Shown piece by piece: positions 1 through 64,000 of a stretch of 64,000 nt of DNA (positions are counted from its first letter, which is position 1; each line of letters starts with the position of its first letter). This stretch comes from Lacticaseibacillus mingshuiensis (GTDB lineage: Bacteria > Bacillota > Bacilli > Lactobacillales > Lactobacillaceae), in the NCBI RefSeq assembly GCF_016861785.1, contig NZ_BOLS01000007.1, positions 1 to 64,000 of the forward strand, read 5' to 3'. A program made the translations under genes and the position numbers. Under the pieces are notes generated by a model, which was not told where the DNA came from, made no database searches, and saw only the letters and a list, made by a program, of their open reading frames with translations.

Positions 1-319
1 CTCACCATTCTTCATGATGAGGTAAGGGTACTGCTGGGGCGCTGCCTTTTACATACGGTCAGTTATTGGGTGCTTACTAGGCTGGTAGCGGTCGGGCAAG
101 TCGAGTCGGTCTCCGTAAGGCGATACGAGACGCCGGCTTGTCGCGGACACCTGGGTGACGTGCCGATGGGTCAATGAGAAGCTGCCGAAAATTGGTGGCG
201 AGATGATGAAAAAGTCGCGCTAGGCCACGCCAAATGGGCCGCAATCTGCTAAAATCATGGCAATGGTCACAACAAGTTCAATCGCCAATCGCGAACGGGC
301 CATCTAGGAGGGACGCATC
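1..319. other. Gene-free leader region before the thioredoxin gene
   Basis: I see no convincing gene here. The first frame is open from the window edge to a TGA near position 177, but the peptide looks like nothing known and has no coding character, so it is not called. A TGC-TAAAAT extended -10 box lies at 247-255 and could drive the gene that starts at 320; no good -35 hexamer precedes it. A GGAGGG ribosome site lies about 10 bases before the start at 320. Confidence 0.4.
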
Positions 320-655
320 ATGCCGCAAACGGTGAACACGAAAACATGGCAGTTGGCCGCGACTCAGCATAAACGGGTCGTCTTAGATCTGTGGGCGCCT
401 TGGTGTGGCCCGTGCCGGATGATCGCCCCGATGCTTGAAACATTGGAAGGTGAATTGCCAGTCACGGTGCTGCGGCTGAACATCGATGAGGACAAGACGG
501 CCACAGATGCCTTTCATGTGCAGAGCATTCCGACCCTGATCCTGTTCAAGAACGGCAAGGCATTTGAAAAAATCACTGGCGCCTACCCGAAGGCGCAACT
601 CGAGGCCCATTTGCGGCAGTCTTTTCAGCTGGAGGAAACGCGCGATGACGACTGA
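320..655 (+). CDS. Thioredoxin-like protein
   Basis: Cytoplasmic thiol-disulfide oxidoreductase of the thioredoxin fold, 111 aa, the usual length for a single-domain thioredoxin. The active site WCGPC is at residues 28-32 and the conserved cis-proline follows Ile at 70-71 (SIPTL), so both redox cysteines are present. No signal peptide. The stop overlaps the start of the next gene at 645, whose ribosome site (GGAGGAAA, 631-638) sits inside this gene, so the two are translationally coupled. Pairing with an exporter is unusual; this may be a secondary thioredoxin rather than the main TrxA, which I cannot decide from the window. Confidence 0.9.
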   Translation: MPQTVNTKTWQLAATQHKRVVLDLWAPWCGPCRMIAPMLETLEGELPVTVLRLNIDEDKTATDAFHVQSIPTLILFKNGKAFEKITGAYPKAQLEAHLRQSFQLEETRDDD

Positions 656-1394
656 GGACCTGTTACTGGACACCTGCTTGTTGGCGGGACGAATCATGAT
701 CGAGGGCGGCTCGGAAATGTACCGGGTCGACGACACCATGTCCCGCATCGCGAAAAACGCAGGGGAGTGCTCGGCGATGGTGTTCACCACGCCGACCGGG
801 ATCTTCGCAGCTGTGTCGAGTTCGCCGCTGGTGCAGCTGTCGCCGGTTCTCAGACGCGGCATCGATATGGAAAAGGTGGCGCGGGTGAATAACCTGTCGC
901 GCCAGTTTGCCGCACATGAGCTGACTCTCCCAGAGTTGCGGGAGGAGCTGATCAAAGTCGATCAACACACCCCGTATTTTCCATTCTGGCTGCAGGTGCT
1001 GGCCGCGGGGCTGTGCTCGACCACGTTGATGGTGATCTTTGCGCAGGCCTATGACTGGTTCGATATGCCACTGGCGGCGCTGGCCGGGGCGGTCGGCTAC
1101 TGGGTCTATGCCCGCGTGAGCCGCCTCACCAATGTGCGCTTTATTGCAGAGGCGATCGGGGCGCTCTGCGTTGGCCTCGCGTCATGGGCCGGCGTGCGCC
1201 TCGGAATCGGACATAACCTCGACAATGTGATCGTCGGGGCTGTCATGCCGCTGGTGCCTGGCGTCGCGATCACCAACTCGATTCGCGATATGTTGGCCGG
1301 CCATTTGATCTCCGGCATCGCGCGCGGAATGGAAGCCATTTTGTCCGCCTGCGCGATCGGTGTCGGCATTGCCGTGATCTTTAGATTCTTATGA
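645..1394 (+). CDS. Threonine/serine exporter ThrE family, N-terminal half (DUF1212)
   Basis: Membrane half of a split ThrE/YjjP-type exporter, 249 aa. The family moves threonine/serine (ThrE) or dicarboxylates (YjjPB) outward; substrate is not decided by the sequence. The first ~115 residues are a soluble DUF1212 domain containing the typical MIEGGSE stretch, followed by about five hydrophobic segments with MPLVPGVAITNSIRD near the end. The start at 645 is preferred over an upstream ATG at 564 because GGAGGAAA precedes it by 6 bases and the alignment of the family begins here. The partner half follows 13 bases downstream. Confidence 0.88.
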   Translation: MTTEDLLLDTCLLAGRIMIEGGSEMYRVDDTMSRIAKNAGECSAMVFTTPTGIFAAVSSSPLVQLSPVLRRGIDMEKVARVNNLSRQFAAHELTLPELREELIKVDQHTPYFPFWLQVLAAGLCSTTLMVIFAQAYDWFDMPLAALAGAVGYWVYARVSRLTNVRFIAEAIGALCVGLASWAGVRLGIGHNLDNVIVGAVMPLVPGVAITNSIRDMLAGHLISGIARGMEAILSACAIGVGIAVIFRFL

Positions 1395-1407
1395 TGGAGG
1401 AAGCGCC

Positions 1408-1872
1408 ATGCCATATTGGGTGCAGCTACTCGTTCAGCTCAGCTTCAGTTATCTGTCCACGGTGGCGTTTGCCATCATCATCAATGTGCCGCACCGCGCG
1501 CTGAACTTGGCCGGGTGGGCCGGCGCGACCGGCTGGATGGTCTATTGGCTCTTAATGGAAGTTCATGCGGGCCGCATGATGTCCAACTTGCTGGGTGCTT
1601 TTGCGATTGGGCTGGCCGGGATGATCTTTGCGCGGGTGAAAAAACTACCCGTGATTCTTTTCAATATTCCGGGCTTGGTCCCGCTGGTGCCTGGCGCCAC
1701 GGCGTATCAGGCGGTCCGGGCGCTGGTGCTGGGAAAATTCGATGACGCGATGCTTTTGACGGTGCGCGTCGCAATGGTCGCTGGGGCGATCGCGGTTGGC
1801 TACATGATGGCGCAACTGCTGGCCGAACAGACCTACAAGGCGCAGGCCAGGCGCGCGTCAAAAAATGAGTGA
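1408..1872 (+). CDS. Threonine/serine exporter, C-terminal half (DUF3815, ThrE_2)
   Basis: Small polytopic membrane protein, 154 aa, about four to five transmembrane segments. It carries the PGLVPLVPGATAYQAVRALV motif area typical of the YjjB/DUF3815 half of split ThrE exporters, and it directly follows the DUF1212 half with a GGAGG site before its ATG. The two proteins are expected to form one transporter in the cytoplasmic membrane. The operon of thioredoxin, first half, second half ends here; a strong promoter for the next transcript lies only about 20 bases past the stop. Confidence 0.88.
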   Translation: MPYWVQLLVQLSFSYLSTVAFAIIINVPHRALNLAGWAGATGWMVYWLLMEVHAGRMMSNLLGAFAIGLAGMIFARVKKLPVILFNIPGLVPLVPGATAYQAVRALVLGKFDDAMLLTVRVAMVAGAIAVGYMMAQLLAEQTYKAQARRASKNE

Positions 1873-1890
1873 CTGTTTTTTTCGCCGCGG

Positions 1891-1919
1891 TTGGCGGCCC
1901 GGCCAGCGCGTGGTATACT
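1891..1919 (+). promoter_or_regulatory. Strong sigma-A promoter, TTGGCG-17-TATACT
   Basis: The -35 TTGGCG is at 1891-1896 and the -10 TATACT at 1914-1919, spaced exactly 17 bases, with an extended TGG before the -10. It points at the structured RNA that ends with a hairpin terminator at 2057-2087; there is no open reading frame of note between them. Confidence 0.75.
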
Positions 1920-1925
1920 GAGGCC

Positions 1926-2087
1926 ATGCGATGAGTCGAGTAACCGGCAATGCCGGTGAAAGCACAGCTGGCTGTTTTACCGCCGGAATGCGGGGGTCAG
2001 TGGTCTGAGGTTGTGGAGCCAAGATGGCCTTATCTTGAAAAAGGTACTGTGAGCGAGCGCCGTGTCCTTCGGGATGCGGCGCTTTTT
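1926..2087 (+). ncRNA. Candidate structured small RNA of about 160 nt
   Basis: A strong promoter at 1891-1919 and an intrinsic terminator at 2057-2087 bracket about 160 bases without a reading frame. Visible helices: ACCGG-CAATG-CCGGT, AAGAT-GGCCTT-ATCTT, and an enclosing AGTAACC/GGTACT pairing near the two ends, giving a multi-branched fold. The size and free-standing architecture would suit a 6S RNA or another housekeeping RNA, but I do not recognise conserved 6S, SRP, tmRNA or riboswitch motifs and cannot assign a family. A cis leader for the LCP gene at 2217 is less likely because the terminator and a further 130 bases intervene. Confidence 0.5.
2057..2087 (+). terminator. Intrinsic terminator with UUCG tetraloop
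   Basis: GCGCCG at 2057-2062 pairs with CGGCGC at 2077-2082, extended inward by five more pairs around a TTCG loop, and is followed by five T residues. Confidence 0.85.
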
Positions 2088-2216
2088 GCATGCTCGCAGG
2101 CGCCGCGTACATGTTAATATTTGCTTAATGTCACCGCTTGCACCCAACTTTCTGATATGATACAGATGCGTGTGTAATACAATTGGACTAATACAAGCCG
2201 GTTAGGGGAGACAAGC

Positions 2217-3317
2217 ATGGCTGACAAGCGACGAGGGGAAAAACAAGATCATCAGCGCCATCTGATCGGGAAGCTGGTCATGATGGCTGTGCTGGCGGTG
2301 GCTTTTTTGGCGGCTGGCTATGCGGCGCGTTTGTGGACCCAGACAAAAACGGCGGTGGCCAAGACTTATGAAGTGGCCAAGACCAAGGAAGGCAAAACGG
2401 TCACCTATCATTCGGCGATCGATGGCACCAAGCCGCTGAGCATTCTTTTGCTGGGCACGGACACCGGCGCATTTGGGCGGACCGAGACAAATGGGCGTAC
2501 GGATGCGATGATTCTGGTGACGATCGATCCGAAAGCGCAGCATACCACGATGACCTCGCTGCCACGGGACATGCTCAGTGTGATGGCCGACTCGGGCGAC
2601 ATGACTGGCCAGTTCGCCAAGCTTAACGCGGCGTACGCGTATGGCGGCGCCAGCGCGTCCATCCAGACGGTCCATGATTATCTCAATGTCCCGATCAACA
2701 AATACGTGGTCGTCAACATGTCTGGCCTTGCGAAGATCGTGGATGCGGTCGGGGGCATCGACATCGACGTCAAGTTCGGCTGGACCGACAAGGATGTGGG
2801 CAACCAGACCTTCGTTAAGGGGAAGCAGCACGTCAACGGCAAACGTGCCTTGGCCTATGCTCGGATGCGCCACGAGGATCCGGAAGGCGACAACGGCCGG
2901 GCCAAACGCCAGCAGGAAGTCATCGAGGCGATCGTCAAAAAGGCGCTGTCCGCTAGCTCCCTTAGTAATTATGAAAATGTGATGGCCTCCTTATCCTCCA
3001 CGATGCGCACGGATCTCTCCTTCGATGATCTGCTCGCGATCGCGGCCAAATACCGGGCGGCCGCCAGCAACATCACCAAGGATGCGATCAAGGCCACCGG
3101 GGCTTGGGTCACGGATGGCTCGGGCATGCAATCCGCCTACCAAGTCGCGACGACTGCGGAATTGCAGCGGGTGTCGGATGCGATTCGCAAAGAGCTAGGC
3201 TTGGCGAGTGTACCGCTCACCGGCAAAGTGATCGAGGAAAATAAGCTCAATGCCGCCAATGGGATGCCGCTGGGCGACGGCGGCAATCCGATCTACACGT
3301 TGTACAACGTGCAATAA
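2217..3317 (+). CDS. LCP family protein (LytR-CpsA-Psr), wall polymer ligase
   Basis: Membrane-anchored phosphotransferase of the LytR-CpsA-Psr family, which attaches teichoic acids or capsule polymers to peptidoglycan on the outside of the membrane. 366 aa: short basic N-terminus, one transmembrane segment at about residues 17-37, then the LCP domain from about 72 (SILLLGTDTG), with the arginine-bearing NGRTDAMILVTID stretch and RMRHEDPEGDNGRAKRQQE typical of the active-site region. The start has AGGGGAG seven bases before it. It is monocistronic: a hairpin terminator follows at 3330-3376. Length and motifs fit the family well. Confidence 0.92.
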   Translation: MADKRRGEKQDHQRHLIGKLVMMAVLAVAFLAAGYAARLWTQTKTAVAKTYEVAKTKEGKTVTYHSAIDGTKPLSILLLGTDTGAFGRTETNGRTDAMILVTIDPKAQHTTMTSLPRDMLSVMADSGDMTGQFAKLNAAYAYGGASASIQTVHDYLNVPINKYVVVNMSGLAKIVDAVGGIDIDVKFGWTDKDVGNQTFVKGKQHVNGKRALAYARMRHEDPEGDNGRAKRQQEVIEAIVKKALSASSLSNYENVMASLSSTMRTDLSFDDLLAIAAKYRAAASNITKDAIKATGAWVTDGSGMQSAYQVATTAELQRVSDAIRKELGLASVPLTGKVIEENKLNAANGMPLGDGGNPIYTLYNVQ

Positions 3318-3329
3318 ATGGGGCGAGAC

Positions 3330-3376
3330 AAAAACGGGAACCAAATTCGCACACTGCGGATCAGGTTCCCGTTTTT
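3330..3376. terminator. Bidirectional terminator after the LCP gene
   Basis: AAAAACGGGAACC at 3330-3342 pairs with GGTTCCCGTTTTT at 3364-3376. T-tracts exist on both strands, so it can end the LCP transcript and the leftward hydrolase transcript. Confidence 0.85.
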
Positions 3377-3509
3377 GCATGGGCGAGTTGGGCGGACCGG
3401 TTCGTTGGCCGGGTCCGGCTGCGGTTGGACGCTCGGCCGTGGCCGATCATGGCGAGCGCACTGCCTCGCCAGGTCGGTCTCGGCGCTGCCCTTCCGCCCG
3501 CGCTGGGGG

Positions 3510-4349
3510 TCATTGCTGCCGATCGCGGCCCGGGTTGCTGAGAATATTCTGTTTGATCATGTCGACGATCTGCTGGTTTTGCGGCAGTGCGCTGTGCTGG
3601 GCATCGGTGCCGGAAACAGTGAGCTGCGTGAAGCTGTGCACCGCCCCGAAAAAGATGTTGCGCCCGGCTTCCACACTGGCCAGGGGCACGATGCCATCAC
3701 CGCTGGCATTTTCGATGCCGGCCACCGAGATCACATCCAGCGACTTCGGTAATTTGGTGCGCGCCTTCATCATATCCGTGTACATCTGGGTGGGATTGGC
3801 CAGGCTGCTTTCCTCGAGGTTGAAAGGCGACCCCAGCGTCATGAGTTTATTCATGGTCACGGTATCGTCATCAACATATTTTTCCAAAAATAAAGTGAGG
3901 ACTAGGCCGCCGTTGCTGTGGCCAATCGCGGAAAACCGGTTGAAGTGGTAGCGGCCGGTCAGGTAGCTGAAGGCCGTCTTGAACCACTTCGCCTGGCGCT
4001 TGATGTTCGTGTAGCCGTCGCTGTTGTTGGCAAAGGCGACGACGATGTAAGGCTCATTGTCCCCCGCGGCGACCTCGCCGGAAAGTGAGAGCTTACCATT
4101 TTCGGCCACCGTTACCTTGAGCAGGCTGTGGCCGCGCGCCTGCTGGTTGAGCAGGGTGACCAGCGTGTTGAAGCGCTCCTGATTGGCAGAGCTGCCCGGC
4201 ACCAGAATCACCGGATGCATGCGGGAATTGTGCACCACCCGCGCTGACGAGACGTTCGATTTCATCCACTGGACACTGCTGATGGTGAGTGTCCCCGCTA
4301 CAAGCAGACCAAGTGCCAGCAGCAGCCATAGACGCAACTGTTTTTTCAA
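3510..4349 (-). CDS. Alpha/beta hydrolase, DUF915 family, membrane-anchored
   Basis: 279 aa serine-hydrolase-like protein common in lactobacilli. A basic N-terminus and a hydrophobic segment (about residues 5-25) look like a signal anchor, so it probably acts outside the membrane. The HPVILVPGSSAN stretch opens the hydrolase fold; the nucleophile elbow is GHSNGG, and a late GDGIVPLAS plus an AQHSALP histidine complete the expected triad. I take TTG at 4349 as the start: it overlaps the stop of the upstream EIIC gene (TTGA) and has GAAGG before it; the longer ATG frame would run deep inside that gene. Substrate unknown. Confidence 0.85.
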   Translation of the reverse strand: MKKQLRLWLLLALGLLVAGTLTISSVQWMKSNVSSARVVHNSRMHPVILVPGSSANQERFNTLVTLLNQQARGHSLLKVTVAENGKLSLSGEVAAGDNEPYIVVAFANNSDGYTNIKRQAKWFKTAFSYLTGRYHFNRFSAIGHSNGGLVLTLFLEKYVDDDTVTMNKLMTLGSPFNLEESSLANPTQMYTDMMKARTKLPKSLDVISVAGIENASGDGIVPLASVEAGRNIFFGAVHSFTQLTVSGTDAQHSALPQNQQIVDMIKQNILSNPGRDRQQ

Positions 4350-5551
4350 GAGACGGCACCTTCTTTCAACGCGATGCGCACGAACGGCAGGAAGATCAGC
4401 GTCGCCACCGCCAGCATCACCACGGCGAAAATGCCGGCGCGCCAATCGCCGTTCGTGCCCAGCAGCGCGATCAGCGGGCCAGGCGTTGTCGGCGGGACCT
4501 CAAACACGTTCGCGGCGAAAAGATGCAGCGCCAGCGCGCCAGCGGCCAGCAGCTGCACCACCAGTGGCGCGATGATCGCCGGAATCAGAAGGACCGGATC
4601 CAGCAGGGCGGGCAGGGTGAGCAGCGCCGGCAGCGGCAGGTTGACCAGGCTGGGCAAAAAGGCGGCGGATGGCACCTTGCGCCGGGCGATCACCACCGCG
4701 CAAAGGAGCGCCAGGGTCATGCCGGCGCCGCCCATGTTGGCAAACGGTGCATATGTCGTCATCAGCGTCAGGAGGTGCGGCAGGTTCGACCCGTGCGCGT
4801 GGCTCAGCGCATAATCCAGGTTTTCCGTGCTCCAGCCGCTACTGGAAAAACTGTTCAGCGTTGGCAACACACCCGGCAGACCGCACCAAATCAGGAGCGT
4901 GTTGACCACAGGCAGCAAAAACAAAAAGACATGCGGGCCGGGCAGGTTGGCGACTGATGTGATCACACCGGAAGAGACGACCGCCAGCTGCCAATAATGG
5001 CGAGTCGCGCCGATCGTGATGGCGAAGACGGTGACCCCCAACGCGAGGCAGGTGCGTGGCCGCACGCCGCGGGCCCAGTTGCGATCAAACAACCAGGCTA
5101 CAAACCCTGCGATCACCAATGAAACGAGCAGGCGGTCGCTGCCAAAATCAGAGAAGGTCGGTGGCCGCATGGTGGACAGATCCATAGAACCCAGGACCAC
5201 CACGGCGATCGCGGTCACCGGCGCAAAGATGTCGCGCCGCCGCTGGACCTCATAGGTGAAAAGCCCCACGATGGCCAGCGTGAGCAGGCCCCAGACCACC
5301 GGCGTCGCGGCCGCAAACGCGTGACCCACGGGTGCCCAACCCGGCATGCGATGTGGCAGATCATAGACTGCCGCAAAAAAGCCGTTATGGGAAAAAACGC
5401 TGGCCGTGATGGCACTGAGCGCCCCTGTAAACAATAAAAACGCGCGCAGCCGCCGTAGCGTTGTCATCAGCGCAGCCGGCCAAGGAAGCCCCCGCCACCA
5501 TTGATGCAGGCGCGTGAGGATGCGGTCGAGTCGCAGCCCAATTTTTCCCAA
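4346..5551 (-). CDS. PTS EIIC-like permease (lactose/cellobiose type), divergent
   Basis: Polytopic membrane protein, 401 aa, roughly ten hydrophobic segments. It resembles the CelB/LacE EIIC fold: a FANMGGAGMTLAL loop corresponds to the GGSG loop, and VNLPLPALLTLPALLDPVLLIP to the usual NEP-containing region, but the conserved glutamate is replaced (NLP). No EIIA, EIIB or sugar hydrolase gene is nearby. TTG at 5551 is chosen as start because GGAGG (5561-5565) lies nine bases upstream; no ATG start has a comparable site. It is translationally coupled to the DUF915 gene. It may be an uncoupled transporter or receptor rather than an active PTS permease. Confidence 0.7.
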   Translation of the reverse strand: MGKIGLRLDRILTRLHQWWRGLPWPAALMTTLRRLRAFLLFTGALSAITASVFSHNGFFAAVYDLPHRMPGWAPVGHAFAAATPVVWGLLTLAIVGLFTYEVQRRRDIFAPVTAIAVVVLGSMDLSTMRPPTFSDFGSDRLLVSLVIAGFVAWLFDRNWARGVRPRTCLALGVTVFAITIGATRHYWQLAVVSSGVITSVANLPGPHVFLFLLPVVNTLLIWCGLPGVLPTLNSFSSSGWSTENLDYALSHAHGSNLPHLLTLMTTYAPFANMGGAGMTLALLCAVVIARRKVPSAAFLPSLVNLPLPALLTLPALLDPVLLIPAIIAPLVVQLLAAGALALHLFAANVFEVPPTTPGPLIALLGTNGDWRAGIFAVVMLAVATLIFLPFVRIALKEGAVS

Positions 5552-5687
5552 GATGTGCCACCTCCGTTCGTGCGTCAACTGGGCGCACTGAGTACTGTTA
5601 TTATTGCGCGGCTGACCATTAATATCAATGCAGGCGCGGCGTGGCAATGGTAATATTAGGGCAGAGACGAACAAAGGAGTGCAAAAA

Positions 5688-6353
5688 ATGACAAAGCCAT
5701 TAGCAAAATACATCGACCATACCCTGCTCAAGCCGGAAGCCACGCAGGACCAGATCGACCGGGTCTTGGATGAAGCCAAGCAGTATGATTTCGCATCCGT
5801 GTGCATCAATCCGTACTGGGTCCCACGCGCGGCGGCGGCCTTGGCCGGAACCGATGTCACGGTGTGCACCGTGATCGGCTTTCCGCTGGGCGCAAACACG
5901 ACGACGATCAAGGTCGCCGAAGCCAAAGAGGCCATCGCCAATGGTGCCGGCGAGGTGGACATGGTCTTGAACATCGGCGAGCTCAAGGCAGGCCATGACG
6001 CGGCGGTGCAGGCGGATATCGCGGCGGTCGCGGATGCGGCCCATGCCGGTCACGCGCTGCTCAAAGTGATCATCGAAGCAGTGTTACTGACGGACGACGA
6101 AAAAGTCACGGCCTGCAAGCTGGCGGAAGCGGCGCATGCGGATTTCGTCAAGACCTCGACAGGCTTTGCAAACGGCGGCGCGACGGTCCATGATGTGGCG
6201 CTGATGAAGCAGACAGTCGGCGATCGCCTGCAAGTGAAGGCGGCAGGTGGCATTCACACCTACGCTGACGCCAAGGCGCTCATCGAGGCCGGGGCGGATC
6301 GCTTGGGCGCAAGCGCTGGTGTCGCCATCATGAAGGAAGCAGGCGAAGCGTAA
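5688..6353 (+). CDS. deoC: Deoxyribose-phosphate aldolase
   Basis: Cytoplasmic class I aldolase that splits 2-deoxyribose 5-phosphate into glyceraldehyde 3-phosphate and acetaldehyde, the last step of deoxynucleoside breakdown. 221 aa, a full-length bacterial DeoC. The Schiff-base lysine is Lys155 in FVKTSTGF and the second catalytic lysine is Lys184 in [11 protein letters not shown] at 5688 is preferred over the upstream frame start at 5628 because AAAGGAG precedes it and the family N-terminus begins here. First gene of deoCBD; its TAA overlaps the deoB ATG by one base. Confidence 0.97.
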
Positions 6354-7546
6354 TGGAAAAATTCAAACGTGTCATCGCGATCGTCACAGATTCCATCGGC
6401 ATCGGCGAAGCGCCCGACGCCGCAAAATACAATGATGTCGGCGCAGATACGCTGGGCCATATCGGCGACTTTTTCAAAGGCGACTGGGCCTTGCCGAACT
6501 GGCAGCAGCTCGGACTTGGGAATATCCGCCGCGATGCCCCGATTCAAGGCGTTGAACCGATCGAAGGCCCGCTCGGTTATTTTGGCAAAATGTATGAGAT
6601 CTCGGCTGGCAAGGATAGCATGGACGGTCACTGGGAAATGATGGGCCTCCCGGTGACAGAACCGCTTGGCTTTTTCCCCAAGGGCTTTCCGGCTGAGTTG
6701 ATTCAAAAGATCGAGGATTTTTCTGGGCGCAAGGTGATCGTCAATCTGCCGTATTCTGGTACCGAAGTCATCGCCAAATACGGCGAACACCAGCTCAAGA
6801 CCGGTGATCTGATCGTGTACACGTCGGGGGATTCCGTTTTGCAGATCGCGGCGAACACCGCCGTCATTCCGCTGGCGGAGCTTTATAAGATCTGCGAATA
6901 TGCTCGTAGCATCACCACCGACCAGCCGTATCGCATTGGGCGTGTGATCGCGCGGCCGTATGTCGGCGATAGTGCGGACACATTCACCCGCACGTCGGAT
7001 CGCCACGACTATGCGCTGATGCCGAACGCGCCGACGGATCTCGACCGCCTGCAAGCGGCCGGCGTGCCAACTTATGGCGTGGGCAAGATCAATGACATCT
7101 TTTCTGGCCAGGGCCTGGATGACGGGGTGCACACCACTTCAAACGATGATGGCATGACGCAGACCATCAAGGCAGTCACGGACGGCCGGACGGGCTTTAT
7201 TTTCACCAATCTCGTGGACTTTGACGCGGTGTATGGCCACCGCCGCAACGCGCAAGGGGATGGCGATGCCTTGATGGCGTTTGACGCGCGGCTTGGCGAG
7301 CTGCTGGCGATCATGGAAGACGATGACCTGCTGATGATCACGTCCGACCACGGCAATGACCCGACCTTCCGTGGCACCGACCACACACGGGAATTTGTGC
7401 CGTTGGTTGTCTATTCGCCAGGCCTGCCGGGCAACGGTGACTTGGGTATCCGCTCGCCTTTTGCCGATATGGGGGCCACCATCTTGGCCAACTTCGGGGT
7501 CGCCAATGACGGCAGTGGTCAGTCATTTTTGAACGAGTTAAATTAG
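6353..7546 (+). CDS. deoB: Phosphopentomutase
   Basis: Converts (deoxy)ribose 1-phosphate to the 5-phosphate in the cytoplasm, feeding deoC. 397 aa, the standard length for this metal-dependent alkaline-phosphatase-superfamily enzyme. The first metal site is visible in [12 protein letters not shown] and a second in [19 protein letters not shown] near the C-terminus. It starts on the last base of the deoC stop codon, showing translational coupling. A small hairpin (7587-7609, no T-run) lies between deoB and deoD and may act as an RNA-processing or pausing site rather than a terminator. Confidence 0.97.
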
Positions 7547-7586
7547 CTTTATATAGGAAGAAAAAAGCTGTAAAGTGAGTTGACCA

Positions 7587-7609
7587 ACTGCGGCATTCCA
7601 TGCGGCAGT
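7587..7609 (+). other. Intra-operon hairpin between deoB and deoD
   Basis: ACTGC and GCAGT close an inner GCAT-TCC-ATGC hairpin with one G-G mismatch. It lacks a T-tract and sits about ten bases before the deoD ribosome site, so it could modulate processing or deoD translation. Confidence 0.4.
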
Positions 7610-7629
7610 AGGGCTGAAAGGAGCTCGTG

Positions 7630-8337
7630 ATGAGTACACATATCGAAGCCAAGCAGGGCGAGATCGCGGATGTCGTCTTGTTGCCAGGCGACCCACTCCG
7701 CGCCAAATACATTGCGGAGACCTATCTGGATGATCCGGTGCGCTATAACACGGTGCGCAACGCGTTTGGCTATACCGGCACCTATCAGGGCCGCCGCATT
7801 TCCGTTCAGGCGACGGGGATGGGAATTCCGTCCATTAGTATTTATATCACCGAGTTAATGGTCGATTATGGCGTGAAAACCCTGATTCGCGTGGGCACGG
7901 CAGGTGGGCTCGGCCCCGATGTGCATGTGCGCGATGTCGTGTTGGCGCAGGGTGCGACCACGGATTCCTCGATCATCCTCAATACATTTGGTGCGGGTCT
8001 GTATTTTGCCCCGCTCGCTGATTTTGGTCTGCTTCACCGGGCCTACCAATGCGCGCAGCAAAAACAGATCCGCGTCCATGTAGGCAACGTGCTCGGGGAG
8101 GATCGGTTCTACAACGACGAAATGGATCGGCAAAAGTTGATCGATTACGGCGTATTAGCCACCGAAATGGAAACACCGGCACTTTATTTACTCGCTGCAA
8201 AATATCACCGGCGGGCGCTGGCGGTCTTGACCGTGTCAAACCACCTGATCACAGGCGAGGAGACCACGGCGGAGGAGCGCCAGACGAGTTTTGACGAAAT
8301 GATCGTGCTTTCGTTAACCGTTGCACAAGGTCTGTAA
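7630..8337 (+). CDS. deoD: Purine-nucleoside phosphorylase, DeoD type
   Basis: Cytoplasmic hexameric-type phosphorylase that cleaves purine (deoxy)nucleosides with phosphate to base plus (deoxy)ribose 1-phosphate, the substrate of deoB. 235 aa. Visible family motifs are [15 protein letters not shown] at the N-terminus, RVGTAGGL in the middle and TEMETPALY near residues 175-185, and [15 protein letters not shown] in the C-terminal substrate loop. ATG at 7630 is chosen over GTG 7627 by its spacing from AAAGGAG. Third and last gene of deoCBD, closed by a strong terminator. Confidence 0.96.
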
Positions 8338-8354
8338 CACAATTGAAAAATTTC

Positions 8355-8396
8355 ACCGGTCGGCGGGAGAAAATGCCCGCATGACCGGTTTTTTTT
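8355..8396 (+). terminator. Terminator of the deo operon
   Basis: ACCGGTC-GGCGGG arm from 8355 pairs with GCCCGC-(AT)-GACCGGT ending at 8389, then eight T residues. Confidence 0.88.
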
Positions 8397-8546
8397 GTAA
8401 CAAATGCGGCGCTTTCATCATGAACGAACAGGCATTCGGGTGCAAAGAATATTTGAACGTGTTAATGTGGTAACAGTTGCTTAAGAATCTTTAAAAATAA
8501 ATGCGTTTATCTGACGCGATAAGTAGTTTGAATGGAGGATCGTTGC

Positions 8547-9899
8547 ATGGTTAAGACAAAACAAGTCGTCGCTTTAACAGCAGGGCTCGTCGGTGCGGCG
8601 GGGGCCGCAGTGCTCTCTGCAAACACGAATACTGTCAGTGCCGCAACCGGGACTGTGACCTATAAAGACGGCGCGACTACCGTTTGGGGGACCCCTGCGT
8701 TCAACCAGGTCAAGCGTTACGTGACCTATAACGAAACAATCAACGTGATCGGCCAAAAGACAGTTAACGGGGCAACCTGGTATCAGATCGGCGCCGGCGA
8801 ATGGATCCCGGATACTTATCTGCAGGTCGGCGGCACCACCAAAAAGGCGACCACCACGACTACAACGGCCGCTGCACCTAGCAGTAGCAGTGCGTCCAGC
8901 CAGAGCCTGTCCGTGACTTACACCACCGGGGCAGTGACGGTGTGGGCCGGTACCAGCTACACGCATCCGACTGGCCAGTATCTGACCGCCGGCAATAAGT
9001 ACACCGCAGTTGCTAAGACAACTACCGGTGGTGAGACATGGTATCGCCTGAGCAATGGCGGTTATGTACCGGCTCGCTTCGTCGCAGCCGGGACTGGCGC
9101 CACCACTTCGACGCCTGCCAAGACCACCACGACCACAAACACGGCTTCTAAGACCACGATGCCGGCTCAGTCCACCGCGACCAGCACAACCAAGCTGACC
9201 ATCAGCTATACGGGTGGTGCAGTGACGGTTTGGGCAAGCGCCGGCTACAGCACGCCAAATGGCTCGTATTTGACCAATGGCACGACTGTGACCGCGACGG
9301 GCAAAGTGACCGCCTCTGGTGAGACTTGGTACAAGCTGAGCAATGGCGGTTATGTCCCAGCGCGCTTTGTATCCACGGGCGCTGCGACCAGCACGCCAGC
9401 GACCTCGACGCCTGCCAAGACGACCACAACAACGAACACCGCTTCTAAGACAACCACCACGCCGGCCAAGCCTGCGACTTCTGCGCCTGCAACGACCACG
9501 AACACGACTAACGTTTCTTCTAGTGCCAGCCGCACCGCGAAGATCAATGCCGTGATCGCGCTGGCCAAGCAGCAGATCGGCAAGCCTTACCAGTGGGGCG
9601 GCAAAGGCCCAACGAGCTTTGATTGCTCCGGCCTCATGCATTATGTTTTCCTGAACGCGATCGGCACCGAGATCGGCGGTTGGAGCGTCCCTCAGGAATC
9701 TGCTGGGACGGTCATCTCCGTCAGCAACCTTCAAAAAGGTGACTTGGTCTTCTGGGGTGCCCGTGGTGCTTCCTATCACGTTGCGCTGTACCTTGGCGGC
9801 GGCCAGTATCTCAACGCCCCACAGCCTGGCGAAAACGTCCAGATCGACTCTTTCTCCGCGTACTTCGAACCTTCCTTTGGGGTTCACGTGGACCTTTAA
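8547..9899 (+). CDS. Secreted NlpC/P60 peptidoglycan peptidase with three N-terminal wall-binding repeats
   Basis: 450 aa exported cell-wall hydrolase. Signal peptide at about 1-30 with an AxA-like cleavage region. Three related repeats of about 60 residues follow (roughly 32-95, 115-175, 220-285), each with a VTVW start and a GETWY..GGYVPARFV end, like SH3-like or SLAP wall-binding modules; they are joined by Thr/Ser/Ala linkers. The C-terminal NlpC/P60 domain (from about 335) has Cys360 in SFDCSG and His411 in YHVALYLG. These enzymes cut the D-Glu-meso-DAP or D-Glu-Lys bond of stem peptides. GGAGGATC decides the ATG at 8547. Monocistronic. Confidence 0.93.
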   Translation: MVKTKQVVALTAGLVGAAGAAVLSANTNTVSAATGTVTYKDGATTVWGTPAFNQVKRYVTYNETINVIGQKTVNGATWYQIGAGEWIPDTYLQVGGTTKKATTTTTTAAAPSSSSASSQSLSVTYTTGAVTVWAGTSYTHPTGQYLTAGNKYTAVAKTTTGGETWYRLSNGGYVPARFVAAGTGATTSTPAKTTTTTNTASKTTMPAQSTATSTTKLTISYTGGAVTVWASAGYSTPNGSYLTNGTTVTATGKVTASGETWYKLSNGGYVPARFVSTGAATSTPATSTPAKTTTTTNTASKTTTTPAKPATSAPATTTNTTNVSSSASRTAKINAVIALAKQQIGKPYQWGGKGPTSFDCSGLMHYVFLNAIGTEIGGWSVPQESAGTVISVSNLQKGDLVFWGARGASYHVALYLGGGQYLNAPQPGENVQIDSFSAYFEPSFGVHVDL

Positions 9900-9915
9900 T
9901 TCAAAATTGTTTTGG

Positions 9916-9938
9916 CGCTCGCTGCGGCGGGCGTTTTT
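9916..9938 (+). terminator. Terminator after the NlpC/P60 gene
   Basis: CGCTCGC at 9916-9922 pairs with GCGGGCG at 9927-9933 around a TGCG loop, followed by TTTTTA. Confidence 0.8.
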
Positions 9939-9978
9939 ATTTTGTCCAGGAGAGGTTGCGGAACTGGCAAAAATGCAC

Positions 9979-10021
9979 AAAAAAAGGCCGATCCAGTTGC
10001 GCTTGCCCGCAACTGGATCGG
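9979..10021 (-). terminator. Minus-strand terminator with 14-bp perfect stem
   Basis: The arm at 9988-10001 pairs perfectly with 10008-10021 around a 6-base loop; seven A residues at 9979-9985 give a T-tract on the minus strand. There is no called minus-strand gene immediately to its right, so it may be a secondary stop for the operon ending at 10765. Confidence 0.7.
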
Positions 10022-10489
10022 TCAATTTTGGTCCTGTTACCGATGCAACGTCCCCAGGCGGGCGTCACGCCGCTTGGTTAGAGCTTTGGTTCGGGTCAGG
10101 GCGTCTGTTCAGCGGCCCTCGTTTGTCAGATTGGTCCTGGCCGTTTGACCGCACTTAATACGGCCTTGATGAAGGGATTTTTTTAGATCTCCCAAATCGT
10201 TGTTTTCCAACTCGTTAGGGGGACGTGATCGGCGTCCCAGCCCGCAGTGGTGCCGGGCTTTTCCGGAAGTACTTGTTCATTTGCCTGGTGTACCCAGGGT
10301 GACTAGGCAGGGTGGCCCTCCCAGTGACGGTCGCCGTCTCGACACGAGACCAACTAATAGTGCCGCGGTGTGTTCGCGAAAATCACCGCGCCGTTGGACT
10401 CGCTCTCGACATGGGGTGACTGCAACGAACTGCGACATTTGCCGGTCGCCTTGCAGACACCCAATCTTAAGATAGTGTCAGTATAATCT

Positions 10490-10503
10490 CGAAAGCGTTT
10501 TCT
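10490..10503. promoter_or_regulatory. cre-like site beside an orphan -10 box
   Basis: CGAAAGCGTTTTCT differs from the CcpA site pattern TGAAAGCGTTTTCA only at two end positions and begins two bases after TATAAT (10482-10487). That position is typical for CcpA repression, but no gene follows on the plus strand. Confidence 0.3.
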
Positions 10504-10581
10504 GGCAAGAGATCCGATTGCGGGCGACGCTTCGATAGAAACGTTGATACAGCGCGGATTTGAGGCCGTTTTAGATGCAAT

Positions 10582-10606
10582 AAAAAGCCGAAGTACCCGC
10601 TTCGGC
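10582..10606 (-). terminator. Terminator of the helicase-nuclease operon
   Basis: GCCGAAG at 10587-10593 and CTTCGGC at 10600-10606 form the stem; five A residues at 10582-10586 give the minus-strand T-tract. It lies about 160 bases past the last stop at 10765. Confidence 0.8.
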
Positions 10607-10764
10607 CGAATCTTTTACATAACATTTACGTGCTGCAGATAGGACCACAAGACAAGATTGAATCTTCACAAATAAAACGCATAGAGATAGCAGGGACGGG
10701 GGCCACAGACGACGACATCTCATCAGAATCGCAAAAATTAAATAATCATGCGACAGATGCCCAG

Positions 10765-11610
10765 TTAGGTCAGCCACCGGCCCATGATGGTCAAAAAGTG
10801 GCTCAGTTGCCATTTGCGTACAGCACCCAACCCGGGGAAGTGCCGTGCGGCCAGCGCCTCTGAAATGGCGGTCGTGCCTGGCGTGATCGCTTCCGGATGC
10901 GTTGCCAGCCAATCCTGCATGGTCGCGGCGGCCTCGAAGAATTTTTCCCCAGGGGCGTCAAAGCCGTCATTGCTTTGCGAGACGAAATGATGCATCCAAA
11001 GCGTCCCATTTTTCCCAGGATATAAGAGATGCAGCGCGATCGCCCGCTGGGGGTAGCCGTGCGGGTCATAGGTCGCGCGGGACAGCGGGTAGTCCGCAAA
11101 GCCAATGCCAGGCAAGGCGGCATGCTGGTATTGGTAAAATTCGTCCGGTATGCTCGCATAATCCTCAGTCCGCTGGCGGCCGGGGGTGTGATCTTCCAGA
11201 TAGATCGCGCGAGGATGCGCCAGTGCACGCACCCGGGCGGCATTCGGCACCACCGCGCGCTGCTCAGGTGCCAGCAGTGCCGCCTGAGTCTTGGTCTGCG
11301 CCAACACAAGCGGGGCGTCCAGGGGATCGAACCAGCGAGCCGGCTGGACCCACTCGTTCCAGACCAGCGGGTAGCGCGGCTCCGCCAACAGGCCATAGTC
11401 GCCGACGCTGGCATTGGCGATGACAAAAAGCGGGTGCTGGGCGACGGTCGCGGCCCGCAACACCTTGGCCAAGGCGCTACTGTCCTTGACCGGTTCGATG
11501 ATCGGCACGATCCGCGGCGAGAGTTGGCCTTGTTGCAAAAGGTCGCTCAGCGCCAGCAGGTCCCATTGGCGCCCGCGAATTAGCGGAAAATACTGTAGTG
11601 GCGCGGTCAT
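10765..11610 (-). CDS. sce7725-like family protein
   Basis: 281 aa, no membrane segment, cytoplasmic. The N-terminus (YFPLIRGRQWDLLALSDLLQQG, in two pieces) and the following SPRIVPIIEPVK block match what I recall of the sce7725 family, proteins of unknown function often encoded beside an sce7726-type nuclease-like partner. Here the partner position is taken by the nuclease-like protein that overlaps it by the ATGA at 11607-11610. Third gene of the operon. The central part has YLEDHTPGRQRTEDYASIPDEFYQY-like polar patches (positions about 138-165) that may bind a ligand. Function unknown. Confidence 0.6.
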   Translation of the reverse strand: MTAPLQYFPLIRGRQWDLLALSDLLQQGQLSPRIVPIIEPVKDSSALAKVLRAATVAQHPLFVIANASVGDYGLLAEPRYPLVWNEWVQPARWFDPLDAPLVLAQTKTQAALLAPEQRAVVPNAARVRALAHPRAIYLEDHTPGRQRTEDYASIPDEFYQYQHAALPGIGFADYPLSRATYDPHGYPQRAIALHLLYPGKNGTLWMHHFVSQSNDGFDAPGEKFFEAAATMQDWLATHPEAITPGTTAISEALAARHFPGLGAVRKWQLSHFLTIMGRWLT

Positions 11611-12404
11611 GGCTGAGCCTCAGAGGGGGCAGACCCGGTGCCGGCATCCGCGGCATCGGTTGCCGTATCGGGTGATGCAACCGTTGGCCCGTCAGTTACC
11701 GGCACACCGAGCCCCTCATCCTGTCCCCCGCTTGCCAGTTTGGCCGCTGCGACTTCACTGGCCAGGGCGTCGACTTCTTCCTGCAGGGCATCGATGGTGG
11801 TGTTTTGCAGCTCGGCGGCGAAGCGGTCGTAAAGGTTGGCGTCCGGATCATAAACGTCGTAGTCGCGGGTGCGCCGGCGCAGCTCCTTGGCCAGTTCATC
11901 GACGGAAAAGCCGGAGAGGCCGCGCGCTTTTTGCTTGGCCTTACGCACTTCGCGGTCCAGGCTGGCGATGAAGCGAGTGGTCAGGGCCGCCTCGTCGACA
12001 GCCAGCGTCTGAAACCGGGCCGGCCGGACGATGGTCAGTTGGCCCGGCGCCAGCGGGACGTCCGCCGTCGCGGCGAGTTTGGCGGCGTCAAAGGCGCGAT
12101 AAGTCATCACACCGATGCCCGCCGGAATCTCGGCGGCCAGTTTTGTGTACAATTTGGCTGGCAAAACGAAGTAATTATAATTGCCGATGAAACTGAGCTT
12201 CGCGTGGCTGTGAAAATCGCTCGCGGTGACTTTCAGCTCGAAGCATCGCCACACGCGCTGGCCGTTTTCGTCCTGCATCACTAAGGTGTCGACGATGCCG
12301 AGGTCATCGGGCATGGTCACCTCGTCGACGGCGGTGCCACCGAGGTCTTCCCAGTAGGCGTAGAGCGTTTTTTCAAGGTCGAGTGTCAGTGCGGTCTTCG
12401 TCAT
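11607..12404 (-). CDS. MmcB-like/PD-(D/E)XK nuclease-like protein
   Basis: 265 aa cytoplasmic protein. Residues 1-110 look like a restriction-endonuclease fold: an acidic GIVDTLV strand followed by FELKVTASDFHSHAK, i.e. a D...ExK arrangement with the lysine-bearing strand, as in MmcB-type repair nucleases. Residues ~160-265 are a basic, coiled region and an acidic low-complexity tail rich in Ala, Thr and Asp. ATG at 12404 overlaps the helicase stop (ATGA); the longer frame to 12503 lies inside the helicase and lacks a site. The gene is coupled at both ends, so all three products are probably made in a fixed ratio. Substrate unknown. Confidence 0.55.
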   Translation of the reverse strand: MTKTALTLDLEKTLYAYWEDLGGTAVDEVTMPDDLGIVDTLVMQDENGQRVWRCFELKVTASDFHSHAKLSFIGNYNYFVLPAKLYTKLAAEIPAGIGVMTYRAFDAAKLAATADVPLAPGQLTIVRPARFQTLAVDEAALTTRFIASLDREVRKAKQKARGLSGFSVDELAKELRRRTRDYDVYDPDANLYDRFAAELQNTTIDALQEEVDALASEVAAAKLASGGQDEGLGVPVTDGPTVASPDTATDAADAGTGSAPSEAQP

Positions 12405-14788
12405 TTGCCGTCGCCTCCCAATAGGTCTTCCGTGGCTTCCCAAAAGAGTGTGAGTTGGGTCGCCAGCTCGTCCGTGGACCGTGACACTGTGGCATGGGCC
12501 CAATGCGGTGGAAATAATTCCGCGTACCTATTTTCCGCGAAGCGGGCGTCTAAAAGGAGAATCACCCCACGGTCATGCTTGCCGCGAATCACGCGCCCGC
12601 CGGCTTGCAGGACGTTGTTGAAGCCGGGCAGCTGGTAGGCGTAGGCGAACCCGTTGCCGTTCTTGCGGTCAAAATAATCGCGCAGGCGGTCGGTCTCGGA
12701 GTTGAGTCCGGGCAGGCCGACGGAGATGATGGCCGCGCCGATCAGCTGCTCGCCTTTGAGGTCGATGCCTTCGGAGAAAATGCCGCCGAGAATGGCAAAG
12801 CCGACGACCGGGTCGATGTTGTCCCGGAACTCGTCGAGAAACGCGCTGCGGTCCTCGGCGCTCATTTGCGCGGTCTGGCGGACGGTCTTCAGATGCGGCG
12901 CGGCGGTCTCAAAGGCAGTCGCGACTTGATCGAGGTAGCCGTATGACGGCAAAAAAACGAGGTAGTGGCCGGCATGCGCGGTCACCATCACCAGCAGGCT
13001 CTCGATCACCTGAGGGAGGCTCGCTTGGCGCTGACGGTAGGTGGTGCGAATATTCGTCGCGACGATCACTGCCTGGCGCGCCGGCGGAAACGGCGACGGC
13101 AGGCGATAGGCGAGCGACGCGTCGACGCCGCCCAAGACGTCGCGGTAATAATCCAGCGGCGAAAGGGTCGCGGAAAACAGCACGGCGCCCCGCCCCAGCC
13201 CCAGCGAGCCGTCGATGAAGGCGGAGGGATCCAGGCACAGCTGCTTGATGGTGACGCTTTGGCTGGTCAGGCTGACCTTGGTCTCAAAGGCGTCGTTGTA
13301 GAATTCGTTGATGCGCAGGTAGCCGAGCATGATGAAATAGGCCGGCAGAAGGAGGTCCACCAAGGCCTGTTGATGGGTGTCCATGTCGGTGCTGAGATAA
13401 TCGTGAATCGCGCTGCCGAGGCGGGTGAGCTGGCCGGCGAAACTGTCCAGGCTCTCTGGCTGAAACACCTCATCCTGGCCATCCGGCACGCCGGCGCGCA
13501 CGACGTCAAAGGCCGTCATGAGCTTGGTCAATTCGCCTTTGATGGCGGGGATGGCCTTGCCTTTGAACGGGGCGATGGCGACTTTCAGCGCGGTGAAGTC
13601 GGTGTCGGTGATCTCGGCTGAATACATGTCGCGCGCCCGCGAAACAAGATTGTGCGCCTCGTCGATCAGAAAGAAGTTGCCTTTGTCGGGGCCGCTGAAG
13701 AAGCGCTGGAGAAAAACAGCGGGATCAAAGAGGTAATTGTAGTCGCAAATGATGACATCGCAAAACAAGCTGGCGTCCAGGGAGAATTCGAAGGGCTCCA
13801 GCGTGTGTTTTTTCGCGTAGCGCTCGATGACCGGGCGGGTGAGTTGGTCCTCGTTGTCTAGCAGATCCTTCAACGCGGGCTTCAGCCGGTCGTAATAGCC
13901 GATCATGTACGGATTTTTCGTGGCGTCATCAGGCTCGTCGGGAAAGCGAATCGTGTCTTTGGCGGTCAGGGTGATGCTTTTGGCGCGCAGCCCACCGTTT
14001 GCCAGCAGGTTCATCGCGGTCTCGGCGACGTGGCGCGTGCTTTGCTTGGCGGTCAGGTAGAAGGCGCGATTGACGAGGCCTTCGCCCATCGCCTTAATCG
14101 TTGGAAAAAGGGTGGAGATCGTCTTACCAGTACCGGTCGGAGCCTCCACGAATAGCCGCTGCTCGGTCATGATGGTCTTGTAAACGGCCACGGCGAGCTC
14201 GCGCTGGCCTTTGCGGTAGGCGGGGAAGGGAAAATCCAAAGTGGCAATGCTGGCATTGCGGCGGGCGACGATATCACTGCGCATTTTCAGCCAGTCGGCA
14301 AATTCGTCGATGAGGTCGTCAAAAACGGTGGCAAGCTCTTCTGCGCTGCGTTTTTCCGTGAAGCGAGTCACCTTGTCGTTGCTGGTCTGATAGTAGACGA
14401 GGTCGATCTCGATGCTGTCCAGGTCGCGGTCCTCGCACAGAAAATGCGCGTACACGCGGGCCTGCGCCCAGTATCGATCCTGCGTATTTTGGGTGACTTG
14501 TTCCCAGGCGCGCGCGGAGGTCTTGATCTCTTCAATCACGACTTTATCGCCAGTCGTCTGCACGCCGTCTGCGCGGCCGTCGATGATGTAATCGACGTCA
14601 TTGACGCTCACGTGATGAGCGAGGTAGACTTCTTTTTCGTAATCATCGTCATAGGCGGACTGGAGGCGACGGTGAATCTGGGCGCCAATCAGCGCGGTGT
14701 TGCTGGAGTTGGTGGTCACGGGGTCGAGGTCGCCGGTGCGCACGGTCAGCTCAACCAGCTCGCGCACGCCGATTCGTTCACTTGTCAT
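12401..14788 (-). CDS. XPD/DinG-type DNA helicase with N-terminal PD-(D/E)XK nuclease domain
   Basis: 795 aa. Residues ~30-175 resemble a RecB/Cas4-like nuclease: an acidic IDGRADGV strand and VVIEEIKTSARAW provide the D...ExK core. The helicase begins about 195 (YRKGQRELAVAVY), with Walker A APTGTGKT near 216-223, Walker B FLIDEAHN, VLFSATLSPL (motif III), and a late QAGGRVIRG motif VI. Several cysteines (ASLFCDVIICDYNYL and elsewhere) are present, but I cannot show a four-cysteine iron-sulfur site. GGGGCGAGG lies before the ATG. First gene of the three-gene operon; likely unwinds and processes damaged or foreign DNA. Confidence 0.82.
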   Translation of the reverse strand: MTSERIGVRELVELTVRTGDLDPVTTNSSNTALIGAQIHRRLQSAYDDDYEKEVYLAHHVSVNDVDYIIDGRADGVQTTGDKVVIEEIKTSARAWEQVTQNTQDRYWAQARVYAHFLCEDRDLDSIEIDLVYYQTSNDKVTRFTEKRSAEELATVFDDLIDEFADWLKMRSDIVARRNASIATLDFPFPAYRKGQRELAVAVYKTIMTEQRLFVEAPTGTGKTISTLFPTIKAMGEGLVNRAFYLTAKQSTRHVAETAMNLLANGGLRAKSITLTAKDTIRFPDEPDDATKNPYMIGYYDRLKPALKDLLDNEDQLTRPVIERYAKKHTLEPFEFSLDASLFCDVIICDYNYLFDPAVFLQRFFSGPDKGNFFLIDEAHNLVSRARDMYSAEITDTDFTALKVAIAPFKGKAIPAIKGELTKLMTAFDVVRAGVPDGQDEVFQPESLDSFAGQLTRLGSAIHDYLSTDMDTHQQALVDLLLPAYFIMLGYLRINEFYNDAFETKVSLTSQSVTIKQLCLDPSAFIDGSLGLGRGAVLFSATLSPLDYYRDVLGGVDASLAYRLPSPFPPARQAVIVATNIRTTYRQRQASLPQVIESLLVMVTAHAGHYLVFLPSYGYLDQVATAFETAAPHLKTVRQTAQMSAEDRSAFLDEFRDNIDPVVGFAILGGIFSEGIDLKGEQLIGAAIISVGLPGLNSETDRLRDYFDRKNGNGFAYAYQLPGFNNVLQAGGRVIRGKHDRGVILLLDARFAENRYAELFPPHWAHATVSRSTDELATQLTLFWEATEDLLGGDGK

Positions 14789-14814
14789 TGCCTCGCCCCC
14801 TTCTGTCTTTGATT

Positions 14815-14842
14815 AGTATAAAACACCTGTTCGCATGTTGAA
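14815..14842 (-). promoter_or_regulatory. Promoter of the helicase-nuclease operon
   Basis: Reading leftward: TTCAAC at 14842-14837, a 16-base spacer, then TATACT at 14820-14815, 27 bases before the ATG at 14788. Confidence 0.65.
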
Positions 14843-14996
14843 AGAGGGCAGCGTAACCCTTGTCATCGCTGTCGACTTTTAATAGGAAGAAATGACGACC
14901 CGACCCTTACGCCTCGATTTTCTCCGCGCGCAAAACTTGCCCCGGCCGGCCAAGTTGGGCTATGATTGGCCATAGACTACAAGAAGAAGGTTGAGT

Positions 14997-15791
14997 ATGG
15001 ATATCAACGTCAAAGCTTTCCAAGACGCGATCGCAGAGGATATTTTTGAAAAGACGACGCACACGGTCACTCAGACGGCGCTGTTGGCTGACCCAGCGGC
15101 TGCGCTTGCGCCGCTTTTTGCCGACCTGGATCAGGCGCTGGCGGCGGGCAATTTGCTGCAGGCGTCCTTGGTCGCGGATGGTGAGGATGAGATCGGGGTG
15201 CGGCTTGAGACCGGTGTGATCAATCTACCGTTTGCCGACAGCAAGAAGGTCACGAATTTCGTGGCGGCGGACAGCGCGGTGCCGCTCAAGGTGTATCTGA
15301 TCATCACGTCGCCGTTTGTGAACGTGTCGCATTTGCGCATCGACGAGGTCACGACCGCCGACAACTATTTGGCTGGGAAAAATAGCCAGCAGGCGGCCGT
15401 CATTGCCGACGTCCAAGAAAAACTGGATGTGATCGAGACGAACCGCAAGACGCCAAAGCCAGCCGCCCCGGCGCCTGCTGCGCGGACCACGAGCCGGAGC
15501 ACGACCACCCGCGGGAAGACGCCGCGCAAGCCGAGTGCCCGCACGACCAATACCGTCAAGGCCGGCTCGCGGAAAAAAGTGACGGCAAAAACGGCGACCA
15601 AGGCGAAGGCTGCGCCAAAAACCACAGCCAAGTCGACCACCAAAGCGCCTGCAAAGACGGCAAGTAAAACCACGACTAAGGCAGCCGCAAAGAAGTCTCC
15701 GGCTACCAAGTCCACCGCTGCGGCGAAAAAGACCACACCTACCAAGCGGGCCACCAAGACCACCGCAACTAAGGCGGCCACCAAGAAATAA
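14997..15791 (+). CDS. Protein with histone-H1-like Lys/Ala/Thr-rich tail
   Basis: 264 aa. Residues 1-140 form an acidic, probably globular domain I do not recognise (DINVKAFQDAIAEDIFE at the start). Residues 150-264 are almost only Lys, Ala, Thr, Pro and Arg in AAKKTT/TKAA-type repeats, like eukaryotic H1 tails and bacterial HctB/Hc1-like proteins, so DNA or polyanion binding is likely. ATG at 14997 is chosen because AGAAGG is six bases upstream; the TTG at 14991 would have no spacer. Repeats of AAG/ACC codons make the tail prone to length change. It diverges from the helicase operon, sharing a 200-base intergenic region. Function inferred only. Confidence 0.7.
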   Translation: MDINVKAFQDAIAEDIFEKTTHTVTQTALLADPAAALAPLFADLDQALAAGNLLQASLVADGEDEIGVRLETGVINLPFADSKKVTNFVAADSAVPLKVYLIITSPFVNVSHLRIDEVTTADNYLAGKNSQQAAVIADVQEKLDVIETNRKTPKPAAPAPAARTTSRSTTTRGKTPRKPSARTTNTVKAGSRKKVTAKTATKAKAAPKTTAKSTTKAPAKTASKTTTKAAAKKSPATKSTAAAKKTTPTKRATKTTATKAATKK

Positions 15792-15831
15792 ACCGAAGTA
15801 TCGGGGTAAGACCCGATCCGCTTCATCCAAG

Positions 15832-15863
15832 CGCACGCCTTTTTTCATTAAGGCGTGCGTTTT
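15832..15863 (+). terminator. Terminator after the H1-tail gene
   Basis: CGCACGCCTT at 15832-15841 pairs with AAGGCGTGCG at 15850-15859, followed by TTTT. It can also act leftward for the small membrane gene ending at 15935, since the loop side carries a T/A run. Confidence 0.8.
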
Positions 15864-15934
15864 GCGTCTTGGCGAATCAAAAAGTCGACCCCACCACAGG
15901 GCCGACCGAAATAAAATGGGGGTCAGGCAGTCGA

Positions 15935-16297
15935 TCACTGTTCCGACTGATTGTAATTGCGATGGACATCCGCTTCCGCATCCCAATCCTCGAAATGAGA
16001 ACTGTTGGATGTCCATTTGTAAATGTGTGGATGTTTTTTCCGGTACCACATCTCGACTGACTCCTCAATGACCGCCATCAAGATCACGATGGGGCCGAAG
16101 CGGATGAAGTTGATGATGACGCCGGCGAATGCGAAGACAGCGAAATAGTAATACCAGCAAAGGATATAGGCGATCCAGCGAATGATCAGATCCCGCCGCC
16201 GTCGCCGAATCCATTTGCGGTCGTCATAGGTCGGGAGAATCGTCCGCCGCGCCCGGGCAATCTCAGTCGTTTCTTCAATCGTTCTGCGTTCGATAAT
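15935..16297 (-). CDS. Small basic membrane protein with apparent ATT start
   Basis: The minus strand reads an uninterrupted 120-codon frame from 16297 to TGA at 15937-15935 with coding character. Residues 1-40 are polar with five arginines in a row (31-35); 41-65 and 68-78 are hydrophobic (WIAYILCWYYYFAVFAFAG, then FGPIVILMAVI); the tail is Trp/His/Asp-rich. No ATG, GTG or TTG exists in frame before residue 71. The best initiation site is ATT at 16297-16295, eight bases after AGGGGAG; a CTG at 16315 has no ribosome site. Either a rare AUU start (as in infC) or a one-base sequence error upstream explains this. I do not recognise the family. Confidence 0.6.
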   Translation of the reverse strand: MIERRTIEETTEIARARRTILPTYDDRKWIRRRRRDLIIRWIAYILCWYYYFAVFAFAGVIINFIRFGPIVILMAVIEESVEMWYRKKHPHIYKWTSNSSHFEDWDAEADVHRNYNQSEQ

Positions 16298-16523
16298 GCG
16301 ATCAACTCCCCTCAGGAAAGTGTAGCGTTAATTTGAAATGTTGCTTGAAACCGATAATCAGGAGCATGTGGTAAGGGCGTCCAGTAGCGTCAGCGTCGGC
16401 TTCTGAAGTCGCCAACCGGTCGGCACCACCATATCTTGTCCTTGATGAAAATGCTATCATGATTCTGAATAGTTTTGCTCATTTTACGGCATCGAGTTTC
16501 AGATATGCAACTAGGAGGATAAT

Positions 16524-17408
16524 ATGAAAGAACAATCTTCTGGGGCGTTGTTTCGGGCGATTCGGCTCAGTCGAGGCTGGACGATCGACCAGGTCCGTGG
16601 CGATATCAGCCGTAGCACGGTTTCTCGTTTTGAAAATGATCAGGTGGCGCTGCCGATAGAGCGGTTTAATATGCTGTTGCAACAGAGTGGGATTTCATTC
16701 AGCGAGGTGATGTCAAACCGCGAGAAAGAAAATTATACGGAAAATTTCACCTCGTTTGATGCGCCTTTTCTCTGGCAACAGCTACAACTCGCGATGCGAT
16801 CTGAATCCGTTGGGCCGCTCAAACCGGTGTTGGCCCAATTGGAACGGTTGAATGGACCGATGGCAGTGATCATGCTGAGTGCAGTCAAAATGGTCCGTGA
16901 TTCTTTTGATTCAGCAAATGCCTCAAGCAGTGAAAAAGATGGTCAGCCTGTACAGTCTTTTCTGACACATCCAGGAACCTGGTACGACTTGGAATATCGG
17001 CTATTTGCACTCTTGATCTATATTTATCCCAGGAACGCGGCAGGGCCGCTGCTTAAACGGGCACTTAGCGAGTATGCGAAACACTCGAATAGCCAATATG
17101 CCGGTAGTTTCATGCTCGGCCTGCATAATGCCACGCTGAAAGCCATCGTGGATCACGACGAACCGACCAGTCAGATGCTGTTGGCCGGACTGTGTGGGTT
17201 TGATTCCGATTGGAACGGCTTTTTCCTCCGCTACCGCATCACGGTGTTGGAATTTGTGCTGGATTATTCGCTGACTAAGGATATGAAAGACGTGGTCGCG
17301 CTGGATCAGATCTTGGCGACGCTGAAGTTGTTGAAGGCGGACGCCATTTTGGCTGGAGAGGTCCAGTGGATCAAAGAATTGGACATTCCCATTCACGACC
17401 CGGCGTAA
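16524..17408 (+). CDS. Rgg/GadR/MutR-type transcriptional regulator
   Basis: 294 aa cytoplasmic regulator. Residues ~8-60 are an XRE-type helix-turn-helix (FRAIRLSRGWTIDQV..ISRSTVSRFENDQV); the rest is the all-helical TPR-like C-terminal domain of Rgg regulators, which in streptococci and lactobacilli often binds a short hydrophobic peptide or senses stress. GGAGGAT precedes the ATG at 16524. Base composition is lower in GC than the flanking genes, which may reflect transfer. I looked for a short peptide gene on either side and saw none convincing, so it may be a stand-alone regulator; its target is unknown. Confidence 0.82.
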   Translation: MKEQSSGALFRAIRLSRGWTIDQVRGDISRSTVSRFENDQVALPIERFNMLLQQSGISFSEVMSNREKENYTENFTSFDAPFLWQQLQLAMRSESVGPLKPVLAQLERLNGPMAVIMLSAVKMVRDSFDSANASSSEKDGQPVQSFLTHPGTWYDLEYRLFALLIYIYPRNAAGPLLKRALSEYAKHSNSQYAGSFMLGLHNATLKAIVDHDEPTSQMLLAGLCGFDSDWNGFFLRYRITVLEFVLDYSLTKDMKDVVALDQILATLKLLKADAILAGEVQWIKELDIPIHDPA

Positions 17409-17460
17409 GCAAAATTGTTGTGTGCCTGAGCCGATTCCAAGAATGTTCCCGCAATTGCCG

Positions 17461-18714
17461 CTAGTCAGTTGTCCCGCCCGCCTCGGTCCCGGCGAGTTCG
17501 GCGATCGCCACGAGTGTTTCGGCGAGTTTGCCCATCGCCTCGGTGGAGACGCATTCAAATGGACCGTGAAAATTGATGCCGCCGTTGAAGAGGTTCGGTG
17601 TGGGGATACCCTGGAACGTGATCTTCGAGCCATCAGTGCCGCCGCGGAACGGGACGTATTTTGGCGTGAGCCCGACATGGCGAATGGCTGCCTCCGCCAG
17701 AGTCAGCGGCGTGCGGTCGCGGTCGATGATGGTGGCCATGTTGTAATACTGGTCGGCCATCGTGAAGGTGACGCGCGGCTCGGCGAACGGGGCGTTGAGG
17801 CCGGCCACCGCCTGGGCGAAGCTCGCTTTGCGGGCGGCAAAGTTGGCGGTGTCGAAGTCGCGAATGATGTAGGTGGCGGTCGCTTCCTGAATCGTGCCGG
17901 TCAAACTGAGCTGCAGGTAAAACCCCTGCTTGCCGTCCGTCTCTTCTGGACGCTCGAATTGGGGCAGGGCGGCGTCCAATTTTTCCGCTAGGGTGATCGC
18001 GTTGACCATCAAATTTTTCGCCTCTCCCGGATGAACACTGGTGCCGCGGATAGTCACGACGGCTTGGGCTGCGTTGAACGTCTCGTATTCAATCTGGCCG
18101 AGGTCGCCGTTATCCAGGGTGTAGGCAAAATCGGTCGCAAATGTTGCGGCATCGAAGCGGTCCGCCCCGACGCCGATCTCCTCGTCGGGGCCAAACGCGA
18201 GCTTGATGGTCCCGTGCAGGATCGACGGGTCGGCCAGGAGCGCACGCACCGCGGCGATGGCCCCCGCGATACCGGCCTTATCATCGGCGCCAAGCAGGGT
18301 GGTGCCATCGGTTGTGATCAGTGTTTGGCCAAGGTATTGGGCGAGCGCCGGAAAATCCGTGGTGTTCAGGCTCAGGCCATTCGCAAAATTGATCGGCGCG
18401 CCATCATAATTTTCATGAAGCTGCGGGCGGGTATTAGTCGCGTTATAATCCGCGGTATCCAAATGGGCGATAAAACCGATGCTGGGGCGGCCGTCCGTAT
18501 TTGCCGGCAGGGTCGCGGTGACGAAGCTGTTGGCTGGATTCAGCTGCACGTCGCTGAGACCCATTGCCTCGAGCTGGCTCACCAACAGCTTGGCCAGCTC
18601 AGTCTGGCCCGGGGTCGTGGGGATGCGTGTCGGATGCGCCTCGTCTGAGCGGGTATTGATCTGAACATAGCGCAGAAAATCGGCCTGCAAAGCCGCCAAA
18701 TCGATAGTTGTCAT
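17461..18714 (-). CDS. pepT: Peptidase T (tripeptide aminopeptidase)
   Basis: Cytoplasmic M20 family zinc aminopeptidase that removes N-terminal residues from tripeptides. 417 aa, as usual. Metal and catalytic regions are visible: FIAHLDTAD around residue 78, GADDKAGIA around 138-146 and the glutamates of GPDEEIG around 173-179; a histidine-bearing FHGPFECVS is near the C-terminus. GGAGGA precedes the ATG at 18714. It follows the aminotransferase gene in the same direction but a terminator at 18781-18830 separates them, so it has its own promoter in the short gap. Confidence 0.95.
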   Translation of the reverse strand: MTTIDLAALQADFLRYVQINTRSDEAHPTRIPTTPGQTELAKLLVSQLEAMGLSDVQLNPANSFVTATLPANTDGRPSIGFIAHLDTADYNATNTRPQLHENYDGAPINFANGLSLNTTDFPALAQYLGQTLITTDGTTLLGADDKAGIAGAIAAVRALLADPSILHGTIKLAFGPDEEIGVGADRFDAATFATDFAYTLDNGDLGQIEYETFNAAQAVVTIRGTSVHPGEAKNLMVNAITLAEKLDAALPQFERPEETDGKQGFYLQLSLTGTIQEATATYIIRDFDTANFAARKASFAQAVAGLNAPFAEPRVTFTMADQYYNMATIIDRDRTPLTLAEAAIRHVGLTPKYVPFRGGTDGSKITFQGIPTPNLFNGGINFHGPFECVSTEAMGKLAETLVAIAELAGTEAGGTTD

Positions 18715-18780
18715 ATGCGATTCCTCCGTGTGTCTCTATCGTAATGCAGCCCGGCGGATTTGCAAGAAATTGCGCTCAAA

Positions 18781-18830
18781 AAACGCACGGATCACCAGCG
18801 GCATTTGCCGTTGAGAATCCGTGCGTTTTT
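18781..18830. terminator. Bidirectional terminator between aminotransferase and pepT
   Basis: AAACGCACGGAT at 18781-18792 and ATCCGTGCGTTT from 18817 make a 12-bp stem with T/A runs on both sides. It ends the leftward aminotransferase transcript. Confidence 0.85.
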
Positions 18831-18853
18831 GAGTTGGCGATTGGCTTCGCGTT

Positions 18854-20056
18854 TCAGTGGCTGGCTGCCTTGGCCGTTGCGTCCAGCGCTTCCGTGAGCG
18901 CGGCGCCCAAGGCTTGGGTGCCTGCTTCGATCTCGGCGAGGGTGCTGCTGGTGAAGTTCAACCTGGCCGCATTTTTCACCTGATGTGAGGCGTATAAAAT
19001 TCGGCTCGGCACGAAGGCAACATGCGCATCTGGTAAGCTGTGGTCGGCCATGAAGGCTTCTGCATCGAATCCTTCCGGAAACGTCAGCCACAGGAAAAAG
19101 CCACCGGTGGGCCGGTCAAAATGCACGCAAGCTGGCAATGAACGCGCCAGCCCATCGGCCATCGCGGTCGTTTTTTTCCGGTACAGGTCGCAGATCTGCG
19201 CAAGGTGCTGGTCAAAATCATTCGTGGTCAAATAGCGGGCGACCGCATTCATGTTCAGGTGCGGGGATTCGACATCACTGGCCCCTTTGAGTGCGGTGAG
19301 GGCGGCCATCAGCGCCGGCGCCGCATGAAGCCACCCGAGTCGCAGGCCCGGCGCAAGAATTTTCGAAAAACTGCCCAGGAAGAGGACCCGGCCTTCAGTG
19401 TCGAAATGCTTGATCGGCGGAATCGGGGCGCCGCTGTAGCGGAGCCAGCGGTACGGGCTGTCCTCGATGATCGCGACGTCGTATTGGTTGGCCAAGGCGA
19501 CCAAGGCGCGGCGCTTGGCCTCGCTCATCACAACGCCGGTGGGATTTTGAAAATCGGGCACGGTATAGATCAACTTGACGGAATGCTGCATCAACACTTT
19601 TTGCAACGCCCGCAGATCCATGCCATCGCCGGTCATCGGCACTTCGTAATACGTCGGCTGATAGGCGTCGAAGGCGGACAGGCCACCCACGTAGGTCGGC
19701 CCTTCGACGACCACGCCGTCACCGGGTTCAAGAAACAGCCGGGCGGCCAGGTCGATGCCTTGCTGCGCGCCTTGCGTGATGAGAATGTCGTCGGGTGCGG
19801 CCGGCATGCCGTCTGCGGTCATTTGGGCGGCGAGCCATTTACGCAGATCCGGGGCACCGCTTGAGCCGCCGTATTGCAGGCTGGCGTCCCCGCGAGCGGT
19901 CAGTTCGTCGCGCATCGCCCGGTCGATCGCCGCTTGCGGAAATGTGGCGGGATCCGGATAGCCGCCTGCAAACGAGATCGTGTTTTCCTTGGCCCCGGCA
20001 AACAGGGCACCGAGTCCTGAATCCATCACTTTGTTGACGCGCGTTGCAAATTGCAT
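18854..20056 (-). CDS. PLP-dependent aminotransferase, class I/II (2-aminoadipate/aromatic type)
   Basis: 400 aa cytoplasmic fold-type I aminotransferase. Motifs: SFAGGYPDPATFP near residue 30, LITQGAQQGIDL in the cofactor region, NPTGVVMSEAKR and the PLP lysine in FLGSFSKILAPGLRLGW. The sequence class is that of the MocR catalytic domain without the GntR head, as in 2-aminoadipate transaminases. ATG at 20056 with GGGAGG upstream is preferred to the longer frame to 20191, which would run through the divergent regulator promoter. The LysR-type gene at 20184 is divergent and is the likely regulator. Amino-acid substrate not decidable. Confidence 0.9.
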   Translation of the reverse strand: MQFATRVNKVMDSGLGALFAGAKENTISFAGGYPDPATFPQAAIDRAMRDELTARGDASLQYGGSSGAPDLRKWLAAQMTADGMPAAPDDILITQGAQQGIDLAARLFLEPGDGVVVEGPTYVGGLSAFDAYQPTYYEVPMTGDGMDLRALQKVLMQHSVKLIYTVPDFQNPTGVVMSEAKRRALVALANQYDVAIIEDSPYRWLRYSGAPIPPIKHFDTEGRVLFLGSFSKILAPGLRLGWLHAAPALMAALTALKGASDVESPHLNMNAVARYLTTNDFDQHLAQICDLYRKKTTAMADGLARSLPACVHFDRPTGGFFLWLTFPEGFDAEAFMADHSLPDAHVAFVPSRILYASHQVKNAARLNFTSSTLAEIEAGTQALGAALTEALDATAKAASH

Positions 20057-20126
20057 GCGATAGCCTCCCTCATCGTGTCGTCTTACGACGTTGTTCGTTG
20101 ATTTAATCTTAATTCCCTCGCATAAT

Positions 20127-20144
20127 GAAGTAAAATTCAACTTC
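20127..20144. promoter_or_regulatory. Dyad in the divergent LysR/aminotransferase promoter region
   Basis: GAAGT at 20127-20131 and ACTTC at 20140-20144 form an interrupted dyad around AT-rich sequence, overlapping a leftward promoter candidate (TTGAAG, 16-base spacer, CATTAT). It is a plausible LysR-type operator; not proven. Confidence 0.4.
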
Positions 20145-20183
20145 TTCAAATATAGATGAACGGATTTCACGAAAGGAACGACT

Positions 20184-21086
20184 ATGTCCAATTTTAGTTA
20201 CGAGGTCTTTGCGGCGGTGGTGGAACAGGGCACCTTTATGCAGGCGGCGCTGGCGCTCAATGTCACGCCCAGCGCGGTGTCTCATTCGGTGTCTCAGCTG
20301 GAGGGCGACCTCGGGTTTCCGCTTTTCATTCGCAACCGCACCGGCATTCAGCTCACCGAAGACGGACGCGCCATTCTGCCGACGATCCAGTCGATTCTCA
20401 ACCTGGAGGATCAGCTGATTCAGGTGGCCGACAACATCAACGGGCTGAACACGGGTCGCATCCGCATCGGCGCGTTTTCCTCGGTGTCGACGAATTGGCT
20501 GCCACCGATCATCCGGCGTTTCAAAAAACGGTATCCAAAAGTGGACGTGGATGTGGTTCAGGGCGGCTTCAACGAGATCGTCGAGCAAGTCCGTGTCGGC
20601 AGCATCGATATCGGTTTTTCCCTGGCGCCAGTCTCGGATCAATTGATCGTCCGGCCGCTGCTTCAGGACCCGATCTATTGCATCACGCCGCGCGATTTTC
20701 AGCCGAAAAACGGAACGTTCATGACCGACGCGGACATGAGCAAGCAGCGCTTCATTCTCCAGCAAAGCGATTACGACCGCGACACCAAGGCGGCGCTGGA
20801 TCGCTACAAGGTCTCCAGCAACTCCCTGCGCTACTCGATCGATGACCAATCGATTCTTTCAATGGTCGAAGCCGGCCTCGGCTGGGGCATCCTGCCGAAG
20901 CTCGCCCTGCAAAAATTGATGGGTGACGTCAACGTCTTTCCATTCTCCGAGCCATTCGACCGCACCCTAGTCATGGTCATGAACCCAACCACCCAAAAAT
21001 CCCCCTCCGTGGCAAAAATGCAGACGGTGATTTTGGATTACCTGGAAGGCGAATACGGGGAGTTGTTATTGCAGGGGGAAAAGTGA
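20184..21086 (+). CDS. LysR-type transcriptional regulator
   Basis: 300 aa. Residues ~1-60 are the LysR winged helix-turn-helix (AAALNVTPSAVSHSVSQLE-type stretch), then a helix linker and a two-lobed periplasmic-binding-protein-like effector domain (from about 90, GRIRIGAFSSVS). GAAAGGA precedes the ATG. It is transcribed away from the aminotransferase gene with 127 bases between them, the standard layout for a LysR regulator and its target, and probably also controls itself. Effector unknown; an amino acid or keto acid is plausible given the neighbour. Confidence 0.93.
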   Translation: MSNFSYEVFAAVVEQGTFMQAALALNVTPSAVSHSVSQLEGDLGFPLFIRNRTGIQLTEDGRAILPTIQSILNLEDQLIQVADNINGLNTGRIRIGAFSSVSTNWLPPIIRRFKKRYPKVDVDVVQGGFNEIVEQVRVGSIDIGFSLAPVSDQLIVRPLLQDPIYCITPRDFQPKNGTFMTDADMSKQRFILQQSDYDRDTKAALDRYKVSSNSLRYSIDDQSILSMVEAGLGWGILPKLALQKLMGDVNVFPFSEPFDRTLVMVMNPTTQKSPSVAKMQTVILDYLEGEYGELLLQGEK

Positions 21087-21274
21087 GGGCAGGCTAGGAC
21101 CTGCTGTGAGCGGGCGTTGAATCGTCAAAATAGCAGTGTGCTGGGATGAACCGCAATAGTGTCCCCTTCAGAGAATGGCTGGTCAGCGTGATTGAAGTCA
21201 GCTTTCGGGAAATTGAGTCGTACGGCTTTTGAGATGGCATATTTTGAGCCGTAACGAATCAAAGCTCGAACAAA

Positions 21275-21404
21275 GGGGGCACTCCGGCCAGAAATGGCTC
21301 GCTTCGCATGTCTGGGTGTAAGGCGTAAACGCCTAACGCCCAGAGCAAGCCCCCTCACTTATCCGCTATACTCCGGTCACCAGCCATTTTCTGGCCAGAG
21401 GGCA
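21275..21404. repeat. MITE-like repeat, copy A
   Basis: GGCCAGAAATGGCT at 21286-21299 faces AGCCATTTTCTGGCC at 21382-21395 in inverted orientation, with a strong internal hairpin GGGTGTAAGGCG...CGCCTAACGCCC. The same plan recurs at 25953-26088 and 61491-61630. The intergenic region 21087-21523 holds nothing else I recognise apart from the promoter of the next gene. Confidence 0.6.
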
Positions 21405-21464
21405 CCCGTAATCTTCCACAAACTGAACTCAAACGGATGATCGCTCTACACCACGTTTCTTCTA

Positions 21465-21493
21465 TTAAACAACCGCCCCAAACATGCTATACT
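21465..21493 (+). promoter_or_regulatory. Promoter of the HAD phosphatase gene
   Basis: TTAAAC at 21465-21470, 17-base spacer, TATACT at 21488-21493, about 30 bases before the ATG at 21524. Confidence 0.65.
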
Positions 21494-21523
21494 GGATTCC
21501 AATCACGCGACGGAGGACAAGCC

Positions 21524-22339
21524 ATGCAGCGCAAATTGATCGCCTTAGATCTCGACGGGACCACCTTAAATGCCAAGGGCGCACTGACCCCACGTACGAT
21601 CGCGGTGCTCGAAGCGGCCAGCACCGCCGGGCATCAAGTGGTCATCACGACCGGCCGCCCGGATTCGATCTCCGAGCCATTTTACGATCAACTCCACCTG
21701 ACCGCCCCGATGATCAACTTCAACGGCGCGCTGATTCACGTGCCGCATCAGCACTGGGTCGGCGAACATGCTGTGACCCTGCCGATCGCGACCGCGCTTG
21801 GGCTGCAGGAGTTCAAGGCCGACTATGACATCAAGGTGATGGTCGCGGAAGGCAAGCAATTGTTGGTGGCGGATCATGGCTACACCGACATTCCGTTTTT
21901 GCCGGACATGCCGACGCCGACGCGCCTGTTTGATGCCGCCGGGCTGACCCAGAACCCGATCTCGGTGACCATGTTCATCGACGAGGCGACCTTGGGCCCA
22001 CTGTCTGCCGCAATCGCCGGGCGTTTTCCAGACTTGGCCGCGAAGACCTGGGGTGCTTGGAGCGGTGAAAATACGGCGCTGGAAGTGACCGCGCCGAACA
22101 CCTCGAAATCCCGGGCGCTGGCTTATGTCGCGGATGCTTGTGGCATCGCGCGCACTGATATCTGGGCCTTCGGGGATGACCTGAACGACCTGGACATGAT
22201 CGAGTTCGCCGGCATGGGGGTCGCGATGGCCAACGCCCGGCCGCAGATTTTAGCCGCGGCGGACGATGTGACCGGCGATGACAACGACCATGATGGCGTG
22301 GCGGCGTATCTCGCAAAGGCGCTGCATCTGGCGGCCTAA
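21524..22339 (+). CDS. Cof-type HAD-IIB sugar-phosphate phosphatase
   Basis: 271 aa cytoplasmic haloacid-dehalogenase phosphatase of the Cof/YidA class. Motif I LDLDGTTLN (Asp nucleophile near residue 9), motif II ITTGRP, motif III lysine region SKSRALAY, and motif IV FGDDLNDLDMIEFAG are all present. The cap between motifs II and III is the C2B type. These enzymes dephosphorylate sugar phosphates and related metabolites, with broad specificity. GGAGGACA before ATG 21524 decides the start. It has its own promoter; no terminator is seen before the next gene. Confidence 0.93.
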   Translation: MQRKLIALDLDGTTLNAKGALTPRTIAVLEAASTAGHQVVITTGRPDSISEPFYDQLHLTAPMINFNGALIHVPHQHWVGEHAVTLPIATALGLQEFKADYDIKVMVAEGKQLLVADHGYTDIPFLPDMPTPTRLFDAAGLTQNPISVTMFIDEATLGPLSAAIAGRFPDLAAKTWGAWSGENTALEVTAPNTSKSRALAYVADACGIARTDIWAFGDDLNDLDMIEFAGMGVAMANARPQILAAADDVTGDDNDHDGVAAYLAKALHLAA

Positions 22340-22495
22340 TTGTGCCTCGAAAATCGTTGGAGACAATCACTGACGAGGACTGCTGCGGAAACCCACCGCC
22401 CGACTCGACTGCGGGAACCCACCGCCGAGCCCAATGGCGGAAAACAACTATCTAGATGACACAAGTAAACTGATAAAAGGACTGGCGAACTGCTT

Positions 22496-23170
22496 TTGAC
22501 CACTGAGCTTTGGATCGTGCGGCATGGACAAACGAAATTCAACGTCGAAGACCGCGTGCAGGGAATGGCGAACTCCGACTTGACGGATAAGGGCATCGCG
22601 GACGCTCGCGCGCTCGGCCGGGGCCTGGCGCAGGATGGCATTACCTTTGACCGCGCGTATGCCAGCGACCTCACGCGGGCCGCAGACACGGCACGACTGG
22701 CGCTGGATGCCGCTGGGCAAGAGAAGCTCGCGATCACCGAAACAGTCGGCCTGCGCGAAGAAAATTACGGCAAGTATGAGGGTCAGTTGACCAACGATTT
22801 TTCCCAAGAATTGTTTGGTCTGCCAAATTTCACTGCGGCCCTGCTTGCGCACCAGTTGACGTTGGCCCAGATCGCCGACGCCACCCGCGCGGCAAATGAG
22901 GACCGGGTGCCGAACCGCGCAGAAGACAACGCGATGGTGCAGAATCGGCTGGATCAAACGCTGCGCACGATCGGCCAAGAAGCGCTTGGCGAAGGCGACC
23001 GGCGTGTGCTGGCGGTCAGTCATGGGACCGCGATCTTGATGTGGCTGAACTTTATCGGCTTTGACACCGGCGGCCAGGAAATGTTGCATAATGCCAGTGT
23101 GACGCGCGCGGTTTTTGATGGCGCGCACTTCAATGTGGTCGACTTTGACGATTTGAAGTGGACGAAGTGA
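22496..23170 (+). CDS. Histidine phosphatase family protein (phosphoglycerate-mutase-like)
   Basis: 224 aa. Phosphohistidine motif VRHGQT at about residues 8-13, followed by NSDLTDKG; the second histidine is in VSHGTAI near residue 180, with a mid-protein glutamate in LREENYGKYEG. This is the co-factor-independent-sized branch used by broad phosphatases, not a glycolytic GpmA. The start is TTG at 22496; the nearest ribosome-like site (AAAAGGA) is 14 bases upstream, an unusually long spacing, so translation is probably weak. No alternative ATG is in frame nearby. A hairpin terminator follows at 23174-23218. Confidence 0.85.
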   Translation: MTTELWIVRHGQTKFNVEDRVQGMANSDLTDKGIADARALGRGLAQDGITFDRAYASDLTRAADTARLALDAAGQEKLAITETVGLREENYGKYEGQLTNDFSQELFGLPNFTAALLAHQLTLAQIADATRAANEDRVPNRAEDNAMVQNRLDQTLRTIGQEALGEGDRRVLAVSHGTAILMWLNFIGFDTGGQEMLHNASVTRAVFDGAHFNVVDFDDLKWTK

Positions 23171-23173
23171 CGA

Positions 23174-23218
23174 AACGGCAAGCTGCGAGCCAATCTATTG
23201 CGCGCGGCTTGTCGTTTT
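23174..23218 (+). terminator. Terminator after the histidine phosphatase gene
   Basis: AACGGCAAGC from 23174 pairs with GCTTGTCGTT at 23207-23216 (one G-T pair), continuing inward with TGCG/CGCG, and runs into TTTT. Confidence 0.7.
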
Positions 23219-23255
23219 GCTATTCTGGAAAAAATTGGGCAGAGGGGGTCGCAAC

Positions 23256-24593
23256 ATGCCGGACAAAAAGTTGAGCCGGCGGGATCTGTTTTTTATCGGG
23301 GCAATGCTGTTCGGGCTGTTCTTTGGCGCGGGCAATCTGATCTTTCCGGTGTTTGTTGGCCAGGAGGCTGGCACCGCCTATTGGCCCGCGCTGATCGGGT
23401 TCTTGCTGTCGGGCGTCGGCCTGCCGCTTTTGGGCGTCGCGGCGATCGGGCTGACCAAAACGGATGGCGTTTTTGAGCTGGCCGAGCGGGTCAACCGACC
23501 GTTTGGCTATGGCTTCACCATCTTGCTTTATCTCTGTATCGGTCCGTTGTTTGCCTTGCCGCGGCTGGCGTCGATCTCGTTTGAAGTCGGTTTGGCGCCG
23601 TTTGTGGCGACCCGCATCAGCCGGCCGGCGCTATTCATCTACTCGCTCCTATTTTTCGCCGTGGCGTGGTGGTTTGCGCGGCGCCCCAGCAAGATCATGG
23701 TCACGGTGGGCAAAGTCCTGACACCGGCGTTCTTGGTCAGCCTCGGGGTGCTGCTCGTGATGGTGCTAGTGCGGCCGCTGGGAGGCGGCGCCGCGGCCCA
23801 TGGGGTGTATGCGAGCCAGCCACTGGCGACGGGCTTCACCGCCGGCTATTCCACGATGGATGCACTGGCCGCCTTGGCATTTGGCATCATCGTGGTCAAG
23901 GCGATCCGGCAGCTCGGCGTGACCGCGCCTACCCAGGTCGCAACGGACACGATTCGCGCCGGGGCGATCGCGATCGTCATGATGGGCGTGCTGTATGCGT
24001 TGCTCGCGCTCCTTGGCCGCAATGCGCTGGGCGTGTTCGGCCGCGCCGCAAACGGTGGCCCAATCTTGGCCAATGTGGCGCATGCCTATTTTGGCGACTT
24101 GGGTAATGTGTTGCTGATGGTGATCGTGGTGCTCGCCTGTTTGAAAACAGCAATCGGCTTGATCACCGCGTTCGGGGACACGTTCAAGGAGCTGTTCCCC
24201 GCACTTCCGTATCAGGGCCTGATCGCATTTGCGGCGCTGGTGCCGCTCTTTTTCGCGAACATCGGCCTCGACCGCTTGCTTGCCGTGTCCACGCCGGTCC
24301 TTTATTTCATTTATCCGCTGGCAATCGTGCTGATTCTGCTGGGCCTACTCAGTCCATTTTTAGGCCAGTCGCGCTGGCTGCTCAATACCGCGATGCTGTT
24401 CACCGTATTGCCCGCGCTTCTCGATGGGCTCAATGCATTGCCGGCTGACGCCAAAATAGGGTGGATCGCGCAGTTATTGATGATTGGTGATCATCTCCCC
24501 GGGTTTGCTGTGGGCCTCGGCTGGATCGTGCCCGCCGTGATTGGGGTGGCGCTCGGCTGGGTCCTGGCCAAAACAGTGGGTCGGGCAAAATAG
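23256..24593 (+). CDS. brnQ: Branched-chain amino acid permease (LIVCS family)
   Basis: 445 aa integral membrane protein with about twelve hydrophobic segments, the normal size of BrnQ carriers that import leucine, isoleucine and valine with Na+ or H+. The N-terminal GAMLFGLFFGAGNLIFPVFVG region (first segment) is a hallmark of the family. ATG at 23256 follows AGAGGGGG; the longer frame at 23217 overlaps the upstream terminator and is not used. It is a single-gene unit between two terminators. No Leu/Ile/Val T-box or CodY box was recognised in the 85-base leader. Confidence 0.93.
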   Translation: MPDKKLSRRDLFFIGAMLFGLFFGAGNLIFPVFVGQEAGTAYWPALIGFLLSGVGLPLLGVAAIGLTKTDGVFELAERVNRPFGYGFTILLYLCIGPLFALPRLASISFEVGLAPFVATRISRPALFIYSLLFFAVAWWFARRPSKIMVTVGKVLTPAFLVSLGVLLVMVLVRPLGGGAAAHGVYASQPLATGFTAGYSTMDALAALAFGIIVVKAIRQLGVTAPTQVATDTIRAGAIAIVMMGVLYALLALLGRNALGVFGRAANGGPILANVAHAYFGDLGNVLLMVIVVLACLKTAIGLITAFGDTFKELFPALPYQGLIAFAALVPLFFANIGLDRLLAVSTPVLYFIYPLAIVLILLGLLSPFLGQSRWLLNTAMLFTVLPALLDGLNALPADAKIGWIAQLLMIGDHLPGFAVGLGWIVPAVIGVALGWVLAKTVGRAK

Positions 24594-24604
24594 ACGCGCC
24601 GACT

Positions 24605-24643
24605 AAAAAAGGCATCCTGCTTCGTGTGTGCAGGATGCCTTTT
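24605..24643. terminator. Bidirectional terminator between brnQ and the DUF2187 gene
   Basis: GGCATCCTGC at 24611-24620 pairs with GCAGGATGCC at 24630-24639, with A residues before and T residues after, serving both converging genes. Confidence 0.88.
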
Positions 24644-24670
24644 GACGTGTTTGTGGATGGATTCAGGCAG

Positions 24671-24928
24671 TTACTCGACTGCCGGTTCTTCCTCGGCTGG
24701 CGGATCGATGCGGCCGCCGCCGAGATTTTTGACGATGGATTTGAAATTGATGACAATTTTGAAGTTGAGCTCCGCCACGTTTTGTTTGTCGCTCGCATCG
24801 AAATCGGTGATGTTGAGCAGGGCGGAATTCTCATACATTTTTTGCACGGTCCCGGTGAACGGCCGGTCCATGTCCTCTTTGACTTTGCACTTTAGGCTGT
24901 CGCCTAGATGAACTTCTTCTCTTTTCAT
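24671..24928 (-). CDS. DUF2187-like small protein
   Basis: 85 aa, cytoplasmic. The pattern HLGDSLKCKV..FTGTVQKMYENSALLNIT..VVINFKSIVKN (with breaks) fits the small KOW/SH3-like DUF2187 family found in Bacilli, whose function is unknown; a nucleic-acid-binding barrel is plausible. The C-terminal tail is acidic and proline-rich. AAAGGAT precedes the ATG and a clear promoter lies 50 bases upstream (24978-25006). Confidence 0.65.
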   Translation of the reverse strand: MKREEVHLGDSLKCKVKEDMDRPFTGTVQKMYENSALLNITDFDASDKQNVAELNFKIVINFKSIVKNLGGGRIDPPAEEEPAVE

Positions 24929-24977
24929 GTGCGTTCAAATCCTTTCGCTGATCAATTTTCTTCAATTGATAGACGAC

Positions 24978-25006
24978 ATACTAATGCATACCAAGTAAGA
25001 AAGCAA
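24978..25006 (-). promoter_or_regulatory. Promoter of the DUF2187-like gene
   Basis: Reading leftward: TTGCTT at 25006-25001, 17-base spacer, TAGTAT at 24983-24978. Confidence 0.65.
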
Positions 25007-25072
25007 GAGCCTTCAGTCGGAATTGCGCGATATTTTTATTTTTATCGTGCAAGCGCATCCACGTCAAAAACA

Positions 25073-25086
25073 TGATAGCGCTATCA
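25073..25086. promoter_or_regulatory. Perfect 14-bp palindrome TGATAGCGCTATCA
   Basis: A perfect dyad with the CG centre of LacI/CcpA-type operators. It lies about 65 bases upstream of the leftward promoter at 24978-25006 in a non-coding region. No LacI-family gene is present in the window, so a CcpA-like or unlinked regulator would be needed. Confidence 0.35.
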
Positions 25087-25179
25087 CCTATATTTGTAAC
25101 GAAAAAATGGTGACAAAGTGATGATAGACTGCGACTCGAATTTTGAGCGAGCCGTATCCAGTTTGTCTGGCCTTTTTTG

Positions 25180-25331
25180 GTGAGCGCCGCGCTACGCACC
25201 CTCCATAGCCGGGCTCCGCGAGGCAGGAATGAGACATCTAGTTGCCTCGTGCACTTGCGGCGAAGTGCGCCTCAAGCACCCGAGTCAAACTAGCCGCTCA
25301 TTCCTAACCGCCCCGCTTCGCACCCTTTTTT
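25180..25331 (-). repeat. Diverged single copy of the 127-bp repeat family (reverse orientation)
   Basis: Read on the minus strand this begins GGGTGCGAAGCG and continues with a GGAATGAG...CTCATTCC outer arm, AGCTAGT-like/ACTAGAT inner arms and a central hairpin, then GGAGCCC and the start of a second unit. It is the same architecture as the tandem array at 38626-39150. It fills most of the gene-free stretch 24929-25405 together with the palindrome at 25073. Confidence 0.65.
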
Positions 25332-25405
25332 CTTCGAGACTTGCGAATCCCGCCGCACTTGGCTATCGTATAGAGGTAGTACACTCAGGAAAGGATGGCT
25401 GAACT

Positions 25406-25747
25406 ATGGCAAAATCAGTCACGATCAATGAACTGACACCGGATGCGCAAAACGCGGCGGTTGAAAGCTTTGCAAAATTCTACTTAGATAAATTCTCTAA
25501 TGAGGGACTTGATGTGATCGCCCAGATCGATGGCACCGGCCACATCGCCGACATCAACCAGTGGCTGATCGACAATCCGGCGCTGTCCTCTGAGGCGCGC
25601 ATCGCGGGGCTGCTTGTTGCCCGCCAGGACAATTTCGTTGAACTGCTTTCCGTCCTCAAGACGACCTTCAACGAATCCGGCATTCCAGACGTTTCCTGGA
25701 GCGACTGGTTCAAAGAACAAGAAACAAAGATTCCGCAGGGCCGCTGA
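25406..25747 (+). CDS. Hypothetical protein, 113 aa
   Basis: I do not recognise this protein. 113 aa, soluble, mildly acidic, no signal peptide or membrane segment, no cysteine. Predicted mostly helical by its pattern, with a WSDWFKEQETKIPQ end. Coding character is good: third positions are G/C rich like the neighbours. GAAAGGA lies 11 bases before the ATG at 25406, and a TTGCGA-17-TATCGT promoter candidate is just upstream. It is a single-gene unit: a terminator follows at 25758-25789. No functional context from neighbours. Confidence 0.75.
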   Translation: MAKSVTINELTPDAQNAAVESFAKFYLDKFSNEGLDVIAQIDGTGHIADINQWLIDNPALSSEARIAGLLVARQDNFVELLSVLKTTFNESGIPDVSWSDWFKEQETKIPQGR

Positions 25748-25757
25748 GCGAGCCCGA

Positions 25758-25789
25758 GGTGACTGGCTATGATGGCCGGTCGCCTTTTT
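25758..25789 (+). terminator. Terminator after the 113-aa gene
   Basis: GGTGACTGGC at 25758-25767 pairs with GCCGGTCGCC at 25775-25784 (two wobble pairs), followed by TTTTT. Confidence 0.75.
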
Positions 25790-25952
25790 ATTTTGCAGAA
25801 GCTTGAATTCGCTTCGTGATGGTAACACCAGCTGGCAGCAACCGTCAAAGATTTGGATCGGCTCAGGCAAAACAGACCGATGTCCGCGCCCAGTTTCCAG
25901 CAACCGGTCACAGCTGATCCCCTCATCCAATGCAGCACGCAAAAGTAGCGGA

Positions 25953-26088
25953 GGGGCTCGGCAGAATGGGCTCAGGGGTGAAATTATTCTTGGCGGTTCA
26001 CCGCCTAGAATAAGGTCGAGCTTTGAGACTCGCACCGCGAGGCTCAAAGTCGTGCCCACCCCGTTCCAGCCTATTCTGCCGAACCCCG
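25953..26088. repeat. MITE-like repeat, copy B
   Basis: Twenty-base terminal inverted repeats (GGGGCTCGGCAGAATGGGCT against AGCCTATTCTGCCGAACCCC, two mismatches) enclose two internal hairpins, ATTCTTGGCGG...CCGCCTAGAAT and CTTTGAG...CTCAAAG. It occupies the gene-free stretch 25790-26171, in which I see nothing else except the ribosome site of the next gene. Confidence 0.7.
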
Positions 26089-26171
26089 AAGCGGACGTTG
26101 GCCGAACCTCAACGCTTTACACGCTTCAAAAAGTAGGCGAAAATAAGTTGTACGCAAAGGAGGATGGCGCT

Positions 26172-26981
26172 TTGGACAACTATCTGATCGTCAGCGATAT
26201 TGATGGCACGCTGGCCGTTGATCATAAACACGTGACGCCGCGGGTGCGCCGCGTGCTCAACGAACTGATGACCGCGGGCAACGATTTTTATGTGGCAAGC
26301 GGGCGCATGTACAACCTCGCCGAACAAATGGCGGCCGAAGTGGGGCCCCAAGCGAAAGTCATCGCGTCAAATGGCGCCGTCTATGAAGTGGCCGGCCGGC
26401 GCGTCCATCATCTGCTGGGCGAGGCGGCCCTGACTGCGGCGGAGCGGGCGACCGCCGCTGAAGCATTGAATGCCGTGTTTTTCAGCGACAGCCACGTCTA
26501 TTACACGCGCACGCCACCGGCCGCCTTGGAAGCCGCGCTGGCAATGTTTGTTACCGACGATGCGCCGATCGAAGTGGAACAGCTTTTCGACGAAGCGGGC
26601 TTGTTGAAAAAAGCGGACGCGATCACCAACGGCCTGGTCCTCAGCATGAACGACGCAGGGGCCTTGCAGCGGACGCATGACGCCTTGACCGCAAGCGCGC
26701 TGCTGCACGTTTCCGCGTCGGATCCCACCAACATCGAGCTCATTCCCCACAATGTCGACAAAGCCCATGCAGTCGCGGAGCTCCAGGCCGCGACCGGCAT
26801 TCCGGCCAGCCGCACGATCGCGTTTGGCGATGGCCTCAACGACATGGGGATGCTCGCCCAAGCTGGCATCAGCGTCGCAATGGGCAACGCGGTGCCAGAA
26901 GTGAAGCGGGCCGCGCGCTACGAGACGCTTGCCAACACGGAAGACGGCGTCGCGGTCTTTTTGGAAAATTGGTTCGCGTGA
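26172..26981 (+). CDS. Cof-type HAD-IIB phosphatase
   Basis: 269 aa cytoplasmic HAD phosphatase, a paralog in class to the one at 21524. Motif I is VSDIDGTLA at about residues 5-13, motif II VASGRM, motif III lysine in NVDKAHAV and motif IV FGDGLNDMGMLAQAG. The true start is TTG at 26172: AAAGGAGGA ends eight bases before it, while the open frame that runs back to 25803 crosses a repeat element and has no coding character. The last 29 bases of the gene are duplicated just downstream (26993-27022). Substrate unknown; sugar phosphates are typical. Confidence 0.88.
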   Translation: MDNYLIVSDIDGTLAVDHKHVTPRVRRVLNELMTAGNDFYVASGRMYNLAEQMAAEVGPQAKVIASNGAVYEVAGRRVHHLLGEAALTAAERATAAEALNAVFFSDSHVYYTRTPPAALEAALAMFVTDDAPIEVEQLFDEAGLLKKADAITNGLVLSMNDAGALQRTHDALTASALLHVSASDPTNIELIPHNVDKAHAVAELQAATGIPASRTIAFGDGLNDMGMLAQAGISVAMGNAVPEVKRAARYETLANTEDGVAVFLENWFA

Positions 26982-27022
26982 TCAGCATGCGCTCTTTTTG
27001 GAAAAATTCGTTCGCGTGATCA
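26956..27022 (+). repeat. Direct duplication of the HAD gene 3' end
   Basis: The block TCTTTTTGGAAAATTGG...TTCGCGTGATCA at 26956-26984, which includes the stop codon, recurs nearly unchanged at 26993-27022, one base longer. It looks like a local slippage or recombination scar. Confidence 0.7.
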
Positions 27023-27106
27023 CCCATCGGCGCTACATCAAAGCTTCTGCACACTATTTTTCCAAGAGTCGTGCTACGCTTGAGTGAGACAAAAGGAGGA
27101 TTCGCC

Positions 27107-28099
27107 ATGTATTCTGCAAAAAGTGATCGTTATGACCAGCTGCCTGTGCGCCATGCCGGCAAGTCTGGGTTGGTATTACCTGTCGTGTCGCTCGGCCTGT
27201 GGCAACATTTCGGGTCCGCCGATCCACTGGCGGCGCGGCGGCAAGTGATCTTGTCCGCCTTTGACCACGGTGTTTTCCATTTCGATGTGGCCAATCATTA
27301 TGGCGACGGGGATTTCGGCTCTAGTGAAAGCCTGCTGGGCCAAATTTTGCACAACGAACTCGCGCCTTATCGCGACGAATTGGTGATCTCAACGAAAGTC
27401 GGCTACGAGATCCATCCCGGCCCATTCGGCACTGGCACCTCGCGCAAGGCGGTACTTCAGGGCATCGACGACTCGTTGCGCCGGCTGCAGCTCGATTACG
27501 TCGATCTGTTTTACGCCCACCGGTTTGATGACACCGTCGACCTGGCGGAAACCGTCCGCGCGCTGGATGACGTCGTGCGGCAGGGCAAGGCGCTTTACAT
27601 CGGCATCTCCAACTTTCAGACGCCGCAAGCACAGGAAGCCATCAAGTTGTTCCGCGAACTCGGCACGCCATTTGTCGTTGACCAGATGAGTTATAACTTA
27701 TTTAATCGCGGCGTCGAGACTAGCGGCTTGCTGGACCTGTTGCGCAAGAGTGGCGACGGCCTGGTCGCTTATGGGCCGCTATCGGAGGGCCTGCTGTCGG
27801 ACCGCTACCTCGGCGGCATTCCGGCGTCCTTCAAGATTCACCCGACCAACGAGGCGACTTTTGCAGGCGGCCGCGAAGCCGTCGTCAAGCAGCTCAACGC
27901 GCTCAACGATCTGGCGAAAAATCGTGACCAGACGCTGGCCCAAATGGCGCTCGCCTGGCTCCTTCACGATCCGGTCGTCACATCCGTCATCATTGGCACC
28001 ACTTCGGTCGAGCATCTCGTCGACAATTTGGATGCGGCCAAGCACCTGACCTTTACAGCGGATGAACTCGCCGAGATCGACCAGATCACCGGGGCGTGA
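27107..28099 (+). CDS. Aldo/keto reductase (YghZ/Kv-beta-like)
   Basis: 330 aa cytoplasmic NADPH-dependent oxidoreductase with a TIM barrel. Catalytic elements: FDVANHYGDGDFGSSE (Asp and Tyr), a lysine in ISTKVGYEI, and a histidine in DLFYAHRFD. The C-terminal MALAWLLHDPVVTSVIIGTTSVEHL cofactor loop is typical. The family reduces aldehydes such as methylglyoxal. AAAAGGAGG before ATG 27107 decides the start over the frame opening at 27071. Single-gene unit; hairpin terminator candidate at 28241-28269. Confidence 0.93.
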   Translation: MYSAKSDRYDQLPVRHAGKSGLVLPVVSLGLWQHFGSADPLAARRQVILSAFDHGVFHFDVANHYGDGDFGSSESLLGQILHNELAPYRDELVISTKVGYEIHPGPFGTGTSRKAVLQGIDDSLRRLQLDYVDLFYAHRFDDTVDLAETVRALDDVVRQGKALYIGISNFQTPQAQEAIKLFRELGTPFVVDQMSYNLFNRGVETSGLLDLLRKSGDGLVAYGPLSEGLLSDRYLGGIPASFKIHPTNEATFAGGREAVVKQLNALNDLAKNRDQTLAQMALAWLLHDPVVTSVIIGTTSVEHLVDNLDAAKHLTFTADELAEIDQITGA

Positions 28100-28240
28100 T
28101 CGCCGTTTTGCTCAAATAACGGGTTGTCCGACTCCGCAATTTTGACGTCCGCGAAAATCGGGTGCCGTTTTCTGCCACGGGCGCGCGGGCCCGCCATTCC
28201 GTCAGAATGGACTCATATACAATAGAAGAAACACGTCATG

Positions 28241-28269
28241 AACTGTCAGCCAACGCTGGCAGTTTTTTT
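28241..28269 (+). terminator. Terminator before the pilus operon
   Basis: AACTGTCAGC at 28241-28250 pairs with GCTGGCAGTT at 28255-28264 around a CAAC loop, then seven T residues in total. It lies 140 bases past the reductase stop; because a TATACA box sits 25 bases before it, it could alternatively end a very short RNA. The rest of 28100-28463 is AT-rich leader of the pilus operon without a gene. Confidence 0.75.
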
Positions 28270-28463
28270 GATTCGAAAAATATTTTTGTCAATAACGGGG
28301 TTTATTATTTATTTTCGGCATTCCGACCTGTTACGATTTATTTATGGCAAAAGTTATCTCTTCCATAACAAGAATGGAGGGATGATATTTGAACCGGTTG
28401 CGAGATCCTTGTGCCTGTGTGTGAGTTGATGTGTTTTTTTACAATCAAGTTAGGGGGAAGCAA

Positions 28464-31400
28464 ATGACGAAGAAGATCGTCCATGGCGTCATGGTCCTGA
28501 TCTTGCTGTTGGTGCAGCTGCAAAGCCTTGTGACTGCCCGCGTTGCGCAAGCTTCGAGCGGGTCGAGCACAGTTTCGCAGAGCATCATCGCAAATGATGA
28601 TCTCTCCATGACCGTCGATGGCGTGACCTCTGGTGAGACTATCGAATGGACTGTCACGTATGAGAAAAAGGCGGCCGGTTATGACCGGGCGCTCAAACTC
28701 CGTGTCAGCGCAAACGAGAATTTCGATACCCAGTTGACGCCGATCGGCCAAACAGCTTTCCACCGCATGCAGGCTCAGGGTGATGACCCTGACCAGCAGT
28801 GGTGGATCGAAAAAGAATATGCGCAAAGTGGCAACGGGACTGTGAAGTTCACCACGCCGCGCGCGCAAAACACGGTGTATGTTGCGGCTCAATTGAGCCA
28901 GACCACCGATGACGGGAACACCGATGTCCTCACCGGTGTCGACGCCGCCGCCCACAAAGTGACACTGGATACCAGTGTTGTGGACGTGCCGGCTGAAGAA
29001 GTTGACGTGCCAGCAACTGAAGAAGAAGCTGCCGCAACGGAAACTGCCCCGGAAGCGGAAGCAGCAAACCCAGAAACAGCTGCACCGGCGGAAGATGTCA
29101 CTACTGAGGGCGAAGAAGAGAGTGTTATTCAAACAACTTCTACCAATGTGATTGCACGCTTTACCGCATGGAATCCTGTGGCTCGCGCTGCTGGTTCAGC
29201 AACGCCTGCAGATCCGTTCACATATACGAATTCGCCAACTAGTGCCAACCAATATCCAACCTATAGCACCGAGTATTGGTCAACTGCTGAACACAAAGAT
29301 ACCGTTAGCAATTTCAATTATGGCGGAACGAATCATGACGGTGCTAGCACAACCGCTGCGCTGCCTGGCGCAGCTTTGAACATGGATTCCGGGTACCATA
29401 AATATACGGATGACAAAGGGATGACGGTTGGTTATACCAAAAAAACAGTCTCTGCGACCCTTGATCCAACGAAATTCAACGTGCAACTCGACATGATTGG
29501 CGAGCAGATCAAACCTGTGCCAAAGGTCGATGTGGTTCTTGTGATCGATCACTCTAACAGTATGAGTTACGTCGACTCGAATACTGACCGGAGAACCCGT
29601 TGGCAAAAGCTTGTGGCCGCGGTTGAGACATTTTCAGAAAGCATGCTTTCTTCGGAAAATGATGTCCAAATTGGGATGGTTGGTTTCGGGACACTTGATA
29701 ATAGTAATCAGACCCGTACACCATTCGCTGAAATTGCGTCATTCTCTCCAATATCTTCCGGGACTGTTAAAGGCTTTACTGATGACGTGAATGCTTTAAA
29801 GGGACACGAGTTGCTCAGGACCTATCAGGGATACTTCACGCCGACTTACATCGGTTTTGAGACCGGCTTGTACCTCCTTTCAAATGAGGCTATGGGTGCG
29901 CGTGAGGGTGCACATAAAGTTATCATCACGGTAACTGATGGGCAGGCTAACGAGATGGCGACAAATTCATATAGCTCAAATGGTACCCAGTCTTTAGCAG
30001 ATTCATTGCTTAACAGCACTAAGGTCGGCCAAACAACCCGGGCCAACAACACAGTGCAACGTTTTTATGTAAACAATTCGAGGTATCATACGTCCAGTTC
30101 GGCCTCAGCCAACACACCTGGCTATGTAAGAAACCGGCTGGCTCAATTCCCGGGTGTGGACGCATACTCTATTGGTCTCTACACTGGAAATGACGCTGCA
30201 AATACGCTTAATGCCTTGGGGCCAAAAGGCAATCACTACGCGGAAAATGTGGGACAGCTGATTGCGGCATTGAACGCAATCACAGATCCATATTTAAGGA
30301 CAATCCAAAACGCAACCGTTTCAGATCCAATGAGTGACTTTGTAACATTGGATAGAAATTCAATCACGAAAGAGCGATTGAAGGTGACAAACGGTGTTGC
30401 GACGCCTTCCGCGATTTTACCAACTGAGACGGATTATGCGTCTGTTGTTGATGTCACGAGCACATCGAACGGAATCAACATTAGCAATCTGACACTGGGT
30501 TCAGATCAGGGCAGTCTTCAAGGTTATCGAATCACTTATGAAGTCACCCTGAAAGCTGAATATCAAGACGGGCACTTTTACCCAACGAATGGCACGACTT
30601 ATCTGCTAAACAACGTCGCTAATGAGAAAGATTATCTGCACTTTGCAGTTCCATCTGTGCGGCTCGAATCAAATCGAGACATAGCAGTGAAAAAGGAATG
30701 GTTGAATGACCAGAATGACGTCTACAAGCTTCGTCAAAATGTAAAGATGAATCTTCAAGAAAAGACTGCAACTGGTTGGACAACCATAGACTCAGAGACC
30801 CTTTCTGAATCGAATAATTGGACCTACACCTTCACTGACCTGCCACAGTATGCAAACGGGAGCAAAATTGAATATCAGGTTCGCGAAGCAGTGGTGGTCA
30901 ATGGCGTTGAGCAAGAGCGTGTGCCAGGCTACTATGCGCCTGAATATTCATCCGCTAGCGCAAACAACGTGACGACATGGACCGTCAAGAATACATTGAA
31001 GACGGCAAGTTTCGGTTTCACCAAGTATAAAGTGGATACGAATACCGAGTGGGATGATGTTAAATTCAGGCTTGAACGCGATTCGAGTAATCTCTCGATT
31101 GGTGAGATCTCGGAGGACGGTGGGAAGGTCAACTTCTCGGGGCTTGCTATGGGTAACTATACCTTGGTTGAAGAGACCCCAACTGGGATCAAGCCTGTGA
31201 CCCACACTGTGCAGGTGACAGACACCGAAGATGGCTTGTCAGTCACCAGCACACTTGGGGCAGACAACCAGTTCATCAATGAATACAAAAACTTCGAACT
31301 AACTTTCATCAAGACGGATTCCGAAACTGGTGATGTCCTTCAAGGCGCGAAGTTTGCCCTCAAGCAAGGCAATCAGACTTTGGAAGAAACTGCAACTGGA

Positions 31401-31775
31401 TCAGATGGTAAGATCGTCTTCGCACACGAACTTGCCCCTGGCGACTATGTGCTTGAAGAAACTGAAGTGCCAGCTGGCTATCTTCAGCTTGATGCAGACA
31501 TCCACTTCACCGTTAACAATAATGGCACCGTCACGCTGACGCCATACACTGGTAGCGACAGTGCAGATGTTCAGGTAAATCTTGAACATGAATTAGAAGA
31601 TGGCGACACCCTGAACCAAGTGACCATCACGGCGAGCAACATTCCAGAGCGCACGAACTTGCCACGTACTGGCGGACCTGGTATCTGGGGCTACGTCGCC
31701 TTGGCTACCTCCCTGGTATTCCTGGCAGGTGGGCTGATGGTCCACAACCGTAAATCTGTGAAGGAGGGGCAGTAA
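28464..31775 (+). CDS. spaC: Pilus tip adhesin with vWFA domain, SpaC-like, LPRTG-anchored
   Basis: 1103 aa exported adhesin. Signal peptide ~1-27; a Glu/Ala/Pro-rich linker around 175-225; a von Willebrand A domain from ~355 whose metal site DHSNS is at 362-366; Cna-B/SpaA-type beta domains from ~745 onward, with an E-box-like YVLEETEVPAGY near 1005-1016; sorting signal LPRTG at 1066-1070, membrane segment and charged tail. GGGGGAA precedes ATG 28464. First gene of a tip-base-backbone-sortase operon in the same order as lactobacillar spaCBA-srtC. The middle (about 29150-31000) is clearly more AT-rich than both ends, suggesting mosaic exchange of the binding part. Confidence 0.9.
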   Translation: MTKKIVHGVMVLILLLVQLQSLVTARVAQASSGSSTVSQSIIANDDLSMTVDGVTSGETIEWTVTYEKKAAGYDRALKLRVSANENFDTQLTPIGQTAFHRMQAQGDDPDQQWWIEKEYAQSGNGTVKFTTPRAQNTVYVAAQLSQTTDDGNTDVLTGVDAAAHKVTLDTSVVDVPAEEVDVPATEEEAAATETAPEAEAANPETAAPAEDVTTEGEEESVIQTTSTNVIARFTAWNPVARAAGSATPADPFTYTNSPTSANQYPTYSTEYWSTAEHKDTVSNFNYGGTNHDGASTTAALPGAALNMDSGYHKYTDDKGMTVGYTKKTVSATLDPTKFNVQLDMIGEQIKPVPKVDVVLVIDHSNSMSYVDSNTDRRTRWQKLVAAVETFSESMLSSENDVQIGMVGFGTLDNSNQTRTPFAEIASFSPISSGTVKGFTDDVNALKGHELLRTYQGYFTPTYIGFETGLYLLSNEAMGAREGAHKVIITVTDGQANEMATNSYSSNGTQSLADSLLNSTKVGQTTRANNTVQRFYVNNSRYHTSSSASANTPGYVRNRLAQFPGVDAYSIGLYTGNDAANTLNALGPKGNHYAENVGQLIAALNAITDPYLRTIQNATVSDPMSDFVTLDRNSITKERLKVTNGVATPSAILPTETDYASVVDVTSTSNGINISNLTLGSDQGSLQGYRITYEVTLKAEYQDGHFYPTNGTTYLLNNVANEKDYLHFAVPSVRLESNRDIAVKKEWLNDQNDVYKLRQNVKMNLQEKTATGWTTIDSETLSESNNWTYTFTDLPQYANGSKIEYQVREAVVVNGVEQERVPGYYAPEYSSASANNVTTWTVKNTLKTASFGFTKYKVDTNTEWDDVKFRLERDSSNLSIGEISEDGGKVNFSGLAMGNYTLVEETPTGIKPVTHTVQVTDTEDGLSVTSTLGADNQFINEYKNFELTFIKTDSETGDVLQGAKFALKQGNQTLEETATGSDGKIVFAHELAPGDYVLEETEVPAGYLQLDADIHFTVNNNGTVTLTPYTGSDSADVQVNLEHELEDGDTLNQVTITASNIPERTNLPRTGGPGIWGYVALATSLVFLAGGLMVHNRKSVKEGQ

Positions 31776-31776
31776 C

Positions 31777-33084
31777 ATGAAAAAGAAGTGGCTTTTATTT
31801 CTCGCCGCGGCCTTAATGGCATTGCCTTTCCTCGGAAAAGCGGCAACTGTTCAGGCAGCACCAGCTTCCAGCGATGACATCCAAGTCGTGCTTCACAAAC
31901 GTGTTTTCCGTGAAGCGCGAATTGTCGATGAACAAAATCCTTGGAGCTATGAAAACGATGGGCTTGCAAAAGAAAATGACCCGCTTTCGTTTGGGTTGAA
32001 CGGCGCGAACTTTGTCGTTTATGACCTGAGCGACCGCTTGGCGGAAGACCTTGAAGCCGCAAAGGGGACGGGCAAATCACAAGCTGATGTGAAAGCCGAG
32101 TTGGTGGAAGAATTCCGTAAACTCGGTCGCCGCCAATCGCTGGAATACGCTGCGGACAATAATCTCCGCAATGTGACCCCGACTGGCTCCGGCAAGACTG
32201 GCTATGACTCGGAACTGGACGAAAACGGGATCGCGCGGTTTGACATGCCGACCTATACCAGTGACGGGCAAATGGCAGCTTACTTGCTTTTGGAAACGCA
32301 CGTTGATAAAGACACCTTGCTCAACGTGGATATGTACAAGCGGGCACTGCCAATCGTGGTGATCACCCCGTTTGCCAATCCAAGTGATCAGACCAAGTTG
32401 CTCGATACCATTCACGTTTATAGCAAAAACATCGGTTACGTTCGAGATCCGTACTTCTTCAAGTATGGGAAGAACGCGGATGGCACCGAAGTTCCGCTGC
32501 AAGGCGCGACCTTTGCCATTACCCGTTACGAAAATGGCCAGAAGCTCTATCTGTCCATGAGCCCCGTAACTGACTTGCGTAACGAATGGATCACCTCTTC
32601 TGACCCACTGAACGATTCTCGTGTCGATAAGTTCGTTTCTGACGAACGCGGGCTTGTCGATTCAGGGCAGCGATTCCTGCCAAGTGGGACCTTCTACTTC
32701 GAAGAATTGACTTCTGTTTCAGGTTATATCAATGACCTGACGCCGACCTCAGTGAAGATCGAGATTCCAGAAGAATGGTATGACGAAAATGGCAACTTCA
32801 ACTATGTAACCATCAACGGCCAGAACCTGTTGGAAGCAGAATCCGGTATTGTGCCGGAAGAAGCGATCGCGCTGGCAATGCCGCGTATCTACAACAGTCA
32901 GGCTTCAACAACGACAGCCGCCACACCGACAACACCGACAACACCATCCAAGTCGAGTCCAAGTGGGATACTGCCAAGTATGAGCGATGCTCAGGCATGG
33001 CTGTTGGCGATCATCGGGCTTGTCGTGATGGTTGGCTCATGGTTCATTATTCGTCGTCGTGTTCAAAATAAGGCTGCCAATTAA
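31777..33084 (+). CDS. spaB: Basal/minor pilin, SpaB-like, with atypical sorting motif
   Basis: 435 aa exported pilin subunit. Signal peptide 1-28; pilin Ig-like domains; a TIHVYSKNIG stretch stands where backbone pilins have the YPK lysine motif, and an EELTSVSGYINDL stretch where the E-box would be. The C-terminus has a Thr/Pro/Ser linker, then LPSMS at 399-403, a hydrophobic segment and an RRR tail. The canonical LPxTG Thr-Gly is thus replaced by Met-Ser. By position and size it is the base subunit, normally attached to the wall by the housekeeping sortase. Ribosome site AAGGAGG lies in the end of spaC. Confidence 0.85.
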   Translation: MKKKWLLFLAAALMALPFLGKAATVQAAPASSDDIQVVLHKRVFREARIVDEQNPWSYENDGLAKENDPLSFGLNGANFVVYDLSDRLAEDLEAAKGTGKSQADVKAELVEEFRKLGRRQSLEYAADNNLRNVTPTGSGKTGYDSELDENGIARFDMPTYTSDGQMAAYLLLETHVDKDTLLNVDMYKRALPIVVITPFANPSDQTKLLDTIHVYSKNIGYVRDPYFFKYGKNADGTEVPLQGATFAITRYENGQKLYLSMSPVTDLRNEWITSSDPLNDSRVDKFVSDERGLVDSGQRFLPSGTFYFEELTSVSGYINDLTPTSVKIEIPEEWYDENGNFNYVTINGQNLLEAESGIVPEEAIALAMPRIYNSQASTTTAATPTTPTTPSKSSPSGILPSMSDAQAWLLAIIGLVVMVGSWFIIRRRVQNKAAN

Positions 33085-33117
33085 GCCGACACTCACTCTT
33101 TAGGGGGAACTTAATCA

Positions 33118-34864
33118 ATGAAATCAGCAACCTTTACCAAACTGACCCGCACCGCGTTGGCCGGAATGATGGCCTGCTCGATGGCACTGACTGCGGTTGC
33201 CGCAACAGTTTCGACTGGCGGTGTGATGGTGCGTGCGGCGGAAAATAAGACCGTCGAGAAGACGACTATCGAACTTCACAAGAAAGCCATCTACGATAAC
33301 ACTACCAAAGAAAATACTGGTAGTAGCATCACCTATTTCGACAACTTGGATCCGGTCAGCGGTGTGACATTCACACCTTACAACGTGACACAATGGGTTC
33401 AGGACAATACAGCCAAATATCTTTCTGCGGAAAATGCAGTTGAGTACCTGACGGCAAACTGGAATCAGATGAAGGTAGAATTGGCCGGACAGCAACTTTC
33501 CTCAGAGGTGACGGCAGACAAGACGGGTATTGCGACATTCAAGCTGCCAAGTCGTACCCTACTGACGAATGGCCAATATCGTAACAGCATCTATTTGTTT
33601 GAGGAAACTGCAAGCGCCCATGATGATAGCTTCATGCGGGCTGCCCCGATGGTTGTCGGGCTTTCTACTGAGTTGAAGGCGCTGGACAAAGTGATCGTGT
33701 ATCCAAAGAACGTTGGGTTGGAAAAGGATCTCTATGTCAACAACACTATTATGGATGATTTCGGTGCTTACAGCTTCGAAGTGGGCCAGCAGCTGACCTA
33801 CAAGTCTACCATGACGGTTCCGGAGAATATCCTTCACCGGTACGAGGATAGCGACGAGAACGAACAATATACCTACCAATATCTGAGCTTCCTCGATGTG
33901 ATGACGCAAGCCGGCACTGACTTTGGGGGCGTTACCTCGATTGCGACCACCGATGCGCCACTGGTTAATTTGTTGGATGAATTTAACCAGTTCGGTAGCG
34001 CAGTTACCTCTAATGATGCTGCTTGGGCAGACACGCTAGAAGGCCTGTCAAATTTCAACGCGGATCCTCACGCTGGTTTCTATTACAACTTTGATTTGGG
34101 CGCCAACGAGCTGACCGAAGACGTAGAAGCGCTGCTCGGAAGGATCACCGGCAAGACCCTGACCTTCACTTATACGGTTACAATCAATGAAGAAGCCGAA
34201 GAGCATCAAGATATCGGCAACAACTTCTATGTACGATATCACAATGGCCAAAGCGATTTCACCGTGAGTGATGATGCGCCAGTGATCGAGACATCGGGCC
34301 ATGATTTTACCAAGATCAGCAGTGCTGATGATAAGGTGAAGTTGGCAGGTGCGGAATTTGTATTGAGCCGCAATCTCAATGGAACCACTGAATATGCGAA
34401 GTTCAACTACGACGCCGGGAATGGGCCGGATAGTGGCGAATATGCCCCATCCAGCATTACCTGGTATACGGGACGAGACTCTTGAAGAAGCGCAAGACGA
34501 CAAGCATGTATCCACGTTCACAACGGACGCTGATGGCTATGTTGGGTTCCGCGGCCTCGCAGCGGAGACGATTGGCGTAGATGCAGAGGGTAAGGCTACC
34601 AAGAATCTCATCAGTTACACACTGACCGAAACGAAAGCGCCGGCTGGGTATGAGATCAGTGCAAATCCGCACACGCCTTTCAACGTGACGCTGAGTGCTA
34701 TTGATGAAACTGAGCTTCCAATGGTAGGAAAGAAATCCATCACCAACACCCCTGACAAGTCCATTCTGCCTGTCACGGGTGCCAACGGGATCATTGGCTT
34801 CCTTGTCCTTGGGGCGGCTGCCATGGGTGGCGCGACCATTTACAACAAGAAGCGTAAGGCTTAA
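33118..34864 (+). pseudogene. spaA: Major backbone pilin SpaA-like, interrupted by a frameshift
   Basis: Reads as 455 codons from 33118 to a TGA at 34483-34485; the remaining 126 codons continue in the next frame to 34864. Removing one G from the GGG at 34470-34472 restores a 581-aa protein reading ...WYTDETLEEAQ.... The restored product has a signal peptide, the pilin motif VIVYPKN with Lys197, the E-box YTLTETKAPAGY, sorting signal LPVTG (from 34766), a membrane segment and KKRK tail. As given, the product would lack its sorting signal and be secreted, so no pilus shaft could form. Sequencing error, true mutation and phase variation cannot be told apart here. Confidence 0.85.
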
Positions 34865-34892
34865 TCACCGCAAGATCCTAACTTTTGCTTCA

Positions 34893-34924
34893 CGCCGAAA
34901 CGGGCCCCCGCGCCCGTTTTTGGC
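34893..34924 (+). terminator. Hairpin with T-run between spaA and srtC
   Basis: AAACGGGC at 34898-34905 pairs with GCCCGTTT at 34912-34919 (extended by CGCC/GGCG), with TTTTT at the 3' side. It precedes the srtC ribosome site by only about ten bases and probably attenuates sortase expression relative to pilins. Confidence 0.65.
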
Positions 34925-34940
34925 GTAGAAAGGAGATCGT

Positions 34941-35963
34941 ATGGCCAAAAAGGAAACGCAACCGCCAACAAAGAAACGCAAGAAGCGCCTATTTTCTGAC
35001 ATTCTGGTGATCATCATCTTCTTCACCGGACTGGCAGTGTTCGCCTATCCTTTTGTGGCAAATGCGGTCAACAATCTCGTCATGTCATATCGGCAGAAGC
35101 AAGATGCGGCGATCATCAAGGAAAATGCCAAGAAGCAGGCCGCCGAGCGTGAGGCGCAAAACAAGAAGATCGCGGAGATCGGTTTGCGGCCAAACGCCGA
35201 TATCTTCAAGGCCACAGGCAAGGTCAGTGGCACAGCTGCGTATTTGCAGAAGCACTTGATCGGAGCGGTCACCATTCCAAGCATTCGCATCAATATTCCA
35301 CTCTACGATGATACGAATGAAACGACGCTTCAATCTGGCGCAGCCGTCTTGCCCGGGACGAGTTTTCCAACGGGCAAGAAAAATACGCACACGGTGATCT
35401 CGGCGCACAGCGCGTTGCCGGGCAAACAGCTTTTCACCGACCTTGAGAAGGTGAAAAAAGGCGAGCAGTTTATTATCACCGTTGATAGTAAGCACATGGC
35501 TTATGAAGTCGACACCATCGAAGTCGTGGAACCGGATGACACCAGTTCGCTCACGCTCCAGGCAGGGCGCGATATTGCGACTTTGATGACGTGCACCCCG
35601 TACATGATCAACTCCCACCGCCTCCTCGTCACCGGCCACCGCGTCCCGTACACGGAGGAGCTTGCGGCCGATGCGAAAAAGGCGGATCAGCACCGCAACT
35701 GGCTCAGCATTGCCCTCATTGCCCTGGCGGTGGGGGGCGCTGCGCTGGCGATCTGGCTGATCGTGCGGGCGGTGCGCAAGTATAAGGCGAAGAAGGCGGC
35801 TGCGGCCGGTGCCGGCACCGAGGCGTTGGCAGCGAAAAACGTCACCGAATCGCCGGCATCTGGCGGGACGGGAGCTGGCACGGACGGTCACGCAGCAGAT
35901 GATGCAGGCGACCAACCGGCAAAAACAGCTGGTGACCCGCCGGATTCCCATTCACCTTCATAA
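34941..35963 (+). CDS. srtC: Class C (pilin-polymerising) sortase
   Basis: 340 aa membrane transpeptidase that joins pilin subunits through the YPK lysine and the cut LPxTG motif. N-terminal membrane segment at ~15-38; catalytic His156 in SAHSALPG, Cys218 in TLMTC and Arg227 in the following NSHR; a second membrane segment at ~255-275 is the class C hallmark. The last ~65 residues are a low-complexity Ala/Gly/Thr/Asp tail, longer than usual. AAAGGAG precedes the ATG. Last gene of the pilus operon; the terminator at 35977-36009 closes it. Confidence 0.93.
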   Translation: MAKKETQPPTKKRKKRLFSDILVIIIFFTGLAVFAYPFVANAVNNLVMSYRQKQDAAIIKENAKKQAAEREAQNKKIAEIGLRPNADIFKATGKVSGTAAYLQKHLIGAVTIPSIRINIPLYDDTNETTLQSGAAVLPGTSFPTGKKNTHTVISAHSALPGKQLFTDLEKVKKGEQFIITVDSKHMAYEVDTIEVVEPDDTSSLTLQAGRDIATLMTCTPYMINSHRLLVTGHRVPYTEELAADAKKADQHRNWLSIALIALAVGGAALAIWLIVRAVRKYKAKKAAAAGAGTEALAAKNVTESPASGGTGAGTDGHAADDAGDQPAKTAGDPPDSHSPS

Positions 35964-35976
35964 GGAATCAACAAGA

Positions 35977-36009
35977 AGCAGTCGCAAACGCCAATGCGAC
36001 TGCTTTTTG
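35977..36009 (+). terminator. Terminator of the pilus operon
   Basis: AGCAGTCGC at 35977-35985 pairs with GCGACTGCT at 35996-36004, followed by TTTTT. Confidence 0.85.
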
Positions 36010-36030
36010 CATGCCCAAAATGCAGCGTCA

Positions 36031-36070
36031 AAAAGGCCGCGAAACGCCGTTATACCAGCGCTTCGCGGCC
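36031..36070 (-). terminator. Terminator of the ABC exporter operon
   Basis: GGCCGCGAA at 36035-36043 pairs with TTCGCGGCC at 36062-36070; the A run at 36030-36034 gives a T-tract on the minus strand. Confidence 0.8.
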
Positions 36071-36136
36071 CTTAAACCACAACCAAAAAGAATTTTGCTT
36101 CCTATTAAATAGTAACCACAGACCCGGGTCCCAGCC

Positions 36137-36907
36137 TCACAGTTCCCGATGCCGAATCACAGCCGCAGACCCGACAAGCGAGAGGAGCACCAGCCCAATG
36201 CAGGTGCCGAGATAGGGCCACAGGGCGTCTACCTTGAGCGTCCCCAGCGCAATATTTTCGGCGGCGCCAGTGACGTCAAAGTATTTCAGCCAATTCCACT
36301 GCGTCAGCGCCTCGATCACGCCGATCAGAATCGGCCACAGCGCGATGAAGACGGAGGCGATCACGTTGGAGCCGGTCGCGACCAGCAAGACGATGGCCAG
36401 GCTGAAGACCGCGCTGATGAAAAAGGCGATCGTCAGACTTTCCGTTGCGGTGTTGCCGAGCAGCGTGCCGAGGTTTTCGCCCAGCGACCGCCCGGCGAGG
36501 CCGTTGACCGCCAGCGCGGTGAGGTAATAGATGAAGATCAGGACCAGCATGTCGACCACCAGCGTCACGTATTTGGCAAAGATGAACTGCAGGCGCGAGA
36601 TGCCGGATAGCAGGGTGTTCTTATATGTTTTTTGGGAAAATTCGTAGCCAATCAAGATCACGAACAGGCCGATGTAGAGATAGACGAGCAGGCTGCTGGA
36701 AAGGGTGGCCGCCTGAAGCGATTCGATCGCGGTCCAAGACTTACTTGCCAGCTTGTCGAGGTTCGTCGTGTCTGTTTGAATCATGACCCCGCCGACACTT
36801 TTGAAGCCGACAATCAGGGCGCTGAGGGCGATCGTGGCCAACACGACGAGGTAGTAGCCCAGGGTGTGGAATTGCCGGTAGAGATCCGCGCGCATTTGAT
36901 TGATCAT
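36137..36907 (-). CDS. ABC-2 type permease (BcrB-like)
   Basis: 256 aa membrane protein with about six hydrophobic segments, starting MINQMRADLYRQFHT as usual for ABC-2 permeases of antibiotic-resistance or lantibiotic-immunity exporters. It overlaps the end of the ATPase gene by four bases (ATGA), so the two make one transporter. The divergent two-component system next door suggests induction by a cell-envelope antimicrobial. Substrate not determined. Confidence 0.85.
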   Translation of the reverse strand: MINQMRADLYRQFHTLGYYLVVLATIALSALIVGFKSVGGVMIQTDTTNLDKLASKSWTAIESLQAATLSSSLLVYLYIGLFVILIGYEFSQKTYKNTLLSGISRLQFIFAKYVTLVVDMLVLIFIYYLTALAVNGLAGRSLGENLGTLLGNTATESLTIAFFISAVFSLAIVLLVATGSNVIASVFIALWPILIGVIEALTQWNWLKYFDVTGAAENIALGTLKVDALWPYLGTCIGLVLLSLVGSAAVIRHREL

Positions 36908-37827
36908 TTGACTGCCCCCTCTGCTTCCTGCAAGAGATGCGTGTAGTAGTCCTCGAGCGAACTGGCACGATGGCTAAAATCCTCGACCACGATGCCGCCG
37001 CTGACCAGCGTGTGATTGATCAAGCCAGCGTCCGCGTCTTTTTGCATGATCAATATATGGGTGCGGTCCTGAACTTGGAAAGGCGTGATGTGCGCTTGAT
37101 CCAGCAGGCGCGCTGTTTTCGCGGTGTCGTCGACCGTGATCAGAAGGCCCGCTTGGTTGGCCTCGTCCAGTTCCGCTTTGGTCAGCTCCTTGATCAGGGT
37201 GCCGTGGTGCAGGATGCCAAATCGCGTCGAGACTTGATAAAGCTCGGTCAGGATGTGGCTGGAGATCAAGATGGTGACGTGTTGCTCCTGATTGAGCCGT
37301 TGAAGCAGGGCGCGAAATTCCATGATGCCGGTTGGATCCAGCCCGTTGATCGGTTCATCCAGAATGAGAAAATCGGGATGCGGTAAAATTGCCAGGCCGA
37401 GGCCCAACCGCTGACGTTGGCCCAGCGAAAGATTTTTGGCCTTGGTGTTGCGCTTGGCGGTCAGCCCAACGAAGGCGATCGTCTCATCGATCTCCTGTTG
37501 GCTGCCTTGGCCATGTTGAATCGCGCACACTTTTAAGTTTTGCGCGACCGTCAATTTTTCAAAGAGGGCCGGGCTTTCGATGACGGCGCCAATGCGACTC
37601 AGGCTGCGACTGGCATGGCCGACATGCTCGCCCAGTAACTCGATGTCGCCGGTCTGAAGTGGCGACAGGCCGGTCATCAGGCGCATCAAGGTTGTTTTGC
37701 CGGCACCATTTTCACCGATCAGGCCGTAGATGTCGCCTTTGCCGATCGTCAAACTGACGTGGTTGAGTGCCTGGAAGTGGCCGAAATGTTTGTCGACGTT
37801 TTTGATCGTACAGATCGTTTCACTCAT
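36904..37827 (-). CDS. ABC transporter ATPase (BcrA-like)
   Basis: 307 aa cytoplasmic ATPase of the drug/bacteriocin resistance class. Walker A GENGAGKTTLM near 36-46, signature LSLGQRQRLG, Walker B LILDEPINGLDP, and an H-loop in ISSHILTEL. The C-terminal ~85 residues are the extension typical of BcrA/CcmA-like ATPases of ABC-2 exporters. AAGGAGGAG precedes the ATG. First gene of a two-gene operon with the permease, transcribed away from the response regulator; the 129-base divergent region is where regulation is expected. Confidence 0.9.
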   Translation of the reverse strand: MSETICTIKNVDKHFGHFQALNHVSLTIGKGDIYGLIGENGAGKTTLMRLMTGLSPLQTGDIELLGEHVGHASRSLSRIGAVIESPALFEKLTVAQNLKVCAIQHGQGSQQEIDETIAFVGLTAKRNTKAKNLSLGQRQRLGLGLAILPHPDFLILDEPINGLDPTGIMEFRALLQRLNQEQHVTILISSHILTELYQVSTRFGILHHGTLIKELTKAELDEANQAGLLITVDDTAKTARLLDQAHITPFQVQDRTHILIMQKDADAGLINHTLVSGGIVVEDFSHRASSLEDYYTHLLQEAEGAVK

Positions 37828-37908
37828 GATTTCTCCTCCTTAGGGTCAACATCATTTTCGCAGGCGTTTCTTAACTTGCGCCATAATCGTTCCTTAATTA
37901 AAGCTAAA

Positions 37909-37937
37909 TTGTTCGCTCGGGTCAGCTGGGCTAAAAT
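37909..37937 (+). promoter_or_regulatory. Promoter of the response regulator gene
   Basis: TTGTTC at 37909-37914, 17-base spacer, TAAAAT at 37932-37937, twenty bases before the ATG at 37957. Confidence 0.7.
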
Positions 37938-37956
37938 GGCTGGGGAGGAAACACTC

Positions 37957-38622
37957 ATGCAGACCATGCTCGTTGTTGAAGATCATGAAGACATTCAGGC
38001 GCTGCTCAAACAGGTGCTCAGCGATCAGTATCAGGTGGCCCAGGCGTTTTCTGGGAGCGAGGCGCTGACTGTTTTTGACACCGCAAAGCCAGATCTGGTG
38101 TTGCTGGATCTGATGTTGCCGACGATCGATGGCGACAGCGTCCTCAAGTTGATTCGGCGCCACTCCCAAGTGCCGGTGATTGTGCTCACCGCGATCACGG
38201 ACAAGCAGCGGACGGTCGCCTTGTTGAAAAATGGGGCGAATGATTATCTGACCAAGCCGTTTGATATTGATGAATTGCTGGCCCGCATTCAGGTACAACT
38301 GCGAGCCACGGTGATCATCCCGGAAACGCATCTGTGCTTTGAGGCGATCGACATCGACACTGCGACGCACACGGTTCAGATCGCGGGGCACCCCCTGACC
38401 CTACCGAAAAAAGAGTTCGCGATGCTCAGCCTTCTAACCGCGCATCCGCACCAAGTGTACAACAAGCAGGCGCTTTATGAAGCCGTCTGGCACGAGCCGT
38501 TTCTCAATGCGGACAACACGTTGAACGTGCACCTCAGCAATCTCCGCACCAAGATCAATGACCTCGCCCCTGAGCCGCATTACATCGTGTCGCTCTGGGG
38601 CATCGGCGTGCGACTGGTGTGA
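37957..38622 (+). CDS. Response regulator, OmpR/PhoB family
   Basis: 221 aa. Receiver domain 1-120: acidic pair in VVEDHED, phospho-acceptor Asp51 in LVLLDLMLP, conserved Thr/Ala in VLTAI and Lys in LTKPFDIDELLARI. The C-terminal winged helix (130-221) has the VYNKQALYEAVW and LNVHLSNLRTKI elements of OmpR regulators. GGGGAGGAAA precedes ATG 37957; the longer frame back to 37759 runs antisense through the ATPase start. Its partner kinase lies at 39174, beyond a 550-base tandem repeat. It probably controls the divergent ABC exporter. Confidence 0.93.
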   Translation: MQTMLVVEDHEDIQALLKQVLSDQYQVAQAFSGSEALTVFDTAKPDLVLLDLMLPTIDGDSVLKLIRRHSQVPVIVLTAITDKQRTVALLKNGANDYLTKPFDIDELLARIQVQLRATVIIPETHLCFEAIDIDTATHTVQIAGHPLTLPKKEFAMLSLLTAHPHQVYNKQALYEAVWHEPFLNADNTLNVHLSNLRTKINDLAPEPHYIVSLWGIGVRLV

Positions 38623-38625
38623 AAA

Positions 38626-39150
38626 GGGTGCGAAGCGCGGCGTTTAGGTCTGAGCAGCTAGTGCGGCCTGGGCGGTTGATGGCGCACTTAGCCATCAGGC
38701 GACCAGGACGACTAGATGCCTCAGACCTGCCGCGCGGAGCCCAACTGAAAAAGGGTGCGAAGCGCGGCGTTTAGGTCTGAGCAGCTAGTGCGGCCTGGGC
38801 GGTTGATGGCGCACTTAGCCATCAGGCGACCAGGACGACTAGATGCCTCAGACCTGCCGCGCGGAGCCCAACTGAAAAAGGGTGCGAAGCGCGGCGTTTA
38901 GGTCTGAGCAGCTAGTGCGGCCTGGGCGGTTGATGGCGCACTTAGCCATCAGGCGACCAGGACGACTAGATGCCTCAGACCTGCCGCACGGAGCCCAACT
39001 GTAGGGTGCGCAGGCCCGCGGGATGGCAGGGCAGCTAACTTGGCTCGGGTGCTTGAGGCGCTCTTCGCCTCGAGTGCACGAGACAGCTAGATGTCCCTGA
39101 CATGCGGGCCGAAGCCCAACTGTAGGGTGCGCAGGCCCGCGGGATGGCAG
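38626..39150. repeat. Tandem 127-bp repeat array between response regulator and kinase
   Basis: Units begin GGGTGCG at 38626, 38753, 38880, 39004 and 39125. The first three are almost identical (127-base period); the fourth (39004-39124) is diverged and the fifth is a 26-base start. Each full unit folds on itself: GGTCTGAG (38647-38654 in unit 1) against CTCAGACC (38720-38727), AGCTAGT-like against ACTAGAT inside, and a perfect TGATGGC/GCCATCA hairpin at 38677-38697. It has no reading frame. A diverged reverse copy is at 25180-25331. Confidence 0.9.
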
Positions 39151-39173
39151 AGTATCGATAGGGGGAAAAGACA

Positions 39174-40079
39174 ATGCTATTTGTAGCGTTCGGGTTGGCC
39201 GCGCTCGCCTTGATCCTCGGCGTGCTGTTGGGCCTTGTGCTGCTGGATCTGCGTCGCATGACCCGCGACCTGACCTATTTGAACGGCCGCACGACAAATG
39301 CCGGCGTGACGACTTACACGGCGCTACGCCCGGTCCGTGCGCTGGCCGCGGCGATCAATGCGAGTCTGATCAAGCGCCGCCAGCTTCAGGCCGCCCAGTT
39401 TGATCAGCAGCAGAAGGTCCACCGTATGCTGACGAACCTGACCCATGACATCAAGACGCCGCTGACCGTTGCCACCGGCTATGTCCAGCTCCTTGCCCGC
39501 GACGCCGCCCCGGCTCAGCAAGACGCGTTTCGCCGCGTGCAGCACAACCTGGGCTCGGTCGATTATTACCTGACCTATTTGCTGGACTTCAATTTGATTC
39601 AGGAAAAAAGCGCCAGTCTCGACCTCAGTGACGTGGATCTCAGTGCACTGGTCGAAACGGCGCTCTTCAACGACTATGACAAATTAACGGAACAAAAGAT
39701 CAACGTGGTACCGCACATCGAAACTGGCCTGCATCTTCACAGCGACCAGGCGCTGTTGCGGCGAATCGTCCAAAATGCGCTGAGCAATTGGCTCAAATAT
39801 GCGGCCCGCACCGCGACGGTCAGCCTTGACCAGCTCGATGCCGGTCACATCCAATTGCGCTTTGACAATGAGACCGACGCGCCGGTGCAAGATGGCGAGA
39901 CCCTGACGACGCGCTTTTACACGAGTGATCAGGCGCGGACGCAGCTGCCCAGCAACGGGCTCGGCCTAAATATTATCCACACCTTGGCGACCACACTGGG
40001 TGGCACAATGGCGATCAAGACCGAACCGGGGCACTTTAGCCTGACACTGATTTTCAAGACGGATAAGTTTACTGCCTGA
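39174..40079 (+). CDS. Sensor histidine kinase with short N-terminal membrane anchor
   Basis: 301 aa. One hydrophobic segment at ~3-24, a short linker, then the dimerisation helix with phospho-acceptor His91 in LTHDIKTPL, N-box NALSNWLKYA, and a G-box GLGLNIIHTLATTLGG. It lacks an extracellular domain, as in kinases that sense through the membrane or through their ABC partner. GGGGGAAAA precedes the ATG at 39174. It reads in the same direction as the response regulator at 37957 but the repeat array separates them, so co-transcription would have to pass 550 bases of hairpins. Confidence 0.9.
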   Translation: MLFVAFGLAALALILGVLLGLVLLDLRRMTRDLTYLNGRTTNAGVTTYTALRPVRALAAAINASLIKRRQLQAAQFDQQQKVHRMLTNLTHDIKTPLTVATGYVQLLARDAAPAQQDAFRRVQHNLGSVDYYLTYLLDFNLIQEKSASLDLSDVDLSALVETALFNDYDKLTEQKINVVPHIETGLHLHSDQALLRRIVQNALSNWLKYAARTATVSLDQLDAGHIQLRFDNETDAPVQDGETLTTRFYTSDQARTQLPSNGLGLNIIHTLATTLGGTMAIKTEPGHFSLTLIFKTDKFTA

Positions 40080-40146
40080 TTCCCAATCAAGAGGCGCGCG
40101 CCCGATTCGGATCGCGCGAAGCCGACCCCCGGTTTAAGCCCCCAGT

Positions 40147-42684
40147 TCACGCCAGCCCAAATCGCCGCAAATGATCCGCCAGATACTTTCCGGTATGCCC
40201 AGCGCCACTGGCTGCGACCTGCGCCGGGGTGCCGGACGCGACGATCTGGCCGCCTTCACTGCCACCGCCCGGCCCCATGTCGAGGATGTAATCAGCGTTG
40301 GCCAGCACATCCAGGTCGTGCTCGATTGCCAGCACCGTGCCGCCTGCGTCGATCAGCGATTGGAAAACACCGAGCAGCACCTGCACATCAAGGGGATGCA
40401 GCCCGACAGACGGCTCGTCGAAGACAAACAGCGTCCCGTTTTGTGCCCGGCCCATGTGCGCTGTCAGCTTCAATCGCTGAGCCTCGCCGCCGGATAACGT
40501 CGGGGTGCTTTCGCCCAGATGCAGATAACCGAGTCCCATATCATGCAGCGTCTGCAAGGTTTTCTCGATCGCCGGCAGCGCCTCCAGCACCGGCAACGCC
40601 TCGTCGACCGAGAGATCCAGCAGGTCGGCAATGCTGCGGTCGTGCCAGCGGACTTCGAGCACCTTTTGCGCATAGCGCCGGCCGCCGCATGTCGGACACA
40701 CCGTTTGCATGTCCGGCAGATACTGAATGTCCAGATTGATGGTGCCGGTGCCCCCGCAAGTCGGACACGCGCCAGCCGCGACATTATAGGAAAAATCGCT
40801 TGCGGTATACCCGCGTTCGGTGCTTTCGGGCAGCCCCGCGAACAGCGCCCGCAGATTGTCCAAAATGTTGGTGTACGTGGCCACCGTGGAGCGCACATTT
40901 TTCCCGACCGGACTGGCGTCGATGGCAACGACCCGCCGCAGCCCGCCGCGAACGAGGTCGCGCGTCCAACTCGGCGCCGGGGCGGCCTTGGTCGCGGTGA
41001 GCGCCGGGACCAGGCCGTCGAACACCAAGGTCGATTTGCCGGCACCGGAAAAGCCAGAGACAACGGACATCTGATTGAGCGGCAGGCGCACGGTCAGATC
41101 ATGGAGATTGAAGCGGTCAGTGACGGTCACGCCGAACCATTTTTTCACCAGCGGTTCGCGGCGCCGGGCGGTGGACCGCACGGATAGCGGCGCCTGCCCG
41201 GTGAGAAACGGGCCAATGAGGGACGTCGGGCGCGCGGCGATGGCGGCGGGGGTGCCTTGATTGAGCAGACGCCCGCCAGCGCTGCCGGCACCGGGGCCGA
41301 TCTCGAGGACCTGGTCGGCGGCTTCGATGATCGCGGTGTCGTGGTCGACAACGATCACGGAATTGCCCTGATCGACCAGGCTGCGCATCACCTCCAGCAG
41401 GCCCGCGACATTGGCGGGATGCAAGCCGATCGACGGCTCATCGAGGACGTACAAGACGCCGGTGGTCTGGGTGCGCAGCGTGCGGGCCAGCTGAATCCGC
41501 TGAAGCTCCCCGGTCGACAGGCTCATACCGGCGCGGCTGAGCGTCAGATAGCCGAGGCCAAGATCGCGCAGCGGGGTCAGAATCTGGGTCAACTCGCGCA
41601 GGATGTCTTGGGCCAGCGGCTGCATGTCATCCGGCAGCCAGGTGAAAATAGTGGGGATGAAGGCCGTTAATTCGGAAAGCGTCATGTCGGACACTTGGGC
41701 AATATTTTTCCCATTGAGCCATTGCGTCAACAATTCCGGCTTGAAGCGGCTGCCGTGGCAAGTCGGACAGGTGCCGAATTCGTAGAACTTATTCAGCCGC
41801 GCGATCGCCCGCTCGTTGGTCGTGGTCTTCATTGAATCCTCGACCGCATTGAACGCATTCTCGTACACCGCGTTGTCCATGTGGAAAATTTTGCCAGTCT
41901 TGGACGGAATGTTGATGGCAAAAGTCTGCCGTGGGCCATGCCACACCATTTCCTGTTGGGCGGCGGGCAGATCCTCAAACGGGGTGTCGATATCGACGCC
42001 GGCGTATTGCGCGACGATCTGCATAAAGTTGCGGCCGGGCAGCCGCCATGAGGCCACGGCGCCTTCGCGAATGGTTTTCGTCGGATCGGGAATCAGGCGG
42101 CTGACGGCGAGTGTTTTCGCTTGACCGGTGCCGTCGCAGGCGGGACACGCGCCCGTCGAGTTGAAGGCAAAATCCTCGGCGCCATACGCGCGAAACGCGA
42201 CCCCACAAGTCGGGCAGGTGATCACGCCCATGCCGGAACCCGGCACATTCGGCAGATCCATCGCCTCGGCGATCTTCAAGGTCGGCGGCACCTGATGCCC
42301 ATTGGGACAGCGCGGCGACCCCAGCCGGGAAAAGGCGAGCCGCAGGACATTCAGCGCCTCGGTCGTCGTGCCCACGGTCGAGCGGATGCCGGGCACCACC
42401 GGCCGCTGCCGCAACGCGATCGCGCTGGGGATGTGCTCGACTTTTTCCACCTTGGCGTGCCCGACCTGGCCGAGCCGGCGTCGCGTATACGTGGACAGTG
42501 CGGAGACATAGCGGCGCATGCCCTCCGAATACAGCACGCCCATCGCGAGCGACGATTTGCCCGACCCACTGCGGCCGGTGATCGCGACAAGCTGATGGAG
42601 CGGAATGTCGACGGAGAGTTGCTTGAGATTGTGCTCATACGCGCCAATCACGCGGATGGCGCTTGGAATCGTGGTAGAATGCAT
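40147..42684 (-). CDS. UvrA-like ABC ATPase (UvrA2/DrrC class)
   Basis: 845 aa soluble protein with two ABC ATPase modules: Walker A GRSGSGKSSLAMG near 37 and GFSGAGKSTLVFDG near 520, two LSTGELQRIQLAR/LSGGEAQRLKL signatures, and CxxC zinc modules (CPTCGVAF..CPACDGTG; CPTCGGTG..CPTCGGRRY). At 845 aa it is about 100 residues shorter than UvrA and lacks part of the UvrB-binding/insertion region, as in UvrA paralogs linked to resistance against DNA-binding drugs. ATG 42684 has GAGGTG upstream. It is divergent to the nitroreductase with only 26 bases between, so at least one promoter must lie inside the other gene. Confidence 0.85.
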   Translation of the reverse strand: MHSTTIPSAIRVIGAYEHNLKQLSVDIPLHQLVAITGRSGSGKSSLAMGVLYSEGMRRYVSALSTYTRRRLGQVGHAKVEKVEHIPSAIALRQRPVVPGIRSTVGTTTEALNVLRLAFSRLGSPRCPNGHQVPPTLKIAEAMDLPNVPGSGMGVITCPTCGVAFRAYGAEDFAFNSTGACPACDGTGQAKTLAVSRLIPDPTKTIREGAVASWRLPGRNFMQIVAQYAGVDIDTPFEDLPAAQQEMVWHGPRQTFAINIPSKTGKIFHMDNAVYENAFNAVEDSMKTTTNERAIARLNKFYEFGTCPTCHGSRFKPELLTQWLNGKNIAQVSDMTLSELTAFIPTIFTWLPDDMQPLAQDILRELTQILTPLRDLGLGYLTLSRAGMSLSTGELQRIQLARTLRTQTTGVLYVLDEPSIGLHPANVAGLLEVMRSLVDQGNSVIVVDHDTAIIEAADQVLEIGPGAGSAGGRLLNQGTPAAIAARPTSLIGPFLTGQAPLSVRSTARRREPLVKKWFGVTVTDRFNLHDLTVRLPLNQMSVVSGFSGAGKSTLVFDGLVPALTATKAAPAPSWTRDLVRGGLRRVVAIDASPVGKNVRSTVATYTNILDNLRALFAGLPESTERGYTASDFSYNVAAGACPTCGGTGTINLDIQYLPDMQTVCPTCGGRRYAQKVLEVRWHDRSIADLLDLSVDEALPVLEALPAIEKTLQTLHDMGLGYLHLGESTPTLSGGEAQRLKLTAHMGRAQNGTLFVFDEPSVGLHPLDVQVLLGVFQSLIDAGGTVLAIEHDLDVLANADYILDMGPGGGSEGGQIVASGTPAQVAASGAGHTGKYLADHLRRFGLA

Positions 42685-42710
42685 GTAAACACCTCGAGAG
42701 AAGGAAAAAT

Positions 42711-43454
42711 ATGCAGCTGGATCAACGCGCATTGGCGCATCGTTCGATCAGAAAATTCACCGGCAACTTGACGGCGCCGGAACGCCTCGCCTTAACGAAT
42801 GTAGCCCAGGCCACAGCGAGCTCGCGCTTTGGCCAGCAGTTCTCGCTGATTCACGTCGCGGATCCCGCCAAGCGGGCTGTGATTGCAGCCATCACACATG
42901 GCGATTTTGTCGCCGGCCCAAGCGGCGACTTATTTGTTTTCGTCGTCGACCAACATCGCAATCACCTGTTGATGCAAAATAGCGGGCAGTCCCTGGCCAA
43001 TCTGGAAAATTGGGATGCGTTTTTGGCCGGCGTCTTTGACGCAACGCTGGCCGCCCAAAACATGGCGGCCGCCGCGGAGCGAAGCGGGCTGGGCGCCTGT
43101 TTTCTTGGCAGCGTCCTCAATGACCCGGCGCAAATGATCGACTTGCTCAACTTGCCCCAGCACACCTTTCCGCTGCTGGGACTGATCGTCGGACGCCCCG
43201 CCGAAACGCCGGAAGCCAAACCCCGCTTGCCGCATGCGGCGGTGGTGGGCGAGGACACGTATCCGAAGGCGGTGCCGCTTGGCGATTACGATGCGCGGGT
43301 TCAGTCTTATTATGCCACACGTTCCTGGGGCGCGCGGGATGAGAGTTTCACCTCGATGCTGCAGGCACAGCTGACCGCCGATCTGGCGCATCGCAATGAG
43401 ATCGGGGCGATCTTGAAGCGGCAGGGATTCAATTTGCCGGACTGGGCGGAATAG
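42711..43454 (+). CDS. NfsA-like nitroreductase / NADPH-dependent flavin oxidoreductase
   Basis: 247 aa, FMN-binding nitroreductase fold. N-terminal AHRSIRKFTGNLT stretch binds FMN phosphate, AAQNMAAAAERSGLGACFLGS is the middle flavin region, and PLLGLIVGRPAETPEAKPRLP is the hallmark of NfsA/FRP-type enzymes. It would reduce nitro compounds, quinones or flavins with NADPH. AAGGAAA precedes ATG. A frameshifted MarR regulator converges on it from the right and the UvrA-like gene diverges on the left; together they suggest a response to toxic compounds. Confidence 0.9.
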   Translation: MQLDQRALAHRSIRKFTGNLTAPERLALTNVAQATASSRFGQQFSLIHVADPAKRAVIAAITHGDFVAGPSGDLFVFVVDQHRNHLLMQNSGQSLANLENWDAFLAGVFDATLAAQNMAAAAERSGLGACFLGSVLNDPAQMIDLLNLPQHTFPLLGLIVGRPAETPEAKPRLPHAAVVGEDTYPKAVPLGDYDARVQSYYATRSWGARDESFTSMLQAQLTADLAHRNEIGAILKRQGFNLPDWAE

Positions 43455-43480
43455 CGAGATTGGGATGATGCCCGTGCGAC

Positions 43481-43512
43481 AAAAAAGACCCGAAGCAATT
43501 CGCCTCGGGTCT
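43481..43512 (-). terminator. Terminator between nitroreductase and marR-like gene
   Basis: AGACCCGA at 43486-43493 pairs with TCGGGTCT at 43505-43512, inner GC pairs continue, and six A residues at 43481-43486 give a minus-strand T-tract. Confidence 0.8.
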
Positions 43513-43526
43513 CAAATGACACAGTC

Positions 43527-44011
43527 TTACACGTCGTCTTCATCGTCGTCTTCATCATCGTCGCAGTCCACCTCGATCGGGCCGGCCCCGTTTGGATGGG
43601 CCTGATTGAGCAACAGGTTGGCCTTGGCCAGCAATTTGATCAACTGCTTGAAACGCTTCTTGCCCAGGCCATCGCGCACCGTTTCCATCGGCGCCTGATA
43701 GGTCGGCGTCAAGGCAATTAGTTCCTCTTGTCCCTTGGCCGTCAAACTCAGCGTGAATGAACGGTTGTCCGCGGTGTCCATTTCCTTGGCAAGCAATTGG
43801 TCGGCGATCAGTGGCGTCAGCATTTTCGTCACAGCGGCCTTGCTGATGCCCATCGCCTCGGCGACTTTGCTGGGCGTGGCGGCGTCTTTTCCGCAGCGAC
43901 CCAAAACAGCAGGTTCTGTTGGCTGATCGGGCGGCTTTCGTCACCCAGCGGCGGCACGAGCCGGGCGAACTGGTTCAGCGTTTGGGTATAGCGCAAGTTT
44001 TTGGCAGTCAT
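43527..44011 (-). pseudogene. MarR-family regulator, frameshifted
   Basis: The minus strand starts well at ATG 44011 (GGAGGA upstream) and reads TAKNLRYTQTLNQFARLV..SQQNLLFWVA, then loses frame; the MarR winged helix (TPSKVAEAMGISKAAVTKMLTPL) continues in another frame to 43527. Adding one A to the AAAA run at 43887-43890 (TTTT on the plus strand) rejoins the frames into one protein of about 161 aa that ends in an unusual acidic tail (CDDDEDDDEDD). Truncation would inactivate the regulator and might de-repress neighbours. A base-calling error in the short homopolymer is equally possible. Confidence 0.8.
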
Positions 44012-44086
44012 GGGGATCCTCCTCTTATTTTCCTTACTTTAATCATAACGTTATGAACCGTGGTAAACCAAATGAAAGGCATCAAG

Positions 44087-44737
44087 ATGACAGAAAAGAC
44101 ACGCATCGGGGCATTAATAGAATACGCAAAAACAGCGGCCAGCGCGGATCATAGTGGGCACGGCTTCGACCACATTCAGCGGGTCGCGGCCACGACGCGC
44201 AAGCTGCTCGCCGAAACGCCTGAAGCGGATCCGGCGATCGCGCTGGCCGCCGCGATTCTGCACGACACCTACGACGATAAATTGGTGGCCGATTCCGCGG
44301 TTGCGCGTGCAACAACGCAGGCGGAATTGGCGGCAGTCGGCGATACCCCCGAGGTGCAGGAGCTGATCTTGGCCATCATCGATCACATGAGTTTCAAAAG
44401 CAATCTGGGCGGCGCGCAACCCCTGTCGCTGGAGGGTCAGCTGGTGCAAGACGCCGACCGTCTGGATGCCCTGGGCGCGATCGGCATCGCCCGCGCGTTT
44501 ATGTTCGGCGGCGCACACGACGGCGTGATGTATGACCCCGCCATCGCGCCGCGCGAAACGATTACCCCTGCGAATTACCGGGAGGCCGTCCCGGTGATCA
44601 ATCATTTTTATGAAAAATTGTTGCGCTTGCCGGCCACGATGAACACTGAAGCAGGGAAGCGCCTCGCGATGCAGCGCGCCAAGGTGATGCAGGAATTTCT
44701 GGCGGAATTCAAAGCGGAGTGGCATGGCGAGGCGTAA
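44087..44737 (+). CDS. HD-domain phosphohydrolase
   Basis: 216 aa cytoplasmic metal-dependent phosphohydrolase of the HD superfamily. Metal ligands: His in HGFDHIQRV (~residue 30), the HD pair in ILHDTYDD (~75) and the Asp in QDADRLDALG (~130). This arrangement is that of the small YpgQ/YedJ group, which hydrolyses nucleotides. The ATG at 44087 (AAAGG upstream) is chosen over the GTG at 44060. It lies between the MarR-like gene (divergent) and tRNA-Thr. Physiological substrate unknown. Confidence 0.85.
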   Translation: MTEKTRIGALIEYAKTAASADHSGHGFDHIQRVAATTRKLLAETPEADPAIALAAAILHDTYDDKLVADSAVARATTQAELAAVGDTPEVQELILAIIDHMSFKSNLGGAQPLSLEGQLVQDADRLDALGAIGIARAFMFGGAHDGVMYDPAIAPRETITPANYREAVPVINHFYEKLLRLPATMNTEAGKRLAMQRAKVMQEFLAEFKAEWHGEA

Positions 44738-44898
44738 GCTGGGGCGCCCCAGTCCGCCCGAAGCCTGATGACCCTCTGGCCAAGGACGTTTGGGGCGTGC
44801 CAGCACAGGCCTGCGGGGCGTCCTACCCAGCGGCAGCGCTCTTTTCGTTGGCGAAGGGAGAGAAATGCCCAAAAGTAGCACATTTTTGTTGTTTTGGC

Positions 44899-44927
44899 TT
44901 GCGTGATTCGCGGATTCATTGTATATT
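44899..44927 (+). promoter_or_regulatory. Promoter of tRNA-Thr
   Basis: TTGCGT at 44899-44904, 17-base spacer, TATATT at 44922-44927, 27 bases before the first tRNA base. Confidence 0.75.
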
Positions 44928-44953
44928 GATTGGGCAGGTTTTTTTACAACCAT

Positions 44954-45026
44954 GCCGTCTTAGCTCAGTAGGTAGAGCGCATCCATGGTAAGGATGAGGT
45001 CGCTGGTTCGAATCCAGTAGACGGCA
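44954..45026 (+). tRNA. tRNA-Thr (anticodon GGT)
   Basis: 73-nt cloverleaf: acceptor GCCGTCT/AGACGGC, D-arm GCTC/GAGC, anticodon stem CATCC/GGATG with loop ATGGTAA placing GGT at 44987-44989, and T-arm CTGG-TTCGAAT-CCAG. GGT reads ACC and ACU threonine codons. The CCA end is not encoded. It has its own promoter and terminator, a single-tRNA transcription unit. Confidence 0.96.
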
Positions 45027-45031
45027 GCAGG

Positions 45032-45062
45032 CCCAACATCGCGGGATGTTGGGTATTTTTTT
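45032..45062 (+). terminator. Terminator of tRNA-Thr
   Basis: CCCAACAT at 45032-45039 pairs with ATGTTGGG at 45046-45053, followed by TATTTTTTT. Confidence 0.88.
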
Positions 45063-45097
45063 ACCTTCAGCGCAACTTCCAAGAATCGAGGTGCCCC

Positions 45098-45775
45098 ATG
45101 TCAGTCAAAACAATTGTCCGCCGCGTGTTCACCCTGGTCGTGATGTTTCTGGCCTATCAGATCGGCGAGGCGTTCGTGCTGGTGCCGGGCATAGTCAGCC
45201 GCGGCACCACGCCGGTCGTTTACACCGCCATCCTGTTTTCCGCGATCTTCGGCGGGCTGATCGCACTGCTTTGGCGCGTGTATGCCACCAATCATCAAGC
45301 GGACCAGGATCCATTCATTCATCGCCAGCCGTTTGACGGCAAGCGGGCACTCTTGATGGTCGGCCTGATCGGCGCGCTTTTTGCCGTTCAGGCACTGTCA
45401 TCGCTGCTGATCTCCCATCAAGTGGCCAGCGAATCGCAGAATCAGGATCTGCTCCTGCAATATTTGGCCGAGTCCCCGCTTGCGATGACCCTGATCGTCG
45501 TGGTCGGCGCGCCGCCCGTGGAGGAGCTCCTGTTTCGCGGTTTATTGATGCAAGCTGTGCCGCATCCGGAGAAAAAGTCGTGGCGCTGGCTCGCCGCGGG
45601 TCTTTCGGCCATTGTGTTTGGCCTGGCCCATGCCGGCGTCAGTGATCCCGTCAACCTGCTCGTTTATTCGGCGATGGGCTTTGTTTTCGCCAGCGCCTAC
45701 ACCCTGACCGGCGACCTTCGCTACAGCATCGGGCTTCATATGTTGAATAATTTCGCCGCCTTATTTTTGCCATGA
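45098..45775 (+). CDS. CPBP family intramembrane metalloprotease (CAAX/Abi)
   Basis: 225 aa polytopic membrane protein with about six hydrophobic segments. The catalytic motifs of the CPBP/Rce1 family are present: EELLFRG at about 146-152 (glutamate pair), FGLAHAG (~177-183) and a third histidine in SIGLHMLNNF near the end. In lactic acid bacteria such proteins serve in bacteriocin self-immunity or peptide processing; nothing nearby fixes the role. GAGGTG precedes the ATG. Confidence 0.9.
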   Translation: MSVKTIVRRVFTLVVMFLAYQIGEAFVLVPGIVSRGTTPVVYTAILFSAIFGGLIALLWRVYATNHQADQDPFIHRQPFDGKRALLMVGLIGALFAVQALSSLLISHQVASESQNQDLLLQYLAESPLAMTLIVVVGAPPVEELLFRGLLMQAVPHPEKKSWRWLAAGLSAIVFGLAHAGVSDPVNLLVYSAMGFVFASAYTLTGDLRYSIGLHMLNNFAALFLP

Positions 45776-45821
45776 AAATGTGGGCTGAGGCTTTTGGAAA
45801 AATAGAAAGTGGAGGCACGCC

Positions 45822-46343
45822 ATGCAGATGCGGGCACTGACCCAGGCGGATGCCGCGGTCTACCTGGTTTATCGGCGCGACACGCTGGCGCATGATCGGG
45901 ATAATCCCTACAATCAAAATCGTATCCGCCAAATGACGGTCGAACCGACGATCACCCCGGTGCTGGCCCGCATTGCTCAAGCGGCGCGCCCCGATGAAAC
46001 CGGGATGCGGCAAAGCACGTTGTATCTGTTCGATGACGCGAACACGGCGATTCTCGGTCGCGTCAGCATGCGTACCCATCTGTCGCCTGCGATGCGCGGT
46101 TATGCCGGCCACATCGGTTACGACGTTGCGCCAAGTGCCCGTGGTCGCGGGTTGGCGACGTGGATTCTGCGAGATGCCGTGGCCCAATACGCCGGGGTGG
46201 TGCCATTTGTCATTGTGAGCGCCGCAGTTGGCAACCTGGCCAGCCAGCACGTGATCGAAAGCTGCGGCGGCCAGGTGCAAGCGACCCGCGAGCGCGACGG
46301 GGAACGCTACTATCTTTACCACATCCCCACAGCGCAAGCCTGA
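45822..46343 (+). CDS. GNAT family N-acetyltransferase
   Basis: 173 aa cytoplasmic acetyl-CoA-dependent acetyltransferase. The acetyl-CoA loop is in GYDVAPSARGRGLATWIL (R/Q-x-x-G-x-G/A type) near residues 105-122, followed by the AAVGNLASQHVIESCGG helix typical of the fold and a C-terminal YYLYHI strand. GGAGG precedes the ATG. Its acceptor substrate is unknown. It follows the CPBP protease in the same direction and shares the terminator at 46375-46420. Confidence 0.9.
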   Translation: MQMRALTQADAAVYLVYRRDTLAHDRDNPYNQNRIRQMTVEPTITPVLARIAQAARPDETGMRQSTLYLFDDANTAILGRVSMRTHLSPAMRGYAGHIGYDVAPSARGRGLATWILRDAVAQYAGVVPFVIVSAAVGNLASQHVIESCGGQVQATRERDGERYYLYHIPTAQA

Positions 46344-46374
46344 TCCGTTCACAACACAATTCAGAACGCAAAAC

Positions 46375-46420
46375 GACCCGCAAGCCGCGAAAAATTTTCG
46401 TCGCTTGCGGGTCTTTGTTT
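46375..46420. terminator. Terminator between the acetyltransferase and helD
   Basis: GACCCGCAAGC at 46375-46385 pairs with GCTTGCGGGTC at 46403-46413, followed by TTTG and TTTT; an inner CGAAAA/TTTTCG pairing lengthens the stem. Confidence 0.85.
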
Positions 46421-46464
46421 TGGAAAATTGTGTGTGTCGGCCCTGAGGCAGAGACGCCAGCCGC

Positions 46465-48759
46465 TTACACCCGCGACGCCTTTTTGCTTCGGTCGATCGT
46501 GGTGAAACTGTCTGCCGGCAACGGCGCCAGCAGGGGACTCGGGTCGTCCAGCGCCACCAAGGTCAGGTGATGCAAGGCGCGGGTCGCCAGGGTGTACAAA
46601 ATGTCGCGGTCCGCTTCGTCGGCATAGGTCTGCGCCGAAATGTCGTAGCCGATCACGGCATCAAACTCCAGCCCCTTGGCCAGGTAGACCGGCATGATCA
46701 AGCAGCCTGTTTTCATCGTGTGATCCGCCGGGGTCAACAGCGTGCTCTGGACATCCAGCTGAAGCGTCGCAAATAATTTCTCGGCCGTTCCGCGATCCCG
46801 GGTCAAAATGGCGACGGTGTTGTTGAACTTGAGCTGCTCGTTGATCAGGCGCGTGAGGTCGTTGCGCACCGCGGCCGCCGTGGTCGTGACCAGCACTGGC
46901 CGTTCGCCATCGCGGTTGAAGGCCAGGATGTGGTCGTGTTCCGGTAACAGATTTTTCGCAAAATCCGTGATCGGGCGCGTCGAGCGATAGGACTTGTTCA
47001 ACGTGATCAGGCGCACCGACTGACGGGTAAAGACTTGCTTGATGGTCGCCAGAAAATCGCCGGCTTGATAATCGCTCGTGAACACGTCCTGCTTCGCGTC
47101 GCCCAGCAGCGTGAGCTTGGCTTTGGGGAACGCGTGGTGAAGATAGGCGAGCTGAGCCATGCTGTAGTCCTGCATCTCGTCGACGAAAACATAGCGAATG
47201 GCGTGGTTCGTCCCGCCACCGGTGATCGTGTCGCGCAAAAAGAGAATCGGCGCCGCATCCTCAAGCCGCAGCTCGTGATGCTCAAGGTCGCTGGCACAGG
47301 CCTCTGCCATCGCGGCCCAGGCCCCGGTACTGACTGTCGGCGCGGCGATGGTCGTCAAAAAGCGGGCATAATCCTGATAACAATCCAGGAAATAATCGTT
47401 ATAGATCGCGTCATACACTGGTGCGAATGCCTTCGCCACCAATTTTTCCGCAATGAAGCGCTGCTCCTGGTCGCCGGTCGCAAAGCGTCGGCCCACCAGC
47501 ATCGTTGTGACCTGCTCATCCGACAGCGCATCGAGGGCGTCTTGCACCCAATCGTCGCCAAGCGCCATCTTGATGCGCTGACGCAGCCGCTTGATCAGCG
47601 TATTTTTCGTATCCGTGAACTTGTTTGCGGCAGTCGCCTTGGCCGGCTGGCTCGCATAGATCTTCGTGATCGTCTCGGCCGAGAAAAAGACTTCGCCGTT
47701 GAGCATAATGTCGATGAAAAATGGCACCTGGTCCGGCGTTTGCGTATACGCGCGAATCAGCGTTAAGTAGTCCGCATTTTCCTTGAACCGACGAATGCGC
47801 TTGGCACTCTCTGGCAGGCCGGCGCGGTCGCGTTCATACCGGTCAAACAACGTCTCGACCTGAAGCCCCGAGAACCGTTTCGCGAAAAATTCGTAAAGGG
47901 TGGCCTGCCGCATATTTTTTTCGCCCAGCGATGGCAGGACCGCCGAAATATAGTTGGCAAAAAGCTGGTTCGGGGAAAATAGCACCATTTCGTCCGCGTC
48001 GAGGTCTTTGCGGCTGTGATACAGCAAATACGCCACCCGCTGCAGGACCGCCGACGTTTTCCCGGAGCCCGCGACCCCTTGCACCACGAGCACATCGGCC
48101 TTGGTGTCGCGAATGATGTCGTTTTGTTCCTGCTGAATCGTGGCGACAATATTTTTCATATAGGCGTCGCTTTGCTGGCCCAGCACCGCCTGCAGAATCT
48201 CGTCGCCGACCGTTTCGGACGTGTCGAACATGTTCCTGATCGCGCCGTTTTCAATCGTGAACTGCCGCTTGTTGAGCAGCGTGACTGTCGCTGGCCCGAC
48301 TGGCGTTTCGTAAGTCACCGGCCCAAGTGTGCCATTGTAGTAGATCGCCGCGATCGGCGCGCGCCAATCATAGACCAGAAAGTCGTCCTTTTCGTCGATG
48401 AACGTGCCCATGCCGATATAAAGCGTGTCGACCGCGCCGTCCTCTTCAATATCGATCCTGCCAAAATAGGGATTCTGTTGAAGCAAGTGCAGCCGCTGCG
48501 CCTCGTGCTGTAAGATCGTCTCGTTTTCGACGGCCCGCGCGACCATCATCTTCTGTTGCTGGACAGCGGCATTCGTCTCCATTCGGTCATCGGTCTCGGT
48601 GATATTGACCTTCGTCGCATCCCCGTAAGCCTGCTCGACGCGCGTGGTTTCCCGGTGCGCCGCGTCGATCTGGCGCGCGACCACCTCGAGTCGCGCCTCG
48701 ATTGCGCCCATCACTCGCGTCACTCGCGCCTGCTCCTCATCTCTGCTTGCAAGTTCCAC
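46465..48759 (-). CDS. helD: RNA polymerase recycling motor HelD (UvrD-like helicase)
   Basis: 764 aa. A long N-terminal coiled coil (~1-70) is followed by a superfamily 1 helicase: Walker A GVAGSGKTS near 226-234, and VFVDEMQDYS (DExQD motif II), RPITDFAKNLL and a late KGLEFDAVIGYD motif. HelD binds RNA polymerase, pushing its N-terminal arm into the secondary channel to release stalled complexes. The start is GTG at 48759 with GGGAGG upstream. Monocistronic; its promoter must lie in the repeat-rich region to the right. Confidence 0.92.
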   Translation of the reverse strand: MELASRDEEQARVTRVMGAIEARLEVVARQIDAAHRETTRVEQAYGDATKVNITETDDRMETNAAVQQQKMMVARAVENETILQHEAQRLHLLQQNPYFGRIDIEEDGAVDTLYIGMGTFIDEKDDFLVYDWRAPIAAIYYNGTLGPVTYETPVGPATVTLLNKRQFTIENGAIRNMFDTSETVGDEILQAVLGQQSDAYMKNIVATIQQEQNDIIRDTKADVLVVQGVAGSGKTSAVLQRVAYLLYHSRKDLDADEMVLFSPNQLFANYISAVLPSLGEKNMRQATLYEFFAKRFSGLQVETLFDRYERDRAGLPESAKRIRRFKENADYLTLIRAYTQTPDQVPFFIDIMLNGEVFFSAETITKIYASQPAKATAANKFTDTKNTLIKRLRQRIKMALGDDWVQDALDALSDEQVTTMLVGRRFATGDQEQRFIAEKLVAKAFAPVYDAIYNDYFLDCYQDYARFLTTIAAPTVSTGAWAAMAEACASDLEHHELRLEDAAPILFLRDTITGGGTNHAIRYVFVDEMQDYSMAQLAYLHHAFPKAKLTLLGDAKQDVFTSDYQAGDFLATIKQVFTRQSVRLITLNKSYRSTRPITDFAKNLLPEHDHILAFNRDGERPVLVTTTAAAVRNDLTRLINEQLKFNNTVAILTRDRGTAEKLFATLQLDVQSTLLTPADHTMKTGCLIMPVYLAKGLEFDAVIGYDISAQTYADEADRDILYTLATRALHHLTLVALDDPSPLLAPLPADSFTTIDRSKKASRV

Positions 48760-48849
48760 GTTGCCGCCTCCCTTCGCACAATGTTCTTAATAGTTTAGGC
48801 CAATTGCGTGCTTGTGTAAAGTAAGAACCGGACGCGGTTGGGTCTGGGA

Positions 48850-50225
48850 AAAATAGGGCGGTGGGCAGGGTGATCGGGTGGGATTACCACTCTGTTTCTG
48901 GTCCCGCTACTGGGAAGAAATGCCTGGACTGGCAACTGCGTGTCGCCGCTCGACTTTGCGCCAACAAGGCTACCGAGAATCGGGTGTGATGCCATCACAT
49001 TAGTTACTGATTGCGCAGAAGGAAATCAGAACAGTAGCCTTAATTTCCCGGGTTATGAAAGCAAAGTTGTGTGACGGCATCACACTAGTTAATGCTGCTC
49101 AGGGGGGGCGTGCGAACCCTGAGTCCAGTCGATGCGACTTGTGTGACCGGAGCGATCTCGGAGATCACCGATTTAGATTATCTACGCGGGCAGCGTGCAA
49201 TTTTCAGTCTCAGAGATCGCATGCCAGGACTGTGACCGTCACATTGGTGTCACCCCGTCACAAGACTTGATATTGCACGCCTGAGTTTGGCAATCTTAGC
49301 GGACCACGGGACCGCGGATGTTGAATTTCACGAGGAAAAGAAGCAAATTTGTGGACCATGAGTCCGGTGTGTGAAATGAGTGGCCCGTTGCAATCTCGGA
49401 GATTACCGATTTGGATTGTCTACGCGGGAATCACGCAATTTTCAGTCTCAGAGATCGCACGTCCGGACTGTGACCGCCACATTGGTGTCACCCCGTCACA
49501 AAACTTAATTCCGTACGCCTGAGTCTGGCAATCTTTGCGGACCCAGGGACTGCGGGTTTTTAGATTCACAGCAAAAGACCCACATATACAGACTCTGAGT
49601 CCAAACGATGCGACTTGTGTGCTACGGGGCAATCTCGGAGATCACCGATTTGGATTTTCTGCGCGGTAATCGCGAAATTTTCAGTCTCTGAGTTCGCACG
49701 CCCCGGACCGCGACATCCACATTGGTGTGACGCCATCACAAAACTTTATATCGAGTGTCTTGGACGTGTGCGGACTTCCCGGACCACGGGACCGCGGATG
49801 TTGAATTTCACGAGGAAAAAAAGCCAATTTGCGGACCATGAGTCCGGCCAATGTGAAATGAGTGACTCGTTGCGATCTCGGAAATCGTCGATTTGTTTTT
49901 TCTGGCAACATTTCTCAACACTTGCATTCTCGGAGATGTAAGCCCGTACCCCGGGTATACGAAAGTCGTTGGTTTCCCTCGAATGATGATAATCGGCATA
50001 CTCAGGGTACGCAAAATTCGATCTCCTGGGGGGGCGTGCGGAGAAAAGTAATGTAACCCCGTCACACCAGATTGAAGGGTACACCCAAGTCTTGACCACG
50101 ATTGGTATACTCCGGATATGCGGATATCGGCTTTTCCTCCAAAAGGTGTCCACCGGTATACTGAGAGTAGACGCCCAGAGAAGCCATCCCAAAGTATTGT
50201 GACACCATCACACTAGTTTAAAGGG
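48850..50225. repeat. Degenerate repeat array, left part
   Basis: Non-coding. ATCTCGGAGAT-type blocks recur at 49155, 49393, 49632 and 49875 (period 238-243), each followed by CGATTT and preceded by GAGTCC-type blocks; GGACC..GGGACCGCGGATGTTGAATTTCACGAGG recurs twice. From 49955 a shorter unit of about 147 bases with GTATAC blocks takes over. A TGTGA-N5-TCACA palindrome closes each unit (48985, 49070, 49248, 49486, 49726, 50052, 50198). Minus-strand open frames here are by-products of the repeats. No gene is called between 48760 and 50509. Confidence 0.8.
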
Positions 50226-50448
50226 GGCGGACCTGGGCAAAGAATTCGAGGATTCCTATTGAGACGATGTCGGCATTTGCTGATCGTATGTTACAGTGAC
50301 AACCGACGATAGGCTTAATTCAATTGTCTTTTACTCCTCTAGCGGGCGTATCCGCAGACAAATTGACCTAGATCATAAGCATCTCGGACAGATTCCACAT
50401 GTACATGAAGGCGATGTAACAAATCATCAGACACAATTTCGGGTTCAC

Positions 50449-50477
50449 ATGACAAGGTCAGACAGGATGTATATTAA
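50449..50477 (+). promoter_or_regulatory. Promoter candidate of the orphan gene
   Basis: ATGACA at 50449-50454, 17-base spacer, TATTAA at 50472-50477, with a second AT-rich TATATT overlapping it; 33 bases before the ATG at 50510. Confidence 0.5.
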
Positions 50478-50509
50478 TAAAATCGAACGAATATGGAAGG
50501 AGTACAAGA

Positions 50510-50824
50510 ATGAATAGCGGGAAGCAAGTGCGAGACTGGGTCGATGATCTATCCAAGGATTTGTTTTTGGAACTTCTGAATGAGAACCAGGTCTTTTACT
50601 TCACGTTCAATCACCACGATTACCTCATCGAAATGTATAACGAGGGAATGCTAATTGCAGATCCATATCCATACTATAATGATGGTGGGTATCCAGGCCA
50701 CAAGCAGTTTCAATATCCGCTGAGCTTTACAGCCAAAACAGTGGACGAGTTCCTGCGACTGCCATTCCTCGACGGACAAACAATTCTTAGCCAATGGGAC
50801 AATATCCGCTTTTGGAACTACTAA
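50510..50824 (+). CDS. Orphan AT-rich protein embedded in the repeat locus
   Basis: I do not recognise this 104-aa protein. It is soluble, acidic, without signal peptide or membrane segment and very rich in aromatic residues (FYFTFNHHDY, YPYYNDGGYPGH); it ends NIRFWNY. The GC content is clearly lower than the chromosome around it, which suggests transfer. GGAAGGAG before the ATG is a strong ribosome site and the frame has normal codon structure, so it is probably expressed. The repeat array lies on both sides, with palindromes at 50198 and 51299 nearest. Small immunity-like or phage-derived proteins have this look, but that is only an impression. Confidence 0.7.
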   Translation: MNSGKQVRDWVDDLSKDLFLELLNENQVFYFTFNHHDYLIEMYNEGMLIADPYPYYNDGGYPGHKQFQYPLSFTAKTVDEFLRLPFLDGQTILSQWDNIRFWNY

Positions 50825-51194
50825 CGATTCCAGTATCAACTGATTTCCTAAATTCCGACTCTCGGGAAATTCCGCATACTCCTTATAAAGGAAGACTATA
50901 GTTTCAGGGATCGCGAAGAACATGCTTTTTCTTGGGCTACGTAAGACGTGGCCTTTTTCTTTTACTCGCTCCACTGAGCAGGGAAATCCTTTGTGGAGTC
51001 ACCACATCAATTTAGGAAGACACCCTGTCGACAATTTGCCCCAGAAGAATCAAATTGGCAGTTTGAGAAATCCCGGAATCATGATCGTATATTTGCCTCA
51101 TATACTCCAGAAAGGCAAAACCCTCGGTCCAGTGGTTCGCGTTTTTTGTAATGGAATCTCGTCAGTCCGCACGGCCCCGGGCGGGCAACGATTC

Positions 51195-51314
51195 ATGTAC
51201 TCTTGGTATGCGGAGATTATTATTTTCCATCAAAAGATGTCAATCTGCGTACCCAGGATATGTTGGTTTTGATTTTCCGAGATCCGGGAGCAAAGTAATG
51301 TGACGGCATCACAC
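51195..51314. repeat. Degenerate repeat array, right part
   Basis: A further unit like those at 49955-50225: GTACTC..GGTATGCGGA, TTTTCCATCAAAAGATGTCAATCTG, GCGTACCCAGGATATG, then AAAGTAATGTGACGGCATCACACC with the palindrome at 51299-51313. The remainder of 50825-51439 holds weaker fragments (CATATACTCC near 51098) and no gene. Confidence 0.65.
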
Positions 51315-51439
51315 CAATTTCGTAAGAAGAATGAGGGTTGATGATCAGGCAAGGACGCATCGGGTTATGCCGTATCCAAGATGGCTTGTTTTGGCCCTGA
51401 TATAAAGCCACTTCTCGAAGACACATCATCTGCTTATAC

Positions 51440-51482
51440 AAAAAAACCGCGCCAGCTCGGCATTCTTGTCGATCTGGCGCGG
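51440..51482 (-). terminator. Terminator of the sigma/ABC locus
   Basis: CCGCGCCAG at 51447-51455 pairs with CTGGCGCGG at 51474-51482; seven A residues at 51440-51446 give a minus-strand T-tract. Confidence 0.85.
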
Positions 51483-51573
51483 CTGTCAGGTTGCGCTGTG
51501 GTGTATTTTGATGGGTAGTTGGTCATATCGAACGCGAACGCGACGCAGAATCGCGTCTGAGTGAACCACGCGC

Positions 51574-52086
51574 TCAAAGCGGCAATTCGACCCGCGTATA
51601 GCCGGTCACGGTGGGAACCATCAGTAGAATGTATGGTCGCCCGGCACCGGCCTCGTACTGCGCGGCCGACACGGTGAACGTCAGAACGAAATCATTGCGC
51701 TTCGCGTTGTTCAGCTGAGAAAACTGTAACGGCGAGCCATCCAGATGGGTGATCTCCGCCACGGCCAGCGCACTATACGGGACAACGAGCCGAAGATTTT
51801 CGTTAAAACTGCGGTTTGGGCCGCGGTCGCCGTACCGTCGCGGCTTGGTCTGCTGAATCGTCATTGTCGCGTTGACCCGATATGTCTCGTGCTCGCGGCG
51901 CGCGGTGAGCCGGCTGAAGGAAAAATCGAGTCCAGGGAAATGCACTTGTTGATCCCGGTCGATCTTCATCGTGCGGATTGTTTCGGTGGTCGCGGCGTTG
52001 ACTTGGTGGTAGCGGACTGCGGCACCGAAACCGACGAGCAAAATTGCCAGCAGGATGCCGCCGCGTTTAAGCCACTTGTTGTTCAA
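51574..52086 (-). CDS. Exported or membrane-anchored hypothetical protein
   Basis: 170 aa. A hydrophobic segment at ~9-26 follows a KWLKR basic start and ends near VNAATTE, consistent with a signal peptide or anchor. The rest is a beta-rich extracellular domain that I do not recognise. The start is TTG at 52086 (GGAGGG eight bases upstream) and it overlaps the ATPase gene by 20 bases, so it belongs to the same operon. It could be an accessory or immunity component of the transporter. Confidence 0.75.
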   Translation of the reverse strand: MNNKWLKRGGILLAILLVGFGAAVRYHQVNAATTETIRTMKIDRDQQVHFPGLDFSFSRLTARREHETYRVNATMTIQQTKPRRYGDRGPNRSFNENLRLVVPYSALAVAEITHLDGSPLQFSQLNNAKRNDFVLTFTVSAAQYEAGAGRPYILLMVPTVTGYTRVELPL

Positions 52087-52711
52087 TGAGATGGCCCTCC
52101 TTCATTTTGACACGCCGGGTCGTAACCGCCTCGATGAACTCGCGGTCGTGGGAGGCGATCACAAACGTGGACCCGAGGTTGCGATAAGTCCGGACCAGGG
52201 CGGCGAGGGTCGTTTTGCTGTCTTCGTCAAGCGCGTTGGTCGGCTCGTCGAGGACAATCAGCGGCTGGTGGCCCATCAGCGCTTGGGCAATGCCAAGTTT
52301 TTCCCGCATCCCCAGTGAAAAGTCTTTGGCTCGAGTCTTGCTTCTGGGATCCAAGCTGAGCTCGCGCAAGACAGTGTTGATCTCCTCATCGGTGACGCCG
52401 GGAATCAGCGTCGCTAACAGCTTGAGATTCTGAAAGGCCGTGAAGTCGTTGATCAGGCTCGGATTTTCGATCAAAATACCAGCCTTCAGTGGATAGGCTT
52501 GGCCGAGGCGAAAAGGGTGGCCGCTGATGGTCAGCGTTCCGGTCGAATCCGTCAGGCCGAGCAGTGCCTTCAGCAACACCGTTTTGCCGGCTCCATTCTC
52601 ACCTTCGATGGTCAAGATCTCCCCTGGCTCGACGGTGAGCGTGATGTCGTCCAATAGCATGCCGCCATGACGCAATTTTCGACTGAGATGTTCTGCGACA
52701 AGTAAACTCAT
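52067..52711 (-). CDS. ABC transporter ATPase of the sigma-linked locus
   Basis: 214 aa cytoplasmic ATPase. Walker A GENGAGKTVLL near 34-44, signature FSLGMREKLG, Walker B LIVLDEPTNALDE and H-loop IASHDREFIE. Minimal length without a C-terminal extension, as in bacteriocin-type exporters and immunity transporters. It overlaps the permease gene upstream by four bases (ATGA) and the exported-protein gene downstream. Works with the membrane proteins encoded at 52708-54861. Confidence 0.92.
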   Translation of the reverse strand: MSLLVAEHLSRKLRHGGMLLDDITLTVEPGEILTIEGENGAGKTVLLKALLGLTDSTGTLTISGHPFRLGQAYPLKAGILIENPSLINDFTAFQNLKLLATLIPGVTDEEINTVLRELSLDPRSKTRAKDFSLGMREKLGIAQALMGHQPLIVLDEPTNALDEDSKTTLAALVRTYRNLGSTFVIASHDREFIEAVTTRRVKMKEGHLIEQQVA

Positions 52712-53397
52712 TTTCTATCACTCCATTTTCCAATCAGTTGCCAAAAGCCGAGGGTATAAGCCCCGCTCAAAATGATCAATACCCCCAGCGTTATGACCAG
52801 CGGCACGGGGCCACGTGGGCAGCGAATCAGCATCGCGAATGGCAGGATAGTCGGCCAGGTGGTGTAGATCGTGATGACCTGCCAGCTGAGCATTGCCAGG
52901 AGGCCGGCGAACCGGTTGCCCCAACTCAGCCAAGTCTCGATCAGCAGCATCACCCACACGACTCCAAATAAGGTCGCGAGATACCAGCCGTCCACAGGCC
53001 TCCCGCCCAGCACAAGGCCGCCTGCAAGCAGAAGCCAGTATGCGCCGGCCCATTCCGCAATGAGCAGGAGGTCTACCAGCGCAAATTGTCGGCGACTGAA
53101 GACGTGGCCCCAGATCTGAATGCCTCGTCGCCGCCATAATTCTGGGATGGTATCCCCGAGTGCAAGCACCGGCAAGAGCAGTAAGACGACCCAGGTGACG
53201 GGAAAAACAATATGCGTGGGCGAGCTTTCCGGTGCATTGCCGCCAAGCAGTATTTTCGCCAGCTCAAAATGGGGATGCTGGTACGACTGCCAGGCCGCCC
53301 CGCCGATCATCAGCCCGGCCAGCCCGATGAAACACGTGAAGCGGCGCCAGTTGGTTGCCCAAAAGAAGCGCGTCTGATGCTCGATCAAGCGCCACAT
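52708..53397 (-). CDS. ABC-2-like membrane protein, third of three
   Basis: 229 aa polytopic membrane protein with about six hydrophobic segments, beginning MWRLIEHQTRFFWATNWRR. ATG at 53397 has GGGAGG upstream and coincides with the stop of the preceding gene; the longer open frame to 53658 is antisense-like and unsupported. It resembles the small permeases of bacteriocin-associated ABC exporters only in general form. It is coupled to the ATPase gene by a 4-base overlap. Confidence 0.8.
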   Translation of the reverse strand: MWRLIEHQTRFFWATNWRRFTCFIGLAGLMIGGAAWQSYQHPHFELAKILLGGNAPESSPTHIVFPVTWVVLLLLPVLALGDTIPELWRRRGIQIWGHVFSRRQFALVDLLLIAEWAGAYWLLLAGGLVLGGRPVDGWYLATLFGVVWVMLLIETWLSWGNRFAGLLAMLSWQVITIYTTWPTILPFAMLIRCPRGPVPLVITLGVLIILSGAYTLGFWQLIGKWSDRK

Positions 53398-54071
53398 CAC
53401 AGCGCCTCCCTTGCAGTGGCCCAGCGCAAGGCCGTGACTGAAAATCCGGTGAGTCCGATCAAAATGAGCTGATCGCCCGCTGCACGCATCGGGGTCAACA
53501 CGGTGGCAAACGCAAAGATCAGCGCGGGGACGCCAGCGACCGTCAGTGCAAATAGGCCTGCTACGGCCAGCCAGGTTATGAGAAATGCGGCGATCCGCGA
53601 GTGCAGCGTGGCGACGAGCAATTCCGCGCAGCTGCTCACGAGGAGTTGGGTCAGCCAAAGCGTCAATACCGTGCGGCCGGCCAAGCCCAGATTGAGGACG
53701 CGACTACTGTGTGTCCAAAGCAGGCCGCTGAGGACAAACAAGCTCCACCAAATGAGTAATGCTGTCTGGGTCACCAAGAGGCGAAGGACGCGCTGCCCCC
53801 AAAGGACCGCGCGCGTGCCACATGCGGCCGCGTCGAGCTCCCGAATTTGGTCGGTCGTCAATGTCGCCAAAAGACACAATGGAAAATAGACGACCAGAAA
53901 CTGGAATCGATCAAACACCGTATTTTGCAGAGCATATGCGGAGAGGCTTGCATGAAGGCCGTGGCAGGCGAGACTGGCGCTGAGGGCCGCCGCGAGCACG
54001 AGCCAAAGTTGCCAGCGCTGGTGCCACAAAAACCAGCGCCAAGTCTGTTCAACGATTGCTTTCGTAAGCAC
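53397..54071 (-). CDS. ABC-2-like membrane protein, second of three
   Basis: 224 aa, about six hydrophobic segments, basic WRWFLWHQRWQLW start, no enzymatic motif. The start is GTG at 54071 with GGAGGG seven bases upstream; it overlaps the preceding gene by 23 bases and touches the next one. Similar in size and hydropathy to the protein at 52708, so the two may form a heterodimeric channel with the ATPase. Family not recognised. Confidence 0.78.
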   Translation of the reverse strand: MLTKAIVEQTWRWFLWHQRWQLWLVLAAALSASLACHGLHASLSAYALQNTVFDRFQFLVVYFPLCLLATLTTDQIRELDAAACGTRAVLWGQRVLRLLVTQTALLIWWSLFVLSGLLWTHSSRVLNLGLAGRTVLTLWLTQLLVSSCAELLVATLHSRIAAFLITWLAVAGLFALTVAGVPALIFAFATVLTPMRAAGDQLILIGLTGFSVTALRWATAREAL

Positions 54072-54861
54072 GCACGCGCCCTCCGATCATGGTCAGAGCG
54101 GCGATCGCGAGCGCCACGATCGCGGTCACGCTGGCGACGACCGAGCCGCTCAGCGTCGCCCCGGCACTTTCCCGCATGAAATCTGATGGCACAAAGCTTG
54201 CATGGGCGGGCAGGGGCAGCAAGAGGTTCGCCGCCATCAAGCCGATCTGCAAAAGCAGTCCCGCCGCCACCGTCAGGAATCGATTTTTTAAAAACCAGGC
54301 CATTGCCGTGGCGAAACTGGCGAATAGCCCACTCCAGGTTGCCGCCAGCAGGATCGAGGCCAGCGCGTGCCACAGAGGATGCGTGTAGTAGAGCCCAACC
54401 CACAAGGTATCTTGCGACATGACGGCAATGTTGAGATTGAGAAAGAAGTCGGGCTTCAAATTCGGCAAAAGCAGAAAGAAGCCAAAGAAGTTGATCAGCA
54501 GGGTGCCGCCCACCAGCGCCGCGCCCAATACGAAGCTGGTCACCAGATAGCCCCAGGCGACTCGCATCCCCCCGCGCCGCAAGATCAGTTGCTGGGTGAA
54601 GCGCGTCTGCCGGTCCTTGGCGATCAGTGTTGCCCCGGGAATGGCGGCGAGCAGCGGCACTAGCAGGAAAAATAGAATGGGGATAAAGCTGAATTGGTCC
54701 ATCGACAGCCACATCGTGTAAGGCGAGTCGTGAAAAACACTACTGCGCTTGGCAATTTGCAGGGCCGATTGCCCAAATTGAATGAGACTGATCAGCATCA
54801 ACAACGAAAAACTGAGCAGAACTGGCCGCCGCTCGATACGGCGGAAAAACAGATGCGACAT
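54049..54861 (-). CDS. ABC-2-like membrane protein, first of three
   Basis: 270 aa with six to seven hydrophobic segments and a soluble extracytoplasmic loop after the first. The MSHLFFRRIERRPVLLSFSLL start and the GATLIAKDRQTRFTQQLILR stretch match the general form of ABC-2 permeases. GAAAGGAG precedes the ATG at 54861; the longer frame to 54948 overlaps the upstream secreted-protein gene and is not preferred. It is only 62 bases downstream of that gene, with no terminator between, so they are likely one transcript. Confidence 0.8.
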   Translation of the reverse strand: MSHLFFRRIERRPVLLSFSLLMLISLIQFGQSALQIAKRSSVFHDSPYTMWLSMDQFSFIPILFFLLVPLLAAIPGATLIAKDRQTRFTQQLILRRGGMRVAWGYLVTSFVLGAALVGGTLLINFFGFFLLLPNLKPDFFLNLNIAVMSQDTLWVGLYYTHPLWHALASILLAATWSGLFASFATAMAWFLKNRFLTVAAGLLLQIGLMAANLLLPLPAHASFVPSDFMRESAGATLSGSVVASVTAIVALAIAALTMIGGRVRAYESNR

Positions 54862-54923
54862 GGGGAGGCTCCTTTCGATAAACTCAAGACCAGTTCTCTT
54901 GTGAGCTGTATACGAAGACAGAC

Positions 54924-55325
54924 TCAGCGAACACTGTCCGGACTCCAAACGCCTTTTGCATAGCCGTTATTCCAACTTCTTGAATTAATTCGGACGCTGA
55001 CGCCTTTGCCATAGTTTTCAACCGCATTATTCCATAGAAAAGTCGCGTCGCCTTGGTAGCTTTTATAACTATGACCGTCTGAGACATCTCGTCCGTCATA
55101 CAACGCTGCCCAAATGGTGTGATAGCCAATATCTGTAGAAGTAGTCCTGTTGTAATAAGCGGTCTTGTTTGTTTTCTCTCTTGCTGGGGTGTAATCATTT
55201 GGACTCCAGATTCGATACTGGTTGGACCAACTGGAATCTTGATGGTTATCTGCCTGGACGACGTGTACTCCAGCCAGCACGATTGAAGCTGAGGCGAGCA
55301 GTCCGAGTATAATTGTCTTTTTCAT
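54924..55325 (-). CDS. Secreted DUF2712-like protein, bacteriocin-sized
   Basis: 133 aa with a classic signal peptide (MKKTIILGLLASAS..., cleavage near VVQA|DN), leaving about 107 residues. The mature part is Trp/Tyr/Asn/Ser-rich with no cysteine: WSPNDYTPA near the start and GVWSPDS at the end, with IWAALYDGRDVSDGHSY in between. The pattern resembles the DUF2712 family of secreted Bacilli proteins and, more remotely, lactococcin-972-like bacteriocins. GGAGGAATC precedes the ATG. It sits between the anti-sigma-like gene and the ABC genes, suggesting that it is the exported product or the ligand of the system. Function inferred. Confidence 0.6.
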   Translation of the reverse strand: MKKTIILGLLASASIVLAGVHVVQADNHQDSSWSNQYRIWSPNDYTPAREKTNKTAYYNRTTSTDIGYHTIWAALYDGRDVSDGHSYKSYQGDATFLWNNAVENYGKGVSVRINSRSWNNGYAKGVWSPDSVR

Positions 55326-55354
55326 TATTTGATTCCTCCATTTTATTTAGTTCG

Positions 55355-55369
55355 GTCAGACAATCTGAC
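55355..55369. promoter_or_regulatory. Perfect inverted repeat before the secreted-protein gene
   Basis: GTCAGA-CAA-TCTGAC, 30 bases upstream of the ATG at 55325 (minus strand) and just past the stop of the anti-sigma-like gene. It could be an operator or a small hairpin; there is no T-run. Confidence 0.35.
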
Positions 55370-55378
55370 TATATTGAG

Positions 55379-56464
55379 TTAGGGCAGTAGCTGTGAAACC
55401 GGCAAACTGAACGTTCCGAGAATCTCTGGATGTGTGCTTCCACTCGGCAACTCCAACCTGAACAAAACGGTCGCATCGGCTGGCAAGTCACGCAGCGGCA
55501 ACGCTTTGTCGCTGCCATCTTTTTGGTACTGTGTGGCAAACACGGACTGAAAATTGACGGTGTGCGTCGCCCCCCGGCTTGTGTCGCCGATTCGCAGGCC
55601 GCTGGTGCCCAACAACAACTGGCCCAGCGTTTTGCCGCGCCGCTGAACTGTCGCCTCTGAGATCCAGGCGGCTTGGCGGAGCGCCTTGGCGCGGCTGTTT
55701 GTCTGCGCGAAGGTCGTGTGGTAATGCAACACAAAGGATTGGGCGCCGGCATCCACCGCGTCCACGCCGCCTGTGACGCCGGCCTTAGTCGCTGTTAGGG
55801 CGAGTGGCCGGTGAGTGGCGGTTGGCGCGGCGATGTGCAGGGCCGGAAGCCTCACATTTTTCGCTTGACCATTGAACCGGTCGATACGAATGCGAATCGT
55901 GTCGCTCGGCATCTCGGCCGTCGGGGTGTAAAAAGCCAAGAACTGACGGTAATGGCCCAGCGCGATCTGGCCATAATTCTGCGAGACATCGAGAATGCGG
56001 TCAATGCCGTTCATCGTGACGGTGATCGTCTGTTTGCGCAGCGCGGCGGGGTCGAGTTGGCCGCCTTGATAATCGATCACCAGCGCGCGCATCCCGGGGG
56101 CAGCCATGACCCCGCGAACCGACAGCGTGACAGCCCCGACCAGGGTACGATTTCCCCGGACTGGTTGATACACGCTCAGGTCTGCCATGTCCCCGAAGAC
56201 TTCGTTCATGGTCGGGTCAAAATGGTGCGTCTTTTTCCCTTCCTGATCGAGCAGTTGACGAATGGCAGGCGCGACCCCACCGGCTTGAAGGGTCAGTGGG
56301 TTGATGACCGCTGCGACCAGCACAAGCGCGGCTGCGACCAACACGCCGATGTAGCGGTGCCGCCTTCGTGCATTCGCGCGCGCTTGGCCGCGGCGCAGCG
56401 CCTGGTGGACCAGGTTCGTGGGGACGTCGAGTTGGTCGCTCATTTTTTGCCAGTCAGTATTCAC
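55379..56464 (-). CDS. Membrane anti-sigma-like protein (DUF4179-type)
   Basis: 361 aa. The N-terminal ~35 residues are cytoplasmic and charged (SDQLDVPTNLVHQALRRGQARANARRR), then one membrane segment at ~40-60, then a ~300-residue extracellular beta-rich domain. This is the layout of Bacilli anti-sigma factors encoded beside ECF sigma genes. The start is GTG at 56464 with GGAGG upstream and overlaps the sigma gene by 11 bases. It presumably holds the sigma factor at the membrane until an envelope signal acts on the outer domain. There is a 53-base gap, with no terminator, before the secreted-protein gene. Confidence 0.75.
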   Translation of the reverse strand: MNTDWQKMSDQLDVPTNLVHQALRRGQARANARRRHRYIGVLVAAALVLVAAVINPLTLQAGGVAPAIRQLLDQEGKKTHHFDPTMNEVFGDMADLSVYQPVRGNRTLVGAVTLSVRGVMAAPGMRALVIDYQGGQLDPAALRKQTITVTMNGIDRILDVSQNYGQIALGHYRQFLAFYTPTAEMPSDTIRIRIDRFNGQAKNVRLPALHIAAPTATHRPLALTATKAGVTGGVDAVDAGAQSFVLHYHTTFAQTNSRAKALRQAAWISEATVQRRGKTLGQLLLGTSGLRIGDTSRGATHTVNFQSVFATQYQKDGSDKALPLRDLPADATVLFRLELPSGSTHPEILGTFSLPVSQLLP

Positions 56465-56969
56465 GTTGCATGCCTCCTTTCTCGCGCAACCACTTGCGGC
56501 CGCGATTCAACCGACTTTTCACCGTTCCCGTCGGCACCCGCAACACCGCGGCGATCTCGCTGGCCTCAAGTTCGTTGAAATAAAACAGAATCAGCACGAC
56601 GCGATATTTTGCCGGGACCTTCGTCAGCGCCTGCATGAGATCTTCGTGGAGATCGATCTGCCGGTGTGCATCGGGCATCTGCTCAGGCGCGGGAAGGGGC
56701 GGCAGGGGCCGGCGATAATAATGACGGGAGACGTTGATCAAAATTCTGATCAGCCAAGTGTCAAAATATTGCGGTTGGCGGAGACGGTGAATGCTCAAAA
56801 ACGCCTGCAGGGAGGTATCCTGCACGATATCCAGCGCATCTTGTGCGTTATGGACGCACAGAAAGGCGGTCTTATACAGTTTTTCCTGCCGCGCGTCCAG
56901 CAGTTGCATCAACGCCTCCTGATTCCCGGCCTTGGCCGCCAGAATCAGCGTCCCATCTTCTTCCGTCAC
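56454..56969 (-). CDS. ECF-type RNA polymerase sigma factor
   Basis: 171 aa sigma-70 family factor with only regions 2 and 4. Region 2 is near 20-85 (AQDALDIVQDTSLQAFLSIHRL, with a FDTWLIRILIN 2.4-type stretch); region 4 near 115-165 has LEASEIAAVLRVPTGTVKSRLNRGRKWL as the helix-turn-helix. GTG at 56969 follows GGGGGTGAAAAA; the longer frame to 57026 lacks a site. First gene of the sigma, anti-sigma, secreted protein, ABC run. A GGAACC box with a GAACCTCGC/GCGGGGTTC hairpin lies upstream and may be part of autoregulation. Confidence 0.88.
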   Translation of the reverse strand: MTEEDGTLILAAKAGNQEALMQLLDARQEKLYKTAFLCVHNAQDALDIVQDTSLQAFLSIHRLRQPQYFDTWLIRILINVSRHYYRRPLPPLPAPEQMPDAHRQIDLHEDLMQALTKVPAKYRVVLILFYFNELEASEIAAVLRVPTGTVKSRLNRGRKWLREKGGMQREY

Positions 56970-57406
56970 TTTTTCACCCCCTGACCCCACAACTATTAGT
57001 GCGAACCCCGCCCTGCGAGGTTCCATTTATTTTCGCTTTTTGCGAATTCGCGACAAGGGCCGGGCCTGCTAAAAAAATATGAGGCCCCCCCTTTCACTGG
57101 CATCATCTCACCAAACCAGCACCGCGTCTTTGGACGATCGTGGCAAGCCACCTATATTTGTAAAAGAATTCTTGTGGGCGGCCGGGGTTGGCTTCGGCCG
57201 CGGTGGGTTCGGTATGATTAGGATGACACGCCCGCGATTTGGGCGGGAGCAAGAGAGCGGACTTGTTACAATGGAAGAAACGGGTTGGCCGGCTTTTCAG
57301 CGGCTGGCGAAGCTGGGGAAGTCAACGGCCTGCGTGAAAAGTTCGGGGGCGTCGCGTTGACAGCTATGATATATTTAACTGTGTAAAAGTAAGCGGAGGC
57401 AGACAC
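56970..57406. other. Divergent intergenic region between sigma and OpuC-type operons
   Basis: No convincing gene; a 93-codon frame at 57079-57360 has poor coding character. On the minus side a GGAACC box (near 57020) and a possible TTGTCG-17-AAAATA promoter precede the sigma gene. On the plus side TTGACA at 57357-57362 precedes the transporter gene, but the matching -10 is weak (TGTGTA at 17 bases). Several GC-rich hairpins, such as GCGGCCG/CGGCCGC near 57177-57201, have no T-tract. Confidence 0.4.
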
Positions 57407-58936
57407 GTGAAAGACGTTTGGCAGACATTTTTGGATCAGCGCGGGGCGCTTGTGCAGCAGCTCGGCCAGCATATTGAACTCTCACTGCTCGCGCTGTTGG
57501 TTGCGGTGGTGATCGCCGTACCCCTGGCGATCTGGGCGCAGCCTCACAAGCGCGCGGCGAATTTTCTCCTGCAACTGACGGGGATCCTTCAGACGATTCC
57601 ATCGCTGGCGGTGCTCGGGCTTTTGATTCCGCTGGTGGGCATCGGCAACCCGCCGACCTTGATCGCGCTGGTGATCTACGCACTCCTGCCGATTTTTCAA
57701 AATACCTATGTGGGCTTGGACGAGATCGATCCGGCGTACAAGGAGGCGGCCGAGGCATTTGGCATGTCGCGCTGGCGCAAGCTCGTCAAAGTCGAGCTGC
57801 CGCTTGCGATGCCCGTGATCATCGGCGGCATTCGGACCGCGATGGTGCTGATCATCGGCACCGCCACCCTGGGCGCGTTCATCGGCGCAGGCGGGCTGGG
57901 CACGATGATCATGACCGGCATCAACGCGAACATTCCCGCGATGACCTTCATCGGGGCGCTGGCCGCGGCCTTGTTGGCGCTGGCTTTTTCGGCGGGCCTG
58001 AGTGTTTTGCAAAAATTGCGGTGGCGGCAAGTCCTTCTTGTGCTCGGCGCCGTGGTCGTCGGGTTTGGCGGCTATGGCGTGTACCAGGCGGTGGCGGCGC
58101 CCAAGGATGAGATCGTCATCGCGGGCAAAATGGGCAGCGAGCCCAGCATTTTGATCAACATGTATAAACTGCTGATCCAGCAAGCGGATCCGAGCGTGCA
58201 GGTGACGCTCAAGCCGAATTTTGGCCAGACAAGTTTTCTTTATAGCGCGGTGCAAAACGACAAGATCGACCTCTATCCGGAATTCACCGGGACGGTGGTC
58301 ACCAGCCTCGTCAAGCCGAGCAAGGCGCAAAACGCGGCGATCGCGGCGGGCAGCGATTCCTATCCGATCGCCAAAAGTCTTCTGAATAAAGAGGGGCTGA
58401 CGCTGCTGACGCCGATGAAATACAACAATACTTATGCGGTGGTGGTCACGCAGGCCTTTGCCAAGGCGCACAACATCAAGACGATCTCCGACCTTGCGCG
58501 TGAACGCGGGCTGATCGCAGGCTTTGATGTCGAGTTCAACAATCGCCAAGATGGTTACAAGGGATTACAAAAATTATATGGGCTCTCGCTCAACGTGAAG
58601 ACCATGTCCCCGGACCTGCGCTACTCCGTTATTCACAGTGGCAAGATCCAGGTCACGGATGGGTATTCGACCGATTCGCAGATTCGCCAATACAATCTGC
58701 TCGCCCTGCAAGACGACAAGAAGCTGTTCCCGATCTACCAAGGGGCGCCCCTGATGAAGGCCAGTTTTGCGGCGAAGCATCCAGCGCTGGTCAAAGCGTT
58801 GAACAAGCTGGGCGGCCGGATCACGGAGACCCAGATGCAGAAAATGAATTACGAAGTGAACGTGCAGAAGCGCTCGGCGGCCTCGGTCGCGAAGGCATTT
58901 TTGCTGAAGCAGGGCTTGTTGAAGGAGGCCAAGTGA
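57407..58936 (+). CDS. Glycine betaine/carnitine/choline ABC transporter, fused permease and substrate-binding protein
   Basis: 509 aa fusion. Residues ~1-205 are an OpuCB-like permease with six membrane segments and the EAAEAFGMSRWRKLVKVELP ATPase-contact loop; after one further membrane segment (~210-228), residues ~235-509 form an OpuCC-type binding domain displayed outside (IVIAGKMGSEPSIL..., then LYPEFTGTVV). This fused design is common in lactic acid bacteria. The system imports compatible solutes for osmotic protection. GTG start at 57407 with GGAGGC upstream. It overlaps the ATPase gene by one base (TGATG). Confidence 0.92.
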   Translation: MKDVWQTFLDQRGALVQQLGQHIELSLLALLVAVVIAVPLAIWAQPHKRAANFLLQLTGILQTIPSLAVLGLLIPLVGIGNPPTLIALVIYALLPIFQNTYVGLDEIDPAYKEAAEAFGMSRWRKLVKVELPLAMPVIIGGIRTAMVLIIGTATLGAFIGAGGLGTMIMTGINANIPAMTFIGALAAALLALAFSAGLSVLQKLRWRQVLLVLGAVVVGFGGYGVYQAVAAPKDEIVIAGKMGSEPSILINMYKLLIQQADPSVQVTLKPNFGQTSFLYSAVQNDKIDLYPEFTGTVVTSLVKPSKAQNAAIAAGSDSYPIAKSLLNKEGLTLLTPMKYNNTYAVVVTQAFAKAHNIKTISDLARERGLIAGFDVEFNNRQDGYKGLQKLYGLSLNVKTMSPDLRYSVIHSGKIQVTDGYSTDSQIRQYNLLALQDDKKLFPIYQGAPLMKASFAAKHPALVKALNKLGGRITETQMQKMNYEVNVQKRSAASVAKAFLLKQGLLKEAK

Positions 58937-59946
58937 TGGGTGAGATGATCGAATTTTCCCATGTGACCAAGCAATTTGCCGACAACACCGCGGTGGCGGA
59001 CCTCAACTTGGCCATTCGGGCGGGCGAATTGTTCGTGCTGGTCGGCACCTCTGGCTCGGGCAAAACAACGACACTGAAGATGATCAACCGCCTCGTTGCC
59101 CCGACCAGCGGAACCATCACCTTCGATGGCAAGGCGCTCGGTGACTTCAACCTGCGCCGGCTGCGCTGGGACATCGGCTATGTCCTCCAGCAGATCGCCC
59201 TTTTTCCTACCATGACTGTGGGTCAGAACATTGCCCTGATTCCCGAGATGAAAAAATGGCCGCGGGCAAAAGTCAAACAGGCCGTCGATGAGGGCCTGCG
59301 TTCGGTGGGCCTCGATCCAAAAACCTACCGCGACCGGCTGCCGAGTGAGCTGTCGGGTGGCGAACAGCAGCGCATCGGCATTTTGCGTGCATTGGTCGCA
59401 CGGCCGCCGGTGATCTTGATGGACGAGCCATTTTCCGCGCTGGATCCACTGTCACGCACGCAGCTTCAGGACCTGGTGCTCGAGCTCCACGCGCGGCTGG
59501 GGATGACGATCGTGTTCGTCACCCACGATATGAACGAAGCCATGCGCCTGGGCGATCGCATCGCCGTCATGAAGGAGGGCCATCTCCTGCAAGTCGGGAC
59601 GCCGACGGAAATTGCCGAGGCACCCGCGAATACGTTTGTCGCCGACTTTTTCGCCTCGGCGCAACGCTCCCCGCTCAGCGTGGCCGTCGCGAGCTTGGCG
59701 CCATATGGGACGGCAGTGGCCGAAGCGGGTGAGGGACCTGGCGACAGCGATGCAGCACAGCGGTCCGGCGCGTCCTCAGCAAAGTCAGCGCCTGTCGTTT
59801 CCGGCCAAATGACGCTCAGCGAGTTGTTGCCCGAGCTCGCCGAGTCAAATCACGTGACAGTGAAGGCCCAAGAAGGTAATTTTGAATTGAGCGCAAGTGC
59901 GGTCCTGCGATATCTTGCGGACAACGAGAAGGAGCAATCAAAATGA
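58936..59946 (+). CDS. Glycine betaine/carnitine ABC transporter ATPase (OpuCA-like)
   Basis: 336 aa cytoplasmic ATPase energising the fused permease/binding protein upstream. Walker A GTSGSGKTTTLK near 38-49, signature LSGGEQQR, Walker B VILMDEPFSALDP, H-loop FVTHDMNEAM. The part after ~250 is short and only weakly like the CBS region that senses ionic strength in OpuA/OpuCA, so osmotic gating may be reduced. ATG 58936 is chosen by its 7-base distance from GAAGGAGG. The end overlaps the reductase gene by four bases. Confidence 0.92.
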   Translation: MGEMIEFSHVTKQFADNTAVADLNLAIRAGELFVLVGTSGSGKTTTLKMINRLVAPTSGTITFDGKALGDFNLRRLRWDIGYVLQQIALFPTMTVGQNIALIPEMKKWPRAKVKQAVDEGLRSVGLDPKTYRDRLPSELSGGEQQRIGILRALVARPPVILMDEPFSALDPLSRTQLQDLVLELHARLGMTIVFVTHDMNEAMRLGDRIAVMKEGHLLQVGTPTEIAEAPANTFVADFFASAQRSPLSVAVASLAPYGTAVAEAGEGPGDSDAAQRSGASSAKSAPVVSGQMTLSELLPELAESNHVTVKAQEGNFELSASAVLRYLADNEKEQSK

Positions 59947-61265
59947 AACAATACGACGTGATCGTGATCGGCGCCGGCCCCGGTGGCCTGGCCGCCGCGT
60001 ACCAGTTGGCCGACAGCAAAAAAGTGTTGGTGGTCGAGCGTGATCTGTGGGGCGGGACGTGTCCCAATGTCGGCTGCGACCCCAAGAAAATGCTGTATTC
60101 CGCCGTTCAGGCCAAGGACCAAGCTGGCCGCATGACGCGCGCTGGGCTGGAAGGCATTCCGGACATCAATTGGCCAAACCTGATGGCCTTTAAGCGCGGC
60201 TACACTGACACCGTGCCAAGCGGGACGTTGGCCGGCTTGAAAAATGCGGGCATCGATACTGTTCACGGGGCGGCCCGCTTCCTTGATCCGCGCACCGTGG
60301 CTGTCGCCGGTGAGACCTACCGCGCGACCAATTTTGTCATCGCCACCGGCCAAGCGCCAGCGCTGCCGAAAATTCCGGGTGCCTCGCTTCTGAAAACCAG
60401 TAGCGATTTTCTCAACCTCGATCAGTTGCCCATGACCCTCGCCTTTATTGGTGCCGGGTATGTCGCGCTTGAACTCGCGAACATCGCCGCGGCGGCCGGC
60501 GCGACCGTGCACCTGATCAATCACAGCGCCCGCGCGCTTCGCAGTTTTCCCGAGGACGCCGTGGCGCAGCTACTGGCCGCGATGAAGGACCGCCGCATTA
60601 TTTTCCATGACAACGTGGCCCTGACCGGCGTCATCTCAAGCCCCCGCGGCGTGATTCTGCAGGCGGCCGATTTTTCCCTGGAAGTCCAAACCGCCTTTTC
60701 CGCCGTGGGCCGCGTGCCCGCTGTGACGCTGGGCCTCGGCGACGCTGGCGTCCAAGTCGGCGCCCGCGGCATTCAAGTGGACGACCACCTGCGCACCACC
60801 AACCCGCACATTTTTGCCCTCGGGGACGTGATCGCGAAAACACAGCCGAAACTCACCCCAGTGGCGAGCTTTGAAGGCCGCTACGTCGGCGCCACCATTC
60901 TGGCCGACCGCGGCCCCATCGACTACCCAGCCCAGCCAGTGGTCGTCTACGGCACCACCGAGCTCGCCCAAGTCGGCATCTCACTGGCCGACGCCGAAGC
61001 CGCCCCGGACCGCTACACCATCAACACCCAGGACGTCTCCCGCTGGTACACCTACAACCGCCTGAAAGACGACAGCGCCACCGTGACTGTCATCACCGAC
61101 AAAGCAAGCGGCGAGATCGCAGGCGCCATTGTCGTCTCAACCATCGCAGAAGAACTCATCAACTACCTGACTCTCCTAATGGACACCCACGTCCCAGGAA
61201 AAGTCGCCGCCAAACTCATCTACGCCTACCCAACCCCGGCAAGCGACCTGCAGTATTTGGTGTAA
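59943..61265 (+). CDS. FAD-dependent pyridine nucleotide-disulfide oxidoreductase (glutathione-reductase-like)
   Basis: 440 aa flavoprotein. FAD motif VIGAGPGGLAAAYQLA at the N-terminus; redox-active GTCPNVGCDPKK (CxxxxC, near 40-50); NAD(P) motif FIGAGYVALELANIAAAAGA near 165-185; second FAD motif NPHIFALGDV; C-terminal dimer domain. Near the end the usual HPT histidine-glutamate pair is not evident (TIAEELINY instead), so the disulfide substrate may be unusual or the enzyme may act as an oxidase. ATG overlaps the OpuCA-like gene (ATGA), so it is made together with the osmolyte importer. Confidence 0.87.
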   Translation: MKQYDVIVIGAGPGGLAAAYQLADSKKVLVVERDLWGGTCPNVGCDPKKMLYSAVQAKDQAGRMTRAGLEGIPDINWPNLMAFKRGYTDTVPSGTLAGLKNAGIDTVHGAARFLDPRTVAVAGETYRATNFVIATGQAPALPKIPGASLLKTSSDFLNLDQLPMTLAFIGAGYVALELANIAAAAGATVHLINHSARALRSFPEDAVAQLLAAMKDRRIIFHDNVALTGVISSPRGVILQAADFSLEVQTAFSAVGRVPAVTLGLGDAGVQVGARGIQVDDHLRTTNPHIFALGDVIAKTQPKLTPVASFEGRYVGATILADRGPIDYPAQPVVVYGTTELAQVGISLADAEAAPDRYTINTQDVSRWYTYNRLKDDSATVTVITDKASGEIAGAIVVSTIAEELINYLTLLMDTHVPGKVAAKLIYAYPTPASDLQYLV

Positions 61266-61370
61266 GCAAAAGCGGACTGACTGGCGCGGGAGGCTGAGCT
61301 GGGAAGTTGCAGGCAGGCAAAGCAAAATGGGCAACGCTGGCGTACCACTTCACGCACAGGCGAAAATTGC

Positions 61371-61452
61371 GAAGTGCAAGTTCAAAATGCAAGTGCAAAG
61401 TTCGAAGTGCAAGTACAAGTTCGAAGTGCAAGTACAAGTTCGAAGTGCAAGG
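61371..61452 (+). repeat. Short tandem repeats (minisatellite)
   Basis: A 19-base unit TTCGAAGTGCAAGTACAAG occurs twice in tandem, flanked by shorter GAAGTGCAAG variants, all in the spacer after the reductase gene. No frame crosses it convincingly. Confidence 0.8.
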
Positions 61453-61490
61453 ACAGTAAAACCAATAACGGCAGTGCTGGATGTGAGGGC

Positions 61491-61630
61491 GGGCGTCGGC
61501 CAGAAACGGCTCAGCCCCCTCGTCGGTGTTAGCGGCTGTGCCGCTTACACCGAAAGTGAGCTTTAAGACCGCGCACTCTGCGGGCTTAAAGTCACTTGGG
61601 AGCGTTCCAGCCAGTTTCTGGCCGACGCCC
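61491..61630. repeat. MITE-like repeat, copy C
   Basis: Terminal inverted repeats of 21-22 bases (GGGCGTCGGCCAGAAACGGCT at left is matched by AGCCAGTTTCTGGCC-GACGCCC at right) enclose two hairpins: TCGGTGTTAGCGG...CCGCTTACACCGA and CTTTAAG...CTTAAAG. The element lies directly upstream of the trpS leader promoter. The remaining spacer 61266-61370 holds nothing recognisable. Confidence 0.75.
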
Positions 61631-61681
61631 GCCCGGGGGAGCACCATGTGCGACACTCCGCATACTGCACTGACACGACAC

Positions 61682-61710
61682 TTGCAATCGCACCCACAGT
61701 TGATTAGACT
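61682..61710 (+). promoter_or_regulatory. trpS: Promoter of the trpS leader
   Basis: TTGCAA at 61682-61687, 17-base spacer, TAGACT at 61705-61710; transcription would begin near 61717, just before the T-box stem I. Confidence 0.75.
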
Positions 61711-61715
61711 TTCAG

Positions 61716-63013
<1,298 letters not shown>

Positions 63014-63105
63014 ATCATTTAGCTAAAATTATCATTCGTAAGACTGAGGTCGCAGCCGGGGCTCATGGTAAAATATAAGTATTCAGAATGGAGTGAATAC
63101 GTTAT

Positions 63106-63696
63106 ATGAATACCATTAAAAAGTTGAGTCCGACTGCGATCACGGCCATCATCATCGGCGTTGTCGCCGTGATCGTCGCGATCTTCAGCATCTCCACTTA
63201 TAACGACTTGGCCAAACAGGACCAGGCTGTCAAAGCGAAGTGGAGCCAGGTCGAGAACGTGATGCAGCGACGCGCCGATTTGATTCCTAATCTCACCGCG
63301 GCCGTAAAAGGGTCCATGAGCCACGAGACAAAGATCTTTGATGATATTGCGAAAGCTCGCCAAAATTATTACAATGCTGATTCCACCACGGCTAAGGCCA
63401 GCGCGGACAATGAGGTCAACAAATCCGTCGGCACCTTGCTGAATGTCATCTCCGAGAGCTATCCGACTCTAGCCTCCAACGACAACGTGAAGACCTTGAT
63501 GACCCAACTTGAAGGCAGCGAAAATCGCATTTCCGTTGAACGAAAACGTTATATCGAGGCGGTTCAGGATTATAATTCAAGCTTGGTCACTTTCCCACGG
63601 AATTTGTTTGCTAATCTGATGGGCCTCAAAGAGAAACCGGAATTCAAGGCCGACCCAGAGGCGTATAACGTGCCGAAAGTGGACCTTTCTGAGTGA
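63106..63696 (+). CDS. lemA: LemA family protein
   Basis: 196 aa. Short cytoplasmic N-terminus, one membrane segment at ~11-30, then a long helical domain: YNDLAKQDQAVKAKWSQVENVMQRRADLIPNL is the family signature, with SENRISVERKRYIEAVQDYNSS later and a terminal FPRNLFANLMGLKEKPEF. LemA proteins are membrane-bound four-helix proteins of unclear function, usually encoded with a TPM-domain protein, as here. An extended -10 (TGG-TAAAAT, 63066-63074) lies upstream. Stop overlaps the region of the next start. Confidence 0.93.
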   Translation: MNTIKKLSPTAITAIIIGVVAVIVAIFSISTYNDLAKQDQAVKAKWSQVENVMQRRADLIPNLTAAVKGSMSHETKIFDDIAKARQNYYNADSTTAKASADNEVNKSVGTLLNVISESYPTLASNDNVKTLMTQLEGSENRISVERKRYIEAVQDYNSSLVTFPRNLFANLMGLKEKPEFKADPEAYNVPKVDLSE

Positions 63697-63713
63697 AGAA
63701 AGTAGGGATGGGG

Positions 63714-64000
63714 ATGCACAAACGCAGATGGGGCTGGCTGGTCGCATTGATCGGCGTGATCGCGCTTTTGTTTGCGGCGACACCGGTCCATGCCGCCAGC
63801 AACCTCCCCGCTGACCCGCAAGACCACGCCTATTACGACGGCATCAACTTGCTCGACAGCCAGACGCGCCAGCTGATCGACCAGAAAAATAGTTTTTACA
63901 ATGAGCAAAGCGAGCGGCCCCAGATCAAAGTGGCCGCCATCAAATCGACAGACGGCGAAGCGCTTGGCGAATACGCCCCGGACCTGTTTGAGAAATGGGG
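63714..64000 (+). CDS. TPM-domain protein, 5' part only
   Basis: The frame is open to the end of the window (95 codons). A signal peptide (about 1-27, ending TPVHAAS) is followed by a domain that begins NLPADPQDHAYYDGINLLDSQTRQLIDQKN in two stretches, as in TPM_phosphatase proteins found next to lemA. ATG at 63714 is preferred; in-frame alternatives are ATG 63708 and GTG 63693, the latter overlapping the lemA stop. The purine-rich GTAGGGATGGGG just before serves as ribosome site. The C-terminal membrane segment expected for the family lies outside the window. Confidence 0.75.
   Translation, partial: MHKRRWGWLVALIGVIALLFAATPVHAASNLPADPQDHAYYDGINLLDSQTRQLIDQKNSFYNEQSERPQIKVAAIKSTDGEALGEYAPDLFEKW

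Follow-up and report, generated by a model that had tools for sequence, protein, structure and literature searches.

Intergenic arrays of helically phased dyads, putative protein-binding sites, in Lacticaseibacillus mingshuiensis and L. yichunensis

What kind of element is the degenerate tandem array that lies near 49-50 kb of the window (by which we mean the whole 64-kb stretch of Lacticaseibacillus mingshuiensis DNA analysed here, part of a 142-kb contig in a 2.76-Mb genome)? A first-pass annotation had recorded four units of about 240 bp without a coding frame, and had suggested either an array of multiple protein sites or a large structured RNA. The array is real: Tandem Repeats Finder (TRF) reports 49155-49904 as a tandem repeat with a period of 238 bp (3.1 copies, 75% matches, score 747), and a repeat search places the ordered companion blocks at 49132, 49370, 49609 and 49852, with spacings of 238, 239 and 243 bp. 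The fourth unit consists of its first ~63 bp only (49875-49937), and the ~240-bp unit is itself composite: the dyads within it follow one another at intervals of about 52 and 42 bp. The blocks first noticed are confirmed, but the repeat modules reach further, over 48985-50213 and a separate patch at 51195-51313. The open reading frames listed over the array are short and overlapping, in several frames and on both strands; the absence of a coding frame thus stands, as does the statement that the array does not fit a CRISPR, an rRNA spacer or a known insertion sequence.

From the alignment of 51 full units and from module scans, we distinguished four dyad types of ~15 bp each: P (consensus TGTGAYGnCATCACA), A (GATCTCnGAGATC), G/g (consensus of G, CGGACC/TnnGAGTCCG) and E (GCRTACYCnGGGTAYGC). 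Their centres are 52±2 or 42±2 bp apart, and the layout of the 238-bp unit is A-52-A-43-P-52-G-52-g-39. The A, G and E dyads have in common a CTCnGAG-like centre and an A/T tract on the inner side, ~11-14 bp off centre; judging from the consensus and the individual sequences, A/T tracts probably lie close to the P dyads too. Dyads of the same type form inverted pairs 52 bp apart (A-A, E-E and G-g). The motif ATCTCnGAGAT, with one mismatch allowed, occurs nine times in 64 kb (1.4 expected), seven times within the array, and all eight occurrences of the P palindrome TGTGAYGSCRTCACA in the 64-kb window (two mismatches allowed; 0.66 expected) fall inside 48985-51313. Since these modules are put together differently in other arrays of the genome, with periods of about 140, 195 and 250 bp, the ~240-bp period is a higher-order repeat. 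Runs of a single dyad type with a 52-bp step are found only outside the window array, e.g., seven weak P sites 51-53 bp apart in L033. The features of the locus are listed below, with strand where one is assigned and the method of detection in brackets.

48985-50213: main array, in which 25 dyads are detected when up to 3 mismatches are allowed (dyad scan, TRF, nhmmer)
48985-48999: P dyad TGTGATGCCATCACA, left edge of the array, retained in L. yichunensis (motif scan, pairwise BLASTN)
49070-49084: P dyad TGTGACGGCATCACA, retained in L. yichunensis (motif scan, pairwise BLASTN)
49113-49127: g dyad CGAACCCTGAGTCCA, site of the probable L. yichunensis deletion junction (dyad scan, pairwise BLASTN)
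49118-51352: segment missing from the orthologous spacer of L. yichunensis (pairwise BLASTN)
49155-49392, plus strand: higher-order unit 1, A-A-P-G-g, centres 49160, 49212, 49255, 49307 and 49359 (nhmmer, dyad scan)
49393-49631, plus strand: higher-order unit 2, A-A-P-G/g-g, centres 49398, 49450, 49493, 49545 and 49596 (nhmmer, dyad scan)
49632-49874, plus strand: higher-order unit 3, A-A-P-G-g, centres 49637, 49689, 49733, 49787 and 49839 (nhmmer, dyad scan)
49875-49937, plus strand: partial unit 4, A pair alone, centres 49880 and 49932 (nhmmer, dyad scan)
49944-50012: E pair CCGTACCCCGGGTATAC and GCATACTCAGGGTACGC, 52 bp apart (dyad scan)
50052-50066: P dyad TGTAACCCCGTCACA (motif scan)
50105-50121: E dyad GTATACTCCGGATATGC (dyad scan)
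50198-50212: P dyad TGTGACACCATCACA, right edge of the main array (motif scan)
50296-50824, plus strand: mobile-element remnant with a truncated ORF, 50296-50517 (PHROG 9479), and an intact 104-aa ORF, 50510-50824
51195-51313: second patch, E pair (centres 51203 and 51255) and P dyad at 51299-51313 (dyad scan, motif scan)

The remnant at 50296-50824 is low in GC; its first ORF is truncated N-terminally, while the 104-aa ORF has a good ribosome-binding site, and the homologues of the two are adjacent genes in the congener G018 (L080). The product of the 104-aa ORF was considered as an array-binding protein and rejected: L. yichunensis does not have it, and in the congener its homologue adjoins a gene of a phage protein family (PHROG 9479).

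The array is a member of a genome-wide family. BLASTN of the region against its own genome yielded 41 matches spread over at least a dozen loci, and dense arrays occur at 13 loci, besides one small cluster, with a total of about 27.5 kb or 1% of the genome; the count is based on DNA and pattern searches, and 13 may be an undercount. Among 40 relatives, a single one matched, Lacticaseibacillus yichunensis 33-1 (G021), which carries several arrays; 23 other congeners, searched in the same way at the DNA level, had none. The true array content of L. yichunensis must exceed what is seen, since many of its contigs end in arrays. Exact P palindromes gave 111 strand-hits in L. mingshuiensis, 29 in L. 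yichunensis and 0-2 in each of 28 other congeners, where the single sites fall within a kinase gene or a spacer resembling a terminator and were taken as chance occurrences. Beyond L. yichunensis, a scan of the contig collection returned two chance matches, in Providencia; the plasmid and phage collections held no match to the array, and downstream of thiN in other congeners, where an array might be present with a different sequence, no 52-bp lag was seen. Among the congeners searched, the arrays are confined to these two species. The window also contains, at 38622-39001, a 127-bp element in three tandem copies 96-100% identical that forms a very stable hairpin (z -7.3), with 46 BLASTN matches in this genome, 61 in L. 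yichunensis and a weak short match in one of 20 other congeners: it represents a further clade-specific family of dispersed repeats, distinct in type from the dyad arrays.

All arrays are intergenic, and the flanking housekeeping genes are unrelated in function: the sites include thiN/rpmB, fbpA/degV, upstream of metG, beside infC and after dnaG (names read from translations), with the flanking genes in tandem, convergent or, once, divergent orientation. None of the arrays has a linked regulator gene. One array (L060:6915-7538) is interrupted by an acetyltransferase-like gene, so arrays can flank a gene on both sides. On the complete 2.99-Mb chromosome of the congener G042 (dnaA at 1.07 kb), the array-adjacent genes are at 2.61-2.66, 0.16, 0.63 and 1.42-1.74 Mb, mostly near the origin and the terminus with long empty stretches between, a distribution that is suggestive only, as the test is post hoc, the contigs hold several arrays each and independent loci are few.

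A motif-free search for palindromes (6 of 7 pairs, one-base centre) found 218 in the arrays versus 39 in shuffles; for perfect and near-perfect palindromes, the lag was 51-53 bp in 47 cases, with 30 at a lag of 52 bp alone as against 0.1 in shuffled sequence, and further peaks occurred at 93-95 and 103-106 bp. Motif-based distances between adjacent dyads cluster at 40-44 and 50-54 bp. Dyads of like type are spaced at exactly 52 bp in 62 of 65 cases for AA, 22 of 24 for EE and 16 of 16 for gg, but these are homologous copies and not independent, and the spacing argument therefore rests on unlike pairs. For unlike neighbours of <70% identity, the best period among those scanned from 8.5 to 13 bp was 10.4-10.5 bp (R 0.5; n = 184 distances of 30-112 bp), which is the helical repeat of DNA. 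At distances of 30-62 bp, 210 of 240 unlike pairs fall in 40-44 or 50-54 bp (73 expected if uniform) and nine in 45-49 bp. Kinship between units could explain part of the phasing, and strict phasing is violated by P-P runs at 36-37 and 40-41 bp in L033, where one stretch (L033:8722-9036) consists of P dyads only, in steps of 36-41 bp off the 42/52-bp rule. Over the arrays, the four dyad types recur ~42 and ~52 bp apart, i.e., at 4 and 5 helical turns, unlike neighbours included.

The dyads are also conserved over the linkers. In four locus pairs from the two species, dyads differ at 47 of 849 sites (5.5%) and linkers at 299 of 2695 (11.1%; p 8e-7); the dyads were defined by consensus match in L. 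mingshuiensis only, a procedure that is not expected to bias their divergence downwards. In a tree of units, those of L040/L050 are one-to-one orthologues, those of L041/L051 are homogenised, and the units of the window nest with those of the thiN array; the arrays thus predate the species split.

The L. yichunensis locus orthologous to the window array is a 0.6-kb spacer without 49118-51352, in which both neighbour genes are kept. Its left edge is retained (two P dyads and the start of the g dyad), and GGAC is common at the junction, which argues that the segment was probably lost by deletion in L. yichunensis and not inserted here. Any single array copy is thus dispensable, since L. yichunensis has lost the window array entirely. 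Decayed coding sequence, the outcome that the first-pass annotation had named as evidence against an array, was not seen: the spacer of the relative is short and contains remnant dyads.

We give an about even chance to a reading in which all 13 dense intergenic arrays, the window array included, consist of protein-binding dyads. Multiple protein sites, one of the first-pass suggestions, in a partition- or nucleoid-like array are favoured by the helical phasing, the conservation of the dyads and the lack of covariation detailed below. A dimeric DNA-binding protein, or a few paralogues of differing specificity, would occupy successive dyads; the bound proteins would share one face of the helix and touch their neighbours, and the outcome would be a nucleoprotein filament or scaffold of 1-3 kb that organises or anchors the chromosome. 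Local duplication and deletion would lengthen and shorten the arrays, with selection holding dyad sequence and helical phase. The evidence for protein-bound DNA is indirect, and the chromosome-organising role is our inference.

The arrays could instead be neutral or selfish satellite DNA that serves no purpose and has multiplied through slippage, unequal exchange and gene conversion, with the 52-bp step originating in the copying machinery. We consider this unlikely, if worth serious thought: the arrays are limited to one clade, their sizes differ between the two species to the point that the window array is gone in L. yichunensis, and units are homogenised within L041 and L051, but the dyads diverge at half the rate of the linkers, and the 10.5-bp phase is kept between unlike neighbours in spite of variable linkers. 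Moreover, some units (L040/L050) are orthologous one to one across the species, so turnover is too slow to explain the regularity.

Should the arrays be transcribed, with dyads as hairpins, they might constitute a structured non-coding RNA or a small-RNA sponge. Some dyads are hairpin-like, and an RNA role keeps a small probability because the 52-nt repeats of Bacillus coagulans are transcribed (PMC8625621) and present in RNA-seq (PMC8625621, PMC8161180). The pairing data oppose it. At variable arm positions, paired combinations were below independence at all tested and significantly so at five of nine (e.g., E d6, 12 paired versus 33.6, p 3e-9; g d2, 17 versus 35.7, p 8e-8). The two dyads of a 52-bp pair match each other less than shuffled partners do, a deficit that signifies the absence of positive covariation only and is partly due to the mixed strand orientation of loci. 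Mismatches in dyads are G·T in 264 and A·C in 253 instances, about equal, without a wobble strand bias. The RNA fold of three units is at shuffle level (z -1.1 and -0.8 on the two strands, versus -7.3 for the 127-bp element with the same tool), with a covariation term of only -0.75 kcal/mol, and promoter-like sites in the arrays are at chance frequency. In Rfam, no array match was found to E<1, and at gathering and relaxed thresholds the sole match was a tRNA elsewhere. Conserved pairing with compensatory change, as in structured RNA families, was thus not found; arm base-pairing is not conserved, and the large structured RNA of the first-pass annotation is improbable. The 10.4-10.5-bp phase, dyad conservation, absent arm covariation, equal G·T and A·C mismatches, shuffle-level fold and silent Rfam search together point to protein-bound DNA rather than structured RNA.

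A cis-regulatory or insulating element for the flanking genes, such as a boundary of transcription units or supercoiling domains, has a similarly low likelihood: every array is intergenic, and TGTGA-N-TCACA resembles operator dyads, but the neighbours are functionally unrelated and variously oriented, thiN and rpmB are present without an array in other congeners, and both neighbours persist in L. yichunensis where the window array is missing. Mobile repeats, whether clusters of transposon ends or REP/BIME-like elements that a RAYT/Y1 transposase mobilises, would agree with palindromic modules in mosaics at dispersed loci, but are very improbable given that the three Y1 transposases here equal the number in array-less congeners and lie at none of the arrays, that no target duplications were seen, and that array positions are common to both species.

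How, then, do the putative protein-bound arrays compare with known systems? Their repeats are degenerate with linkers homologous between units, and no cas gene is among the neighbours listed, unlike in CRISPR; unlike plasmid iterons or centromeres, they are on contigs that carry housekeeping genes, without a plasmid match. The P dyad resembles the matS site, GTGACRNYGTCAC. Sites of matS/MatP, SlmA and RacA are short odd- or even-centred dyads, scattered singly and bound by one protein each, whereas here four dyads form dense phased arrays. REP/BIME elements of enterobacteria and Pseudomonas are likewise intergenic mosaics of palindromic units in alternating orientation, and BIMEs bind proteins; the arrays here are longer, have 42/52-bp steps, and show neither hairpin covariation nor a linked RAYT transposase (no Y1_Tnp at any array).

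The closest likeness is to the constant-size tandem repeats of 52 or 20-21 nt in Firmicutes, including Bacillus and Paenibacillus, of variable, species-specific sequence and unexplained function (Subirana & Messeguer 2021, PMC8161180), for which a protein polymer on the nucleoid and small RNAs have both been proposed (PMC8161180). Here, too, the 51-53-bp step dominates motif-free and motif-based spacing; the repeats are non-coding and species- or clade-specific, with several sequence families per genome; short signals occur with their reverse (the inverted A-A, E-E and G-g pairs); and array length varies among relatives. The published sizes of 20-21, 40-41 and 51-53 match steps of 20-21, 40-45 and 50-55 bp in our arrays. 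Thirteen of 20 published consensus repeats tested hold one significant dyad per repeat, centres being mostly odd, which implies that both groups follow a plan with a single dyad every 52 bp. The published ones form plain 52-nt tandems in which 5-19 bases usually separate the two arms of a dyad, whereas the arrays here mix four compact dyads (one-base centre) at 42/52 steps under a higher-order period of ~240 bp; the period that TRF detects in the window array is 238 bp. Our best reading is that they belong to, or are closely allied with, the Firmicutes repeats, as a variant with mixed dyads, 42/52 steps and a higher-order period.

More tentatively, the 52-bp satellites of Firmicutes may generally be scaffolds for a protein that recognises a single dyad at each step and forms a polymer on one side of the helix; the dyad sequence would be free to change with the protein while the steps stay whole helical turns (2, 4 or 5), and this clade would use several paralogous specificities per array. 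On sequence evidence, a protein scaffold and small RNA are separated here, as unlike dyads share the whole-turn step and dyads are conserved but pairing is not. The dyads provide exact probe sequences for finding the candidate binding protein. If confirmed, the arrays would represent a novel class of element for organising bacterial chromosomes, with a satellite-like mode of evolution, and they offer a point from which the unexplained 52-bp satellites of Firmicutes can be put to the test.
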